IMG/VR virus record: IMGVR_UViG_3300037493_002833
Coordinates: 1-50,143 of that record
DNA length: 50,143 nt
Reading direction: 5' to 3' (one strand)
Source of the DNA: a virus
Shown here piece after piece: positions 1 through 50,143 of the stretch. Position numbers and translations under genes: made by a program. Below the pieces are notes generated by a model. The model had not been told where the DNA came from and ran no database searches. It saw only the letters and a program-made list of their open reading frames with translations. Within the stretch, counting starts at the first letter, position 1. Each line of letters starts with the position of its first letter.

Positions 1-161
1 CTCAAAACCATGTAATAATAACCTTCCTTTTCATCCAATTTACCCGAAGTCCAAACCTTTATCAGCGTATCTTGTACCAATTCTTCAGGTAGTATATTAC
101 AGTTAAAACATAGAATCTTAGCATGGTTGTATAAAAATTTATTATCGTTCAAAATGTTCAT
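1..161 (-). CDS. N-terminal part of an RNA polymerase sigma-factor-like protein (runs off left edge)
   Basis: Reading leftward from an ATG at 161, the frame stays open to the window edge and gives 53 residues. Residues about 24-37 (LPEELVQDTLIKVW) followed by an aromatic-rich GYYYMVL match the region-2 pattern of sigma-70/ECF factors (eDLVQdtflkvW...yyM...). The start ATG overlaps the stop of the upstream gene as ATGA, which suggests translational coupling. A phage sigma-like protein would redirect host RNA polymerase to phage promoters. Region 4, needed for certainty, lies outside the window. It could also be another small helical phage protein with a chance match. Confidence 0.5.
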   Translation of the reverse strand, partial: MNILNDNKFLYNHAKILCFNCNILPEELVQDTLIKVWTSGKLDEKEGYYYMVL

Positions 162-496
162 TCCTCAATAGAATTGATTGAATGTCCTTTATCAATTTTA
201 TCGAGTAACCTATCCAATGCTCTGCCCAATGGTTTTAATAACCCTAACCTTTTATTTTTCCCTAATACGCTGCTAATCGTTTCATCGGGATCGCCAAACT
301 GCCACCCATTAGACTTTATTAATGCGATATTGAATAATCTTGCCCCGACTACGTTCCCTAATTGGTCTATACTTATAGCCGTTCTAAATAGAAAGTTTGT
401 CCTTCCTTTAAAAATTAAAGTAAATACAAAGCAAATCGGCAATAGGATTGCAGAAATTAATAAGGCTAATATGAGTAGTAATAAGTATCTCACCAC
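158..496 (-). CDS. Small phage membrane protein, unknown function (possible lysis or host-envelope role)
   Basis: The 112-residue product has one strong N-terminal hydrophobic segment (about residues 4-29, almost all L/I/A/F). A soluble, conserved-looking region follows (residues 40-112: AISIDQLGNVVGARLFN, then FGDPDETISSVLGKN). Short proteins with this SIDQLGNVVGARLFN...DETISSVLGKN pattern recur in phages as small hypothetical proteins; that is from memory, not a search. One N-terminal helix with a cytoplasmic domain would suit a holin-like, spanin-like or superinfection protein, but nothing proves any of these. It overlaps the sigma-like gene by ATGA and the upstream virion gene by 7 bases, so all three are probably co-transcribed. 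Confidence 0.75.
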   Translation of the reverse strand: MVRYLLLLILALLISAILLPICFVFTLIFKGRTNFLFRTAISIDQLGNVVGARLFNIALIKSNGWQFGDPDETISSVLGKNKRLGLLKPLGRALDRLLDKIDKGHSINSIEE

Positions 497-924
497 TCAG
501 TTATCATGTTACCAAATTGGCGAATCATTGCATGAACATTTACGTCTTTCGTTTCTGCCATTGCACAAAAGAAGTCGTACTGCCCTGTGTAATTTACAAG
601 AGGGTCATAGTCCATTATTGGGTTTCCCGCTTCATCTTGTCCTACTTCAATTTTAGCAATAGGGTAACCATTACTAACATCACACATCGTTGAATTATCA
701 GCGATTGTCTTGCGAGTGTAATCGGGTACGAATGATAAGTAAGTTCCTTTTCCATTGTCAAGCAAACTAAAATGCTGAACAGTCCAAAGGAGGGTTAAAC
801 TTGCCCCATCAACGGAGTAATTCATTCCTGATAGATAGGCTTCACGAAATATTTTTGTTCCGTCTATTTCTATTGCGGGAACTGTTACTTTTACTTTCGG
901 GGTTTCTAATTGTATAAATGCCAT
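490..924 (-). CDS. Hypothetical phage protein, probably virion-associated
   Basis: The 144-residue soluble protein starts MAFIQLETPKVKVTVPAIEIDG and is rich in beta-forming residues, without signal peptide or membrane segment. Features include a YTGQYDFFCAMAE stretch near residue 112 and an acidic middle. I do not recognise a family. It lies 10 bases downstream of the large fibre gene and overlaps the small membrane protein gene, so a tail-related or fibre-accessory (assembly or adaptor) role is suggested by position only. Confidence 0.7.
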   Translation of the reverse strand: MAFIQLETPKVKVTVPAIEIDGTKIFREAYLSGMNYSVDGASLTLLWTVQHFSLLDNGKGTYLSFVPDYTRKTIADNSTMCDVSNGYPIAKIEVGQDEAGNPIMDYDPLVNYTGQYDFFCAMAETKDVNVHAMIRQFGNMITEW

Positions 925-934
925 ATTTTATTTT

Positions 935-3900
935 TTAAAGTGATGTGATTACTTCCCATGCTGCGCCTGTATAGATACATAATTTTGCAAGTGTCGTATC
1001 AAAAACCATAAGTCCTGTCGCTGGACTTGCTATTGCGTTCTTCTGTGTTGTTGTCATTCGTGGAGGAAGGAAGCCTTTAGTGGTTGATTCAACTTGTAAT
1101 ACAGCAGATGTATTAGGGACAGTTGATATATTTCCAACAAGAAGACTATTCTTAATATTTATGTATGGATTTGCTAAATTACCTGTAGTAAATAATTGAG
1201 GGTTATACCCACTACCATCATATACAGATATTCCTGCTCCACTAAATCCTTGAAGTAATGTAGGGTCTCCAAAAAGTACACCTCTAGAATTATTTGCATA
1301 TCCAACCCAAGTGCCAGCATTAAATCTTGTAGCTGTTACATCACCTGCCTTACTAACATTAAACTTACTTACTCCCCCCACCTGCAAATCCATCAAGTAA
1401 CTACTTGCCCCACTTGCCGTATTAGTTACATTTAACTTAATTGCTGTTGGATTGCCTGTAGTATTCCATGTTTGAGATAAATCTACTACCCCTACTGCTG
1501 AACTTCCTGTTTGAGTAGTACCTACACCTGATAGAAGTCCTGTGAAGGAAGGGGAGGCAGACTGTAAGTCATTAACCCATGCACCACCTAAATAGGTATC
1601 GTTTGTATTGGTAGTTGTGTTGTACACTTGCAACCCTGTTGCGGGGGAGGCAATGGCATCTCGTTGGGTAGTTGTCATTCGTGGAGGAAGGAAGCCCTGT
1701 GTTGTTGACGCTACCGTTAGTTTGGAAGATGCTACGTCTGTTGTTGTTCCTAATAATATATTACCTGTGGATGGACTGTAAATTCTCTTACTACCGTTAC
1801 CATCTGCAAGTATTACCGTATTAGACACGTTTCCAATTGCTCCTATATTCGCACCAATAACAGTATTCTGCGCTCCTGTTGTAATTCCCATTACTGTTCC
1901 CGGTTGCGCACCTAAAAATGTGTTATAACCTCCTGTTGTTACTCCATATCCTGCCGCTTCACCTACTGCCGTATTATTTGTTGCAGTTGTAGTTTGCGTT
2001 AATAAAGCCTCTGCGCCTACTGCTGTATTTCGCTCTCCTGTTGCTGACATTAGTGCGCTATATCCAATAGCTGTATTATAATATACAGATGTTGCTGCTT
2101 TTAGTGCGCTATGCCCTACTGCTGTACTGTATGCGGCTGATGTTGCGCCCCTCATGGCATGATAACCTATGGCAATATTTTGTTGAGAAGTTGTGCCTGT
2201 AAAAAGTGCATCATAACCTATTGCAGTATTTGCCCCTCCTGTTGTATTATTAAACATTGCACTGCTACCAATTGCAGTATTATAAGAACCTGTTGTGTTC
2301 CTGCCAAGTGAAGTTTCACCCATTGCGTTATTATGAAACCCTGTTGTATTTAAAGCCATTGTCATATCACCAACTGCATTATTATAACTACCTGTTGTAT
2401 TTGACCACAATGCTTTAAATCCAAATGCCGTATTCCGTTCGCCATAAGTAGATAATACCGCTCTTGACATCACAGAGTTTTGCAACGCCCTAAATCCGAA
2501 AGATGTACTACCAAGTGAAGAATCAGTAATAAAACCACTCTTTATATTGAAAGTCTTAAATATTAACGCAGCTCTATCTGTTGTTCCTAAAAAGTTTGTA
2601 GATGTATCTATCCCACTATTGCCTGTTAACCCCCATCCCGACACTCCACCCCCTACACTATCCTTCGCAGCGTATCGAGTGCCGTTAGATAATACAAGTA
2701 TTGTGCTATCTCCGCCAGCGTTTTTGCCGTATGATGAAACCGTTGTTTTCAATGCAATACTACTATCTGTATAGTTGCGTAGGCTGTCGGATACTTGGTC
2801 AACATATTTCTTTTGAACGTAGGTAAGGGAGTTGTAGTTGGGGGAGAAATCTTGACTACCAAATAAGCCTTGTGATGTAGCTGAGTTGGAGGATATATTA
2901 AAACCCCCGTCTGAAACCATCTGCATACTGCTAACATTAGTTCCTGATTGTGATTGAAGTAAAAGAGATCCAGATGATATTTCTATTTTTGAGCTGGTTG
3001 TAGGGTCAGTAATATCAGTAGAACTTAATACAAGTAATGGGTCTTCTGTAAATGATATTCTACTGTCTGTTAAGGTAGAATTTGATTTAAAACTAGTCGA
3101 ACCTAAATTATTATTTACCTCTATATCCCCCGTTACAGGCTTCCCTACTCTTGTTCCTGATAATGGAATAAACCCAGCAAGTGAATCTGATAGGGTGGTG
3201 GAATCGATGTAAGAGTTTACAAAAGTTGTTGTGATAAAGCATAGTGTGTTATCTTCTGTATGTAGTGTCATTGTTCTACCACCAGTAGAATTAGCTATAT
3301 ATACTCTTACTACAAGTCTATCTGTTAGTGTTAGTGTAGTATAAGGTACTGCCAATGATGTCAAATACAAGTCAATAGTAGTACCTGTTGTTATCGCTTC
3401 GGGAGTTGCTACCCCTGTTGCTATTGATGTATAAGTTGAGCCATCGTATTTTAGTAAGTCAACATAAAAGGCAGGTGTACCTCCTGATGATGATGCGTTA
3501 AAAAACATTTCAAAATTCCATGCACCTGCGGGTATTTCTAATCTACTTGGGTCTGCTGCATCGGTCATAAATTGTGCTATCAAACCATTTCCTGCAAGAC
3601 TAAAATCAGTACCCGCACCTATTACTGGTACTGCGTTCATTTGTTTATATGTACCTACCCCTGCTGATATACTTCCATTAAGGTAATAACCTATTCCACC
3701 TCCTGATGCTCCACTTGGTATAATTAATTCTGTTGAATCCCCGCTATACCTATATAGTTTAATTCTATTCCCTGTAATACTTGCATTTTGGTAACTACTG
3801 TCTACTCCATATACTTTTATAGTATCTCCTGTTACTGTGTAGAGTGGTAGTTTTGTTAAAGGTGTTGTGCCGCCTCCACTACCGATACTATCTTTTGCTG

Positions 3901-5185
3901 CATACCTTGTACCGTCTGATAATAAAAGTATAGTACTATCTCTCCCTGCATTTTTAGTATAGCTAACTACATAAGGGGATGTACTCCCTCCTGCCTTATA
4001 CCAAAAAGTAGTTATACCATTCTTAACTTTATAAAGGCTATCATTACTTGCAAATACATCTGTTAAGTAGTTAGTATTACCTGTTGTTACGCCTCCGTTA
4101 AGTGTCATGTAGTCAAGATAGAATCCACTTGTACTGCTGCCTGTTGTGGTAATTCTAACTCCGTCTATTGTGCTTGGGAATGATGTACTTGCAAAATCAG
4201 TAAAAGGTATAGATATGTTTTGATATACCCCTGTTAATGACTTATTCAACCCTTGTAATGAACTTAATAGCAATGGTGAAGTAACTGCCACGCCACCGCT
4301 TCTAAGGGTAACATAAATATTTGCAGTAGTAGCTAATGTACTTTTTAGTCTAATAAAGAACTTTAAAGTATTATAAGTGGTAGTAGAATAAGCCGTTCCC
4401 GAATAAGTAACTGATACCTTTAACCCTGTACTACTCCATGCCCCTACGTCTGTTGCTTTAATTCCTACGTATGGATTTAGTGTGTTATCAAAGTTAGTTA
4501 CTGCACCTGTATTAGAACCTACATATTCTGGACTACCTGTATTTTCATTCCACAATACTACTTGACTTACGTCTGATGGGGTTGTTGCCCCTGCACCTAC
4601 TAAAACATTTGTAAGGTATAATTGACTTGCGGGGTCTACTTGTGGTACGGCGGGGTCTGCTGCGGGTGTTCCTGTTATCTTAAATATCTGCCCTAACGTA
4701 TCTACCCCAATTACATCTATTCTTGGTAATGATGGGTCTGCTGCATCTAAGGTTATTGTTCCACTATTTGAATTATATGTATTATTGTTTATGCAGTAGA
4801 TTGCTGCACTTACATCAAATTCTAAAAGACTATTCCATGTTACTACACCACCACTTAGTAAACCTGCACAAGTGTTTGTACTACTTCCTGTACCATTACC
4901 TACGAATAACCACCTTGTAGCACTTATGTTTCTAATCCATAAAGCATTATCACTTGTAGTAAATATTTGAGAACCTGCATAATACTTTAAATACGAATTG
5001 ATATTAGCACTTGCCGTATCAGCGAATCTTGCATTTACAAAACCACTATCGGCTTTTAATATACCTCTCGTTACAAGTAAGTTATTAGCATTACCTTGCC
5101 ATTGGGTATTTTGTGTAGGGTCTATTTGCCCCATAGTTACAAATGAAAATGCCATAAGGCATATCAGTAATAGTATTTTGTTCAT
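935..5185 (-). CDS. Large tail fibre/adhesin with YadA-like head repeats and an N-terminal signal peptide
   Basis: The 1416-residue protein is rich in T, S, G and N. It begins with a classic export signal: K3, hydrophobic LLLICLMAFSFV, then a small-residue MGQ before IDPTQNTQ. Roughly residues 905-1110 are a run of about 14-residue units of the type NTAIGxxAL, the trimeric-autotransporter (YadA-like) head repeat. Two copies of a GFLPPRMTTTQ...AIASPATGL motif occur at about residues 1166-1190 and at the C terminus (about 1367 onward). A KNAGxDSTILxLSxGTRYAAKDS unit also occurs twice, near residues 411 and 820. These features fit a trimeric receptor-binding fibre or adhesin. The signal peptide is odd for a virion protein; a secreted phage-encoded adhesin is the alternative. 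Confidence 0.85.
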   Translation of the reverse strand: MNKILLLICLMAFSFVTMGQIDPTQNTQWQGNANNLLVTRGILKADSGFVNARFADTASANINSYLKYYAGSQIFTTSDNALWIRNISATRWLFVGNGTGSSTNTCAGLLSGGVVTWNSLLEFDVSAAIYCINNNTYNSNSGTITLDAADPSLPRIDVIGVDTLGQIFKITGTPAADPAVPQVDPASQLYLTNVLVGAGATTPSDVSQVVLWNENTGSPEYVGSNTGAVTNFDNTLNPYVGIKATDVGAWSSTGLKVSVTYSGTAYSTTTYNTLKFFIRLKSTLATTANIYVTLRSGGVAVTSPLLLSSLQGLNKSLTGVYQNISIPFTDFASTSFPSTIDGVRITTTGSSTSGFYLDYMTLNGGVTTGNTNYLTDVFASNDSLYKVKNGITTFWYKAGGSTSPYVVSYTKNAGRDSTILLLSDGTRYAAKDSIGSGGGTTPLTKLPLYTVTGDTIKVYGVDSSYQNASITGNRIKLYRYSGDSTELIIPSGASGGGIGYYLNGSISAGVGTYKQMNAVPVIGAGTDFSLAGNGLIAQFMTDAADPSRLEIPAGAWNFEMFFNASSSGGTPAFYVDLLKYDGSTYTSIATGVATPEAITTGTTIDLYLTSLAVPYTTLTLTDRLVVRVYIANSTGGRTMTLHTEDNTLCFITTTFVNSYIDSTTLSDSLAGFIPLSGTRVGKPVTGDIEVNNNLGSTSFKSNSTLTDSRISFTEDPLLVLSSTDITDPTTSSKIEISSGSLLLQSQSGTNVSSMQMVSDGGFNISSNSATSQGLFGSQDFSPNYNSLTYVQKKYVDQVSDSLRNYTDSSIALKTTVSSYGKNAGGDSTILVLSNGTRYAAKDSVGGGVSGWGLTGNSGIDTSTNFLGTTDRAALIFKTFNIKSGFITDSSLGSTSFGFRALQNSVMSRAVLSTYGERNTAFGFKALWSNTTGSYNNAVGDMTMALNTTGFHNNAMGETSLGRNTTGSYNTAIGSSAMFNNTTGGANTAIGYDALFTGTTSQQNIAIGYHAMRGATSAAYSTAVGHSALKAATSVYYNTAIGYSALMSATGERNTAVGAEALLTQTTTATNNTAVGEAAGYGVTTGGYNTFLGAQPGTVMGITTGAQNTVIGANIGAIGNVSNTVILADGNGSKRIYSPSTGNILLGTTTDVASSKLTVASTTQGFLPPRMTTTQRDAIASPATGLQVYNTTTNTNDTYLGGAWVNDLQSASPSFTGLLSGVGTTQTGSSAVGVVDLSQTWNTTGNPTAIKLNVTNTASGASSYLMDLQVGGVSKFNVSKAGDVTATRFNAGTWVGYANNSRGVLFGDPTLLQGFSGAGISVYDGSGYNPQLFTTGNLANPYINIKNSLLVGNISTVPNTSAVLQVESTTKGFLPPRMTTTQKNAIASPATGLMVFDTTLAKLCIYTGAAWEVITSL
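1050..1696. repeat. 26-bp direct repeat within the fibre gene (1050-1075 and 1671-1696)
   Basis: Both copies begin GTTGTCATTCGTGG and continue identically through AGGAAGGAAGCC. They encode the GFLPPRMTT motif that closes two separate modules of the fibre. Identity at the DNA level, not just the protein level, indicates recent duplication or gene conversion, and the pair could support domain swapping at the receptor-binding end. Confidence 0.85.
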
Positions 5186-5194
5186 AATTATTTT

Positions 5195-5740
5195 TTAAAT
5201 TAATCTAAGAAAAGGAACAATAATTGTTTCCCCTGTGCTAAATGTATTTGTCCTTGTCATAGTACCCGATACGTTATCAAAAGATACTTGTCCTTCCGAT
5301 ACTGTTTCAGTAACCCCTCCTGCTAATATATATACAAACTGTATCCCTCCAATAAACTGATTAAATTGAAATGTATTCTCTCCATTAGTAGGCTGTCCTG
5401 TTGTTGGTGTAGCTGTTACTATGAATGATAGTGCTGTGTAAACATAACCACTTGGAGTAATTGGGGATATAGTACCACCGCCACCGCCAGTTATAATTGC
5501 CAATGCCTTCAATCCTTCACCACCACATAGTTCCATTAGGTAATTACTCGTTCCTAATAAGGTACTATCATTGTTATCATAATCATACTGCCACCTTATA
5601 GCGTCTGTTTCCATTGCTAACATTTGTGGTAGTCTTGGGTCTAATCTTGCGCCAAATAACCCACTCTTTAGCTGCTTAGATAGTGCTAAATAAGTAGAAA
5701 CATCACCTATCTGTATTTTATCTGCGGTTGATAATGACAT
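5195..5740 (-). CDS. Hypothetical virion/tail protein
   Basis: The 181-residue protein has a helical N terminus (MSLSTADKIQIGDVSTYLALSK) containing NYLMELCGGEGLKALAI around residue 66. A glycine hinge (GGGGG near residue 85) leads into a beta-rich C-terminal half ending in FLRLI. The helix-hinge-beta plan and its place 9 bases upstream of the fibre gene suggest a fibre-attachment or tail-tip adaptor, but I recognise no family. Its start overlaps the stop of the preceding gene by one base. Confidence 0.7.
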   Translation of the reverse strand: MSLSTADKIQIGDVSTYLALSKQLKSGLFGARLDPRLPQMLAMETDAIRWQYDYDNNDSTLLGTSNYLMELCGGEGLKALAIITGGGGGTISPITPSGYVYTALSFIVTATPTTGQPTNGENTFQFNQFIGGIQFVYILAGGVTETVSEGQVSFDNVSGTMTRTNTFSTGETIIVPFLRLI

Positions 5741-6258
5741 TAGAAAAATAAGTTTTCGTTATCAGTTAAATGTGTTGCCGAATCTATTGCTAATTGACTA
5801 TTACCAATATCCCCTCCTATGCTTACTGCATTTTCAGCACTTATGATAAATGTCCAAAGTTTAGCCTTATTATTATAGTAATTAGTATCTTGCGTTACTG
5901 CAAAATTAGCTGCTTGAAATTGAGTAAGGGAATAGTAAAAAGTCTTATTGTAAAGTGAGAATAATGTCAATGATGTTTTAGTATATAAAACTGCATTTGA
6001 CACATTTAGCCAATCTACCTTTACATTTAAACAGTAGTCCTTATCTAAGGCATCTATATCTATTGATACATCAGCGTAATCCCATACTATATAACTTGTA
6101 GTCGTTCCTACTGGTACAAGATATGTTCCATCCTGTTTTATCAAGTACACCCTACGTTGAGTTACTAATACATCACTACCTGTTGAAGTGTCTGTAATCG
6201 TTATAATATTAGGTAATCCTACTGTTTGCGAAGATGTAAATAATGGAGTTAATGCCAT
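5740..6258 (-). CDS. Hypothetical virion protein with an Ig-like beta-rich region
   Basis: The chosen start (ATG at 6258, MALTPLFTSSQTVGLPN) gives 172 residues. An upstream in-frame ATG at 6303 would add 15 residues (MKSGGLFLFLREINA) that overlap an A-rich leader and look untranslated. The N-terminal half reads as beta strands (IITITDTSTGSD, RRVYLIKQDGTYLVPVG), like Ig-fold virion proteins. The C-terminal half is mixed. Its position among tail genes suggests a fibre-connecting or decoration role; no family recognised. Confidence 0.7.
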   Translation of the reverse strand: MALTPLFTSSQTVGLPNIITITDTSTGSDVLVTQRRVYLIKQDGTYLVPVGTTTSYIVWDYADVSIDIDALDKDYCLNVKVDWLNVSNAVLYTKTSLTLFSLYNKTFYYSLTQFQAANFAVTQDTNYYNNKAKLWTFIISAENAVSIGGDIGNSQLAIDSATHLTDNENLFF

Positions 6259-6334
6259 AGCGTTTATTTCCCTCAAAAATAAAAATAAACCCCCACTTTT
6301 CAAGGTGAGGGAGTATAAAGTTACTACAAGATTA

Positions 6335-9300
6335 TTAGTTCCTCATTATTTGCATATATGGTGGTATTTTAGCGTTTTCCATATTTTGTTCAAATAATTC
6401 TAATTTAGCATCAGTAGTTGCTTGTGTGGCTATTCCTGATAACCATTTATTCAATTCTGCCGGAGTAACTTCATTTGCATTTTTTCTCGTTTCTCCATCT
6501 ACTACCATTACTATATTACCTGATAAAAAATTTTGTATTTGAGATTTTATTTTTTCCCCTCTGTTTTTTGAAAAATTATAATATTCATCTTCGGTAGCAG
6601 GTCTATCTTCACCAGTTTTAGAATCAAATACCATTAATGTATTTTTATTTACAGGTGCTACCCATCCTTTTTTATCTAACAAATATTTCCATACAGGGTC
6701 AGGGTTTTCTCTTGACTTTAGCAAATCCACATCTTTTACAACTTCATCTCCTAAAGCGTTAATTCTGTTATTTAAAGAATTTCGTGCAATGGGTATGTCT
6801 TTTATTAATAACTGTCCTAAATTATTAGCTTCTTTTTGAGGAATACTAAACATTTGCTCTATCTTTTGCGCCCCCTGTGTATAAAAGTTAGGGACTAAGA
6901 AACTTTTTACTGAATTTTTAACTGATGTAGATAACATACTTGTAGCCTTATTGCTATTATCGCTTGATATAGCTGACATAATAGGTGCTGCTGATGAAAC
7001 CCATGTCATATCACTTATTAACTTCATGCTATTGTATAGCGTTAATGCAATCCTATCGGTTAATGTATCTTCATCTACATCTTTATCATATTCTTCGTGA
7101 TCTCTTATACTTCCGATAACTCCTAACGCAAATACCATTGGTGTTAGTTTATAAGAATAAAAAGTATCTCCAATCTTAATACTAAACGGCTGCCATCCTT
7201 CTTCTATTAATTGTAGCTTTTTATCTATATTTGAAGGGCCAGCACCTGTTATTTGTATAATTCCGTTTTTAGATAAAGCATAAGCAGTAGCCATAGTAGC
7301 TATACCTAATGATGATTTTATAATCATTTGCCTTCTTTCTTCGGGTGTCATTGTTACCCTTTTCCCTGATGCTTCTGATGCAAATAAACCCCTTTTACCT
7401 GCCGCCCCTCTTATTAATCCAATAGGGCTAAAATCAAGAGAATTGTTTGCAACATTCGTTATAATCCTTGTGAATGGAACTAAGAATCTTAAAGGTTTTG
7501 TTCCTCCCATTTGTAATGAATTATCAAGGAATCCACTTATCGCATCAGATAAAGCACCTAAAGTACCTTCTGTATTATGGTTAAACGTTCCCTTTGCTGC
7601 AAAACCATAAGCGGCATCGGTCATCTCTTGTGGTCTTGACATTTCCATCAATTCATATCTTCTTCTCATTGCAGCCATCCCTTTTAAATTCTCTTGTTTT
7701 ATTTGTTCGTCTGCCGCTTCTAATCTTTCTTTTGTATTAAATAATAACTCATTTACTTTTGCGTAAGTTTTTTTAGAAAATGGATTTTTTAATCCTAACA
7801 CATTAGCTTCTCTATATGCTAATTGTGTGGCTCTCATTTCTTTTAATCCTTGAAATAAAAGTACATCCTCTGCTTTCATAGCCCTACCTACAAATTTAAA
7901 CCAGTTTGCAGGATTTAGTAATCCACCTTTAAAATTCTTTCTCTCCAAAATATCAGGTATTTCAATTTTGGCTATATGAATAGGTGTTTCTCCAGTAACA
8001 AGTGTATGGTATGCTTCTGATAACCCCTTAGTAAGTCCTTTGCTCATCCCTAACATTAAGAATGGGACTGCTCTTGGATTACTAATAGCTTCAACCCCTA
8101 AAAAACTAAAAACATTTGAAGTGGTAGATAAAATATTCTTTACATGGGTAGCATATCCTGATAATATATTAGCATACCAAACTCCCTGCGCAACCTCTCC
8201 CCAATTAGTTCCTTTTAAATTTGCCCTGTATTTTAACAGCTCTATTGTCGCATTTTTTTTAGGCATCCCAATAGGTGCTTCTTGTATTTTATTGGCTAAC
8301 TCTATTATTTTTGCGGCTTCTGTTGGGCTTATTTTACCTATTCCTAATCTTTCAGATATAACATCTAATAATTTACCATTATCAAATGCCCCTAAATTAG
8401 AGAACTTAATTATTTCATCCTGTACTTGTTTTCTTTCTACTTTGCCACCACTAAGTTGTTTACTTTTTATTTTATTTAGTCTGCGTATTTCCCTATCTAA
8501 TATATCTGATTTTTTCCTATTGGCAATATTATCAAATTCAGTTTGTATTTCTTTTGCTAATTGCGTTGCTTCTTCTTTTTCCAATCCTAACTTATCAATA
8601 AATTTATTTATTAAAGACTTCTTAGATTCTTCCTTTACTGTATAATGCTCTTTTACTATTTTGTTTATTTCGTTTTCAATATCTTTTACTCCTTTAGCTA
8701 TTTTAACATCCCCCGCTTTTAATGCGTGTGTCTGTGCTATATCGTTTACATTCCTTATAACTTCATCATTAGGGTTTTTACCGGTTACGTCTTGCAAATG
8801 CTTTAATATCTTTTCTGCAATTATTTCAGCCCTTCCTATACCTTCATCTAAATACGTTTTAGCCATATTGCCTACAAATTCAATACCTTCTTTTGTAAGC
8901 CCAATACCTGCATATAAGTTTTTACCCTTATCTGCTTGATATTTTTTTAAAATATTTGCTCTTGCTTCTCTTGCTTTTGCTACTTTGTCTTGTCCTTTTT
9001 TAGCTATTCTTCCATGTAGCCTTTCTGCTGCTGATTTGGTTTTCCCTTTTTGTGTTATCTGTTCTGCTACTACATTATTAACATCTTGCAAAGCGTTGCC
9101 TATTTTATCTACATCTTTTTTTATTTTAGACTTAGTCTTATCTCCCATCTTTTTCATATCCTTTACACTTGCTCTTAACTGTCCCTCTGGAGAAAGTCTT
9201 TCCCACATTGAAAATGCTTGTATTTGTTGTCCTGCATCAGTAGCTAATTTTTCTGTAACAAATTCAGCTACTTCAATAGTTTTATCTAAATAGAAATTTT

Positions 9301-12300
9301 TAGTAGATTCATCGGGGGCAGTTCTTGATAATTCATTATACTTTTTTATAAGCACTTGTCCTATCGTAGCCCTTACACCACCATTTACATTATTATTCCT
9401 ATTCATTATTAAATTAAAAGATTCATCTAACCCTACCCTATCTATTGTATCTGATGCTTCTTTTACTGACATGGCATTAGTCTGCTCTACATACTCTAAT
9501 GTTTCTTTTACTTTTTCTTTTGATTCAGGAGTTAAATCTTCTGTTTCAAGCATTTGTTTTGTAAATCTCCTTTCTTGTTCCTTAGCCTCTACTCCTTCCA
9601 TTTGGGAAGCAAGTTTTTCTCTTAGTGCTGCTTCGGGGAATACTCCATGTTCTTCTGATTTCCAATTTTCTTTAAAGTATTTAATACCAGCGTCTATTGC
9701 CTCTTTTACGTTTAAAGATAGTGCGTAAGTTGATTTTATTACCTCGTTTGCACCTGTTACTAAGTCTGCAATAGTCAAACCTTTTGTAGCTGCACCCCTC
9801 ATTGTCTTTGGGGTTAAGAAGTCTATTAAGTCATTAGCTATCTTATCTGCTTTGGCATTAAAGTCTTTTATCTTTGTTTCTTTATCTTTTAGAATGGGAG
9901 TGGTTGTTTCTGCCCCTCCTTCACTAATTGGTTTAGTACCTTCTGATACTCCTTTTTTATCTCCTTGTTCTTTGGTGTCTGGTTTAACCTCTTGTATAGG
10001 CTCTCTAACTTCTGTTGTAGGTTCATTTGTTATTTCTTTTGTTGGTAACTTAGTTTCAGTATCAACGCTTTCTTTTGTGAATCCGTTAGTTTTTTCGTGG
10101 GCTTCCCAATAGGCATCTTCAAGTTGTTGTCTTGTTTCATAATCTTGATTTAAAAGTGATTGTTCTTGTTTAGATAGTTTGTTAAATTCTTGATTGATTG
10201 CTATTTCTGCTGTCTTATCATTAAGTGGTAATCCTGTTAATTTCTCAAACTTCACTTGTGCCTTTACAGATGCTTCGCTATCTCTTAATTTCATAGCAGT
10301 TCCTTCCCCGTTAGGGAATCTATCCATAAAATCAACTATATCCTTTGGTGTTATTTCATGCTTATAATGATCTGACATTTCTTTTGCTATTACGTCAATA
10401 GCACGTCTTGTATCATACGACCTTCTTGGGTCTTTACCTAAATAATTTCTTGCCTTAGAAAGCGTCATGTTATTCCTATCGCCAAACTGATAATAACTTG
10501 AAGCCTTTACTTTACCAATACCATATTCGGCTATCATTTCTTCTTCGGTACTTAATGACTGCCCTTCTTTTTCTTCATTACGAAATACAGTAGCTATTTC
10601 TGCCGGATTTTCGCTATTCTCTACTACCCAATTAGCGTGTTCTTTATTATCTTCAAAATCAGGTAAATCTTTAGTCGCTTTCTCTCCTACTGTATAATCA
10701 TAATTTTCTTGCGCTTCCCTTAAAACCTTTCTTGCGGTAGGTGCTGATACTTCTTCCCCTGTCTTTACATCAATAACCTTTCTATTGCCATTCTCGTAAA
10801 CTATCTTACTCCTTCCTGTTTTAGATACATATTCTTTTGGTTTAGCTACCTCTACTACTACCTCCTTACCTGATTGTTCAGTTGTTTCTTCTTTGGGTTG
10901 TTCTTTGAGGGATTGTGGAAGTTGTTTTTCGTTTACTTTTTGCGAACCTTCAAATACAGGTTTAAGCATACCTGCCACTACACTTTTTGCAGTTTCAATA
11001 TCATAACCTGCATCAGTATATACTTTGGTAACTTCTGCCAACATATCCTTTGTATCAATTCCTCTATTAGTTGCTTCCTTTAAAGCCTCTCTCATTTTTA
11101 ATCCATCGGCATACCATGTAGTAGGATTACCACGAACCGCATCTGAAAAATCTTGTTTTAATTCAGCATCAGTAAGTTTTTTTGCGTTCAAATATCTATC
11201 AGCAACTTCTTTAGTTTCCGTCGCATCTCTTTTTTCAATAAACGCCCCATACCCATTAGGCATATCCTTTTCTTTCTGCATCAAAGCATCAACTGATTCA
11301 TTAACCTTGTCCAATGGAACATTAAAAACGCTTAATCGTTCCCTTTTCTCCATTTCTTTTTCAAGAGCATTAAATTCAGCTAATTCGGGAGTACCAATTT
11401 TTGCACCTTCTATTTCAGCCATTCTATTTTCAATATCCGCATCACTCTTATCTCCTACACCAACACTACCTGCTTTGGGTGTTTCTTTGAGGGATTGTTC
11501 TTTTTGTTTTTTGGCTAAATATTTTATTTGATTTATTATTTCACCACGCTGACTACCTAATGCCCCGTAAATATCTTCCCACCTTCCCTTAAATTCTTTA
11601 GGCAACCCTTCCATAATGCTTTTATCTGCAAATATTTTTTTAGATAAAGGAATAGCGATTGCATTTTGATTTTCAGATTCAGTTTTATATAATTTATCAA
11701 TATCATTTAGCATATTATTATAATCTACACCAACACTACCTGCTTCTCCTTGTTCTGTCAAGTTTTCTGTACCAGTTACTTGACTTTCTTTTTGTAGTAA
11801 TTTTTCTACGGCTTCTACTAAAAAGGAATTAGTGCCATCTGCTTTTGCTTTGTGATACGCTTCAGAAACTTCAAGAGGACTGTTTGCATCATAATCAAAA
11901 GATAATGGGAAATATTCAAGATTCCCTTCCAATGCTTTAGCAGTACTCTCTACATCTTTTAATGCAGGGTTATCTACTACATCTTCTCCCTGTACATTAT
12001 CGGGTATAATAGGTACTACTTCTTCTACTTTTGTACCCGATGGGGTAGGTTCTACTGCTGCTGCTCTTTCTTCAATAGTTTCTTTTATTGCTATTAGTTC
12101 TGCTTGTAACTTGTTTTTTGTAGTTTCCTCTAATTCTATTACTTTGCCATTTTCATCTTTTAGGCTCATATATTCCTCAATCTTAGACTGTCTGCTTTCT
12201 AATTGGCTGTCTGGCGTATTGTCTAAAATAAATTGATTTTTATAGTCTGCTACTAATGATTTTTCTGCTTCCTTTTCTGCTTGTTTAGGAGGTAAATTAG

Positions 12301-14908
12301 ATGCTGCTTTTTTACTTTCGTTCTTTATAATAGCATTAAATAAATAATCTGACTTTTCTTTTTCAGTTAATGGCTTCCCCTTATCATTATTTTTAGGTAA
12401 TGATTTATATGCTTCTCCCGAAACTTTTATTAATGATTCTCTATGTTCAAATTCTGCGGGGGTTAATTGCCCATCTTTTAGCATTTGTTGTGATACTGAT
12501 AAGTATTCAGTAGGCTTTTTACCAAAATCAAGTAATGCGCTTCTTTGTAATTGAGTAGCGGATTTGTAGCCTATCTGCCCTAACCCTGCACCCATAAATG
12601 AAAAGTTTACTATACCCAATAAAGAACGCTTAAAGTTTTGCTCTCTATCTATTTCAGTATTATATATTGCAGATTTAGCCTCATTCCCTAAATTCATTGC
12701 CACCTCAAAATTAAATCCTCCCTCTGCACCTTTAATTAATTGCTTTGGTATTTCTTTTGCCCTATCCTTTAATGCTTTTAACCCCGATGCCCATTTTTTA
12801 GTACCTGCTTTTTTAATACCAGCCTCTATTGCATCATCAGACATAGATAATATTATCTTAGCTGCCGATGTTTTGCTTCCTGTAAACATTTCTTTCACCT
12901 TCTCTGCTGTACCTGCACCTGCCATTGCTGCTGCTGTTATTGCAGTCATACCCATTGCTTGTCTATACGCTTCTGACCCTACCTTACCCTCCATTAAGGC
13001 TGCTGAATACTCATCGTGAAAACCTGTCGCTGCGGCTGCTGAAAATGTCCTTAAAAACTTAGCTGCTGTACCTGCACCACCAATACCACCTGTCGCTGCC
13101 TCAATAGCCATAAATGGCAATAAAGTAGTACCTATATCTGTTACTCCATAAAGTATAGATGAAGGAGATAGGTTTAATTTACCTCCATGTATAGGAACTC
13201 TACCAAAATTATCTAAGTTGTTTTTTAGTAATTGATATAATTGACTTGATTTCTGATCTTCGCTTATTAATTTATTATTCTTAATTTTATCTATCTCTAC
13301 TTGTAGTTCAGGTTTGAAAACTAAATTATCAGTAACAAAACCTTTGTTCTTATCTGTTTGGTGAAAAGTATATTGCTCTTTTATATTTTCCCCCATTATA
13401 GCCAATTCCCTTAAACTATTACTCGCATCAGTCATAAACGGACTTGAAACGGCTTCCCATAACCCTTCTATCGTATGTGCTGTTGCTGTTAATGCTTTAC
13501 CAAATAAATAACCTCCGTAGTTAGCACGTTGCCCTAAAATCTCTTGCATAGCATCATCTACCTTATCTTCTATCCTATTAGGATATTTTACGTCAAGTTC
13601 ATTTTTAGCTTTAGTTATTTCATCTAACTTAGTTTCTAATTTGTTTGCTTTCTCAAAAGATTCAGCACTTAGCCCATCATTTTTCTTGGCTTCTGTTTTT
13701 AATTTATTAAGTTCTTCGGTTACAGAATTTTCTTGTATCCCTAAACTTGTTTCTTCCAGCGTTTGCATTAAATGATTATACCCCCTTAATTCATCGGGTT
13801 TATCTTTTAATGTACTTGGGTCTATAAATAATCTTTCGTATTGCTTTGCTTTTTCGGGGTCTACATCTTTTATATAATCATATCCTAACTGTGCTGTTGG
13901 ATTTAAGTATTTACTTTCAGGAGTTCCTTTTATAGCTTCATCAAATTTATAATTATACGCACTACCATAAACCTTGCTTACTTCTACTGCAAAATCTTTT
14001 AGCATTTCATCCGCTTTTTCACCACCTAATCTTCTTATTGAATTAGCTACGCCTTTTACTAATCCTTTTTGTTGGGAATAATTACCTACTCCTGCATTTT
14101 TATATAATTCAGAAATACCATTGCTTATTGATTGGTATTCATTTTCGGGTAAAAATCCACTTTCCTTTAAATCATTAAGAGATTTTTTAAACTTATCTTG
14201 CCATTTTAATGAAGCTACTTTTCTTTGATATAAAACAGGATTTTCTTTTCTTTCAGTTATCAACTCTTTTCCAAATCTTGCTTTATCCTCTTGACTTATA
14301 TCCTTAGTTTCACTATAAAACTCATCTGGGTTAATATCTTGTGTAGTTAGATATTCTTTTATTTTTTTAGCAGCCTTTGTTTTTTCTTCATCCTCAACTT
14401 CCGATGCCCCTGTTGTTCCCATTGTAAAAGGACTTCCTTGCATACCGGGTACTACCTTCTTAGCATCCTTATATTCGTTATACTTTTGAGATAATGTAAA
14501 TGGGTCTGCCTCTACTAATTCATTACCAGTAGTATTAAACATTTCAATAGTAGGTATATTTTCCTCTAATTCAGGGAACGCTACACTACCTACTAATTTT
14601 TTAGCTGTCGGAACTTCTTGTGGCTGTAAAGCACCATCCGAAACAGGTGAAGGAGTAGGTTCTTTTTTTTTTACTTCCGATTCTTGATTATTTATACTGA
14701 ATTGATTTTTAAAGTCATCGGAAGTTTTAGTATAAAGCTGCTTATCAGTTAAAAACTTATGCAGTTTATCCATTTGTTCAGGGGTATTAAACTGGGTATC
14801 AAAATCTTCATATGATTTTGTATAAAGTTCTTTTGTACGCATTAGATTCCACAACTTTTTACGTGGCGGGTCTTGTTGTACTGCTTCTGTATATAATGTA
14901 TCTTCCAT
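6335..14908 (-). CDS. Giant (2857-residue) internal virion/ejection protein
   Basis: By far the largest gene here. The N terminus carries two degenerate repeats of about 34 residues (KLWNLMRTKELYTKSYEDF and KLHKFLTDKQLYTKTSDDF), a unit I associate with very large Bacteroidota-phage proteins. Residues about 590-630 are Gly/Ala-rich and hydrophobic (TTLLPFMAIEAATGGIGGAG), suggesting membrane insertion. The middle is low-complexity, charged and coiled-coil. Near residue 2475, RFLVPFTRIITNVANN followed by hydrophobic stretches resembles the C-terminal domains of phage 'large polyvalent proteins'. With the two genes upstream it probably forms the DNA-ejection cargo. No HExxH peptidase, lysozyme or crAss-type RNA polymerase motif is visible. 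The stop is 3 bases beyond the preceding gene's end. Confidence 0.75.
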   Translation of the reverse strand: MEDTLYTEAVQQDPPRKKLWNLMRTKELYTKSYEDFDTQFNTPEQMDKLHKFLTDKQLYTKTSDDFKNQFSINNQESEVKKKEPTPSPVSDGALQPQEVPTAKKLVGSVAFPELEENIPTIEMFNTTGNELVEADPFTLSQKYNEYKDAKKVVPGMQGSPFTMGTTGASEVEDEEKTKAAKKIKEYLTTQDINPDEFYSETKDISQEDKARFGKELITERKENPVLYQRKVASLKWQDKFKKSLNDLKESGFLPENEYQSISNGISELYKNAGVGNYSQQKGLVKGVANSIRRLGGEKADEMLKDFAVEVSKVYGSAYNYKFDEAIKGTPESKYLNPTAQLGYDYIKDVDPEKAKQYERLFIDPSTLKDKPDELRGYNHLMQTLEETSLGIQENSVTEELNKLKTEAKKNDGLSAESFEKANKLETKLDEITKAKNELDVKYPNRIEDKVDDAMQEILGQRANYGGYLFGKALTATAHTIEGLWEAVSSPFMTDASNSLRELAIMGENIKEQYTFHQTDKNKGFVTDNLVFKPELQVEIDKIKNNKLISEDQKSSQLYQLLKNNLDNFGRVPIHGGKLNLSPSSILYGVTDIGTTLLPFMAIEAATGGIGGAGTAAKFLRTFSAAAATGFHDEYSAALMEGKVGSEAYRQAMGMTAITAAAMAGAGTAEKVKEMFTGSKTSAAKIILSMSDDAIEAGIKKAGTKKWASGLKALKDRAKEIPKQLIKGAEGGFNFEVAMNLGNEAKSAIYNTEIDREQNFKRSLLGIVNFSFMGAGLGQIGYKSATQLQRSALLDFGKKPTEYLSVSQQMLKDGQLTPAEFEHRESLIKVSGEAYKSLPKNNDKGKPLTEKEKSDYLFNAIIKNESKKAASNLPPKQAEKEAEKSLVADYKNQFILDNTPDSQLESRQSKIEEYMSLKDENGKVIELEETTKNKLQAELIAIKETIEERAAAVEPTPSGTKVEEVVPIIPDNVQGEDVVDNPALKDVESTAKALEGNLEYFPLSFDYDANSPLEVSEAYHKAKADGTNSFLVEAVEKLLQKESQVTGTENLTEQGEAGSVGVDYNNMLNDIDKLYKTESENQNAIAIPLSKKIFADKSIMEGLPKEFKGRWEDIYGALGSQRGEIINQIKYLAKKQKEQSLKETPKAGSVGVGDKSDADIENRMAEIEGAKIGTPELAEFNALEKEMEKRERLSVFNVPLDKVNESVDALMQKEKDMPNGYGAFIEKRDATETKEVADRYLNAKKLTDAELKQDFSDAVRGNPTTWYADGLKMREALKEATNRGIDTKDMLAEVTKVYTDAGYDIETAKSVVAGMLKPVFEGSQKVNEKQLPQSLKEQPKEETTEQSGKEVVVEVAKPKEYVSKTGRSKIVYENGNRKVIDVKTGEEVSAPTARKVLREAQENYDYTVGEKATKDLPDFEDNKEHANWVVENSENPAEIATVFRNEEKEGQSLSTEEEMIAEYGIGKVKASSYYQFGDRNNMTLSKARNYLGKDPRRSYDTRRAIDVIAKEMSDHYKHEITPKDIVDFMDRFPNGEGTAMKLRDSEASVKAQVKFEKLTGLPLNDKTAEIAINQEFNKLSKQEQSLLNQDYETRQQLEDAYWEAHEKTNGFTKESVDTETKLPTKEITNEPTTEVREPIQEVKPDTKEQGDKKGVSEGTKPISEGGAETTTPILKDKETKIKDFNAKADKIANDLIDFLTPKTMRGAATKGLTIADLVTGANEVIKSTYALSLNVKEAIDAGIKYFKENWKSEEHGVFPEAALREKLASQMEGVEAKEQERRFTKQMLETEDLTPESKEKVKETLEYVEQTNAMSVKEASDTIDRVGLDESFNLIMNRNNNVNGGVRATIGQVLIKKYNELSRTAPDESTKNFYLDKTIEVAEFVTEKLATDAGQQIQAFSMWERLSPEGQLRASVKDMKKMGDKTKSKIKKDVDKIGNALQDVNNVVAEQITQKGKTKSAAERLHGRIAKKGQDKVAKAREARANILKKYQADKGKNLYAGIGLTKEGIEFVGNMAKTYLDEGIGRAEIIAEKILKHLQDVTGKNPNDEVIRNVNDIAQTHALKAGDVKIAKGVKDIENEINKIVKEHYTVKEESKKSLINKFIDKLGLEKEEATQLAKEIQTEFDNIANRKKSDILDREIRRLNKIKSKQLSGGKVERKQVQDEIIKFSNLGAFDNGKLLDVISERLGIGKISPTEAAKIIELANKIQEAPIGMPKKNATIELLKYRANLKGTNWGEVAQGVWYANILSGYATHVKNILSTTSNVFSFLGVEAISNPRAVPFLMLGMSKGLTKGLSEAYHTLVTGETPIHIAKIEIPDILERKNFKGGLLNPANWFKFVGRAMKAEDVLLFQGLKEMRATQLAYREANVLGLKNPFSKKTYAKVNELLFNTKERLEAADEQIKQENLKGMAAMRRRYELMEMSRPQEMTDAAYGFAAKGTFNHNTEGTLGALSDAISGFLDNSLQMGGTKPLRFLVPFTRIITNVANNSLDFSPIGLIRGAAGKRGLFASEASGKRVTMTPEERRQMIIKSSLGIATMATAYALSKNGIIQITGAGPSNIDKKLQLIEEGWQPFSIKIGDTFYSYKLTPMVFALGVIGSIRDHEEYDKDVDEDTLTDRIALTLYNSMKLISDMTWVSSAAPIMSAISSDNSNKATSMLSTSVKNSVKSFLVPNFYTQGAQKIEQMFSIPQKEANNLGQLLIKDIPIARNSLNNRINALGDEVVKDVDLLKSRENPDPVWKYLLDKKGWVAPVNKNTLMVFDSKTGEDRPATEDEYYNFSKNRGEKIKSQIQNFLSGNIVMVVDGETRKNANEVTPAELNKWLSGIATQATTDAKLELFEQNMENAKIPPYMQIMRN

Positions 14909-14911
14909 AAA

Positions 14912-16312
14912 TTATAAATTATCGGCTTCGCCTTGTTTAGATGCCGTTTTTGGTGTTGCTTTCCCCACAGGGATTCTCGCTACTTGTCCTTTTAGTATTT
15001 TAGTATTAGCCCCTCCTGTCCTTGCTAACTTATTAGAAAGTGCTTCATCCCTATCTACTTTTTCCCCATTTGCATCAGTTAATTCTCCTTGTGCGTTTAC
15101 TCTTAAATAATCTACACCATCCCTTTTAACTGTTTGCACTGGATATTGTCCTCTTGCATTTGGCTTTCCAAGTAAATCTTGTTTTTCTGCACCTGATAAC
15201 CCTTCAAGACTTGCTAATTTTTCTGTTGCCGCCTTTAAAGGATGAATTGAATTAGGATTGTAAACGGCAGTTGGTAATTCTACTACATTCGCTACAACTA
15301 CATCATAAGGGTCTGTTACTTTATTTGTATAAGCATAGGCTCTATTATTTTTACCACGTTCTGCTATCGCTTGCTTCTCTAATGCGTTTTTACGCTTAAT
15401 CTCTATTATTTCTTTTTTAAGTCTTTGTTCTAATGCTTTGTCTGTAACTTTTACATCTTGCATTGTTTCTCTTGTCCTTAAAATGGCATCTGCTTGTGCT
15501 AATTGCTTTGGAGTTTCTATGTGTGCATCTTTCCCGAATACTTCTTGATAAGCATTATTAGCTTGTGTCATAAACACTTCATCAGTCATTAAATTCTTGT
15601 AATGCTTTTTTGCTATCTTACTACCCTCAAATAAATTACCAGCACTTGTCGCAATAGATTGTACTGATTCGGGTGCATATCCCATTGGAATAAATACACT
15701 TCCTGTTACTTCATCTACTCTTGCATTTTTTTCATCGTATGTAGGCTTTGCTTTTCCTATTGCAGCATTAAAAAATTGTGTTTGCTTTTGCGGGTCAAAA
15801 TCGGGTATTGCTTTTGATGTATCTGCCCATCCATATTCACTTACTCCATCTTCTTTATAAGATGCAGGGTCGTATATTGACCTATGTATTTTATCTATTA
15901 CAGACAAATCTTCTTCTTCGGGATTATATGTACCTTCAAATTTAGCTTTACCCATTTCTAACTCTGTCTTTGCTCTTGCTTTTGACTGTGCTATTTTATT
16001 AAGAATAGATTGGTATAAAGCCATATGTTGCTGCTGTGGCATACCTCCGTTCTTAATATTACCCCTATCAGACATAGCATTTACTTTCCATTGTTCAATA
16101 TCTTTCAATATCCCCCCGTTCTCACTATTTAAGTCTTGTAGCCTTACCCCTGCTGTATTTAGACTATCTCCTAATTTATTATAGTATTGATTTAAGGCTT
16201 CATCCTTTGCTGCTTTTTGTGCTTGTGCTTTTTGTATAGCCACTCTATAAGGTGTAGTATCAAATATACCTTGACCGCCTGAATATAATGTAGAAGGATT
16301 TATTAATGCCAT
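14912..16312 (-). CDS. Internal virion (ejection/cargo) protein candidate
   Basis: The 466-residue protein is mostly charged and helical, rich in K, A, Q and E. It opens MALINPSTLYSGGQGIFDTTPY and then a long helical segment (IQKAQAQKAAKDEALNQYYN). It has no membrane segment or enzyme motif. It lies between a small Gly/Ala/Gln-rich protein and the giant protein, the position of internal-core or cargo proteins in short-tailed phages. Function is inferred from context; a tail-needle or chaperone-like role cannot be excluded. Confidence 0.65.
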   Translation of the reverse strand: MALINPSTLYSGGQGIFDTTPYRVAIQKAQAQKAAKDEALNQYYNKLGDSLNTAGVRLQDLNSENGGILKDIEQWKVNAMSDRGNIKNGGMPQQQHMALYQSILNKIAQSKARAKTELEMGKAKFEGTYNPEEEDLSVIDKIHRSIYDPASYKEDGVSEYGWADTSKAIPDFDPQKQTQFFNAAIGKAKPTYDEKNARVDEVTGSVFIPMGYAPESVQSIATSAGNLFEGSKIAKKHYKNLMTDEVFMTQANNAYQEVFGKDAHIETPKQLAQADAILRTRETMQDVKVTDKALEQRLKKEIIEIKRKNALEKQAIAERGKNNRAYAYTNKVTDPYDVVVANVVELPTAVYNPNSIHPLKAATEKLASLEGLSGAEKQDLLGKPNARGQYPVQTVKRDGVDYLRVNAQGELTDANGEKVDRDEALSNKLARTGGANTKILKGQVARIPVGKATPKTASKQGEADNL

Positions 16313-16326
16313 TTTATGTGTTTATT

Positions 16327-16944
16327 TTAAAGTCCGAATGAACGCAATGCTTTTAATGTTGCTGCTCCTGCTTTTTTACCTGCTGCAATATTATCGGTAT
16401 CATTACCACCTCCTGCCATTCCTGCTACATCACTTAGTCCACCAAATATATTTTGCAATCCCATATTTTTAGTTCTTGCTGCTTGTCCTGCTTTGGCGGC
16501 AAGTAGGTTATACTTCATTTCAAAAGGGTATTTCTGCTCTTGTGTTTTCATTCCTGCTGCTTGTCCTAATTGTCCTAATGATTGTGCTTGTTGTTGTTCG
16601 GCTTGTGCTGCTGCTCTTGCACTTGCATCATTAGAGTTTTGTACTAATCCACCTATCGTTGCTAATCCACCTCTACGGCTTTGAGATGCTCCTATTCCTG
16701 TCGCTAAGTTACGACCTATTTGATTAGTTTGTTGTTTATATGCAGCACTATTATAAGCATTTGAATCATACCTTGATAATGCCTTATTGTAAAAGTCCAT
16801 GATAGATTCATTTGGCTTATACGTATCAGCAAATCTTTCTAACTTGCGATTAGCTTTCTTCTCACCACTAAAAAGTGCTTGTGCCGCACCTCCTAAAGTT
16901 TTCAAGCCTCCTGCTACTAATCCTGCTGCTATTAATGGTAACAT
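16327..16944 (-). CDS. Small internal virion protein, DNA-ejection type
   Basis: The 205-residue protein begins with an amphipathic or weakly hydrophobic Gly/Ala helix (LPLIAAGLVAGGLKTLGGAA). It continues with an Ala/Gln-rich helix (ARAAAQAEQQQAQSLGQLGQ, about residues 109-128) and ends in Gly-rich segments. This composition (N-terminal membrane-active helix, A/Q-rich body) resembles P22 gp7-like and T7 gp14-like ejection proteins that cross the outer membrane before DNA entry. It follows the nozzle gene and precedes two larger candidate cargo proteins. Confidence 0.65.
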   Translation of the reverse strand: MLPLIAAGLVAGGLKTLGGAAQALFSGEKKANRKLERFADTYKPNESIMDFYNKALSRYDSNAYNSAAYKQQTNQIGRNLATGIGASQSRRGGLATIGGLVQNSNDASARAAAQAEQQQAQSLGQLGQAAGMKTQEQKYPFEMKYNLLAAKAGQAARTKNMGLQNIFGGLSDVAGMAGGGNDTDNIAAGKKAGAATLKALRSFGL

Positions 16945-16964
16945 AATTAATTATTTTTATTATT

Positions 16965-19900
16965 TTATCTATTATTTAAAGGCGAATCAATAAACCTTAC
17001 TCCTACTAAGTTCAAAGATACTAAATTACTTGCATTAATATTACGCATTTTTATCTTTATCCAATCTCCTTTTAAAGTATCTCCCCCTTCTACACCCCCT
17101 ATGCTATTGCTATCTCTTAGTAATGGACTGCACCATTTACCTTCTAATAGTCTAAAATCACTTGCTACAAGGTTACTTTGTTGTGGTGTGCTACCATAAC
17201 TCATTAATGATGTTTCTATCTCTGGACAATCCCATACGTTACTTGTTTTTTCTTCCAATGCCATAAATGACTTAACTGCTGCTACTCCCTGATTAAATAC
17301 AGGGGTTATAGTACTATCATATTGCACTCCAAAAAAGTTATTATAGGTAGATGAATCATGTGTATATAACTGTCCGTTTTTAAACGATACCATTAATGTT
17401 CCTAATGTAGTCATCATTTCGGGGTACAATGATACAAAGCTATCAAAGGTATTAGCTTCTTCATCAAATATTAATGTTGCTGCTGCATCCGTACCTGTGG
17501 CTTCTAATGCTACAATATAGTTGTTTAGTCTTTGGTCAAATGCTCCATATACTTTATAATTACCTGTCCTTAGTGGTAGCTTTTCTGTTGCCCATGAGTT
17601 CACTTTATATAGTACTGAAATAGGCGCTAATCCATCATTACTAATCCTACATATTTCTCCTACCACGTTTGTTGTAAAGTAGTCTGCAAAATTATAAGAC
17701 GCTAAACTTTCAGCGTGTTCACCTATGCCTTTATTACCTGCATAGTATTGGATTGGGTTTAGTAGTTTATCTGTAACTACAAGTAATTGTGTGCCGTCTG
17801 CATTTTTTGAAATCTGATTAAAGATAGGTACACTACCCACCTTAAACTTTTGGAAAACTCTTATATATCTATCTCTTACCTTTACCCTCATTATATCTCC
17901 TGCACTTAGATCGTATTCATCAAAGTTTAATGGGAAAAATCTATTCAGTCCATTGATATTAGTATTAGGCTGATAGGCTTGTCCAAATCTTACCATTGTA
18001 GAGTAATACGCCCTTCTTGCATTTTCATCTACTATATTAGGTCTGCCATCTATACTGTTTACTGCGCTTATATAAAAGTCTACAAAGTTTCTATCAAGTA
18101 CATTAAATAATGCTGTTCCTGTTTCAGATATTACTACTGTCCTTTGTCTAAAATAAGCATCACCATTATAAAAATTAAATTCTGCTGGTAAATTGGTAGC
18201 TATATCTTGGTCAGTTACTTGTCCTGCATGATACCTTGTGCTTAGTGTTGGATTTAGTATTCTATATTCTTCTCCATACTCATAATATACTTGGTTTCCA
18301 CTACCTGCTAATTGTTGTGAAGGTCTGTATATCTGAATTACAAAAAAGTTAGAAGTAAATAATCCATCGTTAAATGGTGCAATTTTCTTTATTTTAAGAA
18401 ATGTACCTGTTGTTGCTACTCCATTTATTTTAGGGTCTACTACTAATCCCTCTACTGCTGCATCGTAAGTGTCATCAAACACAACATTTGTTGTATCGTT
18501 TCTTATTAATCTTACTCTGTCCCCATCTTGGAAAGTATAACTTAATACTTCTGCGGTTGTTGGAAATTTTCTTTGATTTAGCGGCAAATTGCTTACATCA
18601 AAATATAGATAATTTGATTCAGTTTTATTTACTCCACCTGTTATCCAATATAAGTAATTTGTATTTTCTTTTGTCATCACCCATTGGTAGCTATATGCCC
18701 AATCGGGAGGTGTATGATATATTTTAGAATTAATATAAGGCAACAAAACTTCTTGGCTAATATTTTCAGCGTAAGCAGGGAATGTTACTTTATTATTATA
18801 AAGAACTCCATTTGTTTTTCCTTTTTGGTCAAAATATACAAGTCCTAATCTCCTTTCAGTAGAGAATGGAAACGTAGCTATTGAGTTTGAAGAAGTAGAT
18901 GACGCATCAGGGGTTATTTCTAAATTAACAAATTCGTATGTAGCAGTAAATATATAAAACCTAATGACACCAGTAGGGTTGCTTACAAAACTAACTTCTG
19001 CTATGTTTATAGCATTAATACTTGTAAATGTTTTTGAAGTAACCGTAGTTGCTGTGTCCCCCGCTACTGTTATTACCGATGAAGCATCAACAATAACACT
19101 ATCAGATAGCCTTCTTAATTTTATTTTTACCGATGTGCCTACTGACGGAATACCTGTAAATGTAATTTGGTATCTATTAGTACCGGGAACATATACTCCT
19201 AAATCTACCAATGCACCATTAAGACTACCTGTTGAAACACCACCACCTGCTGCTACTGTATTTACTTCTATATTTACCTTTGGAACTAAATCTCTATTAT
19301 ATCCTTCTGTTATTCCCCAATATGTCAATACATTACCATTAGCAAGTTCTTGTGCATTTGCTTTTTCGGGTACTGCGTCAAACAATAAAATGCTTTCAGA
19401 AATATCAATATTAGGATATACTCCATCATTGTAAAAGGAATAAGGGAAATCTACATTCTCTACAAATACATTACTTGGTTCTACTAATGTAGTTGTACTA
19501 TATTCGTATAACGCTTTATCAAATAAAAGATATAATGCCCCTTCATCCGTTGTGGCTAATGATAACCCTACTACTCCTGCATTTACAGCTAATGCTGTTG
19601 CTACTGTATTTGCATTATCCCCTGCTATTGTAGTATAGGTTGCGGCTGTTACTATTGCGCTATCAGACAACCTTTTAAATTTAATTGTTACTACTGTTCC
19701 CGCCTTTGGTAAACCTCTGAAATCATAAGCATAAGTAGTGGTTAATGCAAGTTCCGAATATACTGTTGCTGCTACTGTAAATGCAGTATTAATACTTTCT
19801 ACTAATACAAAATCATTCCAATCATTACTTTTTTCAACAAAGGACATTCCTAACTCTATTGCCTTTACGTTTTTGCTACCACTATTTAATGATAACCTTA

Positions 19901-20627
19901 CTACATTGTTATTAGTAATTACGCTTGTGTATGTATCAGTAAGAATATTTATAGGCAATGGAACTGCGCTTATTGGACTAAATGTACTTTTTTCAAAGTC
20001 ATCATATACGTATCTGTACTTAAATCTAAATAGTTTGTTTCTTAAATTGTTTGCCCTTCTATTTACATCGTTTCCGTAAATATTGCTTGGCGGTGATAGT
20101 GGAGGCATCTTTGCCACATCAATTATATTCCTTTCTATTGGGTTGTAATCACCAGCTTTTACTGTTTGGATATTAAACCCTGTTGGTCTGTCTAAGCTAT
20201 CTAAGAAATAAAGCATATCACCTTCCGTTTCTCTTGGGAAAACATTTATGCTTGTAATCTTTTCGTGTTCAGTAAACCCTAAAATATCTACGCTATCTGT
20301 ATCGGTTAAGTTTGATAAAATAGGACTGATAGTTCTTGTTGAATTATCGTATTCTAATATCAAGTGATAGCTATTGCTATTCCATACAAAATATATGATT
20401 GTATCTCTTAGTGTATGAGGGTATGCGCCTATTACTTTATTAGTTCCTGCGGGTAATGTATATCCTACTAATTGGTTTCCTACAATGTTAGTTATTACTA
20501 AGTCGTTTGAACCCTGAATAGCATCTTTAGTAACATTTAGTGCATCTATATATGCGTTTGGTTGTACCCTATATGGGCTGTCATCCAAATTAAGTCCTGC
20601 ACTAAAATCACTTTTTATACTTTGCAT
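16965..20627 (-). CDS. Tail nozzle/stabilisation protein (tubular-protein-B-like, crAss 'muzzle' analogue)
   Basis: The 1220-residue, beta-rich protein starts MQSIKSDFSAGLNLDDSPYR with the motif NAYIDALNVTKDAIQGSND. It then reads as blade-like repeats (KVIGAYPHTLRDTIIYFVWN; YHLILEYDNSTRTI), the beta-propeller signature of podoviral stabilisation or nozzle proteins. Two similar insert modules (VTIKFKRLSDSAIVTAATYT and VKIKLRRLSDSVIVDASSVI, about residues 314 and 502) look like duplicated Ig-like domains. It would form the distal tube that contacts the host. It abuts the 90-residue gene (stop and start share one base). Confidence 0.75.
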   Translation of the reverse strand: MQSIKSDFSAGLNLDDSPYRVQPNAYIDALNVTKDAIQGSNDLVITNIVGNQLVGYTLPAGTNKVIGAYPHTLRDTIIYFVWNSNSYHLILEYDNSTRTISPILSNLTDTDSVDILGFTEHEKITSINVFPRETEGDMLYFLDSLDRPTGFNIQTVKAGDYNPIERNIIDVAKMPPLSPPSNIYGNDVNRRANNLRNKLFRFKYRYVYDDFEKSTFSPISAVPLPINILTDTYTSVITNNNVVRLSLNSGSKNVKAIELGMSFVEKSNDWNDFVLVESINTAFTVAATVYSELALTTTYAYDFRGLPKAGTVVTIKFKRLSDSAIVTAATYTTIAGDNANTVATALAVNAGVVGLSLATTDEGALYLLFDKALYEYSTTTLVEPSNVFVENVDFPYSFYNDGVYPNIDISESILLFDAVPEKANAQELANGNVLTYWGITEGYNRDLVPKVNIEVNTVAAGGGVSTGSLNGALVDLGVYVPGTNRYQITFTGIPSVGTSVKIKLRRLSDSVIVDASSVITVAGDTATTVTSKTFTSINAINIAEVSFVSNPTGVIRFYIFTATYEFVNLEITPDASSTSSNSIATFPFSTERRLGLVYFDQKGKTNGVLYNNKVTFPAYAENISQEVLLPYINSKIYHTPPDWAYSYQWVMTKENTNYLYWITGGVNKTESNYLYFDVSNLPLNQRKFPTTAEVLSYTFQDGDRVRLIRNDTTNVVFDDTYDAAVEGLVVDPKINGVATTGTFLKIKKIAPFNDGLFTSNFFVIQIYRPSQQLAGSGNQVYYEYGEEYRILNPTLSTRYHAGQVTDQDIATNLPAEFNFYNGDAYFRQRTVVISETGTALFNVLDRNFVDFYISAVNSIDGRPNIVDENARRAYYSTMVRFGQAYQPNTNINGLNRFFPLNFDEYDLSAGDIMRVKVRDRYIRVFQKFKVGSVPIFNQISKNADGTQLLVVTDKLLNPIQYYAGNKGIGEHAESLASYNFADYFTTNVVGEICRISNDGLAPISVLYKVNSWATEKLPLRTGNYKVYGAFDQRLNNYIVALEATGTDAAATLIFDEEANTFDSFVSLYPEMMTTLGTLMVSFKNGQLYTHDSSTYNNFFGVQYDSTITPVFNQGVAAVKSFMALEEKTSNVWDCPEIETSLMSYGSTPQQSNLVASDFRLLEGKWCSPLLRDSNSIGGVEGGDTLKGDWIKIKMRNINASNLVSLNLVGVRFIDSPLNNR

Positions 20628-20899
20628 TATGTAAGGAATTGTTCGGGTTCTGTTAATATAATTTTATTTTCATCAAGCAACGAATACTGCACATCTTGTA
20701 TGATAATAACAGGATTAGTTAGAGATTGCGGGTACAAAATCCTATCACCAATATTATACCCTAACGTATTAAAGTTCTTTTCTTCTATATATCCAAAAGT
20801 TAATAAATCAGAATTTATAGGTAATGATATATTATACACACTTGCAGTAGGTGTTACTACAAGGTATGGTGGCTTTAAATATATTTGTATTGGTAGCAT
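20627..20899 (-). CDS. Small hypothetical virion protein
   Basis: The 90-residue beta-rich protein (MLPIQIYLKPPYLVVTPTAS) has no cysteine, signal peptide or membrane segment. It shares single stop/start bases with both neighbours, so it is translated in a tight cistron with the connector and nozzle genes. It is likely a tail accessory or joint protein; no family recognised. Confidence 0.65.
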   Translation of the reverse strand: MLPIQIYLKPPYLVVTPTASVYNISLPINSDLLTFGYIEEKNFNTLGYNIGDRILYPQSLTNPVIIIQDVQYSLLDENKIILTEPEQFLT

Positions 20900-21669
20900 T
20901 AAGTTTTAACTGTTAGTCTTGTGCTTTCTAATGTTGATTGATAAGCGTCTTGTATTGAAAGAGGCTTGTACCTTAATACCGCTAATCTCCTTTCGTTAAA
21001 ATAATCATGCCTACGATCTCTCTTATCCCCTAATGTTCCCCTTCTACTATTCGGTAGGCTAATTATATCTTTCCATCTTAGATAGGCTATAACCGCCTCC
21101 CTAAACTGTACAGGGAGGTGATAGGTTTCGCCCTCTTTAGGACTTGCAATGTATTCCAATATAAGATACTCGTACTTAAATGTTTCATTAAGTAGTATAA
21201 CTCCGTTTGCATTATCAATCTTAAAACTACCCACGAATGGCGCACCGCTTGGTAATCCGTAAAGATTTCCAAAAGTACCATTATCGTAGTAATTATAAAA
21301 AACTCCACTTTGCGGATTATAAATATTAGATAGGCTGTTATCTTGTGTTTTTGCAATTCTGTCTGGTAATAAATCTGCGTATGTTGTTAGTTTGTTGTTG
21401 TAATTAAGTGTTACCACTTCACCCCTATCATTCAGTACTCCTACTTTTGAGTAGTTTAAATAATCTTCGGGAAGTGTTACTGTAAGGTTTGAATTAATAG
21501 GTAGCTTTACTGATTTTACAGTATAAAAGAAGTCTAAGCCTAATTCATCCAATGCCCTAAATGCCAAATTAAAGCACTTAAAATACTTATGTACTCCTTG
21601 CTCTGATTCATCAAGGTAAAAGTTGATACATTCATCTAACCCTACCCATTGGCGATTTTGTATTGACAT
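20899..21669 (-). CDS. Connector/ring (tubular-protein-A-like) protein
   Basis: The 256-residue protein has an N-terminal helical part (DECINFYLDESEQGVHKYFK, FNLAFRALDELGLDFFYTVK). A beta region follows with LPEDYLNYSKVGVLNDRGEVV, then a C-terminal helix (PVQFREAVIAYLRWKDIIS). This helix-beta-helix layout, with a LPxDYxxYxKVG strand turn, is typical of head-to-tail or ring proteins in Bacteroidota podoviruses. It lies between GroES and the nozzle. The exact ring position (first or second adaptor) cannot be told from sequence alone. Confidence 0.65.
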   Translation of the reverse strand: MSIQNRQWVGLDECINFYLDESEQGVHKYFKCFNLAFRALDELGLDFFYTVKSVKLPINSNLTVTLPEDYLNYSKVGVLNDRGEVVTLNYNNKLTTYADLLPDRIAKTQDNSLSNIYNPQSGVFYNYYDNGTFGNLYGLPSGAPFVGSFKIDNANGVILLNETFKYEYLILEYIASPKEGETYHLPVQFREAVIAYLRWKDIISLPNSRRGTLGDKRDRRHDYFNERRLAVLRYKPLSIQDAYQSTLESTRLTVKT

Positions 21670-21677
21670 TTCTTTTT

Positions 21678-21947
21678 TTAATTTTCAAGTGCTATAATGG
21701 CTACATCTTCCATCATGTAAAATAATTCTCCATCACATTCAATAGGCATACCCCAACCATGTACTCTATAACCTATATCACCTTTCTTTAGTTTCATAGG
21801 TCTTTTACTTGTACCATTACCTACTGCTACTACTTCTACTCTATCACTATCTTTTACCAACATATCGGGGATATATAATCCACTATCGGTAACATTTGCT
21901 CCCTTAAAAGGCTTTACTACTATTTTGTTTGCTAACGGCTTGACCAT
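21678..21947 (-). CDS. Phage GroES-type co-chaperonin
   Basis: The 89-residue protein has the GroES/Cpn10 pattern: VKPLANKIVVKPF at the start, a mobile-loop region ending SGLYIPD (about residues 22-28), VEVVAVGNGT (33-42), a KKGDIGYRVHGWG strand turn, then GELFYMMEDVAIIALE. Like T4 gp31, a phage co-chaperonin can replace host GroES on GroEL to fold phage proteins, classically the capsid protein. Its place in the virion operon a few genes downstream of the capsid gene fits. The first 16 bases overlap the HAD gene. Confidence 0.85.
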   Translation of the reverse strand: MVKPLANKIVVKPFKGANVTDSGLYIPDMLVKDSDRVEVVAVGNGTSKRPMKLKKGDIGYRVHGWGMPIECDGELFYMMEDVAIIALEN

Positions 21948-22249
21948 AAAACAGGTATCGTATTTGTATAGTTTTTAATAGCTTCAAATTCATCTTCAAT
22001 GTTATCAAAGTAAATATCAGCGTTTAACATTTTCAAAGTTTCTAACTTAGGTTTGTGCGAACAATAAAATACACTATGTTCACTCATTCCTATTTTATCT
22101 AACATCGGCTTTAAGGCTTTCTTATTAAAGTCATTGTCTGTCCTTGCGGTTACAATATAAACTTCATTTCTTTCTCTTATCAGTTTTTTCGCCAATGCCT
22201 GTAACCTTACATCATCAAGTGTTCCATCGTAATCAAAACATATTGTCAT
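21932..22249 (-). CDS. Small HAD-superfamily phosphatase-like protein
   Basis: The 105-residue protein shows the HAD motifs in order: FDYDGTL (nucleophile D6, acid/base D8), VTART (T34), a lysine region SHKPKLETL (K66/K68), and acidic DIYFDNIEDE (D78, D82). The small cap-less size matches phage and Bacteroidota HAD proteins of uncertain substrate. Possible roles are nucleotide or polynucleotide 3'-phosphatase or sugar phosphatase; the sugar genes in this genome make the last attractive but unproven. It lies between a ring protein gene and GroES. Confidence 0.8.
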   Translation of the reverse strand: MTICFDYDGTLDDVRLQALAKKLIRERNEVYIVTARTDNDFNKKALKPMLDKIGMSEHSVFYCSHKPKLETLKMLNADIYFDNIEDEFEAIKNYTNTIPVLWSSR

Positions 22250-22252
22250 AAA

Positions 22253-22888
22253 TTATGTTGTCTTTATCGCACCATTGCCATCATTGGCAGCGTCTTCGGC
22301 TTGGTTTCTTTCAAGTATTAATAACTTAGAACAATAATCAATAATTACAGGTATGTAATCATCAGGTACAATTAATTCACTTGTCAAATCGGTACTATTC
22401 CCCCCACTAATCATTGTTACACTTGCCGTATAATCACTCATTAATATGGGTGTTAATACTTTTGCATAATTTCCCTCAATATAATAAAGAACTTTGTTAG
22501 GTACACTTCTCATATTCCCCACATAACCTACCTGACTTATTCCTAAAGGTATTGCATCTATTGATACTTTTTTCGTTGCGCTTTTAAATCTTACATTAGA
22601 AATACCTTCATTCCTACCTACCGCTACTGGTATTTGCGGTAATTCAAACTTCCACAAAAAGTTTTCATCCTGTGTTATTGATATGCCCTTAAAGGTACTA
22701 TAAAAACTATTATTAACATAGCCTACTCCGTCTAATTGTATTGATTCTTTATAGTTTTGCTTTACCGCAAGTGCTAACCCCTGATTGATATAAATATTTA
22801 TCAGATTATCGGTTATACTACTGTCTTGTGTTGGTTGCCCATTATGGACTAACCTTGATATTTGCTCTATAAGGACATTTCTTTTCAT
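22253..22888 (-). CDS. Connector/ring-type virion protein
   Basis: The 211-residue protein opens with a helix (MKRNVLIEQISRLVHNGQPT) and DNLINIYINQGLALAVKQNY, continues in beta strands and ends with a helical segment (VPDDYIPVIIDYCSKLLILE). This helix-beta-helix plan recurs in head-tail adaptor proteins, and its two neighbours are also structural. One base is shared with the previous gene's stop. Assignment rests on layout and position. Confidence 0.6.
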   Translation of the reverse strand: MKRNVLIEQISRLVHNGQPTQDSSITDNLINIYINQGLALAVKQNYKESIQLDGVGYVNNSFYSTFKGISITQDENFLWKFELPQIPVAVGRNEGISNVRFKSATKKVSIDAIPLGISQVGYVGNMRSVPNKVLYYIEGNYAKVLTPILMSDYTASVTMISGGNSTDLTSELIVPDDYIPVIIDYCSKLLILERNQAEDAANDGNGAIKTT

Positions 22889-23556
22889 TATTGACCTTGA
22901 TTTTTAATTTCGTTACTGTAAGCTATAACCTGATTTACTTGCAAATTTACGCCAACTAATTGTAAAACACGAACAATAATTTCTAAAATTGAAACATCAT
23001 CCCATATAGGGTCTACACTATTAATTGCGCTATATACTCTCCTTCCGTTTCCATCAAGTACATAACCCCAATATATCGGTGGAGGGTTTCTTACATAACT
23101 CATTTTTGCTTGTCCTACTGTTGTTGGTGCAAACTCAAATCCTGTATCTCTTAATTTATAAATTGGGTTATTCGCTACTGGGTCTATTACACTATTATAA
23201 GTAGAGAACCATTTATCTTGATCTGCAAATCTAATTCTGCTATATCCGTATATACTCCACATACTATCTGTCTGCACATAATCAGTAGGATAAGGGGAAA
23301 ATCCAGTACTATCTACATTTAATGTGTACCCATAAATTACAGGTGTTAAACGCTGCCTTACTACTGAATTTTGCCCCAATTCTACCCTCGCTATTGGTCT
23401 ACCCGCTTGATATTGTTGTAGGCTACCTAATAGAAATGAAACATAACTGTTCTGTGCTAAATTAGCGATACGATTAAATTCCTCACTTGTTAATACCCCA
23501 TTTTGTGATTTATTAAAAGCGTATTGCACCAATAAATACATATCATTTACAGTCAT
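22888..23556 (-). CDS. Virion structural protein, head-tail connector candidate
   Basis: The 222-residue protein starts MTVNDMYLLVQYAFNKSQNG, followed by LTSEEFNRIANLAQNSYVSF and QQYQAGRPIARVELGQNSVV. I associate this N terminus (VNxxYxLVxyxxNK...GxxTxxEFNxxxxxAQ) with structural proteins beside ring genes in crAss-like and other Bacteroidota phages, from memory. The C-terminal helix has DDVSILEIIVRVLQLVGVNL. It follows the 294-residue structural gene after 11 bases and shares one base with the 211-residue gene. Confidence 0.6.
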   Translation of the reverse strand: MTVNDMYLLVQYAFNKSQNGVLTSEEFNRIANLAQNSYVSFLLGSLQQYQAGRPIARVELGQNSVVRQRLTPVIYGYTLNVDSTGFSPYPTDYVQTDSMWSIYGYSRIRFADQDKWFSTYNSVIDPVANNPIYKLRDTGFEFAPTTVGQAKMSYVRNPPPIYWGYVLDGNGRRVYSAINSVDPIWDDVSILEIIVRVLQLVGVNLQVNQVIAYSNEIKNQGQ

Positions 23557-23567
23557 GTTATTTTAAT

Positions 23568-24452
23568 TTATTTAATCACGTTATTTAATTGCTCTAAAAA
23601 TGCCCTTCCTTCATCGCTATTTGTCATTGCAAGTTCCACTAAATAATCTTGTGGTTTTCTTGCTGCTGGTATTTTACAAATCATACCACCGTTTGCCCAT
23701 GACACATTACCGTTACCACCACCTAAATCAATCTTTGCATCTAATATAGCTTTCTTTACTAAAAACGATACTTCTACTTCTTTTGAATTTAAGTTTTGCT
23801 GAAACTTTTTAGGATCACGTTTTGCAAATAACATCAATTCCCTTCTTATTCCATCATCAGTCTTAGGCTGCCCTAATTCATCATAGAAAATAATACCAAA
23901 GAAGTTAGCTAATTTTCTTGCCTTACCAATTTCCATTTTACTCGCTTCAATAGCCATATCCATTTCAAGCATTTCTTTATCAAGTGCCGCTTGTTGTTGT
24001 TTAGCAGGGTTGTATTCAAAAAATTCATTTTTGCTACCACCTCTACGAGAAGGATTGTCTATTAAGTGTCTGCAATTTTGAATGAAGTCTAATGTAAGTG
24101 TGTCCCAATCTGGAACTCTAAGTACACCTCCCTCAAACTGCAAAGACCTTCTGTTATTTCTAATAAAATCTTTATCCTTTAATGTTTCTACTAAGTCTGA
24201 ACCCCAAATGCTATTTGCTCCTGTAAGTAACCAAATCCTTTCCATTTTCTTGGTTTGAGGATTAATTACGTCATCTATCCCATCTATGTAAACTCTGCCT
24301 TTCTTTTGTGTGTTTACTAACTTGTAGATGATCCACTTTGTTTCATTACTTTTTGCATTTTGCATAGCCAATTCAGAAATTTCATTTGCTATATCTAATC
24401 CAATTTGCGATTGTGTATTCATTGACGTTTGTACGTCTTTAAATTTTGCCAT
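23568..24452 (-). CDS. Virion structural protein downstream of the capsid gene
   Basis: The 294-residue, charged, mostly helical protein (MAKFKDVQTSMNTQSQIGLD...) has a beta segment (KKGRVYIDGIDDVINPQTKK) and a long helix with QQQAALDKEMLEMDMAIEAS. No enzyme motif. It was probably adjacent to the major capsid gene until the GIY-YIG gene came between them, since neighbours on both sides are head genes. It may be a capsid-associated or completion protein; no family named with certainty. Confidence 0.6.
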   Translation of the reverse strand: MAKFKDVQTSMNTQSQIGLDIANEISELAMQNAKSNETKWIIYKLVNTQKKGRVYIDGIDDVINPQTKKMERIWLLTGANSIWGSDLVETLKDKDFIRNNRRSLQFEGGVLRVPDWDTLTLDFIQNCRHLIDNPSRRGGSKNEFFEYNPAKQQQAALDKEMLEMDMAIEASKMEIGKARKLANFFGIIFYDELGQPKTDDGIRRELMLFAKRDPKKFQQNLNSKEVEVSFLVKKAILDAKIDLGGGNGNVSWANGGMICKIPAARKPQDYLVELAMTNSDEGRAFLEQLNNVIK

Positions 24453-24484
24453 TTTTTTTATTTTTAACTTTTACGAAATAAATT

Positions 24485-24503
24485 CTCCTTCATCCCGAAG
24501 GTG
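24485..24503. terminator. Weak stem-loop between the homing endonuclease and the next structural gene
   Basis: CCTTC (24487-24491) pairs with GAAGG (24497-24501) over a 5-base loop, with one more C-G pair outside a mismatch. On the plus strand it is followed by seven Ts; on the transcribed minus strand only an A/T-rich tract follows, so termination of the late transcript is doubtful. It may block antisense transcription or simply mark the edge of the inserted endonuclease gene. Confidence 0.35.
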
Positions 24504-24515
24504 TTTTTTTAAAAA

Positions 24516-25406
24516 TTATGAAGCTATTTTAGCCTCATACAAATCTTTGTATATAAAAATATGACCGCTTCTTAAAGGCTTACCATTATTGTATAATGCA
24601 GCCCTATTAATTGACGTTTTCGGAACATTTAATTCTTTTGACGCTTCCAACGAAGAATCATATTCTTTTATTTTTTCCCCAATTATGTAATATACGGGTC
24701 TTTTAACAGTCGGCACATTAATCTTACCAATAGCTATTTTATTTTCAGGGCATTCTGATTCATACCTAAAATAATATTTACCCGATACCCAAGAATTTGT
24801 TTTTAACGACTGGGATATATTAGCCCTATTCAATGAAAGTGATTTTGCTGCTTCTACCAATGAACAAAAAGTGCCAACTAAATTTCCATTAACGCCAAAA
24901 CACTTTACAGCTTTTATACACTTTAGCCTCCCTTTCTCTGCTCCCCACTTAGGAATCGTAGTACCTCTACTTTTATTTATTTTTGATATTTTTTCTCCTG
25001 CCATCCTTTTTGATTCCTCTGTATGTTTCCTTCCAAAAAACGGATTCCCTTCTCCTGAAAATAGCTTTGATTGTTTTTCTCTTAAATCCAACCTATGCAG
25101 CCAACTACCCTTGTTACCATCCCCGCCAATTGTCATGTTCATCCCGCCTTCTCCAAAATAAGAATAACTTTTAAAATACTCAATCCAAAACATTTCCCTT
25201 TCATTCAAAAGTTCTTTTTCAACCGTTTCTATTATTTCGACCAAGTGAGCATCCCATCCATATTTTCTAATACTATTATACAAAATGGTATTTAACTTTT
25301 CTTTCTTTGATGCACATTTATGCCCATTAATTCTCGTCCTGAAATCAGTTGCTTTGCCGATATAAATTCGGTTTTTTGGACTTGTTATTTTGTATATTAC
25401 TCCCAT
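24516..25406 (-). CDS. Free-standing GIY-YIG homing endonuclease with NUMOD domains
   Basis: The 296-residue protein has the GIY-YIG catalytic module at its N terminus: IYKIT (4-8), IYIGKATDFRTRINGH (IYIG 14-17, arginine at 23) and NEREMFWIEYF carrying the metal-binding glutamate. A NUMOD3 helix-loop (GNPFFGRKHTEESK, about 120-133) and two NUMOD1-like DNA-binding segments follow (SLVEAAKSLSLNRANISQSL near 182 and SSLEASKELNVPKTSINRAA near 250). Such proteins cut DNA at a specific site in phages that lack the gene and so spread by gene conversion. It sits between capsid and the next virion gene, 11 bases after a strong hairpin. Confidence 0.9.
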   Translation of the reverse strand: MGVIYKITSPKNRIYIGKATDFRTRINGHKCASKKEKLNTILYNSIRKYGWDAHLVEIIETVEKELLNEREMFWIEYFKSYSYFGEGGMNMTIGGDGNKGSWLHRLDLREKQSKLFSGEGNPFFGRKHTEESKRMAGEKISKINKSRGTTIPKWGAEKGRLKCIKAVKCFGVNGNLVGTFCSLVEAAKSLSLNRANISQSLKTNSWVSGKYYFRYESECPENKIAIGKINVPTVKRPVYYIIGEKIKEYDSSLEASKELNVPKTSINRAALYNNGKPLRSGHIFIYKDLYEAKIAS

Positions 25407-25417
25407 TTTTTTAAAAG

Positions 25418-25447
25418 GTTAGGTGATGTATAAAAACATCACCTAAC
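25418..25447 (-). terminator. Perfect 12-bp stem-loop directly after the major capsid gene
   Basis: GTTAGGTGATGT pairs perfectly with ACATCACCTAAC across a 6-base ATAAAA loop (TTTTAT in the minus-strand transcript). It begins 13 bases beyond the capsid stop codon and ends 11 bases before the homing-endonuclease ATG. In the transcript it is followed by CCUUUUAAAA, a short U-tract. It probably ends or attenuates the capsid transcript and may protect its 3' end, keeping the endonuclease weakly expressed. Confidence 0.75.
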
Positions 25448-25460
25448 TAATTGATTTACA

Positions 25461-26885
25461 TTAACTTGTTACCTGAATGAACTGATTTGCAGCTACAATT
25501 CTTAAACCGCGATAGCAAACCATTTCAACATGGTCTCTTAAAGTGCCGTCAGTTGGGTTCAAAGAACCACCACCCCACTGCCATACACGAATACCATTAC
25601 CAGTTGTACCGCCACGCTGAGGCTGCTGATACATAACTGTGATATTTTTGTAAGACTTAGTGCTGTCTTTGCTATCCCTTGTAGAACCTTGTGGGCAAAT
25701 GATACCATAGTTACGGAACGCATCGGTAGTAGGTGTTTTACCTGTTGTTACCTCTGTATTGAACTGTGAGTATTTTTTAACACCAAATCTGTAACCATCA
25801 ATTTGAATACTTTGTACTCCGTAATTAATGTTTGCTTCTTCGGAACGCTCATTGCTACCCCATACCCATGCTCCTGCTGGGAACTCTTTAAAGATACCAT
25901 CAGAGAAGTTTTGACGTTGGTAAATATCTTGCAACCAAAGGTTATCTTTAGCGCAACCGTTTACGTCCATGATACGAGTAATTTCATGCAATTTTGCAAT
26001 ATCCAAAGTACCCGGAGTGTAAGTTACTGTTTCACCACCAGCATCAATTTGAGAGATAAAACCTTGTGTACCTACTGAATTGCTAAGTCCTGTGTTATTT
26101 TGAATATCACCACGCATTAATTTCTGCTCAATGTTATTCTTATAACGAGTGTTTGCTTTTACAAGTCCTTTCAGAGTGAAATAACTTGTTCCAGCTTGAC
26201 CACCACCTGCCATTTCAGAACCGCTTACACCACTATTGTAGTAAACTTCTGTCATTTCAGCAAGGTCAGTTGCACTCCATGATTCACGCATTTCGGTTAC
26301 TGTCCCTGTGTATTTTTGATCTAAGTGAATCAATGGTTCAATAGAAGAAGATGCTTCGCCTACGTCCATGTTACCACCAAAGATTAATACCTCACCTGCT
26401 AACAGATTCAAAGAAGCTGCTGATACAAATGCTTGTGTAGATTTTTTAGGTCTAACTGTGAAAGTAAATGCACTTGGAGTAGTATCATCTACTGCAAGGA
26501 TAACACCTTCTACGTTGCTTGATGCAACTCTTACTGTTTCACCTGCTCTTAGTGGAGATTCAGTTGTAGAGAAATAATCGGCTGCTGCGATAGATAATGT
26601 TACTGTTGCTCCTGCTGCTGGTGCTACCACCGCAGTAAGGTTACTTACAGCTACCATCAATTTACCTCTGTTTTCAAACCAAAAGAAATCTCTGTTTTTA
26701 ACTTCTTCCATGCCACCATAAGTAGCTAACCACATAAAAAATTCTTCACTACCGTACTTTTCAACATATTTGTTATAGTACTGTGGGGTCAATAACTGTA
26801 AGTCAGAGATTAACGCCCGATTCACTCCACCTTCTACGCTAATTGCGCCCGGTTGGAGGATGTTGCTTGTTGGGATTCCTGCCAT
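25461..26885 (-). CDS. Major capsid protein (HK97-fold, crAss-like)
   Basis: The 474-residue protein opens MAGIPTSNILQPGAISVEGG with LISDLQLLTPQYYNKYVEKY, then a FFMWLATYGGMEEVKNRDFF segment. A long beta-rich middle (residues about 80-170, an inserted domain) follows, then helical P-domain-like and beta A-domain-like regions ending VCYRGLRIVAANQFIQVTS. Length, the 'LLTPxYxxKxVEKYGxExFFxW' start and neighbours fit the major capsid protein of crAss-like and related phages. The scaffold gene lies immediately upstream. A long AT-rich leader precedes the start and a 12-bp stem-loop follows the stop. Confidence 0.8.
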   Translation of the reverse strand: MAGIPTSNILQPGAISVEGGVNRALISDLQLLTPQYYNKYVEKYGSEEFFMWLATYGGMEEVKNRDFFWFENRGKLMVAVSNLTAVVAPAAGATVTLSIAAADYFSTTESPLRAGETVRVASSNVEGVILAVDDTTPSAFTFTVRPKKSTQAFVSAASLNLLAGEVLIFGGNMDVGEASSSIEPLIHLDQKYTGTVTEMRESWSATDLAEMTEVYYNSGVSGSEMAGGGQAGTSYFTLKGLVKANTRYKNNIEQKLMRGDIQNNTGLSNSVGTQGFISQIDAGGETVTYTPGTLDIAKLHEITRIMDVNGCAKDNLWLQDIYQRQNFSDGIFKEFPAGAWVWGSNERSEEANINYGVQSIQIDGYRFGVKKYSQFNTEVTTGKTPTTDAFRNYGIICPQGSTRDSKDSTKSYKNITVMYQQPQRGGTTGNGIRVWQWGGGSLNPTDGTLRDHVEMVCYRGLRIVAANQFIQVTS

Positions 26886-26913
26886 TGTAATAAGTTTAAT
26901 TTTTAAAAAAAAT

Positions 26914-26932
26914 AATTGTTGTTTTTACAATT
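26914..26932 (-). terminator. Possible weak hairpin between scaffold and capsid genes
   Basis: AATTGT and ACAATT can form a 6-bp A/T-rich stem around a 7-base loop. On the minus-strand transcript it is followed by a run of eight Us just upstream of the capsid start. It overlaps the end of the scaffold stop codon. The stem is weak, so it may only modestly attenuate, or act as an RNA-processing signal that lets capsid and scaffold levels differ. Confidence 0.35.
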
Positions 26933-28091
26933 AGTTAGACCAGAAAAAGTCTTGCATCTTTTGAGTGTCATTTTTCTCACCTTCGGGTGCAAATGTTTTC
27001 TGACTGTTTCCTCCATCTACGTTAATGTTGCTTACTTTCTTACGATACTCTACTAATCTCTTATTTACTGCATCGTTCACAAACTTTTGTGATACTCTAT
27101 CTTCACTTTCTAACTTAGCTACATCTTTTGCAATTTGCGCTACATTTAATGTGTTATCTTCATTTACCCATCTTTGGGCAAATATAGCATTGGCATTAAA
27201 GTCGTTTTCTGCTAATGAATTAAGTTTTTCAGCAACATTTTTTTTCTCATCTTCTGATAGTGCGTAGTTTAGTGGTATAGCAACATCTTCGTCTTTATAC
27301 TCCATACTAAATCCATCAAATGACTTCATAAATGTTTCAACATTTTGCAAATAGTTTTCTGAAAATTTCTTACCTGCTGCCAATTCTTCTTGGGTAGGTA
27401 CGTTATTAACTTCTGCTTTTTGCGATATATTAGGAAGTACTAATTCTGCTTTGTATTTATCTAATTCAGGCTTTATTAATTTTGCCTCAATCATTAATTC
27501 TTTTTTTGCATCTGATAGTTTTTCACTCCATTCGTTTTTCCTTTCAGCAAATTCATCATCCGTTTCTTCAAACGTCTGTGTTGGTTCGGGAGGTAATGCA
27601 AATTGTTTGTTGTATTTGTAATCTATTTCATCAGGTGTTAAATCTTTATACTTTTGTTGCATACCAAATTTAATAATTTCGGCTGCTGTGTTTTCATTAA
27701 CCTCTCCTGATACTAACCTTTCTACTTTCTTTTTTTCGTTTAAGAAAGTATATAGTTCATCTTCTTTACCTTCTTTTACGTAATCAAAAAATGTTTTGCT
27801 TGTTTCGTTAGCAAATTCAAATTCTTTTGGTGCGGCATTTTTAGATTTACGCAATTCATCAATTTCTGTTTTTGCGCTTTCCCAATCTTTAAATCCCAAT
27901 TCTTTTTCAAGATAAGTATTAGCATCTACTATTTCTTCTTGCTCTTGTGTAGTTAATACTTTTTTGTTTTCTTCACCCTCTTGTGATTGCAAGGTAGAGG
28001 CATCTTGCCCCGCAGCACTTTCAGTCCAACTTCCTTCATCAAAAGGATTGGCTGTTAGTTGCTGTTCTTGCGTTTGTGTTGTTTCTTCCAT
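26931..28091 (-). CDS. Scaffolding protein candidate
   Basis: The 386-residue, highly charged, acidic protein is low in aromatic and cysteine residues and mostly helical or coiled-coil (NTYLEKELGFKDWESAKTEI; KKNVAEKLNSLAENDFNANA). A disordered E/Q/T-rich N terminus (METTQTQEQQ-like) and a short C-terminal tail (QKMQDFFWSN) complete it. These are hallmarks of phage capsid scaffolds, and it lies directly upstream of the capsid gene. No protease motif is seen. It could also be a head-minor protein. Confidence 0.7.
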   Translation of the reverse strand: MEETTQTQEQQLTANPFDEGSWTESAAGQDASTLQSQEGEENKKVLTTQEQEEIVDANTYLEKELGFKDWESAKTEIDELRKSKNAAPKEFEFANETSKTFFDYVKEGKEDELYTFLNEKKKVERLVSGEVNENTAAEIIKFGMQQKYKDLTPDEIDYKYNKQFALPPEPTQTFEETDDEFAERKNEWSEKLSDAKKELMIEAKLIKPELDKYKAELVLPNISQKAEVNNVPTQEELAAGKKFSENYLQNVETFMKSFDGFSMEYKDEDVAIPLNYALSEDEKKNVAEKLNSLAENDFNANAIFAQRWVNEDNTLNVAQIAKDVAKLESEDRVSQKFVNDAVNKRLVEYRKKVSNINVDGGNSQKTFAPEGEKNDTQKMQDFFWSN

Positions 28092-28107
28092 TTTTATTTA
28101 TTTATAT

Positions 28108-28530
28108 TTAAGATAACATAAGTAGGTAATTAAACTTTGCTCCTGTTCCACTTAGTCCTTGTGCTAAGTTTTCAATATCACAATATTGTTTTTCTTCTCC
28201 AAATTCTTCTAATTGATATGCAAAATACATTATTTCTTTTGCTAATTTCTTAGATGCTGAATTTGAATAATCAGGTATTGCTTCAAGTTTAATTGCACCA
28301 ATCATTTTGCCCTGATACCCTTGTATTTTTTCACTTATCTCATCCTTTACTCCTACTAATTCATTATACAAAAAGTCTAAGGCTTTATGTTCTGCAAAAG
28401 ACGTAGTGCTTAGATGAAACTTGTGGGCTGCATCGTGAAAGTAAAATAATTTACTTTGTATGGATTCAGGGGTAAGCGTTGTCTTGGTTTCTTCTGAATC
28501 CTCTTTTTTAGAAACTTTTAATAGTGCCAT
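28108..28530 (-). CDS. DUF5856-like (ferritin/Dps-fold) phage protein
   Basis: The 140-residue helical protein contains FHLSTTSFAEHKALDFLYNE (about residues 38-57), then VGVKDEISEKIQGYQGKMIG. The order H-x-L-x-T-x-S-x-A-E-H-K-A-L...Y...D...YQG matches what I recall of DUF5856 proteins of crAss-like phages, which resemble Dps-type four-helix bundles. Role unknown; a capsid-associated DNA-condensing or metal-binding function would suit the fold. It lies between the small surface-type protein and the scaffold gene. Confidence 0.7.
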   Translation of the reverse strand: MALLKVSKKEDSEETKTTLTPESIQSKLFYFHDAAHKFHLSTTSFAEHKALDFLYNELVGVKDEISEKIQGYQGKMIGAIKLEAIPDYSNSASKKLAKEIMYFAYQLEEFGEEKQYCDIENLAQGLSGTGAKFNYLLMLS

Positions 28531-28531
28531 G

Positions 28532-28873
28532 TTATGAAATTTTAGCTAACATTACAATTATTTTAGCGGCAGCCGCACTTGTTCCTCCAAACTTCAAGTA
28601 CCTTCCCGCTACATTTATTTTATATAACCCTGCTGCATCTACGGCTGTTACTGCTGTGTTACTTGAAAGTTTAGTCGCATATACGGCAGTAAAGTTTGTT
28701 GCTGTGGTTGCATTACCATCAGTTACACCTTCTTCATCACCACTATCATTAGTAGAGGTAATACTTATTGTACCTGTCGGGGTTACAAATTGCGCTACTA
28801 CGTAATCATAGTTTGATACGTCAATAACAAAAGCGTTACTTACAAATACTGGTTGGATATAATCTGCTAACAT
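28532..28873 (-). CDS. Small beta-rich virion protein, capsid decoration candidate
   Basis: The 113-residue protein is rich in T, A, V and N (SNAFVIDVSNYDYVVAQFVT; YKINVAGRYLKFGGTSAAAA), with alternating beta strands and no catalytic residues. It is encoded between portal and DUF5856-like genes. Small beta-sandwich proteins at this position often decorate the head surface or form head-fibre bases. Assignment from composition and position only. Confidence 0.55.
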   Translation of the reverse strand: MLADYIQPVFVSNAFVIDVSNYDYVVAQFVTPTGTISITSTNDSGDEEGVTDGNATTATNFTAVYATKLSSNTAVTAVDAAGLYKINVAGRYLKFGGTSAAAAKIIVMLAKIS

Positions 28874-28892
28874 ATCTTTTCTTTTTTATTTA

Positions 28893-31313
28893 TTACATTA
28901 CTTGTTGTTGCTCATTTGGCATTTCTTCTTCGGGGGCTTGTTCTTGCATTTGCTCTTCGGGTGCAGGTTGTTGTTGCTGCCCTTGTTCTTGTTCCGCTTG
29001 TTGCTGCTGCATTTGTGCTAATACTTGTTCTTGTATTTGCTGATTTTGAATAGAGGCTGGTAATGCTACATTTTGAATAACCGCTTGTGCTAATGCTTGT
29101 AATTCTGACGGCATTGGCAAACCCTGTTCGTATATCTTCATTATAGATGCCAATACGGTATTCTTATTTTGGTACTCACCTGTTGCTCTTGTTTTCTCTA
29201 ATTCAATATTACCTTTTACTGTTTCTGTTTCTTGCTTAGATTTTTCTGCTTCTTGTGCCGATGCTATCTGTCCTTCTATTGTAGCTTTTTGGTTTTGTGC
29301 TGCTTGTTGTTGCTGACTAAGTAACATTTTTCTTTGTCCTTGTCTATACAATGTTTCTGCAAGTTTCACATCTTCCTTCGCTACACGCATTAACTGGAAT
29401 GGGTCAACAAATAAAACAAGTTCGGGTGTTGATGCCATTGCTTGATTAAGTAACGCTTCAAACTTCATTATCTCTTGCCCATCAGGTAAGAATCTAACAT
29501 TAGTATTAAATATTCTACTTGCTACTTCATCTTGATTAATTAATCTTCTATAAACATTTGCCCCATGAGTTACACTATCCTTTAGTAAACAAGATATTTT
29601 CCTTGCAGTATCTTTCATACATTCAGCATAAGCTAAATACATATAGTCTGTTGCATTTGCAGCTACGTCTTGTGATGTGGCTACGTTACCTTGTGTTACT
29701 CTTGGCTGTAATGCACTTGCAGCTAAGTTCGGATCTTCGCCCAATTCATCCCTTAATACTTGATAATGGAAACGATATAGTTCCATTAGTGCTTGCATCT
29801 GTGGTAGGAATCCTGCATTTGCAAGTTCTGTAATAGGGACAGGTACAGGGTTTCCCTCTGCGTCTAAACCATTGTAATACAAATCACCTACTTGTTCGTA
29901 CAGTTGCTTATAATCTACTGTTTTATTTTTATCTCCTAATCCGTAATCTATATTTTGTAAGGCAGTAACATTTATTGCTGCTCCTACTGGTTTCATCTTA
30001 GCTACAAGTTGCTGTATCTTTAACCTTGCTAAAATCATTTGGTCGGCAGGTTCTTCTATCTTTTCAGGTACAGCTATGTTTCTCATTTCATAGCTTTGGT
30101 ACATATAGAAAGAATAAGAAAATTCTGCGTTACCCACTTCTTTAGGGTCTTGTGGACGTATCATGTTTTTCTTCAATCCCCATTCTAAGATATTATCTGT
30201 ATCTTTTACATACACACCACGATAGATATTCCACATTCTATCTTCTTCCGCTTTTTCGTTGTCTGCTCTTTTTTCTGAAACACCTTTTTTTACAATGGTG
30301 CTTTTATTCTTTTTGGTTGTTACTACTGTATATGGTTCGCTATCTACTGTCTTTATTTCAAATTCATATACATCAACATTCCATTCGTCATAAGGTCTTG
30401 TATAGATAGCTGCCCATTGGTCAAGCCATGTGATTTTATCCCCTAACTGATATTCTTTTGCGGTTGCAGCTATCTTAAATAGTTCTTCTTCTGATAGTTT
30501 ACCACCGAATTGTTTGCCATATTTTTTACGTAATTCGCTTATCTTCATTGCACGAACACGACCTCTAAATGTTGTATCTCTAAAATCAGGAAACTCACTA
30601 TATGAATAAAAAGCATTTTCAGGCTTTACCCATTCTACATGAATAACACCATACTCATCCATCCATGTATAAGTTCCTACTAAACCTACTTCCGCACTAT
30701 CATGGAGCATTTTTTCTTTCATTACAGTAAACCAACTGCATGAATCCAAAACCTCATTTGCCCCCATTTCGTACTTTATTTCTTCCGGTAATCTTTGAAA
30801 TTGAGCAACCCACAAATTAAGTTCTTCCTTATCGGCAGGTATTGTAGTTCCTTCGGGTATCATCTGTACTCCCGATTCTGCTTGTAATTGTTCTAACATG
30901 GCTCTGTTGTCCATGATGAACTCTATATTCTCGTACTCATCTTGCTTTTCTTTTACCGATAATGAATCAGTAGCATTAACTACTATCTTTTCATTTCGGT
31001 TCATCCACCTACCTACCAATCCCGATACAATCCTGTTTACTATTCTTATGCTTTGCCAGTTTATATTTGCATAGTTAGTCTTTCCGTTAAATTCCATTAA
31101 ATCCTGAAATTTCTTCATGTTAATCTTACCATTGGCAGCGTTTCTATTCTGCTTAAATCTACTATTCCTTGCGAAATAATATCCACCAATGCCCCCATTA
31201 ACAGTACTAACAATATACTTAGCAAGTTCTAAGCCCGTACTTTCATCGGATTTCTTAGCAATGCTATTATTTGATAACTGAAACTCTTTTAGTATTTGCT
31301 GGTTTGCCTCCAA
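28893..31313 (-). CDS. Portal protein
   Basis: The 806-residue protein has typical large-portal features. An N-terminal clip/wing region holds YFARNSRFKQNRNAANGKIN and NWQSIRIVNRIVSGLVGRWM; a beta-rich middle mentions AIYTRPYDEWNVDVYEFEIK; a long helix-rich stem contains QMQALMELYRFHYQVLRDEL; and the Q/E/P-rich tail is low-complexity, as in crAss-like portals. It forms the dodecameric ring through which DNA is packaged and ejected. It lies upstream of the capsid module and downstream of TerL, split from TerL only by a 264-base gap holding a plus-strand mini-gene. Confidence 0.8.
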   Translation of the reverse strand: MEANQQILKEFQLSNNSIAKKSDESTGLELAKYIVSTVNGGIGGYYFARNSRFKQNRNAANGKINMKKFQDLMEFNGKTNYANINWQSIRIVNRIVSGLVGRWMNRNEKIVVNATDSLSVKEKQDEYENIEFIMDNRAMLEQLQAESGVQMIPEGTTIPADKEELNLWVAQFQRLPEEIKYEMGANEVLDSCSWFTVMKEKMLHDSAEVGLVGTYTWMDEYGVIHVEWVKPENAFYSYSEFPDFRDTTFRGRVRAMKISELRKKYGKQFGGKLSEEELFKIAATAKEYQLGDKITWLDQWAAIYTRPYDEWNVDVYEFEIKTVDSEPYTVVTTKKNKSTIVKKGVSEKRADNEKAEEDRMWNIYRGVYVKDTDNILEWGLKKNMIRPQDPKEVGNAEFSYSFYMYQSYEMRNIAVPEKIEEPADQMILARLKIQQLVAKMKPVGAAINVTALQNIDYGLGDKNKTVDYKQLYEQVGDLYYNGLDAEGNPVPVPITELANAGFLPQMQALMELYRFHYQVLRDELGEDPNLAASALQPRVTQGNVATSQDVAANATDYMYLAYAECMKDTARKISCLLKDSVTHGANVYRRLINQDEVASRIFNTNVRFLPDGQEIMKFEALLNQAMASTPELVLFVDPFQLMRVAKEDVKLAETLYRQGQRKMLLSQQQQAAQNQKATIEGQIASAQEAEKSKQETETVKGNIELEKTRATGEYQNKNTVLASIMKIYEQGLPMPSELQALAQAVIQNVALPASIQNQQIQEQVLAQMQQQQAEQEQGQQQQPAPEEQMQEQAPEEEMPNEQQQVM

Positions 31314-31367
31314 AAATTGATTTTTAAATTAGTTTCATAAAACTACTATTAGTTTTGAGATTTAATC

Positions 31368-31398
31368 TTTGTTATTACAAAAAGTTACATTAACTTTG
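31368..31398 (+). promoter_or_regulatory. Bacteroidota-type promoter for the 55-residue plus-strand gene
   Basis: TTTG (31368-31371), a 19-base spacer and TAACTTTG (31391-31398) match the Bacteroidota primary-sigma consensus TTTG-N19-21-TAnnTTTG with no mismatch. A start site about seven bases past the -7 box gives a leader of only about nine bases before the ATG at 31414. A second TTTG at 31354 lies too far upstream to be used. Confidence 0.75.
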
Positions 31399-31413
31399 AG
31401 AAACTTTTGACTT

Positions 31414-31581
31414 ATGGCTGTACTTACTATCAAACGGATGCCCGAAGATATTTCACTATATCTTAAACAAATTCAGAAAGAAATTAAAGACAAGAAAGGT
31501 ATTAAACAATTCTCCTTAGAATTAACTGCAATAAGTATTATGCGAGAGCATAAAGAGGACAAAGAAAAAAAGCAACCTTAA
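31414..31581 (+). CDS. 55-residue ribbon-helix-helix-like regulator encoded against the late operon
   Basis: The product starts MAVLTIKRMPEDISLYLKQI and continues with two helices (QKEIKDKKGIKQF; LELTAISIMREHKEDKEKK). One strand followed by two helices with a basic surface is the layout of Arc/CopG-type DNA-binding proteins. It lies between portal and TerL on the opposite strand: divergent from portal, convergent with TerL, and its stop overlaps the TerL stop by two bases. A perfect promoter precedes it, so it is likely expressed early, perhaps to repress or time late transcription. Family assignment is by pattern only. Confidence 0.7.
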   Translation: MAVLTIKRMPEDISLYLKQIQKEIKDKKGIKQFSLELTAISIMREHKEDKEKKQP

Positions 31582-33641
31582 TGGCTGCTTTGAAATCCGT
31601 TATTTTCATAAATCTTTATTAAAGGTGTAGCCATTGGAGGCGGTACTCTTACAGGTTCAATCAATACAGATATAAGCATAAGAAAAGATACTACTGTATC
31701 ATAACTTGTTCTATCGTATGGGTCAAATAGTAATGAATTTTGCAATAACTCAATGTAATCAATCATATCGCAATGATGTTCAAAATAAGATATAGCATTA
31801 TCAAGTTGTTTTGTTAAACTAAATGGAGTAATTGGTGTTCCCCTATATCTTTCAGCATTGCTTCTTTTTACTGGGTCTATAAGACTTAATGGGTATTTCC
31901 CTAAGTAACCTCTTTTACCTCTATCTTTAAAATATCCATCATAATCATCGGCTGTATGCTCATAGTAAACTAAGTAACCCCAATATTCTGCTGCTAATAA
32001 TACTTGGTTGTGCAGCATATCTTTTTCGGCAGGTCTGCCATATAAATGCCCTATTGGTCTGCCTGTGTTATTTGGATTGTTGATGTCGTACTTCCTACCA
32101 ATCCATGATGATGCTTTTGAGCCATATTTTCGACCTCCCTGACTATTAGAGTAGCTATCTACTGTTATTGCGCCATCACTTGTATTTGCAGGTACTCTTA
32201 CTCCATTTACTGTTGTGTATTTGTTTTGCCTATCTTTCTCTGGCAGGAATGTCATTTTCCAATGAAAACTATTTTCAGAAGAATTAATATCCCTCCACGT
32301 TACTGTTTGGTCATCTCTACGATAGTATATAATACTACGCATTGATATTGGATTGTTTTCTAAATACTTAATTCTTTTGTTTATATTAAACGAATTAAAA
32401 GCACAACCTGTATTGGCTGCTTCAAACATTTCTTGAACCGTTGTAGGGTTCATCCTTATTTCTTCTTCTAAAAGTTCGCCAGTAAGTCCTATCCTTCTGC
32501 TTTGAATATATACTCTCGCACCTTTTCTAATATCATCTTCTGAAATCTCACTTACGGTATCTCCTGATATTGGGTCTTTAACCACCCATTTATCTACTAA
32601 GTATTGATATTGTTCTTCGGTAGGTTCATCTATAACACTCATACCATACTTATCAATAAACCCTTCATAGTTATCGTATGCAGGTGTAAAGTATGTTACA
32701 AGTCTATTGGGTGTCTTTTTGCCGCCTGTCTTAAATTGATCTGCTCCATCCCATATCTTTTTAAATTCAGCACCACCACCCTTTGTCATTTCATTGACGG
32801 TAGAGGGCATTTCCACCCATCCTACTCTCTTAGCACCTTTTACAAGTGTCTTACTTATAATACCCCAAAACTTTGATGCAGGAACGTCTAATGGTAGTTT
32901 ACCAAACTCATCAAGTAATATCCTACTCATTCTACCTCTATCATAAGCATTTAGTACAGGCGCACGATAGTTTATCTTAGACCGTAACCCTTTTGCGTTA
33001 GGATTCTTTTTATCAATCTTTGCGGCAAATACCAATTCGGTTACACTACCTTCCCTATTTAATTGTCTTGGCTTTAAAAATACTGGTAACTGATTATAGC
33101 CAAATGCAGCCATATCAGTAAATGTATCTCTACTATCAATATTTGTTTTTGAAACTAATCCGCAATTACTATTGGTAAAAAATATACACTCATAAATAAG
33201 GTTTGCGGTTGCTTGTGAAGATGCCCCTTCCCTTCTTTTCTTACCTCTTGCTACACCTAAACAAAATAATACATTTTCCCAATGATTCATAAATAGAAAA
33301 TAATTCCTATCTGAATTTCTATAATCAGGGAAAATATCATCCTCCAGCTTCCACCAATTTAAGTAAAAATAATTCTTTCCTGTAACATAGGTAGGTTCTC
33401 CATTATTCATAAACCAAAAACCTTCCTTACATTTTTTTACTTCTTCTTGTGCAAATTCCGCTTGTTTAGCATTAAGTATAGCGTTGCCATCTTCATCCCT
33501 ATCTACCTTATTGAAATATTCAGGCAGTTCTATCCTTCTCCAATATTGTTCAGACTTAGGTAAATCACTACCTATTATTTCTTTTATATTGGGTTCATCA
33601 GGAATATTAACTACCGTTCCATATATCTCTTGCTTTCCCAT
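31578..33641 (-). CDS. terL: Terminase large subunit
   Basis: The 687-residue protein has an ATPase N-terminal half with a variant Walker A (ARGKKRREGASSQ, about residues 131-143) and Walker B RILLDEFGK (240-248). The C-terminal nuclease part has a TVDSY acidic motif near residue 495, preceded by YGSKASSWIG-type beta context. This is the packaging motor that cuts concatemers and drives DNA through the portal. The start overlaps the upstream gene's stop (TAATG). The loop between A and B motifs (TNIDSRDTFTDMAAFGYNQL) is typical of Bacteroidota-phage TerL. Confidence 0.85.
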   Translation of the reverse strand: MGKQEIYGTVVNIPDEPNIKEIIGSDLPKSEQYWRRIELPEYFNKVDRDEDGNAILNAKQAEFAQEEVKKCKEGFWFMNNGEPTYVTGKNYFYLNWWKLEDDIFPDYRNSDRNYFLFMNHWENVLFCLGVARGKKRREGASSQATANLIYECIFFTNSNCGLVSKTNIDSRDTFTDMAAFGYNQLPVFLKPRQLNREGSVTELVFAAKIDKKNPNAKGLRSKINYRAPVLNAYDRGRMSRILLDEFGKLPLDVPASKFWGIISKTLVKGAKRVGWVEMPSTVNEMTKGGGAEFKKIWDGADQFKTGGKKTPNRLVTYFTPAYDNYEGFIDKYGMSVIDEPTEEQYQYLVDKWVVKDPISGDTVSEISEDDIRKGARVYIQSRRIGLTGELLEEEIRMNPTTVQEMFEAANTGCAFNSFNINKRIKYLENNPISMRSIIYYRRDDQTVTWRDINSSENSFHWKMTFLPEKDRQNKYTTVNGVRVPANTSDGAITVDSYSNSQGGRKYGSKASSWIGRKYDINNPNNTGRPIGHLYGRPAEKDMLHNQVLLAAEYWGYLVYYEHTADDYDGYFKDRGKRGYLGKYPLSLIDPVKRSNAERYRGTPITPFSLTKQLDNAISYFEHHCDMIDYIELLQNSLLFDPYDRTSYDTVVSFLMLISVLIEPVRVPPPMATPLIKIYENNGFQSSH

Positions 33642-33994
33642 TAATCTCTTTTAGTTGCTACTGTTTCAATAAATGGTCTGCGTTCTACATCTTTCTTTTC
33701 ATTGCCTGTAACTCCTGCAATAGCCCCTAATGATTCGGCTGACTTAGATACAATTTCACACTTTTCTAAAAGTTTAAACACTCTTTCAAATGTAGCATCA
33801 GATTTACTTGCCATATCAATAGCGGATAAATCTTGACTATTAAAAATCTTGGACATTTCAGACATCTTACGCTGCAAAGAATAATAGAGTTTAGCTGCCC
33901 CATTTTCATACATAGACCTTACGCTTTCAGAAAAAGCTAAGTCTTTTTCAAGTTTTGATACCTTATCTTGTAATTCTTCTAATGTTTCTGACAT
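33641..33994 (-). CDS. Coiled-coil protein next to TerL, possible small terminase subunit
   Basis: The 117-residue protein begins with a heptad-rich helix (LEELQDKVSKLEKDLAFSES) and continues helical (YYSLQRKMSEMSKIFNSQDL). It ends with a basic, possibly disordered tail (KKDVERRPFIETVATKRD). Its stop shares a base with the TerL ATG, so it is translationally coupled to TerL. Position and oligomerising helix fit a small terminase subunit, but no clear helix-turn-helix is seen; a TerL-associated accessory is possible. Confidence 0.55.
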   Translation of the reverse strand: MSETLEELQDKVSKLEKDLAFSESVRSMYENGAAKLYYSLQRKMSEMSKIFNSQDLSAIDMASKSDATFERVFKLLEKCEIVSKSAESLGAIAGVTGNEKKDVERRPFIETVATKRD

Positions 33995-34569
33995 ATATCT
34001 TGTTTAATAATTAATCCTTGCCCAGTTCCTAAATCTATACATATTTCGGGTTTATCTGCAAGGAACTCCCATACTGCTTTTGGACACCCATGTGTAGTTT
34101 CAAACTTAAAGTCATCTAAAAGTATAACACCACCTACTACCATTTTATCGTAAAAGTAGTTAAGGCAATCCATAGTGGAACTATAAATATCTACATCTAA
34201 ATGTACCATGCCAAATGTATGCCCATCTAATAAGTGTTTTGCGTCATTAAAGTTGCTTTTGATAACCTTGCAATTTTCAAATTTAGACAGGAATTGGCTA
34301 ACATCTTCATAAGACGTATCTGCAAAATCTCCTTTGTTATGCCAATCTATTGACTTATCTGTTTCAGGCATACCCTCAAAAGTATCTATACAGAATACTA
34401 ATCCTTTAGTAATACTATTAATTAAATAGGCAGAACCACCTTTATAAACACCTACCTCTGCAATCGGTAAGTCAGAATATTGCTTAACTAATTCGGATAA
34501 AATAGATAAACGTGATTTATCAATTAAAGTCCTACCGTCAATTTTTAATATAATATCATCTATACTCAT
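33979..34569 (-). CDS. TylF/MdmC-like SAM-dependent O-methyltransferase
   Basis: The 196-residue class I methyltransferase has the SAM-binding loop IAEVGVYKGGSA (36-47), the metal-binding MVHLDVDIYSST (121-132, D125/D127) and the GGVILLDDF strand (146-154). This matches the macrocin O-methyltransferase (TylF) family, which methylates sugar hydroxyls using a divalent metal. The first 16 bases of the TerL-associated gene overlap its end. It may cap or modify the sugars made by the glycosyltransferase genes just upstream; lying between packaging and structural genes it is likely late-expressed. Confidence 0.8.
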   Translation of the reverse strand: MSIDDIILKIDGRTLIDKSRLSILSELVKQYSDLPIAEVGVYKGGSAYLINSITKGLVFCIDTFEGMPETDKSIDWHNKGDFADTSYEDVSQFLSKFENCKVIKSNFNDAKHLLDGHTFGMVHLDVDIYSSTMDCLNYFYDKMVVGGVILLDDFKFETTHGCPKAVWEFLADKPEICIDLGTGQGLIIKQDICQKH

Positions 34570-34585
34570 AGTGTCTAAACTTCTT

Positions 34586-35152
34586 TTATTTTGATGCCAT
34601 AACTGGGGCGGCAGAAGCTACTTTGGCTTGGTTATCTGCTGCCTCTGCTGCGTATCTATCATTTAATAGATTAGAAAAAACAGTCATAAAGTTAGGGTGT
34701 ATTTCATTAAACTTAGGGTCATTAAGACCTGATTTGTATTTACCACCTGTCAGGTATTCTTTATTTGCCATTACTTCAAGAGGTGTTCTAATCCCTTTTG
34801 CTCTTGCTTTGGCTAACATTTCCTTTAGTGCAGCTTGTTTCCACATTCCTTGTTGCTTTTGGATATTAGCTACATCTACTATATTACCTGCTGCACCTTG
34901 TTTTGCTAAATTAGGTGATGATGTTAATTCTTGTGATGCAGAAGTTACTAATTGGTCAGCATTAATAAGACCTCTCCTTGATAAGTCTTTAGCTAAGTCT
35001 ATTGTATTTCCTTCTGGAATCCAATTAGCAAATCTCTCTAACTGTTCTGTTGTTAGCGGTGTGTTTGCACTTGTAGGTACAGGCTCTCCTACCTTTGTGG
35101 CAATCTTAGTATCAATTTTTTTCTTGGCTGCTAATAATTTGTTGTCAGGCAT
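34586..35152 (-). CDS. Hypothetical virion-associated protein
   Basis: The 188-residue, mostly helical protein (PDNKLLAAKKKIDTKIATKV) has a central helix-rich part (GMWKQAALKEMLAKARAKGI) and an A/S-rich tail (AAEAADNQAKVASAAPVMASK). No motif points to an enzyme. Its ATG overlaps the end of the preceding gene by 8 bases. Position between packaging and sugar genes gives little; a head-completion or packaging accessory is conceivable. Confidence 0.6.
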   Translation of the reverse strand: MPDNKLLAAKKKIDTKIATKVGEPVPTSANTPLTTEQLERFANWIPEGNTIDLAKDLSRRGLINADQLVTSASQELTSSPNLAKQGAAGNIVDVANIQKQQGMWKQAALKEMLAKARAKGIRTPLEVMANKEYLTGGKYKSGLNDPKFNEIHPNFMTVFSNLLNDRYAAEAADNQAKVASAAPVMASK

Positions 35153-35798
35153 AATCTTGTATTTTTTTTGCGTTATTTGATGAAAGTCCTACCAAAAGTA
35201 ACGAATTTTTTACTTTCTTTGTTAAATATCCATCAATAGCTATAATTTCTTCCCTCTCATTTTCCTCTCCCGCAAAATGTCTTACTCTTATTTTTCTTTC
35301 CTCCTTGCCATTATCACCTTGATATACTATCTCGTAATCACTTGCTTTTAGGGTATGAACAACCTTACATTTTAGCTTACCACTTGTAATATACAGTATA
35401 TCTTTTATTACGCTTGGTTGCATTCCTTCAAGCGTCCCTATATATGGTTCGTAAACTCTTAATGCGGTTTCAAATCCTTTTATTGGTTTCCATTCTTTAC
35501 TAATATCCTCTCTCCATAAATAACACTCTAACAATGGTATGCTATAATAACTCACATTCGTTTCACGTGAAATAAACACCTTATTAGTGTCATGGATAGA
35601 GTTATGATGTATTAATACTTGTGCGCCTGTTGGTAAATCTTCACCTGATACTACTACGGCATTTACTGGCATAGTTTCCCTTTTATTCAAGTTCTCTACA
35701 TCTCTTTCAAGTATTATCTTTGTCCCATCATCAAATGTATGAGAGTTTTTAAGGGATAAATCAATTTCTATTAATACCCTTCCTTCTGTATGTTTCAT
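35145..35798 (-). CDS. Beta-rich protein, possible GroES-like fold
   Basis: The 217-residue protein has an N-terminal pattern reminiscent of co-chaperonin: GRVLIEIDLSLK, then VNAVVVSGEDLPTGAQVLIH (about residues 44-63) and NKVFISRETNVSYYSIPLLE. It ends with a compact region (LLVGLSSNNAKKIQDYA). If correct, this genome has two GroES-like proteins; otherwise it is an unknown beta-barrel. It overlaps its neighbours by 4 (ATGA) and 8 bases. Confidence in the fold is low. Confidence 0.5.
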   Translation of the reverse strand: MKHTEGRVLIEIDLSLKNSHTFDDGTKIILERDVENLNKRETMPVNAVVVSGEDLPTGAQVLIHHNSIHDTNKVFISRETNVSYYSIPLLECYLWREDISKEWKPIKGFETALRVYEPYIGTLEGMQPSVIKDILYITSGKLKCKVVHTLKASDYEIVYQGDNGKEERKIRVRHFAGEENEREEIIAIDGYLTKKVKNSLLLVGLSSNNAKKIQDYA

Positions 35799-36547
35799 TT
35801 GTTTAATTTTAATATCCAGTCTTTTAAATAAATAGGTAATGGTTTATGAATTGGTACTAAATCTGATTCCGTAAATCCCCAATCTTTCCAATCAAATTCT
35901 TCTTTTAAATCCGCACGTTTGTCATATTCTATTTGAAAAATATTTTGTTGTATTTCTTTTATTTTGGCTATATGCTTTTTGTTATCCCTTATAAAACCCA
36001 TGTGAAAAATCTCAATTTTATTGATAAAGTTCAAATTAGAATTACTTAGTATAGATTCACCATCATCGTATGACCTATAATAAGTTTTAGTAAGCCTATT
36101 TACTATTGTACTAACTGGCGATCTGTCTTGCCTTACATTAAGCATATGGTGTTCATCTGCCCAAAGATTATGCCTTGTTACACAATACCCTTCTTCCCCT
36201 AATTCAACTGCTTGTCTTATATGCGGGATGCTGTCTTGGCTTACACATTCATCCGCCTGACAAAGAAAACAATACTCATATCCGTCTATTTGTGCTTTGT
36301 TTATTGCTATATTTTGGAAATACGATAATTTTTCTCTCCCCTCCCTTTTATCCCAACTTTCTTTTGTACATAAGATTATAGTTATACCTCCAATAGACTT
36401 TAGCAATTCTAATGTTTCATCTTCACTCTCTACATAACATACATAAACTACATCACAAAAAGCCTTCATAGAATTTATAGATGCCTCAAAGCAATAGTCT
36501 AAGGCACACCCTTGTCGAATCATAGTTACTCCCGCTAATTTTTTCAT
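35795..36547 (-). CDS. Glycosyltransferase, GT-A/family 2-like
   Basis: The product (start chosen at ATG 36547, MKKLAGVTMIRQG, 250 residues) has a GT-A-like order: GVTMIRQGCALDYCFEASIN, VVYVCYVESEDETLELLKSI, a YCFLCQADECVSQ motif (acidic metal-site region replacing a plain DxD), then HNLWADEHH and conserved W/D residues. An upstream ATG at 36583 would add 12 residues but overlap the remnant of an AP2-type gene, so the internal start is preferred. It would transfer a sugar to an acceptor such as fibre, virion or lipid. It overlaps the downstream gene by ATGA. Confidence 0.75.
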   Translation of the reverse strand: MKKLAGVTMIRQGCALDYCFEASINSMKAFCDVVYVCYVESEDETLELLKSIGGITIILCTKESWDKREGREKLSYFQNIAINKAQIDGYEYCFLCQADECVSQDSIPHIRQAVELGEEGYCVTRHNLWADEHHMLNVRQDRSPVSTIVNRLTKTYYRSYDDGESILSNSNLNFINKIEIFHMGFIRDNKKHIAKIKEIQQNIFQIEYDKRADLKEEFDWKDWGFTESDLVPIHKPLPIYLKDWILKLNK

Positions 36548-36557
36548 TATTACATTT

Positions 36558-36844
36558 TTATGATGGATATTCTCCTCTGCCATATTTTACTTCTGATTTT
36601 ATAATTTCTTCTTTAGTGAGTTCATTTAGTTTAGCACTATTTCCCAAGTATTTAATTGCTGCCTCATTGTACATTAACGCTGCTTTATATTCATTTTTCG
36701 TTCTCCCAATCTTTATCCTTTCCCGCAATCACGCTTACAAAGCCACATATAAGTTCCTTGCTTATTTACACCTACATCATTGATAACTAATAGCTTCCCA
36801 AAGCGTTTACCTTCAAGTTTTAACTTTAATCGTTTATGTCCCAT
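36558..36844 (-). pseudogene. Remnant of an HNH/AP2-type homing endonuclease
   Basis: Two pieces of one former gene lie in different frames. The first (ATG at 36844) reads MGHKRLKLKLEGKRFGKLLV then MWLCKRDCGKG and stops at 36713-36715; it parallels the zinc-binding N-terminal domain found intact at 37608-37811. The second frame, open to the stop at 36558, reads GRTKNEYKAALMYNEAA and IKYLGNSAKLNELTKE, an AP2 C-terminal segment. The HNH core between them is missing. The layout indicates deletion plus frameshift decay of a homing endonuclease in the sugar region. Confidence 0.65.
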
Positions 36845-36854
36845 AAAATATAAA

Positions 36855-36913
36855 TCCCCAAAATAGAAGGCTTATCCAAAACACAATTAAGTGAGAGGCA
36901 TCTAAATTGGGGA
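36855..36913 (-). repeat. Imperfect inverted repeat ahead of the endonuclease remnant
   Basis: TCCCCAAAATAG (36855-36866) and CTAAATTGGGGA (36902-36913) pair at 10 of 12 positions. The hairpin lies just upstream of the remnant's ATG on the minus strand. It could be a translation-silencing leader for the old endonuclease gene, as known for some phage homing genes, or an insertion-site mark. The rest of the gap to 37005 shows no gene; a lone TAAATTTG (36972-36965) lacks a matching -33 box. Confidence 0.5.
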
Positions 36914-37005
36914 ATAAAATTATTAATGTATATCATTGCATTTTGAATAAGCATTGTAAAGTTACAAATTTATTATTACAAAAAACAATATCTTTTTACT
37001 CATAA

Positions 37006-37530
37006 TTATAATTTACGGGCTACGATATAAAAACTATAACAATTTTCTTCGGTATCTAACCCGCTTTCTATAACTTCAAATATTGGAGTTAAATACACTT
37101 CCCCTATATAGTTTCTTCCCTCTCCGCAAAATGTTCTTTCAAACCACATAAGAAATGATTTATAATCTGTATTTTGTATATGCTCTAAGTTAGCAAAATT
37201 ATCGTACTTCCCCGCTTGTGGCAAATAGCAAATAAAATACCCTCCACTTTCTAAAAAGAATGACCACTCCAATATAGCGTTATATGGGTCATGCAAATGC
37301 TCAATCGTATGCCCTGAATACAATGATGTAAACTTTTCTTTTAAATCAGGAAGTTGTGATGGTAAATTATATAAACTATCTGTTAAGTAATCTACTCCTT
37401 CAACATTTCTTCCATCAACTCCAAAAGCATCACTTCTTACTTTTGCTGTACCACAAGCTATATCAATAGGGCTATCGCCTAAATACTTTTCAATTCTTGG
37501 GTATATTTTTTCTGTTTCTGTGCTATACAT
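37006..37530 (-). CDS. Class I SAM-dependent methyltransferase-like protein
   Basis: The 174-residue protein has motif I-like DIACGTAKV (23-31), a downstream VEGVDYLTDSLYNL strand and a characteristic SGHTIEHLHDPYNAI segment (motif IV-like, residues about 72-86). A GGYFICYLPQAGKYD strand follows. It resembles Methyltransf_11/UbiE-type proteins common in sugar-modification clusters; the length is slightly short for the full fold. Substrate unknown. It is probably co-expressed with the sugar genes upstream. Confidence 0.75.
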   Translation of the reverse strand: MYSTETEKIYPRIEKYLGDSPIDIACGTAKVRSDAFGVDGRNVEGVDYLTDSLYNLPSQLPDLKEKFTSLYSGHTIEHLHDPYNAILEWSFFLESGGYFICYLPQAGKYDNFANLEHIQNTDYKSFLMWFERTFCGEGRNYIGEVYLTPIFEVIESGLDTEENCYSFYIVARKL

Positions 37531-37663
37531 GGTATGTATTTTCTTTTATTTGTTTACGAATACTTCTTATCTCTGATACTGACATTTTTCTCATAGCGTC
37601 TTTATAGCTAAACCCTTGTGTGAACTTCTCTGCTATAACATCCGCAGCTTGTAGAATGACCAT
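37523..37663 (-). CDS. 46-residue helical protein overlapping the methyltransferase start
   Basis: ATG at 37663 gives MVILQAADVIAEKFTQGFSY then KDAMRKMSVSEIRSIRKQIK and ends at TAG 37523, overlapping the methyltransferase start (CATGTATAG). The SVSEIRSIRKQIK stretch resembles a helix-turn-helix or the C terminus of a phage endonuclease. It is +1 to the upstream 67-residue frame, so it may be a separate coupled cistron or the frameshifted C-terminal end of a former HNH endonuclease; both readings are plausible. Confidence 0.45.
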   Translation of the reverse strand: MVILQAADVIAEKFTQGFSYKDAMRKMSVSEIRSIRKQIKENTYHV

Positions 37664-37811
37664 TTCTTAAATTTCTTCCAGCCGTAGTAGTTTCGCCTCC
37701 ACAATCACATTTACAAAACCATCGTTGCTGCCCTTGCTTTTCTTTGCCATCTCTCCTGACAGCGACCAATCTTCCAAACCTTTGCCCTGTTATATCTATA
37801 TTTATACCCAT
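37608..37811 (-). CDS. Zinc-binding domain of an HNH-type homing protein, probably truncated
   Basis: The 67-residue product starts MGINIDITGQRFGRLVAVRR, with WFCKCDCGG (cysteines about 33, 35, 37) and STSCGCYS (about 53-60), a Cys4-type module that precedes HNH cores in phage endonucleases (typical: GQRFGRLV...W.CkCDCG...l..G.t.SCGC). The HNH core is absent: the frame ends soon after the second cysteine pair, so it may act as a stand-alone DNA-binding fragment or be a truncated gene. Its 3' end overlaps the 46-residue frame. Confidence 0.6.
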   Translation of the reverse strand: MGINIDITGQRFGRLVAVRRDGKEKQGQQRWFCKCDCGGETTTAGRNLRNGHSTSCGCYSREVHTRV

Positions 37812-37850
37812 GTCTGTATCTTATCTAATATTTTGTGAGATTCTACCATA

Positions 37851-39263
37851 TTATTTATTTAAAAGTTTATTTGCTTGTTCTATAATTTTATAAATGTTAT
37901 GAAGGCTACAAGGTGGTGTAGATTCATTTATAACACATTTTACGCCAGTCGTTCCTATTGAATTATGGTAACAGTTTTTTAGTTCAGATTTTGGACAATC
38001 CCCCTGTACTACTCCTATTTTTTCAAAGTTACTATATCTCAATGTTATATCAACACTACCAGCCATGATTATTGTTGGTGTTCCCAATGCTACTGATATT
38101 TGTGCTACTCCCGAATCTAAGGCTATTACTAAGTCTGCCCCTTTACACATATACATAAGCATATCCTTTGTTGGGCAGTTATAGTGTGGTGCAATATGTT
38201 CTATTGGGTTATTACCTATTTGAAATACAAGGTAGCCTAATTTTTGAAAGTATGCAACTATTAATTTCCATTCAACCCCATAGCTATTTCGGTGGGGCAT
38301 ATTTGTTTGGTCGTTGTGTATTAGTATATACTTTTGAAATATCTTTTGATGTGGCTCTTGGTGTATATAAAGCCTTGAATTACGTAGTTCTCCATCCTTT
38401 ATCCCTGCCATTTCATAATAAGACTTTAGTACAAGTTGTTTAGGCTTTATCTCATAAGCCATATCTAAGTTTATTACTTTGATTGGTTTTATCTTTTTAT
38501 TCATTTGAGATATGTGCTTCAAGAAATATGGGTACTGCAAAAATAGCTTCATATCATCTAACGGAATATCTAATACTACTTGATAATTATATTTTGCAAA
38601 GTACTCTATTATAGCCTCTGCCATAATAATATCGCCTGTCGCACCCGACCTCTTTATAACTATATGCTTTTTGAATGGTTGCCAAAAGTACGAGTGAAAT
38701 GCAAAAGTATAATAACATGGCTCTCTTAATTCAAATGAAAATCTTTCTGCAACACTAATAGGCGCAAAAACTATATCGTGTGTTTTTTCAAGATATGCTC
38801 CATATAATCGGCAAATTGCATCATCTTCTTGTTCTGTTACTTCTATAAAATCATCAGTACCTAATGCCTCTAATAGTTTACGTGACCGGATTGAACAACC
38901 TCCATTACCTACTGCCCTTTCATTATCAGGATAATTCCAAACTGCACCGATGTAATCAAATTCTAAAAACTCTTTATCCCACATTTCTTCACAAATAGGA
39001 TAGCCGTCATGTTGTATTACTAAGCAATAATCTGTGGTTATATACTTCCACAATTCCTTTATCATAAAATAACTATACTCATCCTTGCTTTTTATCTTTG
39101 GTATAACTATTGTTTTTGCTTCATCAATATTAATATCTACATCGGTAAAAAATATTGTCCTTGCTGGAGTTAATATTTTTAATGTTTTATTAATAGCTAA
39201 AACCGCTTTCCCTTTATTTGCACAATCAACTATAACTACTGTTACATTACTTAGATTTATCAT
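37851..39263 (-). CDS. Two-domain glycosyltransferase: DUF5672-like plus GT9-like
   Basis: The 470-residue protein fuses two recognisable parts. Residues about 60-180 resemble DUF5672: YCLVIQHDGYPI (79-90), FDYIGAVWNYP (102-112) and VGNGGCSIRSRKLL (118-131), typical of GT-A enzymes. From about residue 199, HIVIKRSGATGDIIMAEAII and later GADLVIALDSGVAQISVALG (about 385-404) match GT9/ADP-heptose transferases (GT-B fold). The order suggests a bifunctional enzyme making a sugar pair, one step likely using an ADP-heptose-type donor, consistent with the kinase and nucleotidyltransferase upstream. It overlaps the nucleotidyltransferase by 17 bases. Confidence 0.8.
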   Translation of the reverse strand: MINLSNVTVVIVDCANKGKAVLAINKTLKILTPARTIFFTDVDINIDEAKTIVIPKIKSKDEYSYFMIKELWKYITTDYCLVIQHDGYPICEEMWDKEFLEFDYIGAVWNYPDNERAVGNGGCSIRSRKLLEALGTDDFIEVTEQEDDAICRLYGAYLEKTHDIVFAPISVAERFSFELREPCYYTFAFHSYFWQPFKKHIVIKRSGATGDIIMAEAIIEYFAKYNYQVVLDIPLDDMKLFLQYPYFLKHISQMNKKIKPIKVINLDMAYEIKPKQLVLKSYYEMAGIKDGELRNSRLYIHQEPHQKIFQKYILIHNDQTNMPHRNSYGVEWKLIVAYFQKLGYLVFQIGNNPIEHIAPHYNCPTKDMLMYMCKGADLVIALDSGVAQISVALGTPTIIMAGSVDITLRYSNFEKIGVVQGDCPKSELKNCYHNSIGTTGVKCVINESTPPCSLHNIYKIIEQANKLLNK

Positions 39264-39648
39264 TGCTTAGTATTTTTGTTGTAGAAAATTCTTTTATTCT
39301 TTTAAAATACACCACTTCTTTTGCATATTCAGCACCTATTACTTTTTTCCCCTTCCAGTCACTACCTACTACCATTACATCGGGAGCATATTTTTTTATA
39401 ATTTCAGTTAGTTCTTCATCTGAATTAAATACTTGAACTACTCCAACACCTTTTATATCAGTTAAGTTTTCTAACCTTTGATCTTGTGTATGAAATGGTC
39501 TATCTACTCCTTTCATTTCTTTTACTCTTTCATCAGAATCAATAGCAACCATAAGAAAGCCTCCTAATGACCTTGCGTGTTTTATTAATTGGAAGTGTCC
39601 GTAATGAAGGTAATCGTAAACACCATTTATAAATACTGTCTTTATCAT
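39247..39648 (-). CDS. Cytidylyltransferase-like nucleotidyltransferase, HldE-C type
   Basis: The 133-residue protein has the HxGH-type signature GVYDYLHYGHFQLI (H15-Y-G-H18), VAIDSDERVK, VVGSDWKGK (93-101) and the closing STTKIL (122-127), the ISTTxI-like motif. This is the heptose-1-phosphate adenylyltransferase (RfaE2/HldE C-domain) pattern; related glycerol-phosphate cytidylyltransferases share the HxGH motif, but the gene order with an HldE-type kinase favours heptose activation. In most bacteria the two activities are on one chain; here they are split. Confidence 0.8.
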   Translation of the reverse strand: MIKTVFINGVYDYLHYGHFQLIKHARSLGGFLMVAIDSDERVKEMKGVDRPFHTQDQRLENLTDIKGVGVVQVFNSDEELTEIIKKYAPDVMVVGSDWKGKKVIGAEYAKEVVYFKRIKEFSTTKILSNDKSK

Positions 39649-39650
39649 AA

Positions 39651-40004
39651 TTAATCTCCTTTTATTATTCTGTAACTATCAAATTCAAAATGAGTTGTAC
39701 TAAATTCATATAATTCTGAATCTTCTATTGCTTCCATTTGATGAATATAACCAATAGGTATGTGAAATATATCTCCCTCTTGTAGTATAAAAACCTCTGC
39801 TTTATCTATATCTTCATCATATCCACCCCTTAATATCATTTTACCTTTTGCCAATCTAAAAACTTCATCCTTTATTTCATGCTTATGGAAACTACATTTT
39901 TTCCCTTTGTTAAAGTAAAGTATCTTTCCGCAGTACTTATCATTGTTTACTACCCATTCCTCCTTCCCCCAACCTTTGATGTGTATTTCTGCAACTTTTC
40001 TCAT
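39651..40004 (-). CDS. Cupin-fold sugar isomerase-like protein
   Basis: The 117-residue protein shows cupin motif 1 (CSFHKHEIKDEVFRLAKGKM, H39 and H41 among the likely metal ligands) and motif 2 (QEGDIFHIPIGYIHQMEA), followed by SELYEFSTTHFEFDSYR. It resembles small mannose-6-phosphate-isomerase-type or lyxose-isomerase-type cupins, suggesting a sugar-phosphate isomerase for the heptose or hexose supply. The last four bases overlap the kinase gene as ATGA. Confidence 0.75.
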   Translation of the reverse strand: MRKVAEIHIKGWGKEEWVVNNDKYCGKILYFNKGKKCSFHKHEIKDEVFRLAKGKMILRGGYDEDIDKAEVFILQEGDIFHIPIGYIHQMEAIEDSELYEFSTTHFEFDSYRIIKGD

Positions 40005-40741
40005 ATTGTTGTTACTCCTTTTTTTGCAACCACTTGGGCTGCAATTTTGTTTGCAAATATAATTGAGTTTTTAATATCCTTAGTTTTCAAATACTTTGTT
40101 ACAAGTGCAGCTAAAAATGTATCTCCTGCTCCTGAAAGGTCTTGTATTTTAACTTCTACCCCTTTAAAGTTTTCTCCATTGTAGTCGCATCCGTCTTTAC
40201 CTTTTGTTATTATTAATTGTTTTGTCCAGTTTATTTCTAATGCGCTATCTTCTGCTCTGCTCCATTCGTGTTCGTTTATCTTTATGAAAGTAAACCCTGC
40301 TGCCCATTCTCCTAATGGTGTTTTGGTGTCTAAGAATGATAGTTTTGAATCATCAGCAATTCGTTCCATATCCCACTTTGATAAAAAACCTTTCGCATAA
40401 TCACTTACTACTACTGCATCAAAGTCTTTATAATTATGATTATCAAATATAAACTTACGGTTTCCTATTATTGATTCATCTACTCTTAGTAATGTATAGT
40501 TAGACTTTTCATCTACAAATCTTGCTTTTTGAGGTTTTGCTTCGTTAGTGTCGTATGTTATTTTTATGGTTTTATCTAACGACTTTATATTGGCAACAAC
40601 ATTACCAGCCATTCCTTCATTTTCGCTAAAATATTCAACATCTAAAATAGCGGTAGGACATTCGGGAGATATTCTATTAACTTTTCCGTAATAAAACCTA
40701 TCAATACATGAATCACCTATTACAAGTATTTTATAAGACAT
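40001..40741 (-). CDS. PfkB-family heptose kinase (HldE-N/RfaE1-like)
   Basis: The 246-residue protein opens KILVIGDSCIDRFYYGKVNR then ISPECPTAILDVEYFSENEG, the HldE kinase signature (RISPExPxxxLxVE...GxAxNV), and has the PfkB site DLSGAGDTFLAA with catalytic D207. It would phosphorylate heptose 7-phosphate at C1. It is shorter than the usual about 320-residue kinase domain, mainly in the lid and C-terminal part, so activity is plausible but not certain. It is preceded by a GT9-like gene and followed by the cupin. Confidence 0.8.
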   Translation of the reverse strand: MSYKILVIGDSCIDRFYYGKVNRISPECPTAILDVEYFSENEGMAGNVVANIKSLDKTIKITYDTNEAKPQKARFVDEKSNYTLLRVDESIIGNRKFIFDNHNYKDFDAVVVSDYAKGFLSKWDMERIADDSKLSFLDTKTPLGEWAAGFTFIKINEHEWSRAEDSALEINWTKQLIITKGKDGCDYNGENFKGVEVKIQDLSGAGDTFLAALVTKYLKTKDIKNSIIFANKIAAQVVAKKGVTTI

Positions 40742-41540
40742 AATTTTCTTTTAATTGGTTAAAATAAAATGATAGCGCATCTTGATAAATAAAAGCATAT
40801 CCATTATTCCCATTTGGCATAGTATTCGGAAACTGTGAACAAACTTCTAATATTCTTGGAACTTTCATGGCATTTGATAAATGAAAACATAAACTTTGAT
40901 TACCTAAAAAGAAAGCGCAATTATCTATAATTTTAGCTAATTCTAAGAAATCCTTTACCTTAAAATATTCAATGTTTAAATTCCATTTTTCGTTAAATGC
41001 TTTATGTTCCTCTGGCGTTCCCACAAATATAATATCTTTTTCGCTTTCTTTCAAAAAATAATATTGTATGTATGGATTTCTGTATCTATCGGTAAAGTTT
41101 ATAACTATTTTGTTATCAAAATCACTAACAAATAAATGATTAATAGATAACCACTCCTTTGATAAATCACAAGCTAATTGTGGAAACACAAACCAACTCC
41201 ACGTATATATATCACCATAAGGCATTGGTATATACTTTCTATCTCTCGTTATCTGAAAATCTAAATCTACTACCTCACCTTTCCATTCTCTAAATGATTC
41301 TATATACTCTTGCGATTCTATAAGCGGCTTCATTAAGTCAAATGTTTCTTTATTAAAACAGACTTGTTGTCCTTCGTGCTTTATGGGATGATCTGCCCCT
41401 TCATAATAAAAAGCGGGAAAGTTAATATACTGGTATATTGTAGTTTTAGTTCCCGTTTCTCTGTATAGTTTTTTAAGTCCGGGTAATATAGTAATCAAAT
41501 CCCCTGAATTATAATGATGTAATATTTTGTAACTATTCAT
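40731..41540 (-). CDS. Glycosyltransferase, GT9-like (GT-B)
   Basis: The 269-residue protein starts MNSYKILHHYNSGDLITILP, the GT9-type opening (GD followed by a P and a glycosyl-acceptor loop), and has KDIIFVGTPEEHKAFNEKWN and FFLGNQSLCFHLSNAMKVPR followed by FPNTMPNG in the nucleotide-sugar site. It is the first gene of the minus-strand sugar operon, divergent from the small plus-strand gene at 41604. The acceptor (fibre, capsid or lipid) is unknown. Confidence 0.75.
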   Translation of the reverse strand: MNSYKILHHYNSGDLITILPGLKKLYRETGTKTTIYQYINFPAFYYEGADHPIKHEGQQVCFNKETFDLMKPLIESQEYIESFREWKGEVVDLDFQITRDRKYIPMPYGDIYTWSWFVFPQLACDLSKEWLSINHLFVSDFDNKIVINFTDRYRNPYIQYYFLKESEKDIIFVGTPEEHKAFNEKWNLNIEYFKVKDFLELAKIIDNCAFFLGNQSLCFHLSNAMKVPRILEVCSQFPNTMPNGNNGYAFIYQDALSFYFNQLKENYVL

Positions 41541-41603
41541 TTATTTTTTTGTTTTATTATATAATTTTACCTTATTATTTTTTAAAAACTAAACTTTCTT
41601 ACT

Positions 41604-41852
41604 ATGGCTCAAATTTTTGCCGCATCTATTTACGGTGCAAACAGAAACGATTTTAATACCCCACAGGGTACTCAAATGGGATTTCCAACACAATCTGTAT
41701 TAATTAGACAAATTGATGGAGGCGCAACCGCTTATTCAGGTGTAACTTGCGTAAGTCAAATTCAGTTGTTACCAACTGCCCCTTCTCCAATTCAGCCTGT
41801 TTATTACAGTCCTTTGACTGTTGCAGCCTTAATCGTTTTAGCTAACGCTTAA
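41604..41852 (+). CDS. 82-residue beta-rich protein, possible surface or decoration protein
   Basis: The protein begins MAQIFAASIYGANRNDFNTP and ends VYYSPLTVAALIVLANA. It is rich in Q, T, A and P, with no signal peptide. In composition it resembles the 113-residue decoration-type protein at 28532. Alone on the plus strand between the minus-strand sugar operon and NinG, it has a divergent 63-base leader containing the palindrome ATTATATAAT (41556-41565) and is followed by a strong terminator. Function not recognised. Confidence 0.6.
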   Translation: MAQIFAASIYGANRNDFNTPQGTQMGFPTQSVLIRQIDGGATAYSGVTCVSQIQLLPTAPSPIQPVYYSPLTVAALIVLANA

Positions 41853-41869
41853 TTACTAATTTTGATTTT

Positions 41870-41899
41870 AAAAAGCCTCTATTCATTTAGAGGCTTTTT
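41870..41899. terminator. Bidirectional intrinsic terminator
   Basis: AAAAAGCCTCT (41870-41880) and AGAGGCTTTTT (41889-41899) form an 11-bp stem with loop ATTCATTT, followed by T-rich sequence on both strands. It ends the 82-residue gene and also NinG, whose stop codon (41887-41889) lies in the loop and start of the stem, so the two convergent genes share it. Confidence 0.85.
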
Positions 41900-42492
41900 A
41901 ATTTTTGTTCTATTATTGTCAGCCTTGCCCTTCTTTCTATTAAAAGTTGTTTTAGTTCATCAGTACCTATTTTTTCTACTTCTCTGCCTCTTTCTTTTAA
42001 TTGTTCAACTAATCCTACTTGTTCTTTTTCAAGTTGTTCTGCGTATTTAATAAGGTTTCCGCTAAGATATTGGTTACAATTTTTGCATCCGGCACGTAAA
42101 TTAAATCTTATATCAAACCTTAATCCCATGTGGCTTCTTGATATAAAGTGCATATTGTCTGCCATTGTAAAATGTACCTTAGTACCGCATATATAACAGT
42201 TTAAATACCCTTTGTTATCTGATGCCATTATACGTACTATGCGACTTGTAACAATATCAAGTTCTTCTATTAAGTTATTACGATTTTCTGCTAACTCTTT
42301 TTGATTGTCTGATACGTGAGGCAATGCTCTTACCTTGTTCCTTTCTGATGCCCTTCCTATTTGTTGTTTTGCTTTGTTGTTTCTATGGCAGTTGTATAAA
42401 CAAAATAATTCCTTCCCAACTTTAACACAAGGGACATCCTTATCTCCACATTGTGAACAGTTACCAGTTTTGTGTTTAGGGATTATACTCAT
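41887..42492 (-). CDS. NinG/Rap-like recombination nuclease
   Basis: The 201-residue protein has an N-terminal zinc-knuckle (NCSQCGDKDVPC, LFCLYNC), a long helical linker, and the NinG core: CYICGTKVHFTMADNMHFIS (C99/C102, H115), then GLRFDIRFNLRAGCKNCNQY (C136/C139) and LSGNLIKYAEQL. Lambda NinG (Rap) cuts branched DNA and aids recombination in replication. It is expressed from its own perfect minus-strand promoter (42541-42510). It faces the 82-residue gene, and its coding end is folded into the shared terminator. Confidence 0.8.
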   Translation of the reverse strand: MSIIPKHKTGNCSQCGDKDVPCVKVGKELFCLYNCHRNNKAKQQIGRASERNKVRALPHVSDNQKELAENRNNLIEELDIVTSRIVRIMASDNKGYLNCYICGTKVHFTMADNMHFISRSHMGLRFDIRFNLRAGCKNCNQYLSGNLIKYAEQLEKEQVGLVEQLKERGREVEKIGTDELKQLLIERRARLTIIEQKLKSL

Positions 42493-42509
42493 TTGTTTTA
42501 ATGTTTAGT

Positions 42510-42541
42510 CAAAATTATAAATAGTTAATTAAATTACCAAA
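42510..42541 (-). promoter_or_regulatory. Perfect Bacteroidota-type promoter of NinG
   Basis: Reading leftward, TTTG (42541-42538), a 20-base spacer and TAATTTTG (42517-42510) match the TTTG-N19-21-TAnnTTTG consensus with no mismatch. A start about seven bases on (near 42503) leaves roughly ten bases before the NinG ATG at 42492. This is the nearest strong promoter for minus-strand transcription in this region. Confidence 0.8.
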
Positions 42542-42587
42542 TTAATTTTACTCAACTAAAAATATTTTTTTAGTTCAATAAAATGTA

Positions 42588-42595
42588 TATATTTG
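42588..42595 (+). promoter_or_regulatory. -7 box of the early plus-strand genes
   Basis: TATATTTG matches the TAnnTTTG box, five bases before the ATG at 42600. At 19 bases upstream only TTTT (42565-42568) stands at the -33 position, so this is a weaker or leaderless promoter than the neighbouring NinG one. It would start transcription at or close to the start codon. Confidence 0.5.
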
Positions 42596-42599
42596 TGCC

Positions 42600-42743
42600 A
42601 TGATAGAAAAAAGCACAAAGGGTAGAAAGCCATTACCCGATAAGGAAAAGAAAGTACCTGTTACTGTATGGGTAAAAGCTAAAAATGCAGAAATTATTAC
42701 AAGAGAGTGTATGAAAATACAAAAAAAATATGATAAAAATTAA
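42600..42743 (+). CDS. 47-residue ribbon-helix-helix-like protein
   Basis: The protein (MIEKSTKGRKPLPDKEKKVP, then VTVWVKAKNAEIITRECMKI) has a basic N terminus, a short strand VPVTVWV and an amphipathic helix, like the first half of small RHH or phage DNA-binding proteins. It is the first gene of the plus-strand early operon and overlaps the next gene by 14 bases. Likely a regulator; too short to be certain of the fold. Confidence 0.6.
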   Translation: MIEKSTKGRKPLPDKEKKVPVTVWVKAKNAEIITRECMKIQKKYDKN

Positions 42744-42969
42744 AGTAGAAAAACCAGATAACCATTGCTTACCTCTACCCATAAGAATACATAGGTTATC
42801 AGATAGTGTAGAGTTAGTTTATGTAGGAGTTAAAGCGAAATCTAAAAACCAACAATTAGATTTACATACCTACAAATACACTAATGGAATACTAAAAGAT
42901 ACATTAGTAGATTATACCTTAGAAGAAATTAATAGACAGTTAAATAACTATTGGAGAGAAAGTATTTAA
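42730..42969 (+). CDS. Small hypothetical early protein
   Basis: The 79-residue protein (MIKIKVEKPDNHCLPLPIRI) has a beta-rich first half and a helical end (LEEINRQLNNYWRESI). It contains one cysteine and no known motif. Overlap with the preceding gene and close spacing to the zinc-ribbon gene put it in the early cistron. Function unknown. Confidence 0.6.
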   Translation: MIKIKVEKPDNHCLPLPIRIHRLSDSVELVYVGVKAKSKNQQLDLHTYKYTNGILKDTLVDYTLEEINRQLNNYWRESI

Positions 42970-42988
42970 TCATTTAAAAACATAAAAG

Positions 42989-43129
42989 ATGAAAAGATTA
43001 TTCAGAAAAATTATTGCAATATACAATCGTTGTAGATATTGCGGAAGAACTATTGAAGATACTGGTGCTGGTTCAGAACCAAGACCTAATATGTGTGAAA
43101 GATGTTTTGAAAACGGAGGTGATGAATAA
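42989..43129 (+). CDS. 46-residue zinc-ribbon protein
   Basis: The protein starts MKRLFRKIIAIYNRCRYCGR with CRYC (15-18) and ends with NMCERCFENGG; the two CxxC pairs, about 18 residues apart, form a plausible zinc-ribbon. Such tiny proteins in phages often act on host RNA polymerase or as small DNA-binding factors. It lies just before the cassette region. Function inferred from the ribbon only. Confidence 0.65.
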   Translation: MKRLFRKIIAIYNRCRYCGRTIEDTGAGSEPRPNMCERCFENGGDE

Positions 43130-43147
43130 CTATATAAACTTGACAAA

Positions 43148-43216
43148 ATGATACAATACATACCATACATAGCAGTAATAATTGTATTAATTTATACCTG
43201 TTTCCCCGATAGGTGA
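43148..43216 (+). CDS. 22-residue hydrophobic peptide, uncertain
   Basis: ATG at 43148 gives MIQYIPYIAVIIVLIYTC then FPDR, a single membrane-spanning stretch. It is too short to judge; it could be a real membrane peptide of the early operon or a chance frame just upstream of the attC-like element. Confidence 0.3.
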   Translation: MIQYIPYIAVIIVLIYTCFPDR

Positions 43217-43225
43217 GATGGAATG

Positions 43226-43357
43226 ATATAACGTATCGGGTATTGCCGAAGGCAGGGATTTGAAAGACAAAAATTTCAACCTTGCACAAATGCCCAATAG
43301 AAATACAAATGATTAATTAACCGAGAATGCCCTGCTTTTGGCGATACCTTGTTAGGT
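43226..43357 (+). other. attC-like recombination site (large imperfect hairpin)
   Basis: The element has the layout of an integron attC. It starts with an R''-like ATATAAC (43226-43232), has a 20-pair stem (43238-43257 with 43330-43349, G-T wobbles at four places, no mismatch), an internal loop region of about 70 bases, and ends with GTTAGGT (43351-43357), a perfect GTTRRRY core. Stem arms are GTATTGCCGAAGGCAGGG and CCCTGCTTTTGGCGATAC. Total length, 132 bases, lies in the attC range. It is visibly GC-richer than surrounding DNA and fits no promoter or gene; R'' matches only five of seven positions. Confidence 0.65.
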
Positions 43358-43626
43358 GCAGTGCTTCTCACAAACTTAAATAAAAATGGAAAATGTTTTA
43401 AATTTCAAATGGAAAAAAGGTGTTAAGGAAGTATTCCCTGCTCACCCAATGGTTCAAAATTGGCTGTTCACAGAAGATACAGAAGCCGAAGCAATGTTAG
43501 CACATCAAATGGCAGTAGTCGCTGAAAAAAGCGGTATGACAGCCAATGACCTGCAACATATTTTCCCTGCTGTCCTTCGTATGTTAAAGAATGATAGTGC
43601 ATGGTCGAAATAGCATTGCACCTAAC
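43352..43626 (+). mobile_element. Gene-cassette-like unit bounded by a 15-bp inverted repeat
   Basis: GTTAGGTGCAGTGCT (43351-43365) and AGCATTGCACCTAAC (43612-43626) are complementary at 14 of 15 positions, with the single difference a G-T wobble. They frame one small gene whose stop codon already overlaps the right repeat. The left end is TTAGGT and the right end ACCTAAC, the RYYYAAC of the cassette's own attC start. No complete attC follows on the right, and no integrase gene lies in the window, so the unit seems to be a captured or truncated cassette. Confidence 0.6.
43386..43613 (+). CDS. 75-residue cassette protein, unknown function
   Basis: The protein (MENVLNFKWKKGVKEVFPAH; PMVQNWLFTEDTEAEAMLAH) is soluble and mostly helical, with GMTANDLQHIFPAVLRMLKN near the end. 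It has no known motif. Base composition and codons look richer in G/C than neighbouring phage genes, agreeing with the flanking repeat in suggesting acquisition. Start ATG follows an A-rich leader 20 bases after the repeat. Confidence 0.75.
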   Translation: MENVLNFKWKKGVKEVFPAHPMVQNWLFTEDTEAEAMLAHQMAVVAEKSGMTANDLQHIFPAVLRMLKNDSAWSK

Positions 43627-43667
43627 ATAAAATATGTACGTTTCCTTTATAATTAATTAATTTAAAA

Positions 43668-43701
43668 CTACTTATGCGATGTTTTCTGAACGCATAAATA
43701 G
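43668..43701 (+). repeat. Hairpin CTAcTTATGCG / CGCATAAaTAG before the HTH gene
   Basis: TTATGCG (43672-43678) pairs with CGCATAA (43691-43697), and CTA with TAG outside a single mismatch, around a 12-base loop. It ends 24 bases upstream of the next ATG, so it may be an operator or a leader structure of the HTH gene. Confidence 0.5.
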
Positions 43702-43725
43702 TCTTATTCAGTAAAACATAAACCA

Positions 43726-43998
43726 ATGACACAAATATCAGCAATCGCATCATCTCTTTTAAAAGGAGAAACATTAAGTATTATGGATGGGTATAGGAAG
43801 TTTGCCTGTACTAATTTGCCACGTGAAATATCCCGATCTATTGAGCAAAAGTTTGGTGTAAGAGTAGATAAAACCCCGACTGCTTTTAAGTCAAGATATG
43901 GACAAACTGGGTCTTTTTACAAATATAAATTACCCCAAAACCAATTAAATAAAGAAGGAATTGAAAAAATGAAACAGTACATAAAAGAAAATAGTTGA
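43726..43998 (+). CDS. Winged-helix/HTH-type DNA-binding protein
   Basis: The 90-residue protein has an N-terminal helix-rich HTH-like part (SLLKGETLSIMDGYRKFACT; NLPREISRSIEQKFGVRVDK) and a wing-like end (SRYGQTGSFYKYKLPQNQLN). It resembles HTH_55-type phage proteins that follow the pattern L-x-x-G-x-x-I...G-Y...I-x-x-x-I-x-x-x-x-G-V. It precedes the replication operon, whose promoter overlaps its last codons, so it is a candidate regulator. Confidence 0.7.
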   Translation: MTQISAIASSLLKGETLSIMDGYRKFACTNLPREISRSIEQKFGVRVDKTPTAFKSRYGQTGSFYKYKLPQNQLNKEGIEKMKQYIKENS

Positions 43999-44024
43999 TT
44001 GTATTGTTTTTATTATTATCTTTG
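43994..44024 (+). promoter_or_regulatory. Promoter of the structured leader and replication genes
   Basis: GTTG (43994-43997), a 19-base spacer and TATCTTTG (44017-44024) match the consensus except for the first T of the -33 box. The -33 box lies over the final codons of the HTH gene. The predicted start, near 44031, falls at the 5' arm of the long helix described below. Confidence 0.7.
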
Positions 44025-44028
44025 ACTT

Positions 44029-44159
44029 GCGAAAATCCCAAAATGAAATTGTACAAAAAAATATTTTATTTTATACCCAGCTAATCCGCTGCGGTTAATC
44101 TTTCTTACGCCTTCTTGCGTACGGGGTTTTCGCAGCCGCAGCGGATAGGCTTATTTTTT
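44029..44159 (+). ncRNA. Structured leader RNA with terminator-like hairpin and possible pseudoknot
   Basis: Three helices are visible. Helix A: GCGAAAATCCC (44029-44039) with GGGGTTTTCGC (44123-44133), 11 pairs, one wobble. Helix B: ATCCGCTGCGG (44084-44094) with CCGCAGCGGAT (44136-44146), 11 perfect pairs, extendable by AGC/GCT. Helix C: TACGC/GCGTA inside. The order A-B-A'-B' is a pseudoknot topology. Helix B is followed by TTATTTTTT, like an intrinsic terminator, eight bases before the next ATG. It is likely an attenuator or RNA switch controlling the replication genes; it might instead be a single-strand replication origin. Confidence 0.6.
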
Positions 44160-44166
44160 ATATATC

Positions 44167-44694
44167 ATGGCTAAACGACTTACTGATTCAGAAAAATGGA
44201 ATGATGATTGGTTTATATCATTAGATAATGATTACCGAATCATTTGGATATGGTTACTTGATAATTGCAGTCATGCAGGTATATGTAAAAGGAGCATGAA
44301 ATTGTTAAATATGATGTGTAATACCAATATTACGGAAGAAGAATTATTAAAGCAAATGGAAGAAAGGGTTGTTTTAGTAGACAATAATTGGTTCATTCCT
44401 AAGTTCTTAAAGTTTCAATACGCAAATTTGCATAGCGATAGACCTGTAATTGTTTCGGTAGTAAAAGAGTTAGTTAAATTAGGTTATGATAAATTAATTC
44501 CCGAATCATTTGGTAATGATTACTTAATGATTAAGGATAAAAGTAAGGATAAGGATAAGAGTATTGTTAAACAGAAAAAAAACGAAAATGAAAAATTTAG
44601 CAGAAATTTTAAATCACAGGGGGAAGAGTTTTTTACTAACCGAGTTGAAAGAGAACTTGAAAAATTTAGGGAGAATAGAACATTTGGTAATTGA
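44167..44694 (+). CDS. Phage replication initiation protein, winged-helix N terminus
   Basis: The 175-residue protein starts MAKRLTDSEKWNDDWFISLD, the recurrent opening of phage replisome organisers (KWxDxWFxxLxxxxxxxWxWLLDNC). HTH-like segments follow (NMMCNTNITEEELLKQMEER), then a basic, probably flexible C terminus rich in K, D and S (KDKSKDKDKSIVKQKKNENE). It is expected to bind the origin and recruit the helicase downstream. Its end is overlapped in another frame by the next gene for about 107 bases. Confidence 0.75.
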   Translation: MAKRLTDSEKWNDDWFISLDNDYRIIWIWLLDNCSHAGICKRSMKLLNMMCNTNITEEELLKQMEERVVLVDNNWFIPKFLKFQYANLHSDRPVIVSVVKELVKLGYDKLIPESFGNDYLMIKDKSKDKDKSIVKQKKNENEKFSRNFKSQGEEFFTNRVERELEKFRENRTFGN

Positions 44695-45085
44695 TGCAAG
44701 GGTAAGTGGTAAAACATTTTGTCAAATGACAGATGAGGAATTAACAATAGCTACTAATCAAATAATTTTAAGATGTAGCGCAGAGGTTGGATGCGACTTG
44801 CCGTTTACCGAAACATTTTCAAATATCCTTTCAGAACAAATAATATTATTTATAAAAAATTGTGAGTATGAAAATTATACTTTGAGGGAAATATTATTAT
44901 CTTCACAAATCAACATGATGTACCCATTACCAAGTTATTTAGCGGTAGAGATTTTTGAAGTTACGTTTTCTGGACGTTGTATAAATGTAAGTTTTATATC
45001 AAAGATTTTAAACAATTACAAAACAATAAGAAATCAACTTGATAGGAAATTACAAAACTCAATAGACGGCTATAATAACCATTAA
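44588..45085 (+). CDS. Replication-associated helical protein (overlapping gene)
   Basis: The start at ATG 44588 (MKNLAEILNHRGKSFLLTEL) gives 165 residues. Alternatives are an earlier ATG at 44564 or a later one at 44726, which would avoid the overlap. The central part (MTDEELTIATNQIILRCSAE, about residue 47 on) and C-terminal SFISKILNNYKTIRNQLDRK look like proteins found between replication initiators and helicases in Bacteroidota phages and prophages, possibly helicase-loading. Function not certain. Confidence 0.6.
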   Translation: MKNLAEILNHRGKSFLLTELKENLKNLGRIEHLVIDARVSGKTFCQMTDEELTIATNQIILRCSAEVGCDLPFTETFSNILSEQIILFIKNCEYENYTLREILLSSQINMMYPLPSYLAVEIFEVTFSGRCINVSFISKILNNYKTIRNQLDRKLQNSIDGYNNH

Positions 45086-45096
45086 AACATTTTAAG

Positions 45097-47163
45097 ATGA
45101 ATTGTGAAAATTTATTAGAATTTGAAGGATTACAGTTTATGCCTGTAAAAAATAATAAACAACCTATTGTAAAAGGGTGGCAAACGTATAATGGTAAACA
45201 TAACTTAGCTAATTGTGATGCAGTAGGAATTGTATGTGGCTCGTTAAGCGGTGGGTTAGAAGTTATTGACGTAGATAGCAAGTATGATTTAGTCGGTAAT
45301 CTATTTGAAAATTATAAAAGATTAATTCATTCTACCAATCCTGATTTATTGGCTAAACTTGTGGTACAAAAAACAAAGGGTGGTGGTTATCATTTAATTT
45401 ACCGATGCAGTCAAATTTCTGGTAACTTAAAATTAGCTAATAGGCAAACTACCGCAGAAGAAAAACAAGATACTTACAATAAAACGTACCAAGCAGAGAT
45501 ATTGAATGGTGATGATGCTGCCGCAGTAGCAAGAGCAAAGAAAGCGTCTGTAAACGATAAGGTAAGAGTATTGTTAGAAACAAGAGGGCAGGGAGGTTTT
45601 ATAATGTGCTATCCGTCTAAGGGGTACGAAATAATACATGGTGATTACTATTCTATAAGTGAAATAAGTCCTGATGAAAGAGAAACATTACATAGTATAG
45701 CAAGACAGTTTAACACAGTTGTTGATGAAATAGTAATACCAAAAACAGCACAACATAAAACTAAAGGGGTATCATCATTTGAAGATTATAATAATCGTGG
45801 TGATGTAGTCCAGTTACTACAAAACAATGGGTGGAAAGCGGTGGGGCAAAAAGGTAGAAAAACATTACTCCTAAGACCGGGACAAACAACTGCACAAAGT
45901 TCAGGTAATTACGACCATGATAGAAAATGGTTTAGCGTATTTACAACAAGTACTGAATTTGAGCCACAACAGGCTTATTTACCTTATGCTGTTTTTGCGA
46001 TTTTAGAGTGCAATAAAGATTTTTCTGCTGCAAGTAAAAAATTATACGAATTAGGTTTTGGAGAAAGGGAAGAATCTGCTATAAAAGAAAAAGCACCAAG
46101 TACAAGACAAATATCATCAAGAGTAAATTCGGATGATGATGATTTTTCGTTTTTAGCAAAACCCGAAGATTATGATGATTACTTACAATCGGTAAGGGAT
46201 GGAACATTGATACAAGGTTTAACAACAGGCATACCCTCTCTTGATAATTACTTTGTGTTTAAAGAAGGAAATATGGTTATGACTAATGGGCATGATAATG
46301 CAGGTAAGAGTGTTGTAGTTTGGTACTTAGCTTTATTATCTGCAATGTATCATAATTGGAATTGGATAATCTTTGCAAGTGAGAATACTATTGGAGGTTT
46401 TATGCGAAAGATGATACAGTTCTATGTAGGGAAACCTTTGAATGGTAAATTTGCAATGAGTGATAGCGAATACAGGACAGCTAAATTATTTATAGAAAGC
46501 CATTTTTCATCTATCAAAGCAGAGGAAGATATGTACAACTATAAAGATATTATCAATATGGTTAAAAAAGCGTCTAAGGTAAAAAAGTATCATTCTGTAA
46601 TGATTGACCCCTACAATGGCTTAAAGATTGATTTAAGCGGTTTTAGTAAGCTATCTACACATGAGTACCATTACGAAGCGTTAAGCGATTTAAAGCTATA
46701 CGGAAAGAAGAATAACATAGGTATTTGGGTAAACCACCATGCGGTTACTGCCGCACTAAGGCAAAAGGATGGAGAGAAAAAATATCCAGTTGCGCCACAA
46801 AAAGCAGATACAGAGGGCGGTGGTAAGGTAGGGAATAAAACCGATGACTTCTTAACCATTCATAGGGTTACACAGCATCCTACTGAATGGATGGTTACAG
46901 AACTCCACGTTAGAAAAATAAAAGATACAGATACAGGTGGGAGAGTTACTCCAATAGATTCACCTGTAAAGTTAGAAATGTATAAAAACGGATGTGCATT
47001 TTTAGAAAGATTAGAAATGGGTGGAAGTCCTATTGACCCAATTCATTCATGGCACATGAGTAAAGAATTAAAACAAAATGAATTACCGGCAATTAAAGAA
47101 GAACCAAGTGTAACTAATTGGATGCCTATGGCTGATGTTAATGGGGAAGCTATAAACTTTTAA
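45097..47163 (+). CDS. Primase-helicase: prim-pol domain fused to DnaB-like helicase
   Basis: The 688-residue protein combines an N-terminal prim-pol domain (LQFMPVKNNKQPIVKGWQTY, catalytic-type DVD in VIDVDSKYD at D58/D60, GGGYHLIYRC with H99, RGQGGFIMCYPSKGYE) and a C-terminal RecA-like helicase. The latter has Walker A NGHDNAGKSV (about 397-406, G-x4-GKS), SENTIGGFMRKMI, Walker B VMIDPYNGL with D504, and a KVGNKTDDF segment. It unwinds and primes phage DNA. The start follows the overlapping gene by 11 bases. Confidence 0.85.
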   Translation: MNCENLLEFEGLQFMPVKNNKQPIVKGWQTYNGKHNLANCDAVGIVCGSLSGGLEVIDVDSKYDLVGNLFENYKRLIHSTNPDLLAKLVVQKTKGGGYHLIYRCSQISGNLKLANRQTTAEEKQDTYNKTYQAEILNGDDAAAVARAKKASVNDKVRVLLETRGQGGFIMCYPSKGYEIIHGDYYSISEISPDERETLHSIARQFNTVVDEIVIPKTAQHKTKGVSSFEDYNNRGDVVQLLQNNGWKAVGQKGRKTLLLRPGQTTAQSSGNYDHDRKWFSVFTTSTEFEPQQAYLPYAVFAILECNKDFSAASKKLYELGFGEREESAIKEKAPSTRQISSRVNSDDDDFSFLAKPEDYDDYLQSVRDGTLIQGLTTGIPSLDNYFVFKEGNMVMTNGHDNAGKSVVVWYLALLSAMYHNWNWIIFASENTIGGFMRKMIQFYVGKPLNGKFAMSDSEYRTAKLFIESHFSSIKAEEDMYNYKDIINMVKKASKVKKYHSVMIDPYNGLKIDLSGFSKLSTHEYHYEALSDLKLYGKKNNIGIWVNHHAVTAALRQKDGEKKYPVAPQKADTEGGGKVGNKTDDFLTIHRVTQHPTEWMVTELHVRKIKDTDTGGRVTPIDSPVKLEMYKNGCAFLERLEMGGSPIDPIHSWHMSKELKQNELPAIKEEPSVTNWMPMADVNGEAINF

Positions 47164-47166
47164 TGT

Positions 47167-47370
47167 ATGGAATGGTTAGCTATTAAACATTATGAATACG
47201 ATTTAATTTTCACTCAAAGTAGAGAAGCAAGGGATGTGGTATTAAGTTATTACGTACTGAACAAGATAACTATAAATACAGTTGTTTTAAGAGTTTTTGA
47301 TAGCGAAGAAGAAGCAACAAGATACTGCAATAATATTAACCAAATAACACAATTAATCAAAGATTTATGA
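47167..47370 (+). CDS. Small hypothetical protein downstream of the helicase
   Basis: The 67-residue protein (MEWLAIKHYEYDLIFTQSRE, ARDVVLSYYVLNKITINTVV) is mixed alpha/beta. It lies three bases after the helicase stop and overlaps the next gene by ATGA, so it is in the same cistron. No motif. Confidence 0.55.
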   Translation: MEWLAIKHYEYDLIFTQSREARDVVLSYYVLNKITINTVVLRVFDSEEEATRYCNNINQITQLIKDL

Positions 47371-47717
47371 CAAAGAATTTAACCGAACAAGAAAGCATCC
47401 ATTGTTTAAACTCATTACTTGTAGGATGTGAGTTATTAGAATTATTGGATAAGATAAAAGAATTTACTATCTTTAGGCACTCATTAAAACAGAAACTTAA
47501 CCAACTCATTCCTGAATTAGAAAAGCATTGTGATAACTTAGAATTAATAACAGGAGAAGATGATGAAATTATGTTTACTTTAATGGATAGGAAAAACTTA
47601 ATGAAAGAAATATCTTGTATAAGACCTGAATATAAATTAGGACTGGCTGAACTACTAAATCAGTTTAACAATGCACCTGAATTAATACTACATAGAAACG
47701 GAATTAAAATAGCATAA
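47367..47717 (+). CDS. Hypothetical helical protein of the replication operon
   Basis: The 116-residue, mostly helical protein (MTKNLTEQESIHCLNSLLVG, then SLKQKLNQLIPELEKHCDNL) has no known motif. It overlaps the previous gene by ATGA. It may accompany the primase-helicase; role unknown. Confidence 0.55.
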   Translation: MTKNLTEQESIHCLNSLLVGCELLELLDKIKEFTIFRHSLKQKLNQLIPELEKHCDNLELITGEDDEIMFTLMDRKNLMKEISCIRPEYKLGLAELLNQFNNAPELILHRNGIKIA

Positions 47718-47720
47718 ACC

Positions 47721-47897
47721 ATGAACAAACTATTCCCTAATGATGGAAGGGTATCGGTAGATACTTGGTACAAAGTAAAAATGGAAGAATTAAGACATAA
47801 ATGGAATCCACCAATCCTATTAAAAAAAATATGGGAAGAAATAGATAAAAGTAGTAGTGAAGCGAAACGTAAATTAGAAAAATCAATTAAAAAATAA
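47721..47897 (+). CDS. 58-residue basic helical protein
   Basis: The protein (MNKLFPNDGRVSVDTWYKVK, then MEELRHKWNPPILLKKIWEE) is basic at its C terminus (SSEAKRKLEKSIKK). It lies three bases after the previous stop, and its own stop is two bases before the next start. It is probably a nucleic-acid-binding accessory protein. Confidence 0.6.
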   Translation: MNKLFPNDGRVSVDTWYKVKMEELRHKWNPPILLKKIWEEIDKSSSEAKRKLEKSIKK

Positions 47898-47899
47898 TC

Positions 47900-48274
47900 A
47901 TGGAAACAGAAACATTAGCAGATAAAATAGTAAAGGACATACAGCAAGTAAGGAGGAAGTACCATGTAGTTCTCCCAAGTAAAAAAACATACGACTATGT
48001 AACTATGCAAAAGAAAAGAGAGCAATGTATAGAGGACTTATGTGAATTATTTTCAGATCAACCGACAATAGCTATTTTTGAGAATGGTGAATTAGTATTT
48101 GAGATAAAGAAGAAACTTACAATAATGAAGATACTAAATAGAGATACAAAAGATATTTATGAATCAGTAGAAGAAGCTATGGAGGCAACAGGTAAATCAA
48201 GGAATATGGTTTTGTCGCATTTACGAAATTATCAGCAAAAATGGAGCAAATTAGAAAAAAGTATTTCTGAATAA
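47900..48274 (+). CDS. Protein with NUMOD1-like C terminus
   Basis: The 124-residue protein has a charged N-terminal helix (METETLADKIVKDIQQVRRK) and ends with KILNRDTKDIYESVEEAMEA then TGKSRNMVLSHLRNYQQ, the NUMOD1 pattern (x-S-x-x-E-A-x-x-x-T-G-x-S-x-x-x-I) usually seen in homing endonucleases. Here it is not attached to a nuclease, so it may be a domain reused as a DNA-binding regulator. Confidence 0.65.
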   Translation: METETLADKIVKDIQQVRRKYHVVLPSKKTYDYVTMQKKREQCIEDLCELFSDQPTIAIFENGELVFEIKKKLTIMKILNRDTKDIYESVEEAMEATGKSRNMVLSHLRNYQQKWSKLEKSISE

Positions 48275-48313
48275 AGTTTATTACCTTAGCACTATGAAAA
48301 AATAAAAAAGATT

Positions 48314-48631
48314 ATGACAGTAGCACAAATGCGCCAGTTATGCAATAAGAAACCTACCGATATGTCATGGAATGATTTTGACAATTTAGAATTAGTAGCA
48401 CTAACAGAAACAAGCATAGAGTATATTAGTGAGTTTGGAGATGGTCATGGAGTAGTAATATTAGAATGTGATTGTGGCGAATGTGATGGCAGTAAAAAGG
48501 TGTTTGGACTAATGACAGAGGATTGCTTTGAAACACTATACCCTCCTGATGGAATAGATGAAATAACAGCACAAGAAGAACTTATTAGTTTCGCAATAGA
48601 AGATGAAGAAATGGGAACTAATTTTAATTAA
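48314..48631 (+). CDS. Acidic hypothetical protein
   Basis: The 105-residue acidic protein (MTVAQMRQLCNKKPTDMSWN) contains CDCGECDG (about residues 56-63), a compact cysteine cluster that might bind metal, and a very acidic tail (SFAIEDEEMGTNFN). Last gene of the plus-strand early operon, followed by a terminator. Function unknown; acidic mimic of DNA is one idea without further support. Confidence 0.6.
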   Translation: MTVAQMRQLCNKKPTDMSWNDFDNLELVALTETSIEYISEFGDGHGVVILECDCGECDGSKKVFGLMTEDCFETLYPPDGIDEITAQEELISFAIEDEEMGTNFN

Positions 48632-48659
48632 GCAGTTTTGTTGATAGATTATAGATTAT

Positions 48660-48690
48660 AAACCCTGCATTTCTATGTGGGGTTTTTTAT
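48660..48690 (+). terminator. Intrinsic terminator of the plus-strand early operon
   Basis: AACCCTGCA (48661-48669) pairs with TGTGGGGTT (48676-48684), nine pairs with two G-T wobbles and a loop of six, plus A48660-T48685, then TTTTTATT. It lies 28 bases after the last stop of the operon. Confidence 0.75.
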
Positions 48691-48718
48691 TCACTAAAAT
48701 CACATTTCGCTGCACAAC

Positions 48719-48743
48719 AAAAAAGCCACCCATTAAGGTAGCT
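48719..48743 (-). terminator. Intrinsic terminator of the minus-strand right-end genes
   Basis: On the minus strand AGCTACC pairs with GGTGGCT (48743-48737 and 48730-48724) with one G-T wobble and a 6-base loop, followed by TTTTT. It lies 29 bases beyond the stop of the small membrane-protein gene. Facing the plus-strand terminator at 48660, it separates two convergent blocks. Confidence 0.7.
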
Positions 48744-48772
48744 AATTTGTCTTTGACAGTTAGGAAAGTATT

Positions 48773-48943
48773 TTATTTTTTAGGTTTACTTAATTTATCA
48801 AATTCTTTCATAAATTCCTCATACCTTTTATAACGTCTTAATACCCTACTAACTATAATAGAAGGAAAAACAGCGTAAACACAACTGGATATAAAAGATA
48901 ACTTACCTATCTCATACTCTATGGCTTCTTGTTTTGTAATCAT
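48773..48943 (-). CDS. 56-residue small membrane protein
   Basis: The product (MITKQEAIEYEIGKLSFISS, CVYAVFPSIIVSRVLRRYKR) has one hydrophobic segment (about residues 15-34) flanked by charged ends and a basic tail. It ends before a dedicated terminator and begins next to a pair of 13-bp direct repeats, so it appears to be a regulated gene, for example a small host-envelope or superinfection protein; no family recognised. Confidence 0.55.
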   Translation of the reverse strand: MITKQEAIEYEIGKLSFISSCVYAVFPSIIVSRVLRRYKRYEEFMKEFDKLSKPKK

Positions 48944-48958
48944 GGTTATTTTTTTTAA

Positions 48959-49002
48959 AGGTTAAATGTTGCTTATTATCTACAATAACAGGTTAAATGT
49001 TG
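48959..49002. repeat. Two direct repeats AGGTTAAATGTTG upstream of the small membrane protein
   Basis: The 13-base unit occurs at 48959-48971 and 48990-49002, start-to-start distance 31 bases (close to three helical turns), in the gap between the two minus-strand genes. The nearer copy ends 16 bases before the ATG at 48943. It is a candidate operator for a regulator; a TTAAGCAACATT sequence just beyond carries a partial inverted copy. Confidence 0.55.
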
Positions 49003-49005
49003 AAT

Positions 49006-49785
49006 TTAAGCAACATTATTAGTTATTTTAAGTTTAATGATATATTCTTTTAGCTTATCAATTTCAACTTCTTGCGATAATTTAAATAGTCTTGGATGTT
49101 GTCCTAATGGGCAACTCTCTCTTTCTAAGTCTAATATTTGTTTATTAATACTGTTTATTTTTACTTCGAGTTGCTCTTTAGTCAATTTTATATTTTCATA
49201 AGGGACAAAATTAGCAATAGGTGATTCCAAAATATTTGTAGGTAATTCTATATATTCTATATTTTTAACTACATCTTTAATTACTTTCCCTTTTTCTTTT
49301 TTATTAAAAGATGGTAGTTTTTGCCCTCTCCCCTTTGCGATTAACCAAAATTCAGGTTTTCTACCTCTCGCAATCATTCTACACAAAGCGGTTCTACAAG
49401 CAGAAGAACAAGTTATTTTAGCTTCCGTCCCTTCAATATCTTTACCGCAAACTACACATATCTTTAAAGATTTTCTTGTTTCTCTTTGTCTTACATTTCC
49501 ATGTAAAATATTGCAAAGCGGGAAACCCCATATTACCATTTGAGTTATCCAATAAGTTTCAGAACTTTTTGCGTCTTTTTCATTATAAGAAAATTCTATT
49601 TCCTCAATAATTGGGATAGCCCCTGATTTTAAAATATCTAATATCCGATTATCCTTTTTATCAGGAAATCCAGATTTTGCAACAGATATATGTTCACGCA
49701 ATCTTGCTGCCAAGTCGTTTGTACAGCCAACATAAAAAATTTCTTTTTTTATTGGGTCAGTAAGTGTGTATATTGAAAACCTCAT
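49006..49785 (-). CDS. GIY-YIG endonuclease-like protein with zinc-ribbon insert
   Basis: Start ATG 49785 (MRFSIYTLTDPIKKEIFYVG) is chosen because a consensus promoter at 49855-49825 would place the transcript start near 49818, downstream of an in-frame ATG at 49836; 49791 is also possible. The protein shows IYTL (5-8), FYVGCTNDLAARLREH with an arginine, and SSETYWITQM with the glutamate. Next is ICVVCGKDIEG...ITCSSACRTA, a Cys4 zinc-binding insert, then a basic linker and a C-terminal coiled coil. At 259 residues it is probably a homing or mobile endonuclease using zinc and coiled-coil parts for DNA recognition. Confidence 0.75.
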   Translation of the reverse strand: MRFSIYTLTDPIKKEIFYVGCTNDLAARLREHISVAKSGFPDKKDNRILDILKSGAIPIIEEIEFSYNEKDAKSSETYWITQMVIWGFPLCNILHGNVRQRETRKSLKICVVCGKDIEGTEAKITCSSACRTALCRMIARGRKPEFWLIAKGRGQKLPSFNKKEKGKVIKDVVKNIEYIELPTNILESPIANFVPYENIKLTKEQLEVKINSINKQILDLERESCPLGQHPRLFKLSQEVEIDKLKEYIIKLKITNNVA

Positions 49786-49824
49786 AATCATTTTTATTTT
49801 ATCATACGTAACAATAATATGTAA

Positions 49825-49855
49825 CAAAAGTAACAATAAAAATTATAAATACAAA
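49825..49855 (-). promoter_or_regulatory. Perfect Bacteroidota-type promoter of the right-end GIY-YIG gene
   Basis: Reading leftward, TTTG (49855-49852), a 19-base spacer and TACTTTTG (49832-49825) match the consensus without mismatch. The transcript would begin near 49818, about 27-33 bases before the chosen starts, and it rules out the longest frame as the translated one. Confidence 0.75.
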
Positions 49856-49961
49856 ATATATTTTCGTTTTTTTAAAAAATCTATATAAACACAAAATCAT
49901 TTGACGCATTTTAAGGCACATTCTCGGAAACAAAATACATAACCCTATAAAGTACCTTACT

Positions 49962-49992
49962 TTTGTATTATCTTTAAGATTTAGTACCTTTC
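49962..49992 (+). promoter_or_regulatory. Possible plus-strand promoter at the right edge
   Basis: TTTG (49962-49965), 19 bases, TACCTTTC (49985-49992) is one base short of the consensus. It would start transcription near 49999, ahead of the small gene beginning at 50055. TACTTTTG at 49958 is another -7-like sequence but without a -33 box. The rest of 49860-50054 is A/T-rich without a gene I can support. Confidence 0.4.
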
Positions 49993-50054
49993 TGTGCGTT
50001 ACAGAATACTTTCCTCCCCTCCTACTAAATAGTGACAGACGGTAATATAACTCC

Positions 50055-50143
50055 ATGAACGGTATTAAAGCAATGATAGACGGTAAAACGATTAAACAAT
50101 ACATAACAATGAACCCCCACCAAAAGGCCAGGCACAAAGCAAG
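50055..50143 (+). CDS. N-terminal part of a small basic protein (runs off right edge)
   Basis: ATG 50055 opens a frame to the window end with 29 residues (MNGIKAMIDGKTIKQYITMN, then PHQKARHKA). It is basic and helical-looking, as in early phage proteins, and follows the possible promoter at 49962. A minus-strand frame covering the same bases is compositionally poor and overlaps a promoter, so the plus-strand reading is preferred. Function unknown. Confidence 0.5.
   Translation, partial: MNGIKAMIDGKTIKQYITMNPHQKARHKA

Follow-up and report, generated by a model that had tools for sequence, protein, structure and literature searches.

The segment at positions 43233–43626 of the window (the whole 50,143-nt stretch of viral DNA that was analysed) is most probably a cassette with a single gene, belonging to an integron-like system that Bacteroidota share with their phages, carried here in a reversed phage form and seated in a putative attI-like slot. 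It very likely works like an integron, although we do not claim membership of the canonical integrons, because the recombinases linked to the family failed the test for the IntI signature and the window has no recombinase. The argument is built on what can be read from sequence: the ends of the unit, its recurrence, the alternate cassettes, the arrays, the covariation of the hairpin, the contrast in gene orientation and the co-occurrence with a recombinase.

The window belongs to a tailed phage, with PHROGs matches to a terminase large subunit, virion and tail proteins, NinG and a primase/helicase. The unit lies on the + strand, has ends matching those of about 50 viral contigs and consists of an attC-like hairpin, a core, a gene and a terminal core. 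The attC-like site (43225–43362, +) was recognized by hairpin scanning, covariation and folding, and by a match of 120 bits to R1, a covariance model built from 59 hairpins that include the window hairpin itself. In order, it comprises AAC (43230–43232), a 6-nt spacer, a stem (43239–43257 pairing with 43330–43348) closing a 72-nt loop, a 2-nt spacer and GTTAGGTG, the stem being followed on its 3' side by TT and GTTAGGTGCAGTGC. The hairpin ending in GTTAGGT that was reported in a preliminary description of this DNA is real: its 19 contiguous pairs, three of them G.T, contain no mismatch, and in our own hairpin scan it was the only AAC...GTTR hairpin of this type in the 50-kb window. The + strand folds at −18.9 kcal/mol (z −2.9, with 0 of 200 shuffles as good), as compared with −11.7 kcal/mol (z −0.3) for the − strand, indicating that the hairpin folds on the gene-sense strand and not on its complement, where the G.T pairs of the stem become C.A.

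A cassette-specific inverted core repeat of 16 nt, 94% complementary, frames the gene. Its left arm, TGTTAGGTGCAGTGCT (43350–43365, +), contains GTTAGGT (43351–43357), and its right arm, AGCATTGCACCTAACA (43612–43627, +), contains the ACCTAAC (43620–43626) that ends the cassette. The ORF for the 75-aa product (43386–43613, +) runs into the right arm, with the stop at 43613. The framing repeat, the overlapping stop codon and the higher GC content of the unit (39.3% versus 33.9% for the window, about the 94th percentile among stretches of equal length) had been correctly described before; the left limit of the segment, previously put at 43226, moves to about 43233. The core copies of the window fit both RYYYAAC and GTTRRRY, and crossover would take place at AA/C, or directly after AAC, at both cassette ends. 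No match was obtained for the window in Rfam at the gathering threshold, nor for the segment by blastn against phage and plasmid collections.

Pfam and PHROGs searches, run with the 75-aa protein and its neighbours, returned no family match for the 75-aa protein. It is modelled with confidence as a small alpha/beta structure (pLDDT 90.6), but a fold search with this model gave no significant structural match, and hence we propose no function from structure. Since the gene sits next to replication genes, in a slot whose content can be swapped, it may have a small accessory function, perhaps anti-host or anti-defence. The gene has close relatives in two viral contigs (L003, L004) and two MAG contigs (L006, L007). 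Homologues in other contexts, with no hairpin, are found in L007 (607–841, 88% identity) and L005 (3001–3192, 75% identity), so that the gene is not restricted to cassettes.

L003 and L004 are about 94% identical to the window over some 400 bp, from the base of the hairpin to CACCTAAC, with no similarity beyond. The left boundary of the unit is the AAC before the hairpin (AAT in L004), and its right boundary is CACCTAAC. Searching with the 16-mer from the hairpin foot, we collected 60 viral stretches, of which about 50 bear the hairpin, many with quite different genes and unrelated flanks; in solitary phage units the ORF, wherever found, lies on the hairpin's strand and keeps a constant spacing to the cores. 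Since the element conserved between unrelated flanks spans the hairpin, the gene and CACCTAAC, the travelling unit is hairpin, gene and terminal core, and we infer that it is mobile. For the same reason, the hairpin on the left is the cassette's own attC and not, as first proposed, that of a preceding cassette. In phage arrays, as many as about 20 units follow one another, each cassette having its own core pair (GTTAxxxx..gene..xxxxTAAC). DNA methyltransferases with a DPPY motif are frequent products of phage cassettes (in L003, L008, L014, L016, L026, L033–L035, L040, L044, L046, L053 and L209), and several of these carry a nearly identical attC-derived N-terminal leader (..TFGNTLLGAVP).

In an alignment of 59 diverse hairpins, AAC and GTT were invariant and 16 of 21 pairs showed double-sided changes; compensatory double-sided cells numbered 290, versus 91 after shuffling and no more than 51 in slid controls. 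The family has an AAC-to-GTT length of about 121 nt and asymmetric spacers of 5–6 and 1–2 nt. The GTTRRRY core attributed to the hairpin holds for the copy in the window, but the family follows it only loosely (44 of 166 sites). Judging from these compensatory changes and from the recurrence with unrelated flanks, the hairpin and its unit are more than a product of chance. Covariation on the gene-sense strand, together with the half of phage genes that start within the hairpin, would also suit an ordinary stretch of phage DNA that homologous recombination has spread among phages and in which a hairpin of regulatory RNA precedes a gene. This explanation is nevertheless scarcely credible, given the exact AAC junctions, the unrelated flanks, the different genes behind the same leader and the chromosomal arrays, whose hairpins are located 3' of genes.

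Insertion of a cassette at a defined place is further suggested by a relative phage (contigs 3300009152_000050 and 3300027974_000128), in which both flanking genes are 78% identical to those of the window. At exactly the same right junction, AAC|ATAAAATATGTACG, this phage carries a different cassette, encoding a 262-aa DNA methyltransferase and having a hairpin (20 pairs) and a core pair (GTTATACGC/GCGTATAAC) of its own. The right junction reads CGTATAAC|ATAAAATATGTACGTTTCC in the relative versus CACCTAAC|ATAAAATATGTACGTTTCC in the window, and the downstream sequence is conserved. The left junctions of the window and the relative differ; that of the relative, L209, reads GATGAATAAC|G. In the window, GATGAATAAC is separated from the cassette by about 100 extra bp (43116–43232) that include a tiny ORF (MIQYIPYIAVIIVLIYTCFPDR); this stretch may be an earlier insertion, since the L209 cassette directly follows GATGAATAAC. 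We found no true empty site, only the slot filled differently in the relative phage. Recurrence in about 50 viral contigs and an alternate cassette at the identical junction argue for an integron-type cassette at a specific site, and the different cassettes at the same site in related phages for a plug-in slot receiving small accessory genes, often DNA methyltransferases.

The left half of the candidate target site is the AAC at 43230–43232 (+), which precedes G in nearly all units, and its right half is ATAAAATATGTACGTT (43627–43642, +), identical beside a different cassette in L209. Units with no following hairpin share a right-flank motif, T NNNN [TG][AC]T[TA]NNCG[CA]A, that reaches 8.5 bits over 21 phage sites, as compared with a maximum of 3.6 in 2000 shuffles, and a related motif is present at sites beside host recombinases. 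We read this shared motif as a probable double-stranded attI-like site. The right side of the segment had been interpreted as the cassette's own attC cut short; it appears instead to be an attI-like half-site common to independent phage insertions and to recombinase-proximal sites of hosts, and the other cassette that the relative phage has at the same AAC| junction likewise speaks against truncation.

R1 matched 192 of the 396 Bacteroidota genomes sampled (with no more than eight candidates scored in any genome, so that the numbers per genome are minimum values), in agreement with the earlier expectation that the hairpin would occur in Bacteroidota chromosomal arrays beside other genes. The host stretches that we fetched contain long hairpin arrays, with all hairpins co-oriented on one strand and exchangeable single-gene cassettes arranged head-to-tail, the core pairs matching within each cassette. 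One array, in L171 (G179:C2, minus strand), shows R1 matches of a constant 201-nt length every 0.6–1.2 kb and is apparently formed by a longer hairpin variant of the family.

Gene orientation, scored with one automated rule for viral and host hairpins, separated phages from hosts. The gene followed the direction of the folding strand at 64 viral hairpins and opposed it at one, versus 6 and 78, respectively, at host hairpins; an earlier count in host arrays had found 68 of 72 genes opposite to the folding strand. The attC is therefore 3' of the gene in 78 of 84 host cassettes versus 1 of 65 phage cassettes, indicating that host arrays are of the canonical form and that phage cassettes are reversed, with the attC 5'. 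Solitary viral units were sampled, with bias, through the 16-mer, and the unselected array cassettes in L121–L124 show the same direction. The predicted start codon falls inside the attC in 31 of 64 phage cassettes (starts being predicted from ORFs only), in which case translation would include the attC 3' arm and core as a leader, frequently with LGAV (TTAGGTGCAGTG) at its end.

No tyrosine recombinase (PF00589) is encoded in the window which, with its one hairpin, fits a CALIN or a solitary cassette. Recombinases of this family occur in 3 of 28 cassette-bearing viral records and are absent from the remaining 25, as from the window, suggesting that the enzyme usually acts in trans. Two phage arrays each encode a tyrosine recombinase, of 264–279 aa, and 11 of the 20 host array stretches fetched hold a Xer/IntI-like recombinase of 310–484 aa (two of them partial). 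One of the array-linked enzymes is a 347-aa protein in L156 (14591–15634). The host enzyme is co-oriented with the cassette genes, usually directly past the last cassette, and in eight of the 11 stretches it lies 70–240 nt beyond the matching last core, by the common attI-like motif, an arrangement of which the window holds the attI-like half-site only.

The array-linked recombinases lack an insertion of about 36 residues found between the catalytic patches in canonical IntI of the same phylum, and score 149.9–210.8 bits against TIGR02249, below its cut-off of 265. Their best profile was the XerA-type NF040815, whose cut-off of 220 was reached by four of ten, and none reached the NCBIfam equivalog cut-offs for XerC/XerD. 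In a phylogenetic tree, the host array recombinases formed a clade apart from canonical IntI, and the two phage-encoded enzymes were long-branched and of uncertain placement. Considering a recombinase as present at E below 1e-60, the hairpin was found in 105 of 119 recombinase-bearing genomes versus 87 of 277 others (OR 16, p 5e-27, with genomes treated as independent irrespective of phylogeny); the 87 hairpin-bearing genomes with no recombinase at this threshold are possibly decayed or incomplete.

These data bear on two further explanations. The first is a canonical cassette captured from a host array and moved by a standard IntI, with subsequent loss of the downstream attC. It would account for the GTTAGGT/ACCTAAC core and the folded site, a protein exceeding the canonical integron-integrase cut-off is present in 105 of the 396 sampled Bacteroidota genomes, and recombination of phage attC sites by IntI1 has been published (PMC9892861). 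However, the gene travels with the left hairpin and has none on the right, its orientation is opposite to that of host cassettes, the right flank is an attI-like site, and canonical IntI is depleted in hairpin-rich genomes (OR 0.17 at 8 or more matches), so that we consider this origin unlikely. Because of the same anticorrelation, canonical IntI was rejected as the partner enzyme. The proportion of genomes with a canonical integron integrase is itself higher than published surveys suggest. The second explanation, a single-strand transposon-like or MITE-like unit whose hairpin serves in end recognition by a different kind of enzyme (HUH transposase, group II intron), agrees with the hairpin lying close to one end, with AAC at the two junctions and with a unit devoid of enzyme, but is very improbable in view of the head-to-tail arrays with cassette-specific core pairs, the tyrosine recombinase and attI-like motif at array ends and the strong recombinase-hairpin co-occurrence. 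Of the preliminary description, what remains favoured is an integron-type cassette that holds a single gene and a folded attC-like site, with no integrase in the window. A plain captured host cassette, which would have the attC 3' of its gene, disagrees with the opposite orientations in phages (64:1) and hosts (6:78), and a canonical integron origin with a likely recombinase that lacks the IntI insertion and falls below the TIGR02249 cut-off.

For the reversed phage cassette, we propose that the attC-like hairpin forms on the gene-sense (+) strand when this is single-stranded, with the recombination core AAC/GTTR at its base. The host, or another phage, would then provide in trans a tyrosine recombinase that joins the AA/C end of an excised cassette circle, whose junction would read CACCTAAC-GGTTCGGG, to a double-stranded attI-like TAAC|ATAAAATATGTACG in the phage early region; the circular intermediate, the strand exchange and the identity of the acting recombinase are the parts of this scheme that we infer. 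Insertion would leave the cassette gene co-directional with the phage early genes, the attC being 5' of the gene in phage cassettes, with many translation starts inside it, and 3' in host cassettes. More generally, we think it probable that a widespread integron-like system of Bacteroidota and their phages has been missed by standard searches, having a Xer/IntI-related recombinase devoid of the IntI signature, an attI type of its own and an attC type of about 121 nt, and that phages evolved reversed cassettes suiting early operons, with which they swap accessory genes at defined slots.

As in integrons, single genes form cassette arrays with folded sites, R-like cores and a crossover beside GTT, an attI-like site lies by a tyrosine recombinase, and there are CALIN-like arrays lacking the enzyme. 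Unlike in integrons, the recombinase has no IntI-specific insertion and scores below the TIGR02249 cut-off, the core is GTTR and not GTTRRRY, AAC and GTT are about 121 nt apart with asymmetric spacers (5–6 and 1–2 nt), the recombinase is co-oriented with the host cassettes, and phage cassettes are reversed. Array-linked enzymes resemble XerA/XerC/XerD in being closest by profile to XerA-type NF040815, and their closest structures are XerA-like (PDB 4a8e, 5hxy) and IntI4 (2a3v). They differ in that most host members have an extra N-terminal region (345–484 aa) and are linked to cassette arrays, and they group apart from E. coli XerC/XerD in the tree.

Phage attC sites and CALINs were described by Qi et al. 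in 2023 (PMC9892861), for instance in Polaribacter phage P12002L, where attC sites have divergent directions. Those integrase-less cassette clusters are also rich in DNA methyltransferases, but were found with canonical attC tools, and the part of the article available reports no systematic reversal of gene relative to attC and no non-IntI recombinase. P12002L, considered as a possible family member, yielded one loose AAC..GTTAGG hairpin in a folding scan and no R1 site at E up to 0.1; lacking an R1 match, it is not claimed for the family. In Riemerella anatipestifer, the resistance gene aph(3')-IVb integrates without homology, with 27 bp at the 5' side and a 140-bp attC-like stem-loop at the 3' side, and site-specific recombination was proposed (PMC13148043, 2026). 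This Bacteroidota unit has a 3' stretch that, by its description, fits the host cassettes in size and geometry, and differs in that no recombinase was identified there.

In the open-access literature that we searched, we found no description of the present system. The IntegronFinder 2.0 survey (PMC9024848) reported nearly no complete integrons in Bacteroidetes, in contrast with a hairpin family present in about half of the sampled genomes. Together, hairpin arrays beside a recombinase lacking the integron-integrase signature point to an integron-like system that has gone mostly unnoticed. Should the linked recombinase move the cassettes, this would be a hidden gene-exchange platform in a major phylum, reaching its phages; the reversed phage format raises the testable question of what sets cassette gene direction, and the system offers a possible mechanism both for phage plug-in genes and for the homology-independent gene acquisition of Riemerella.
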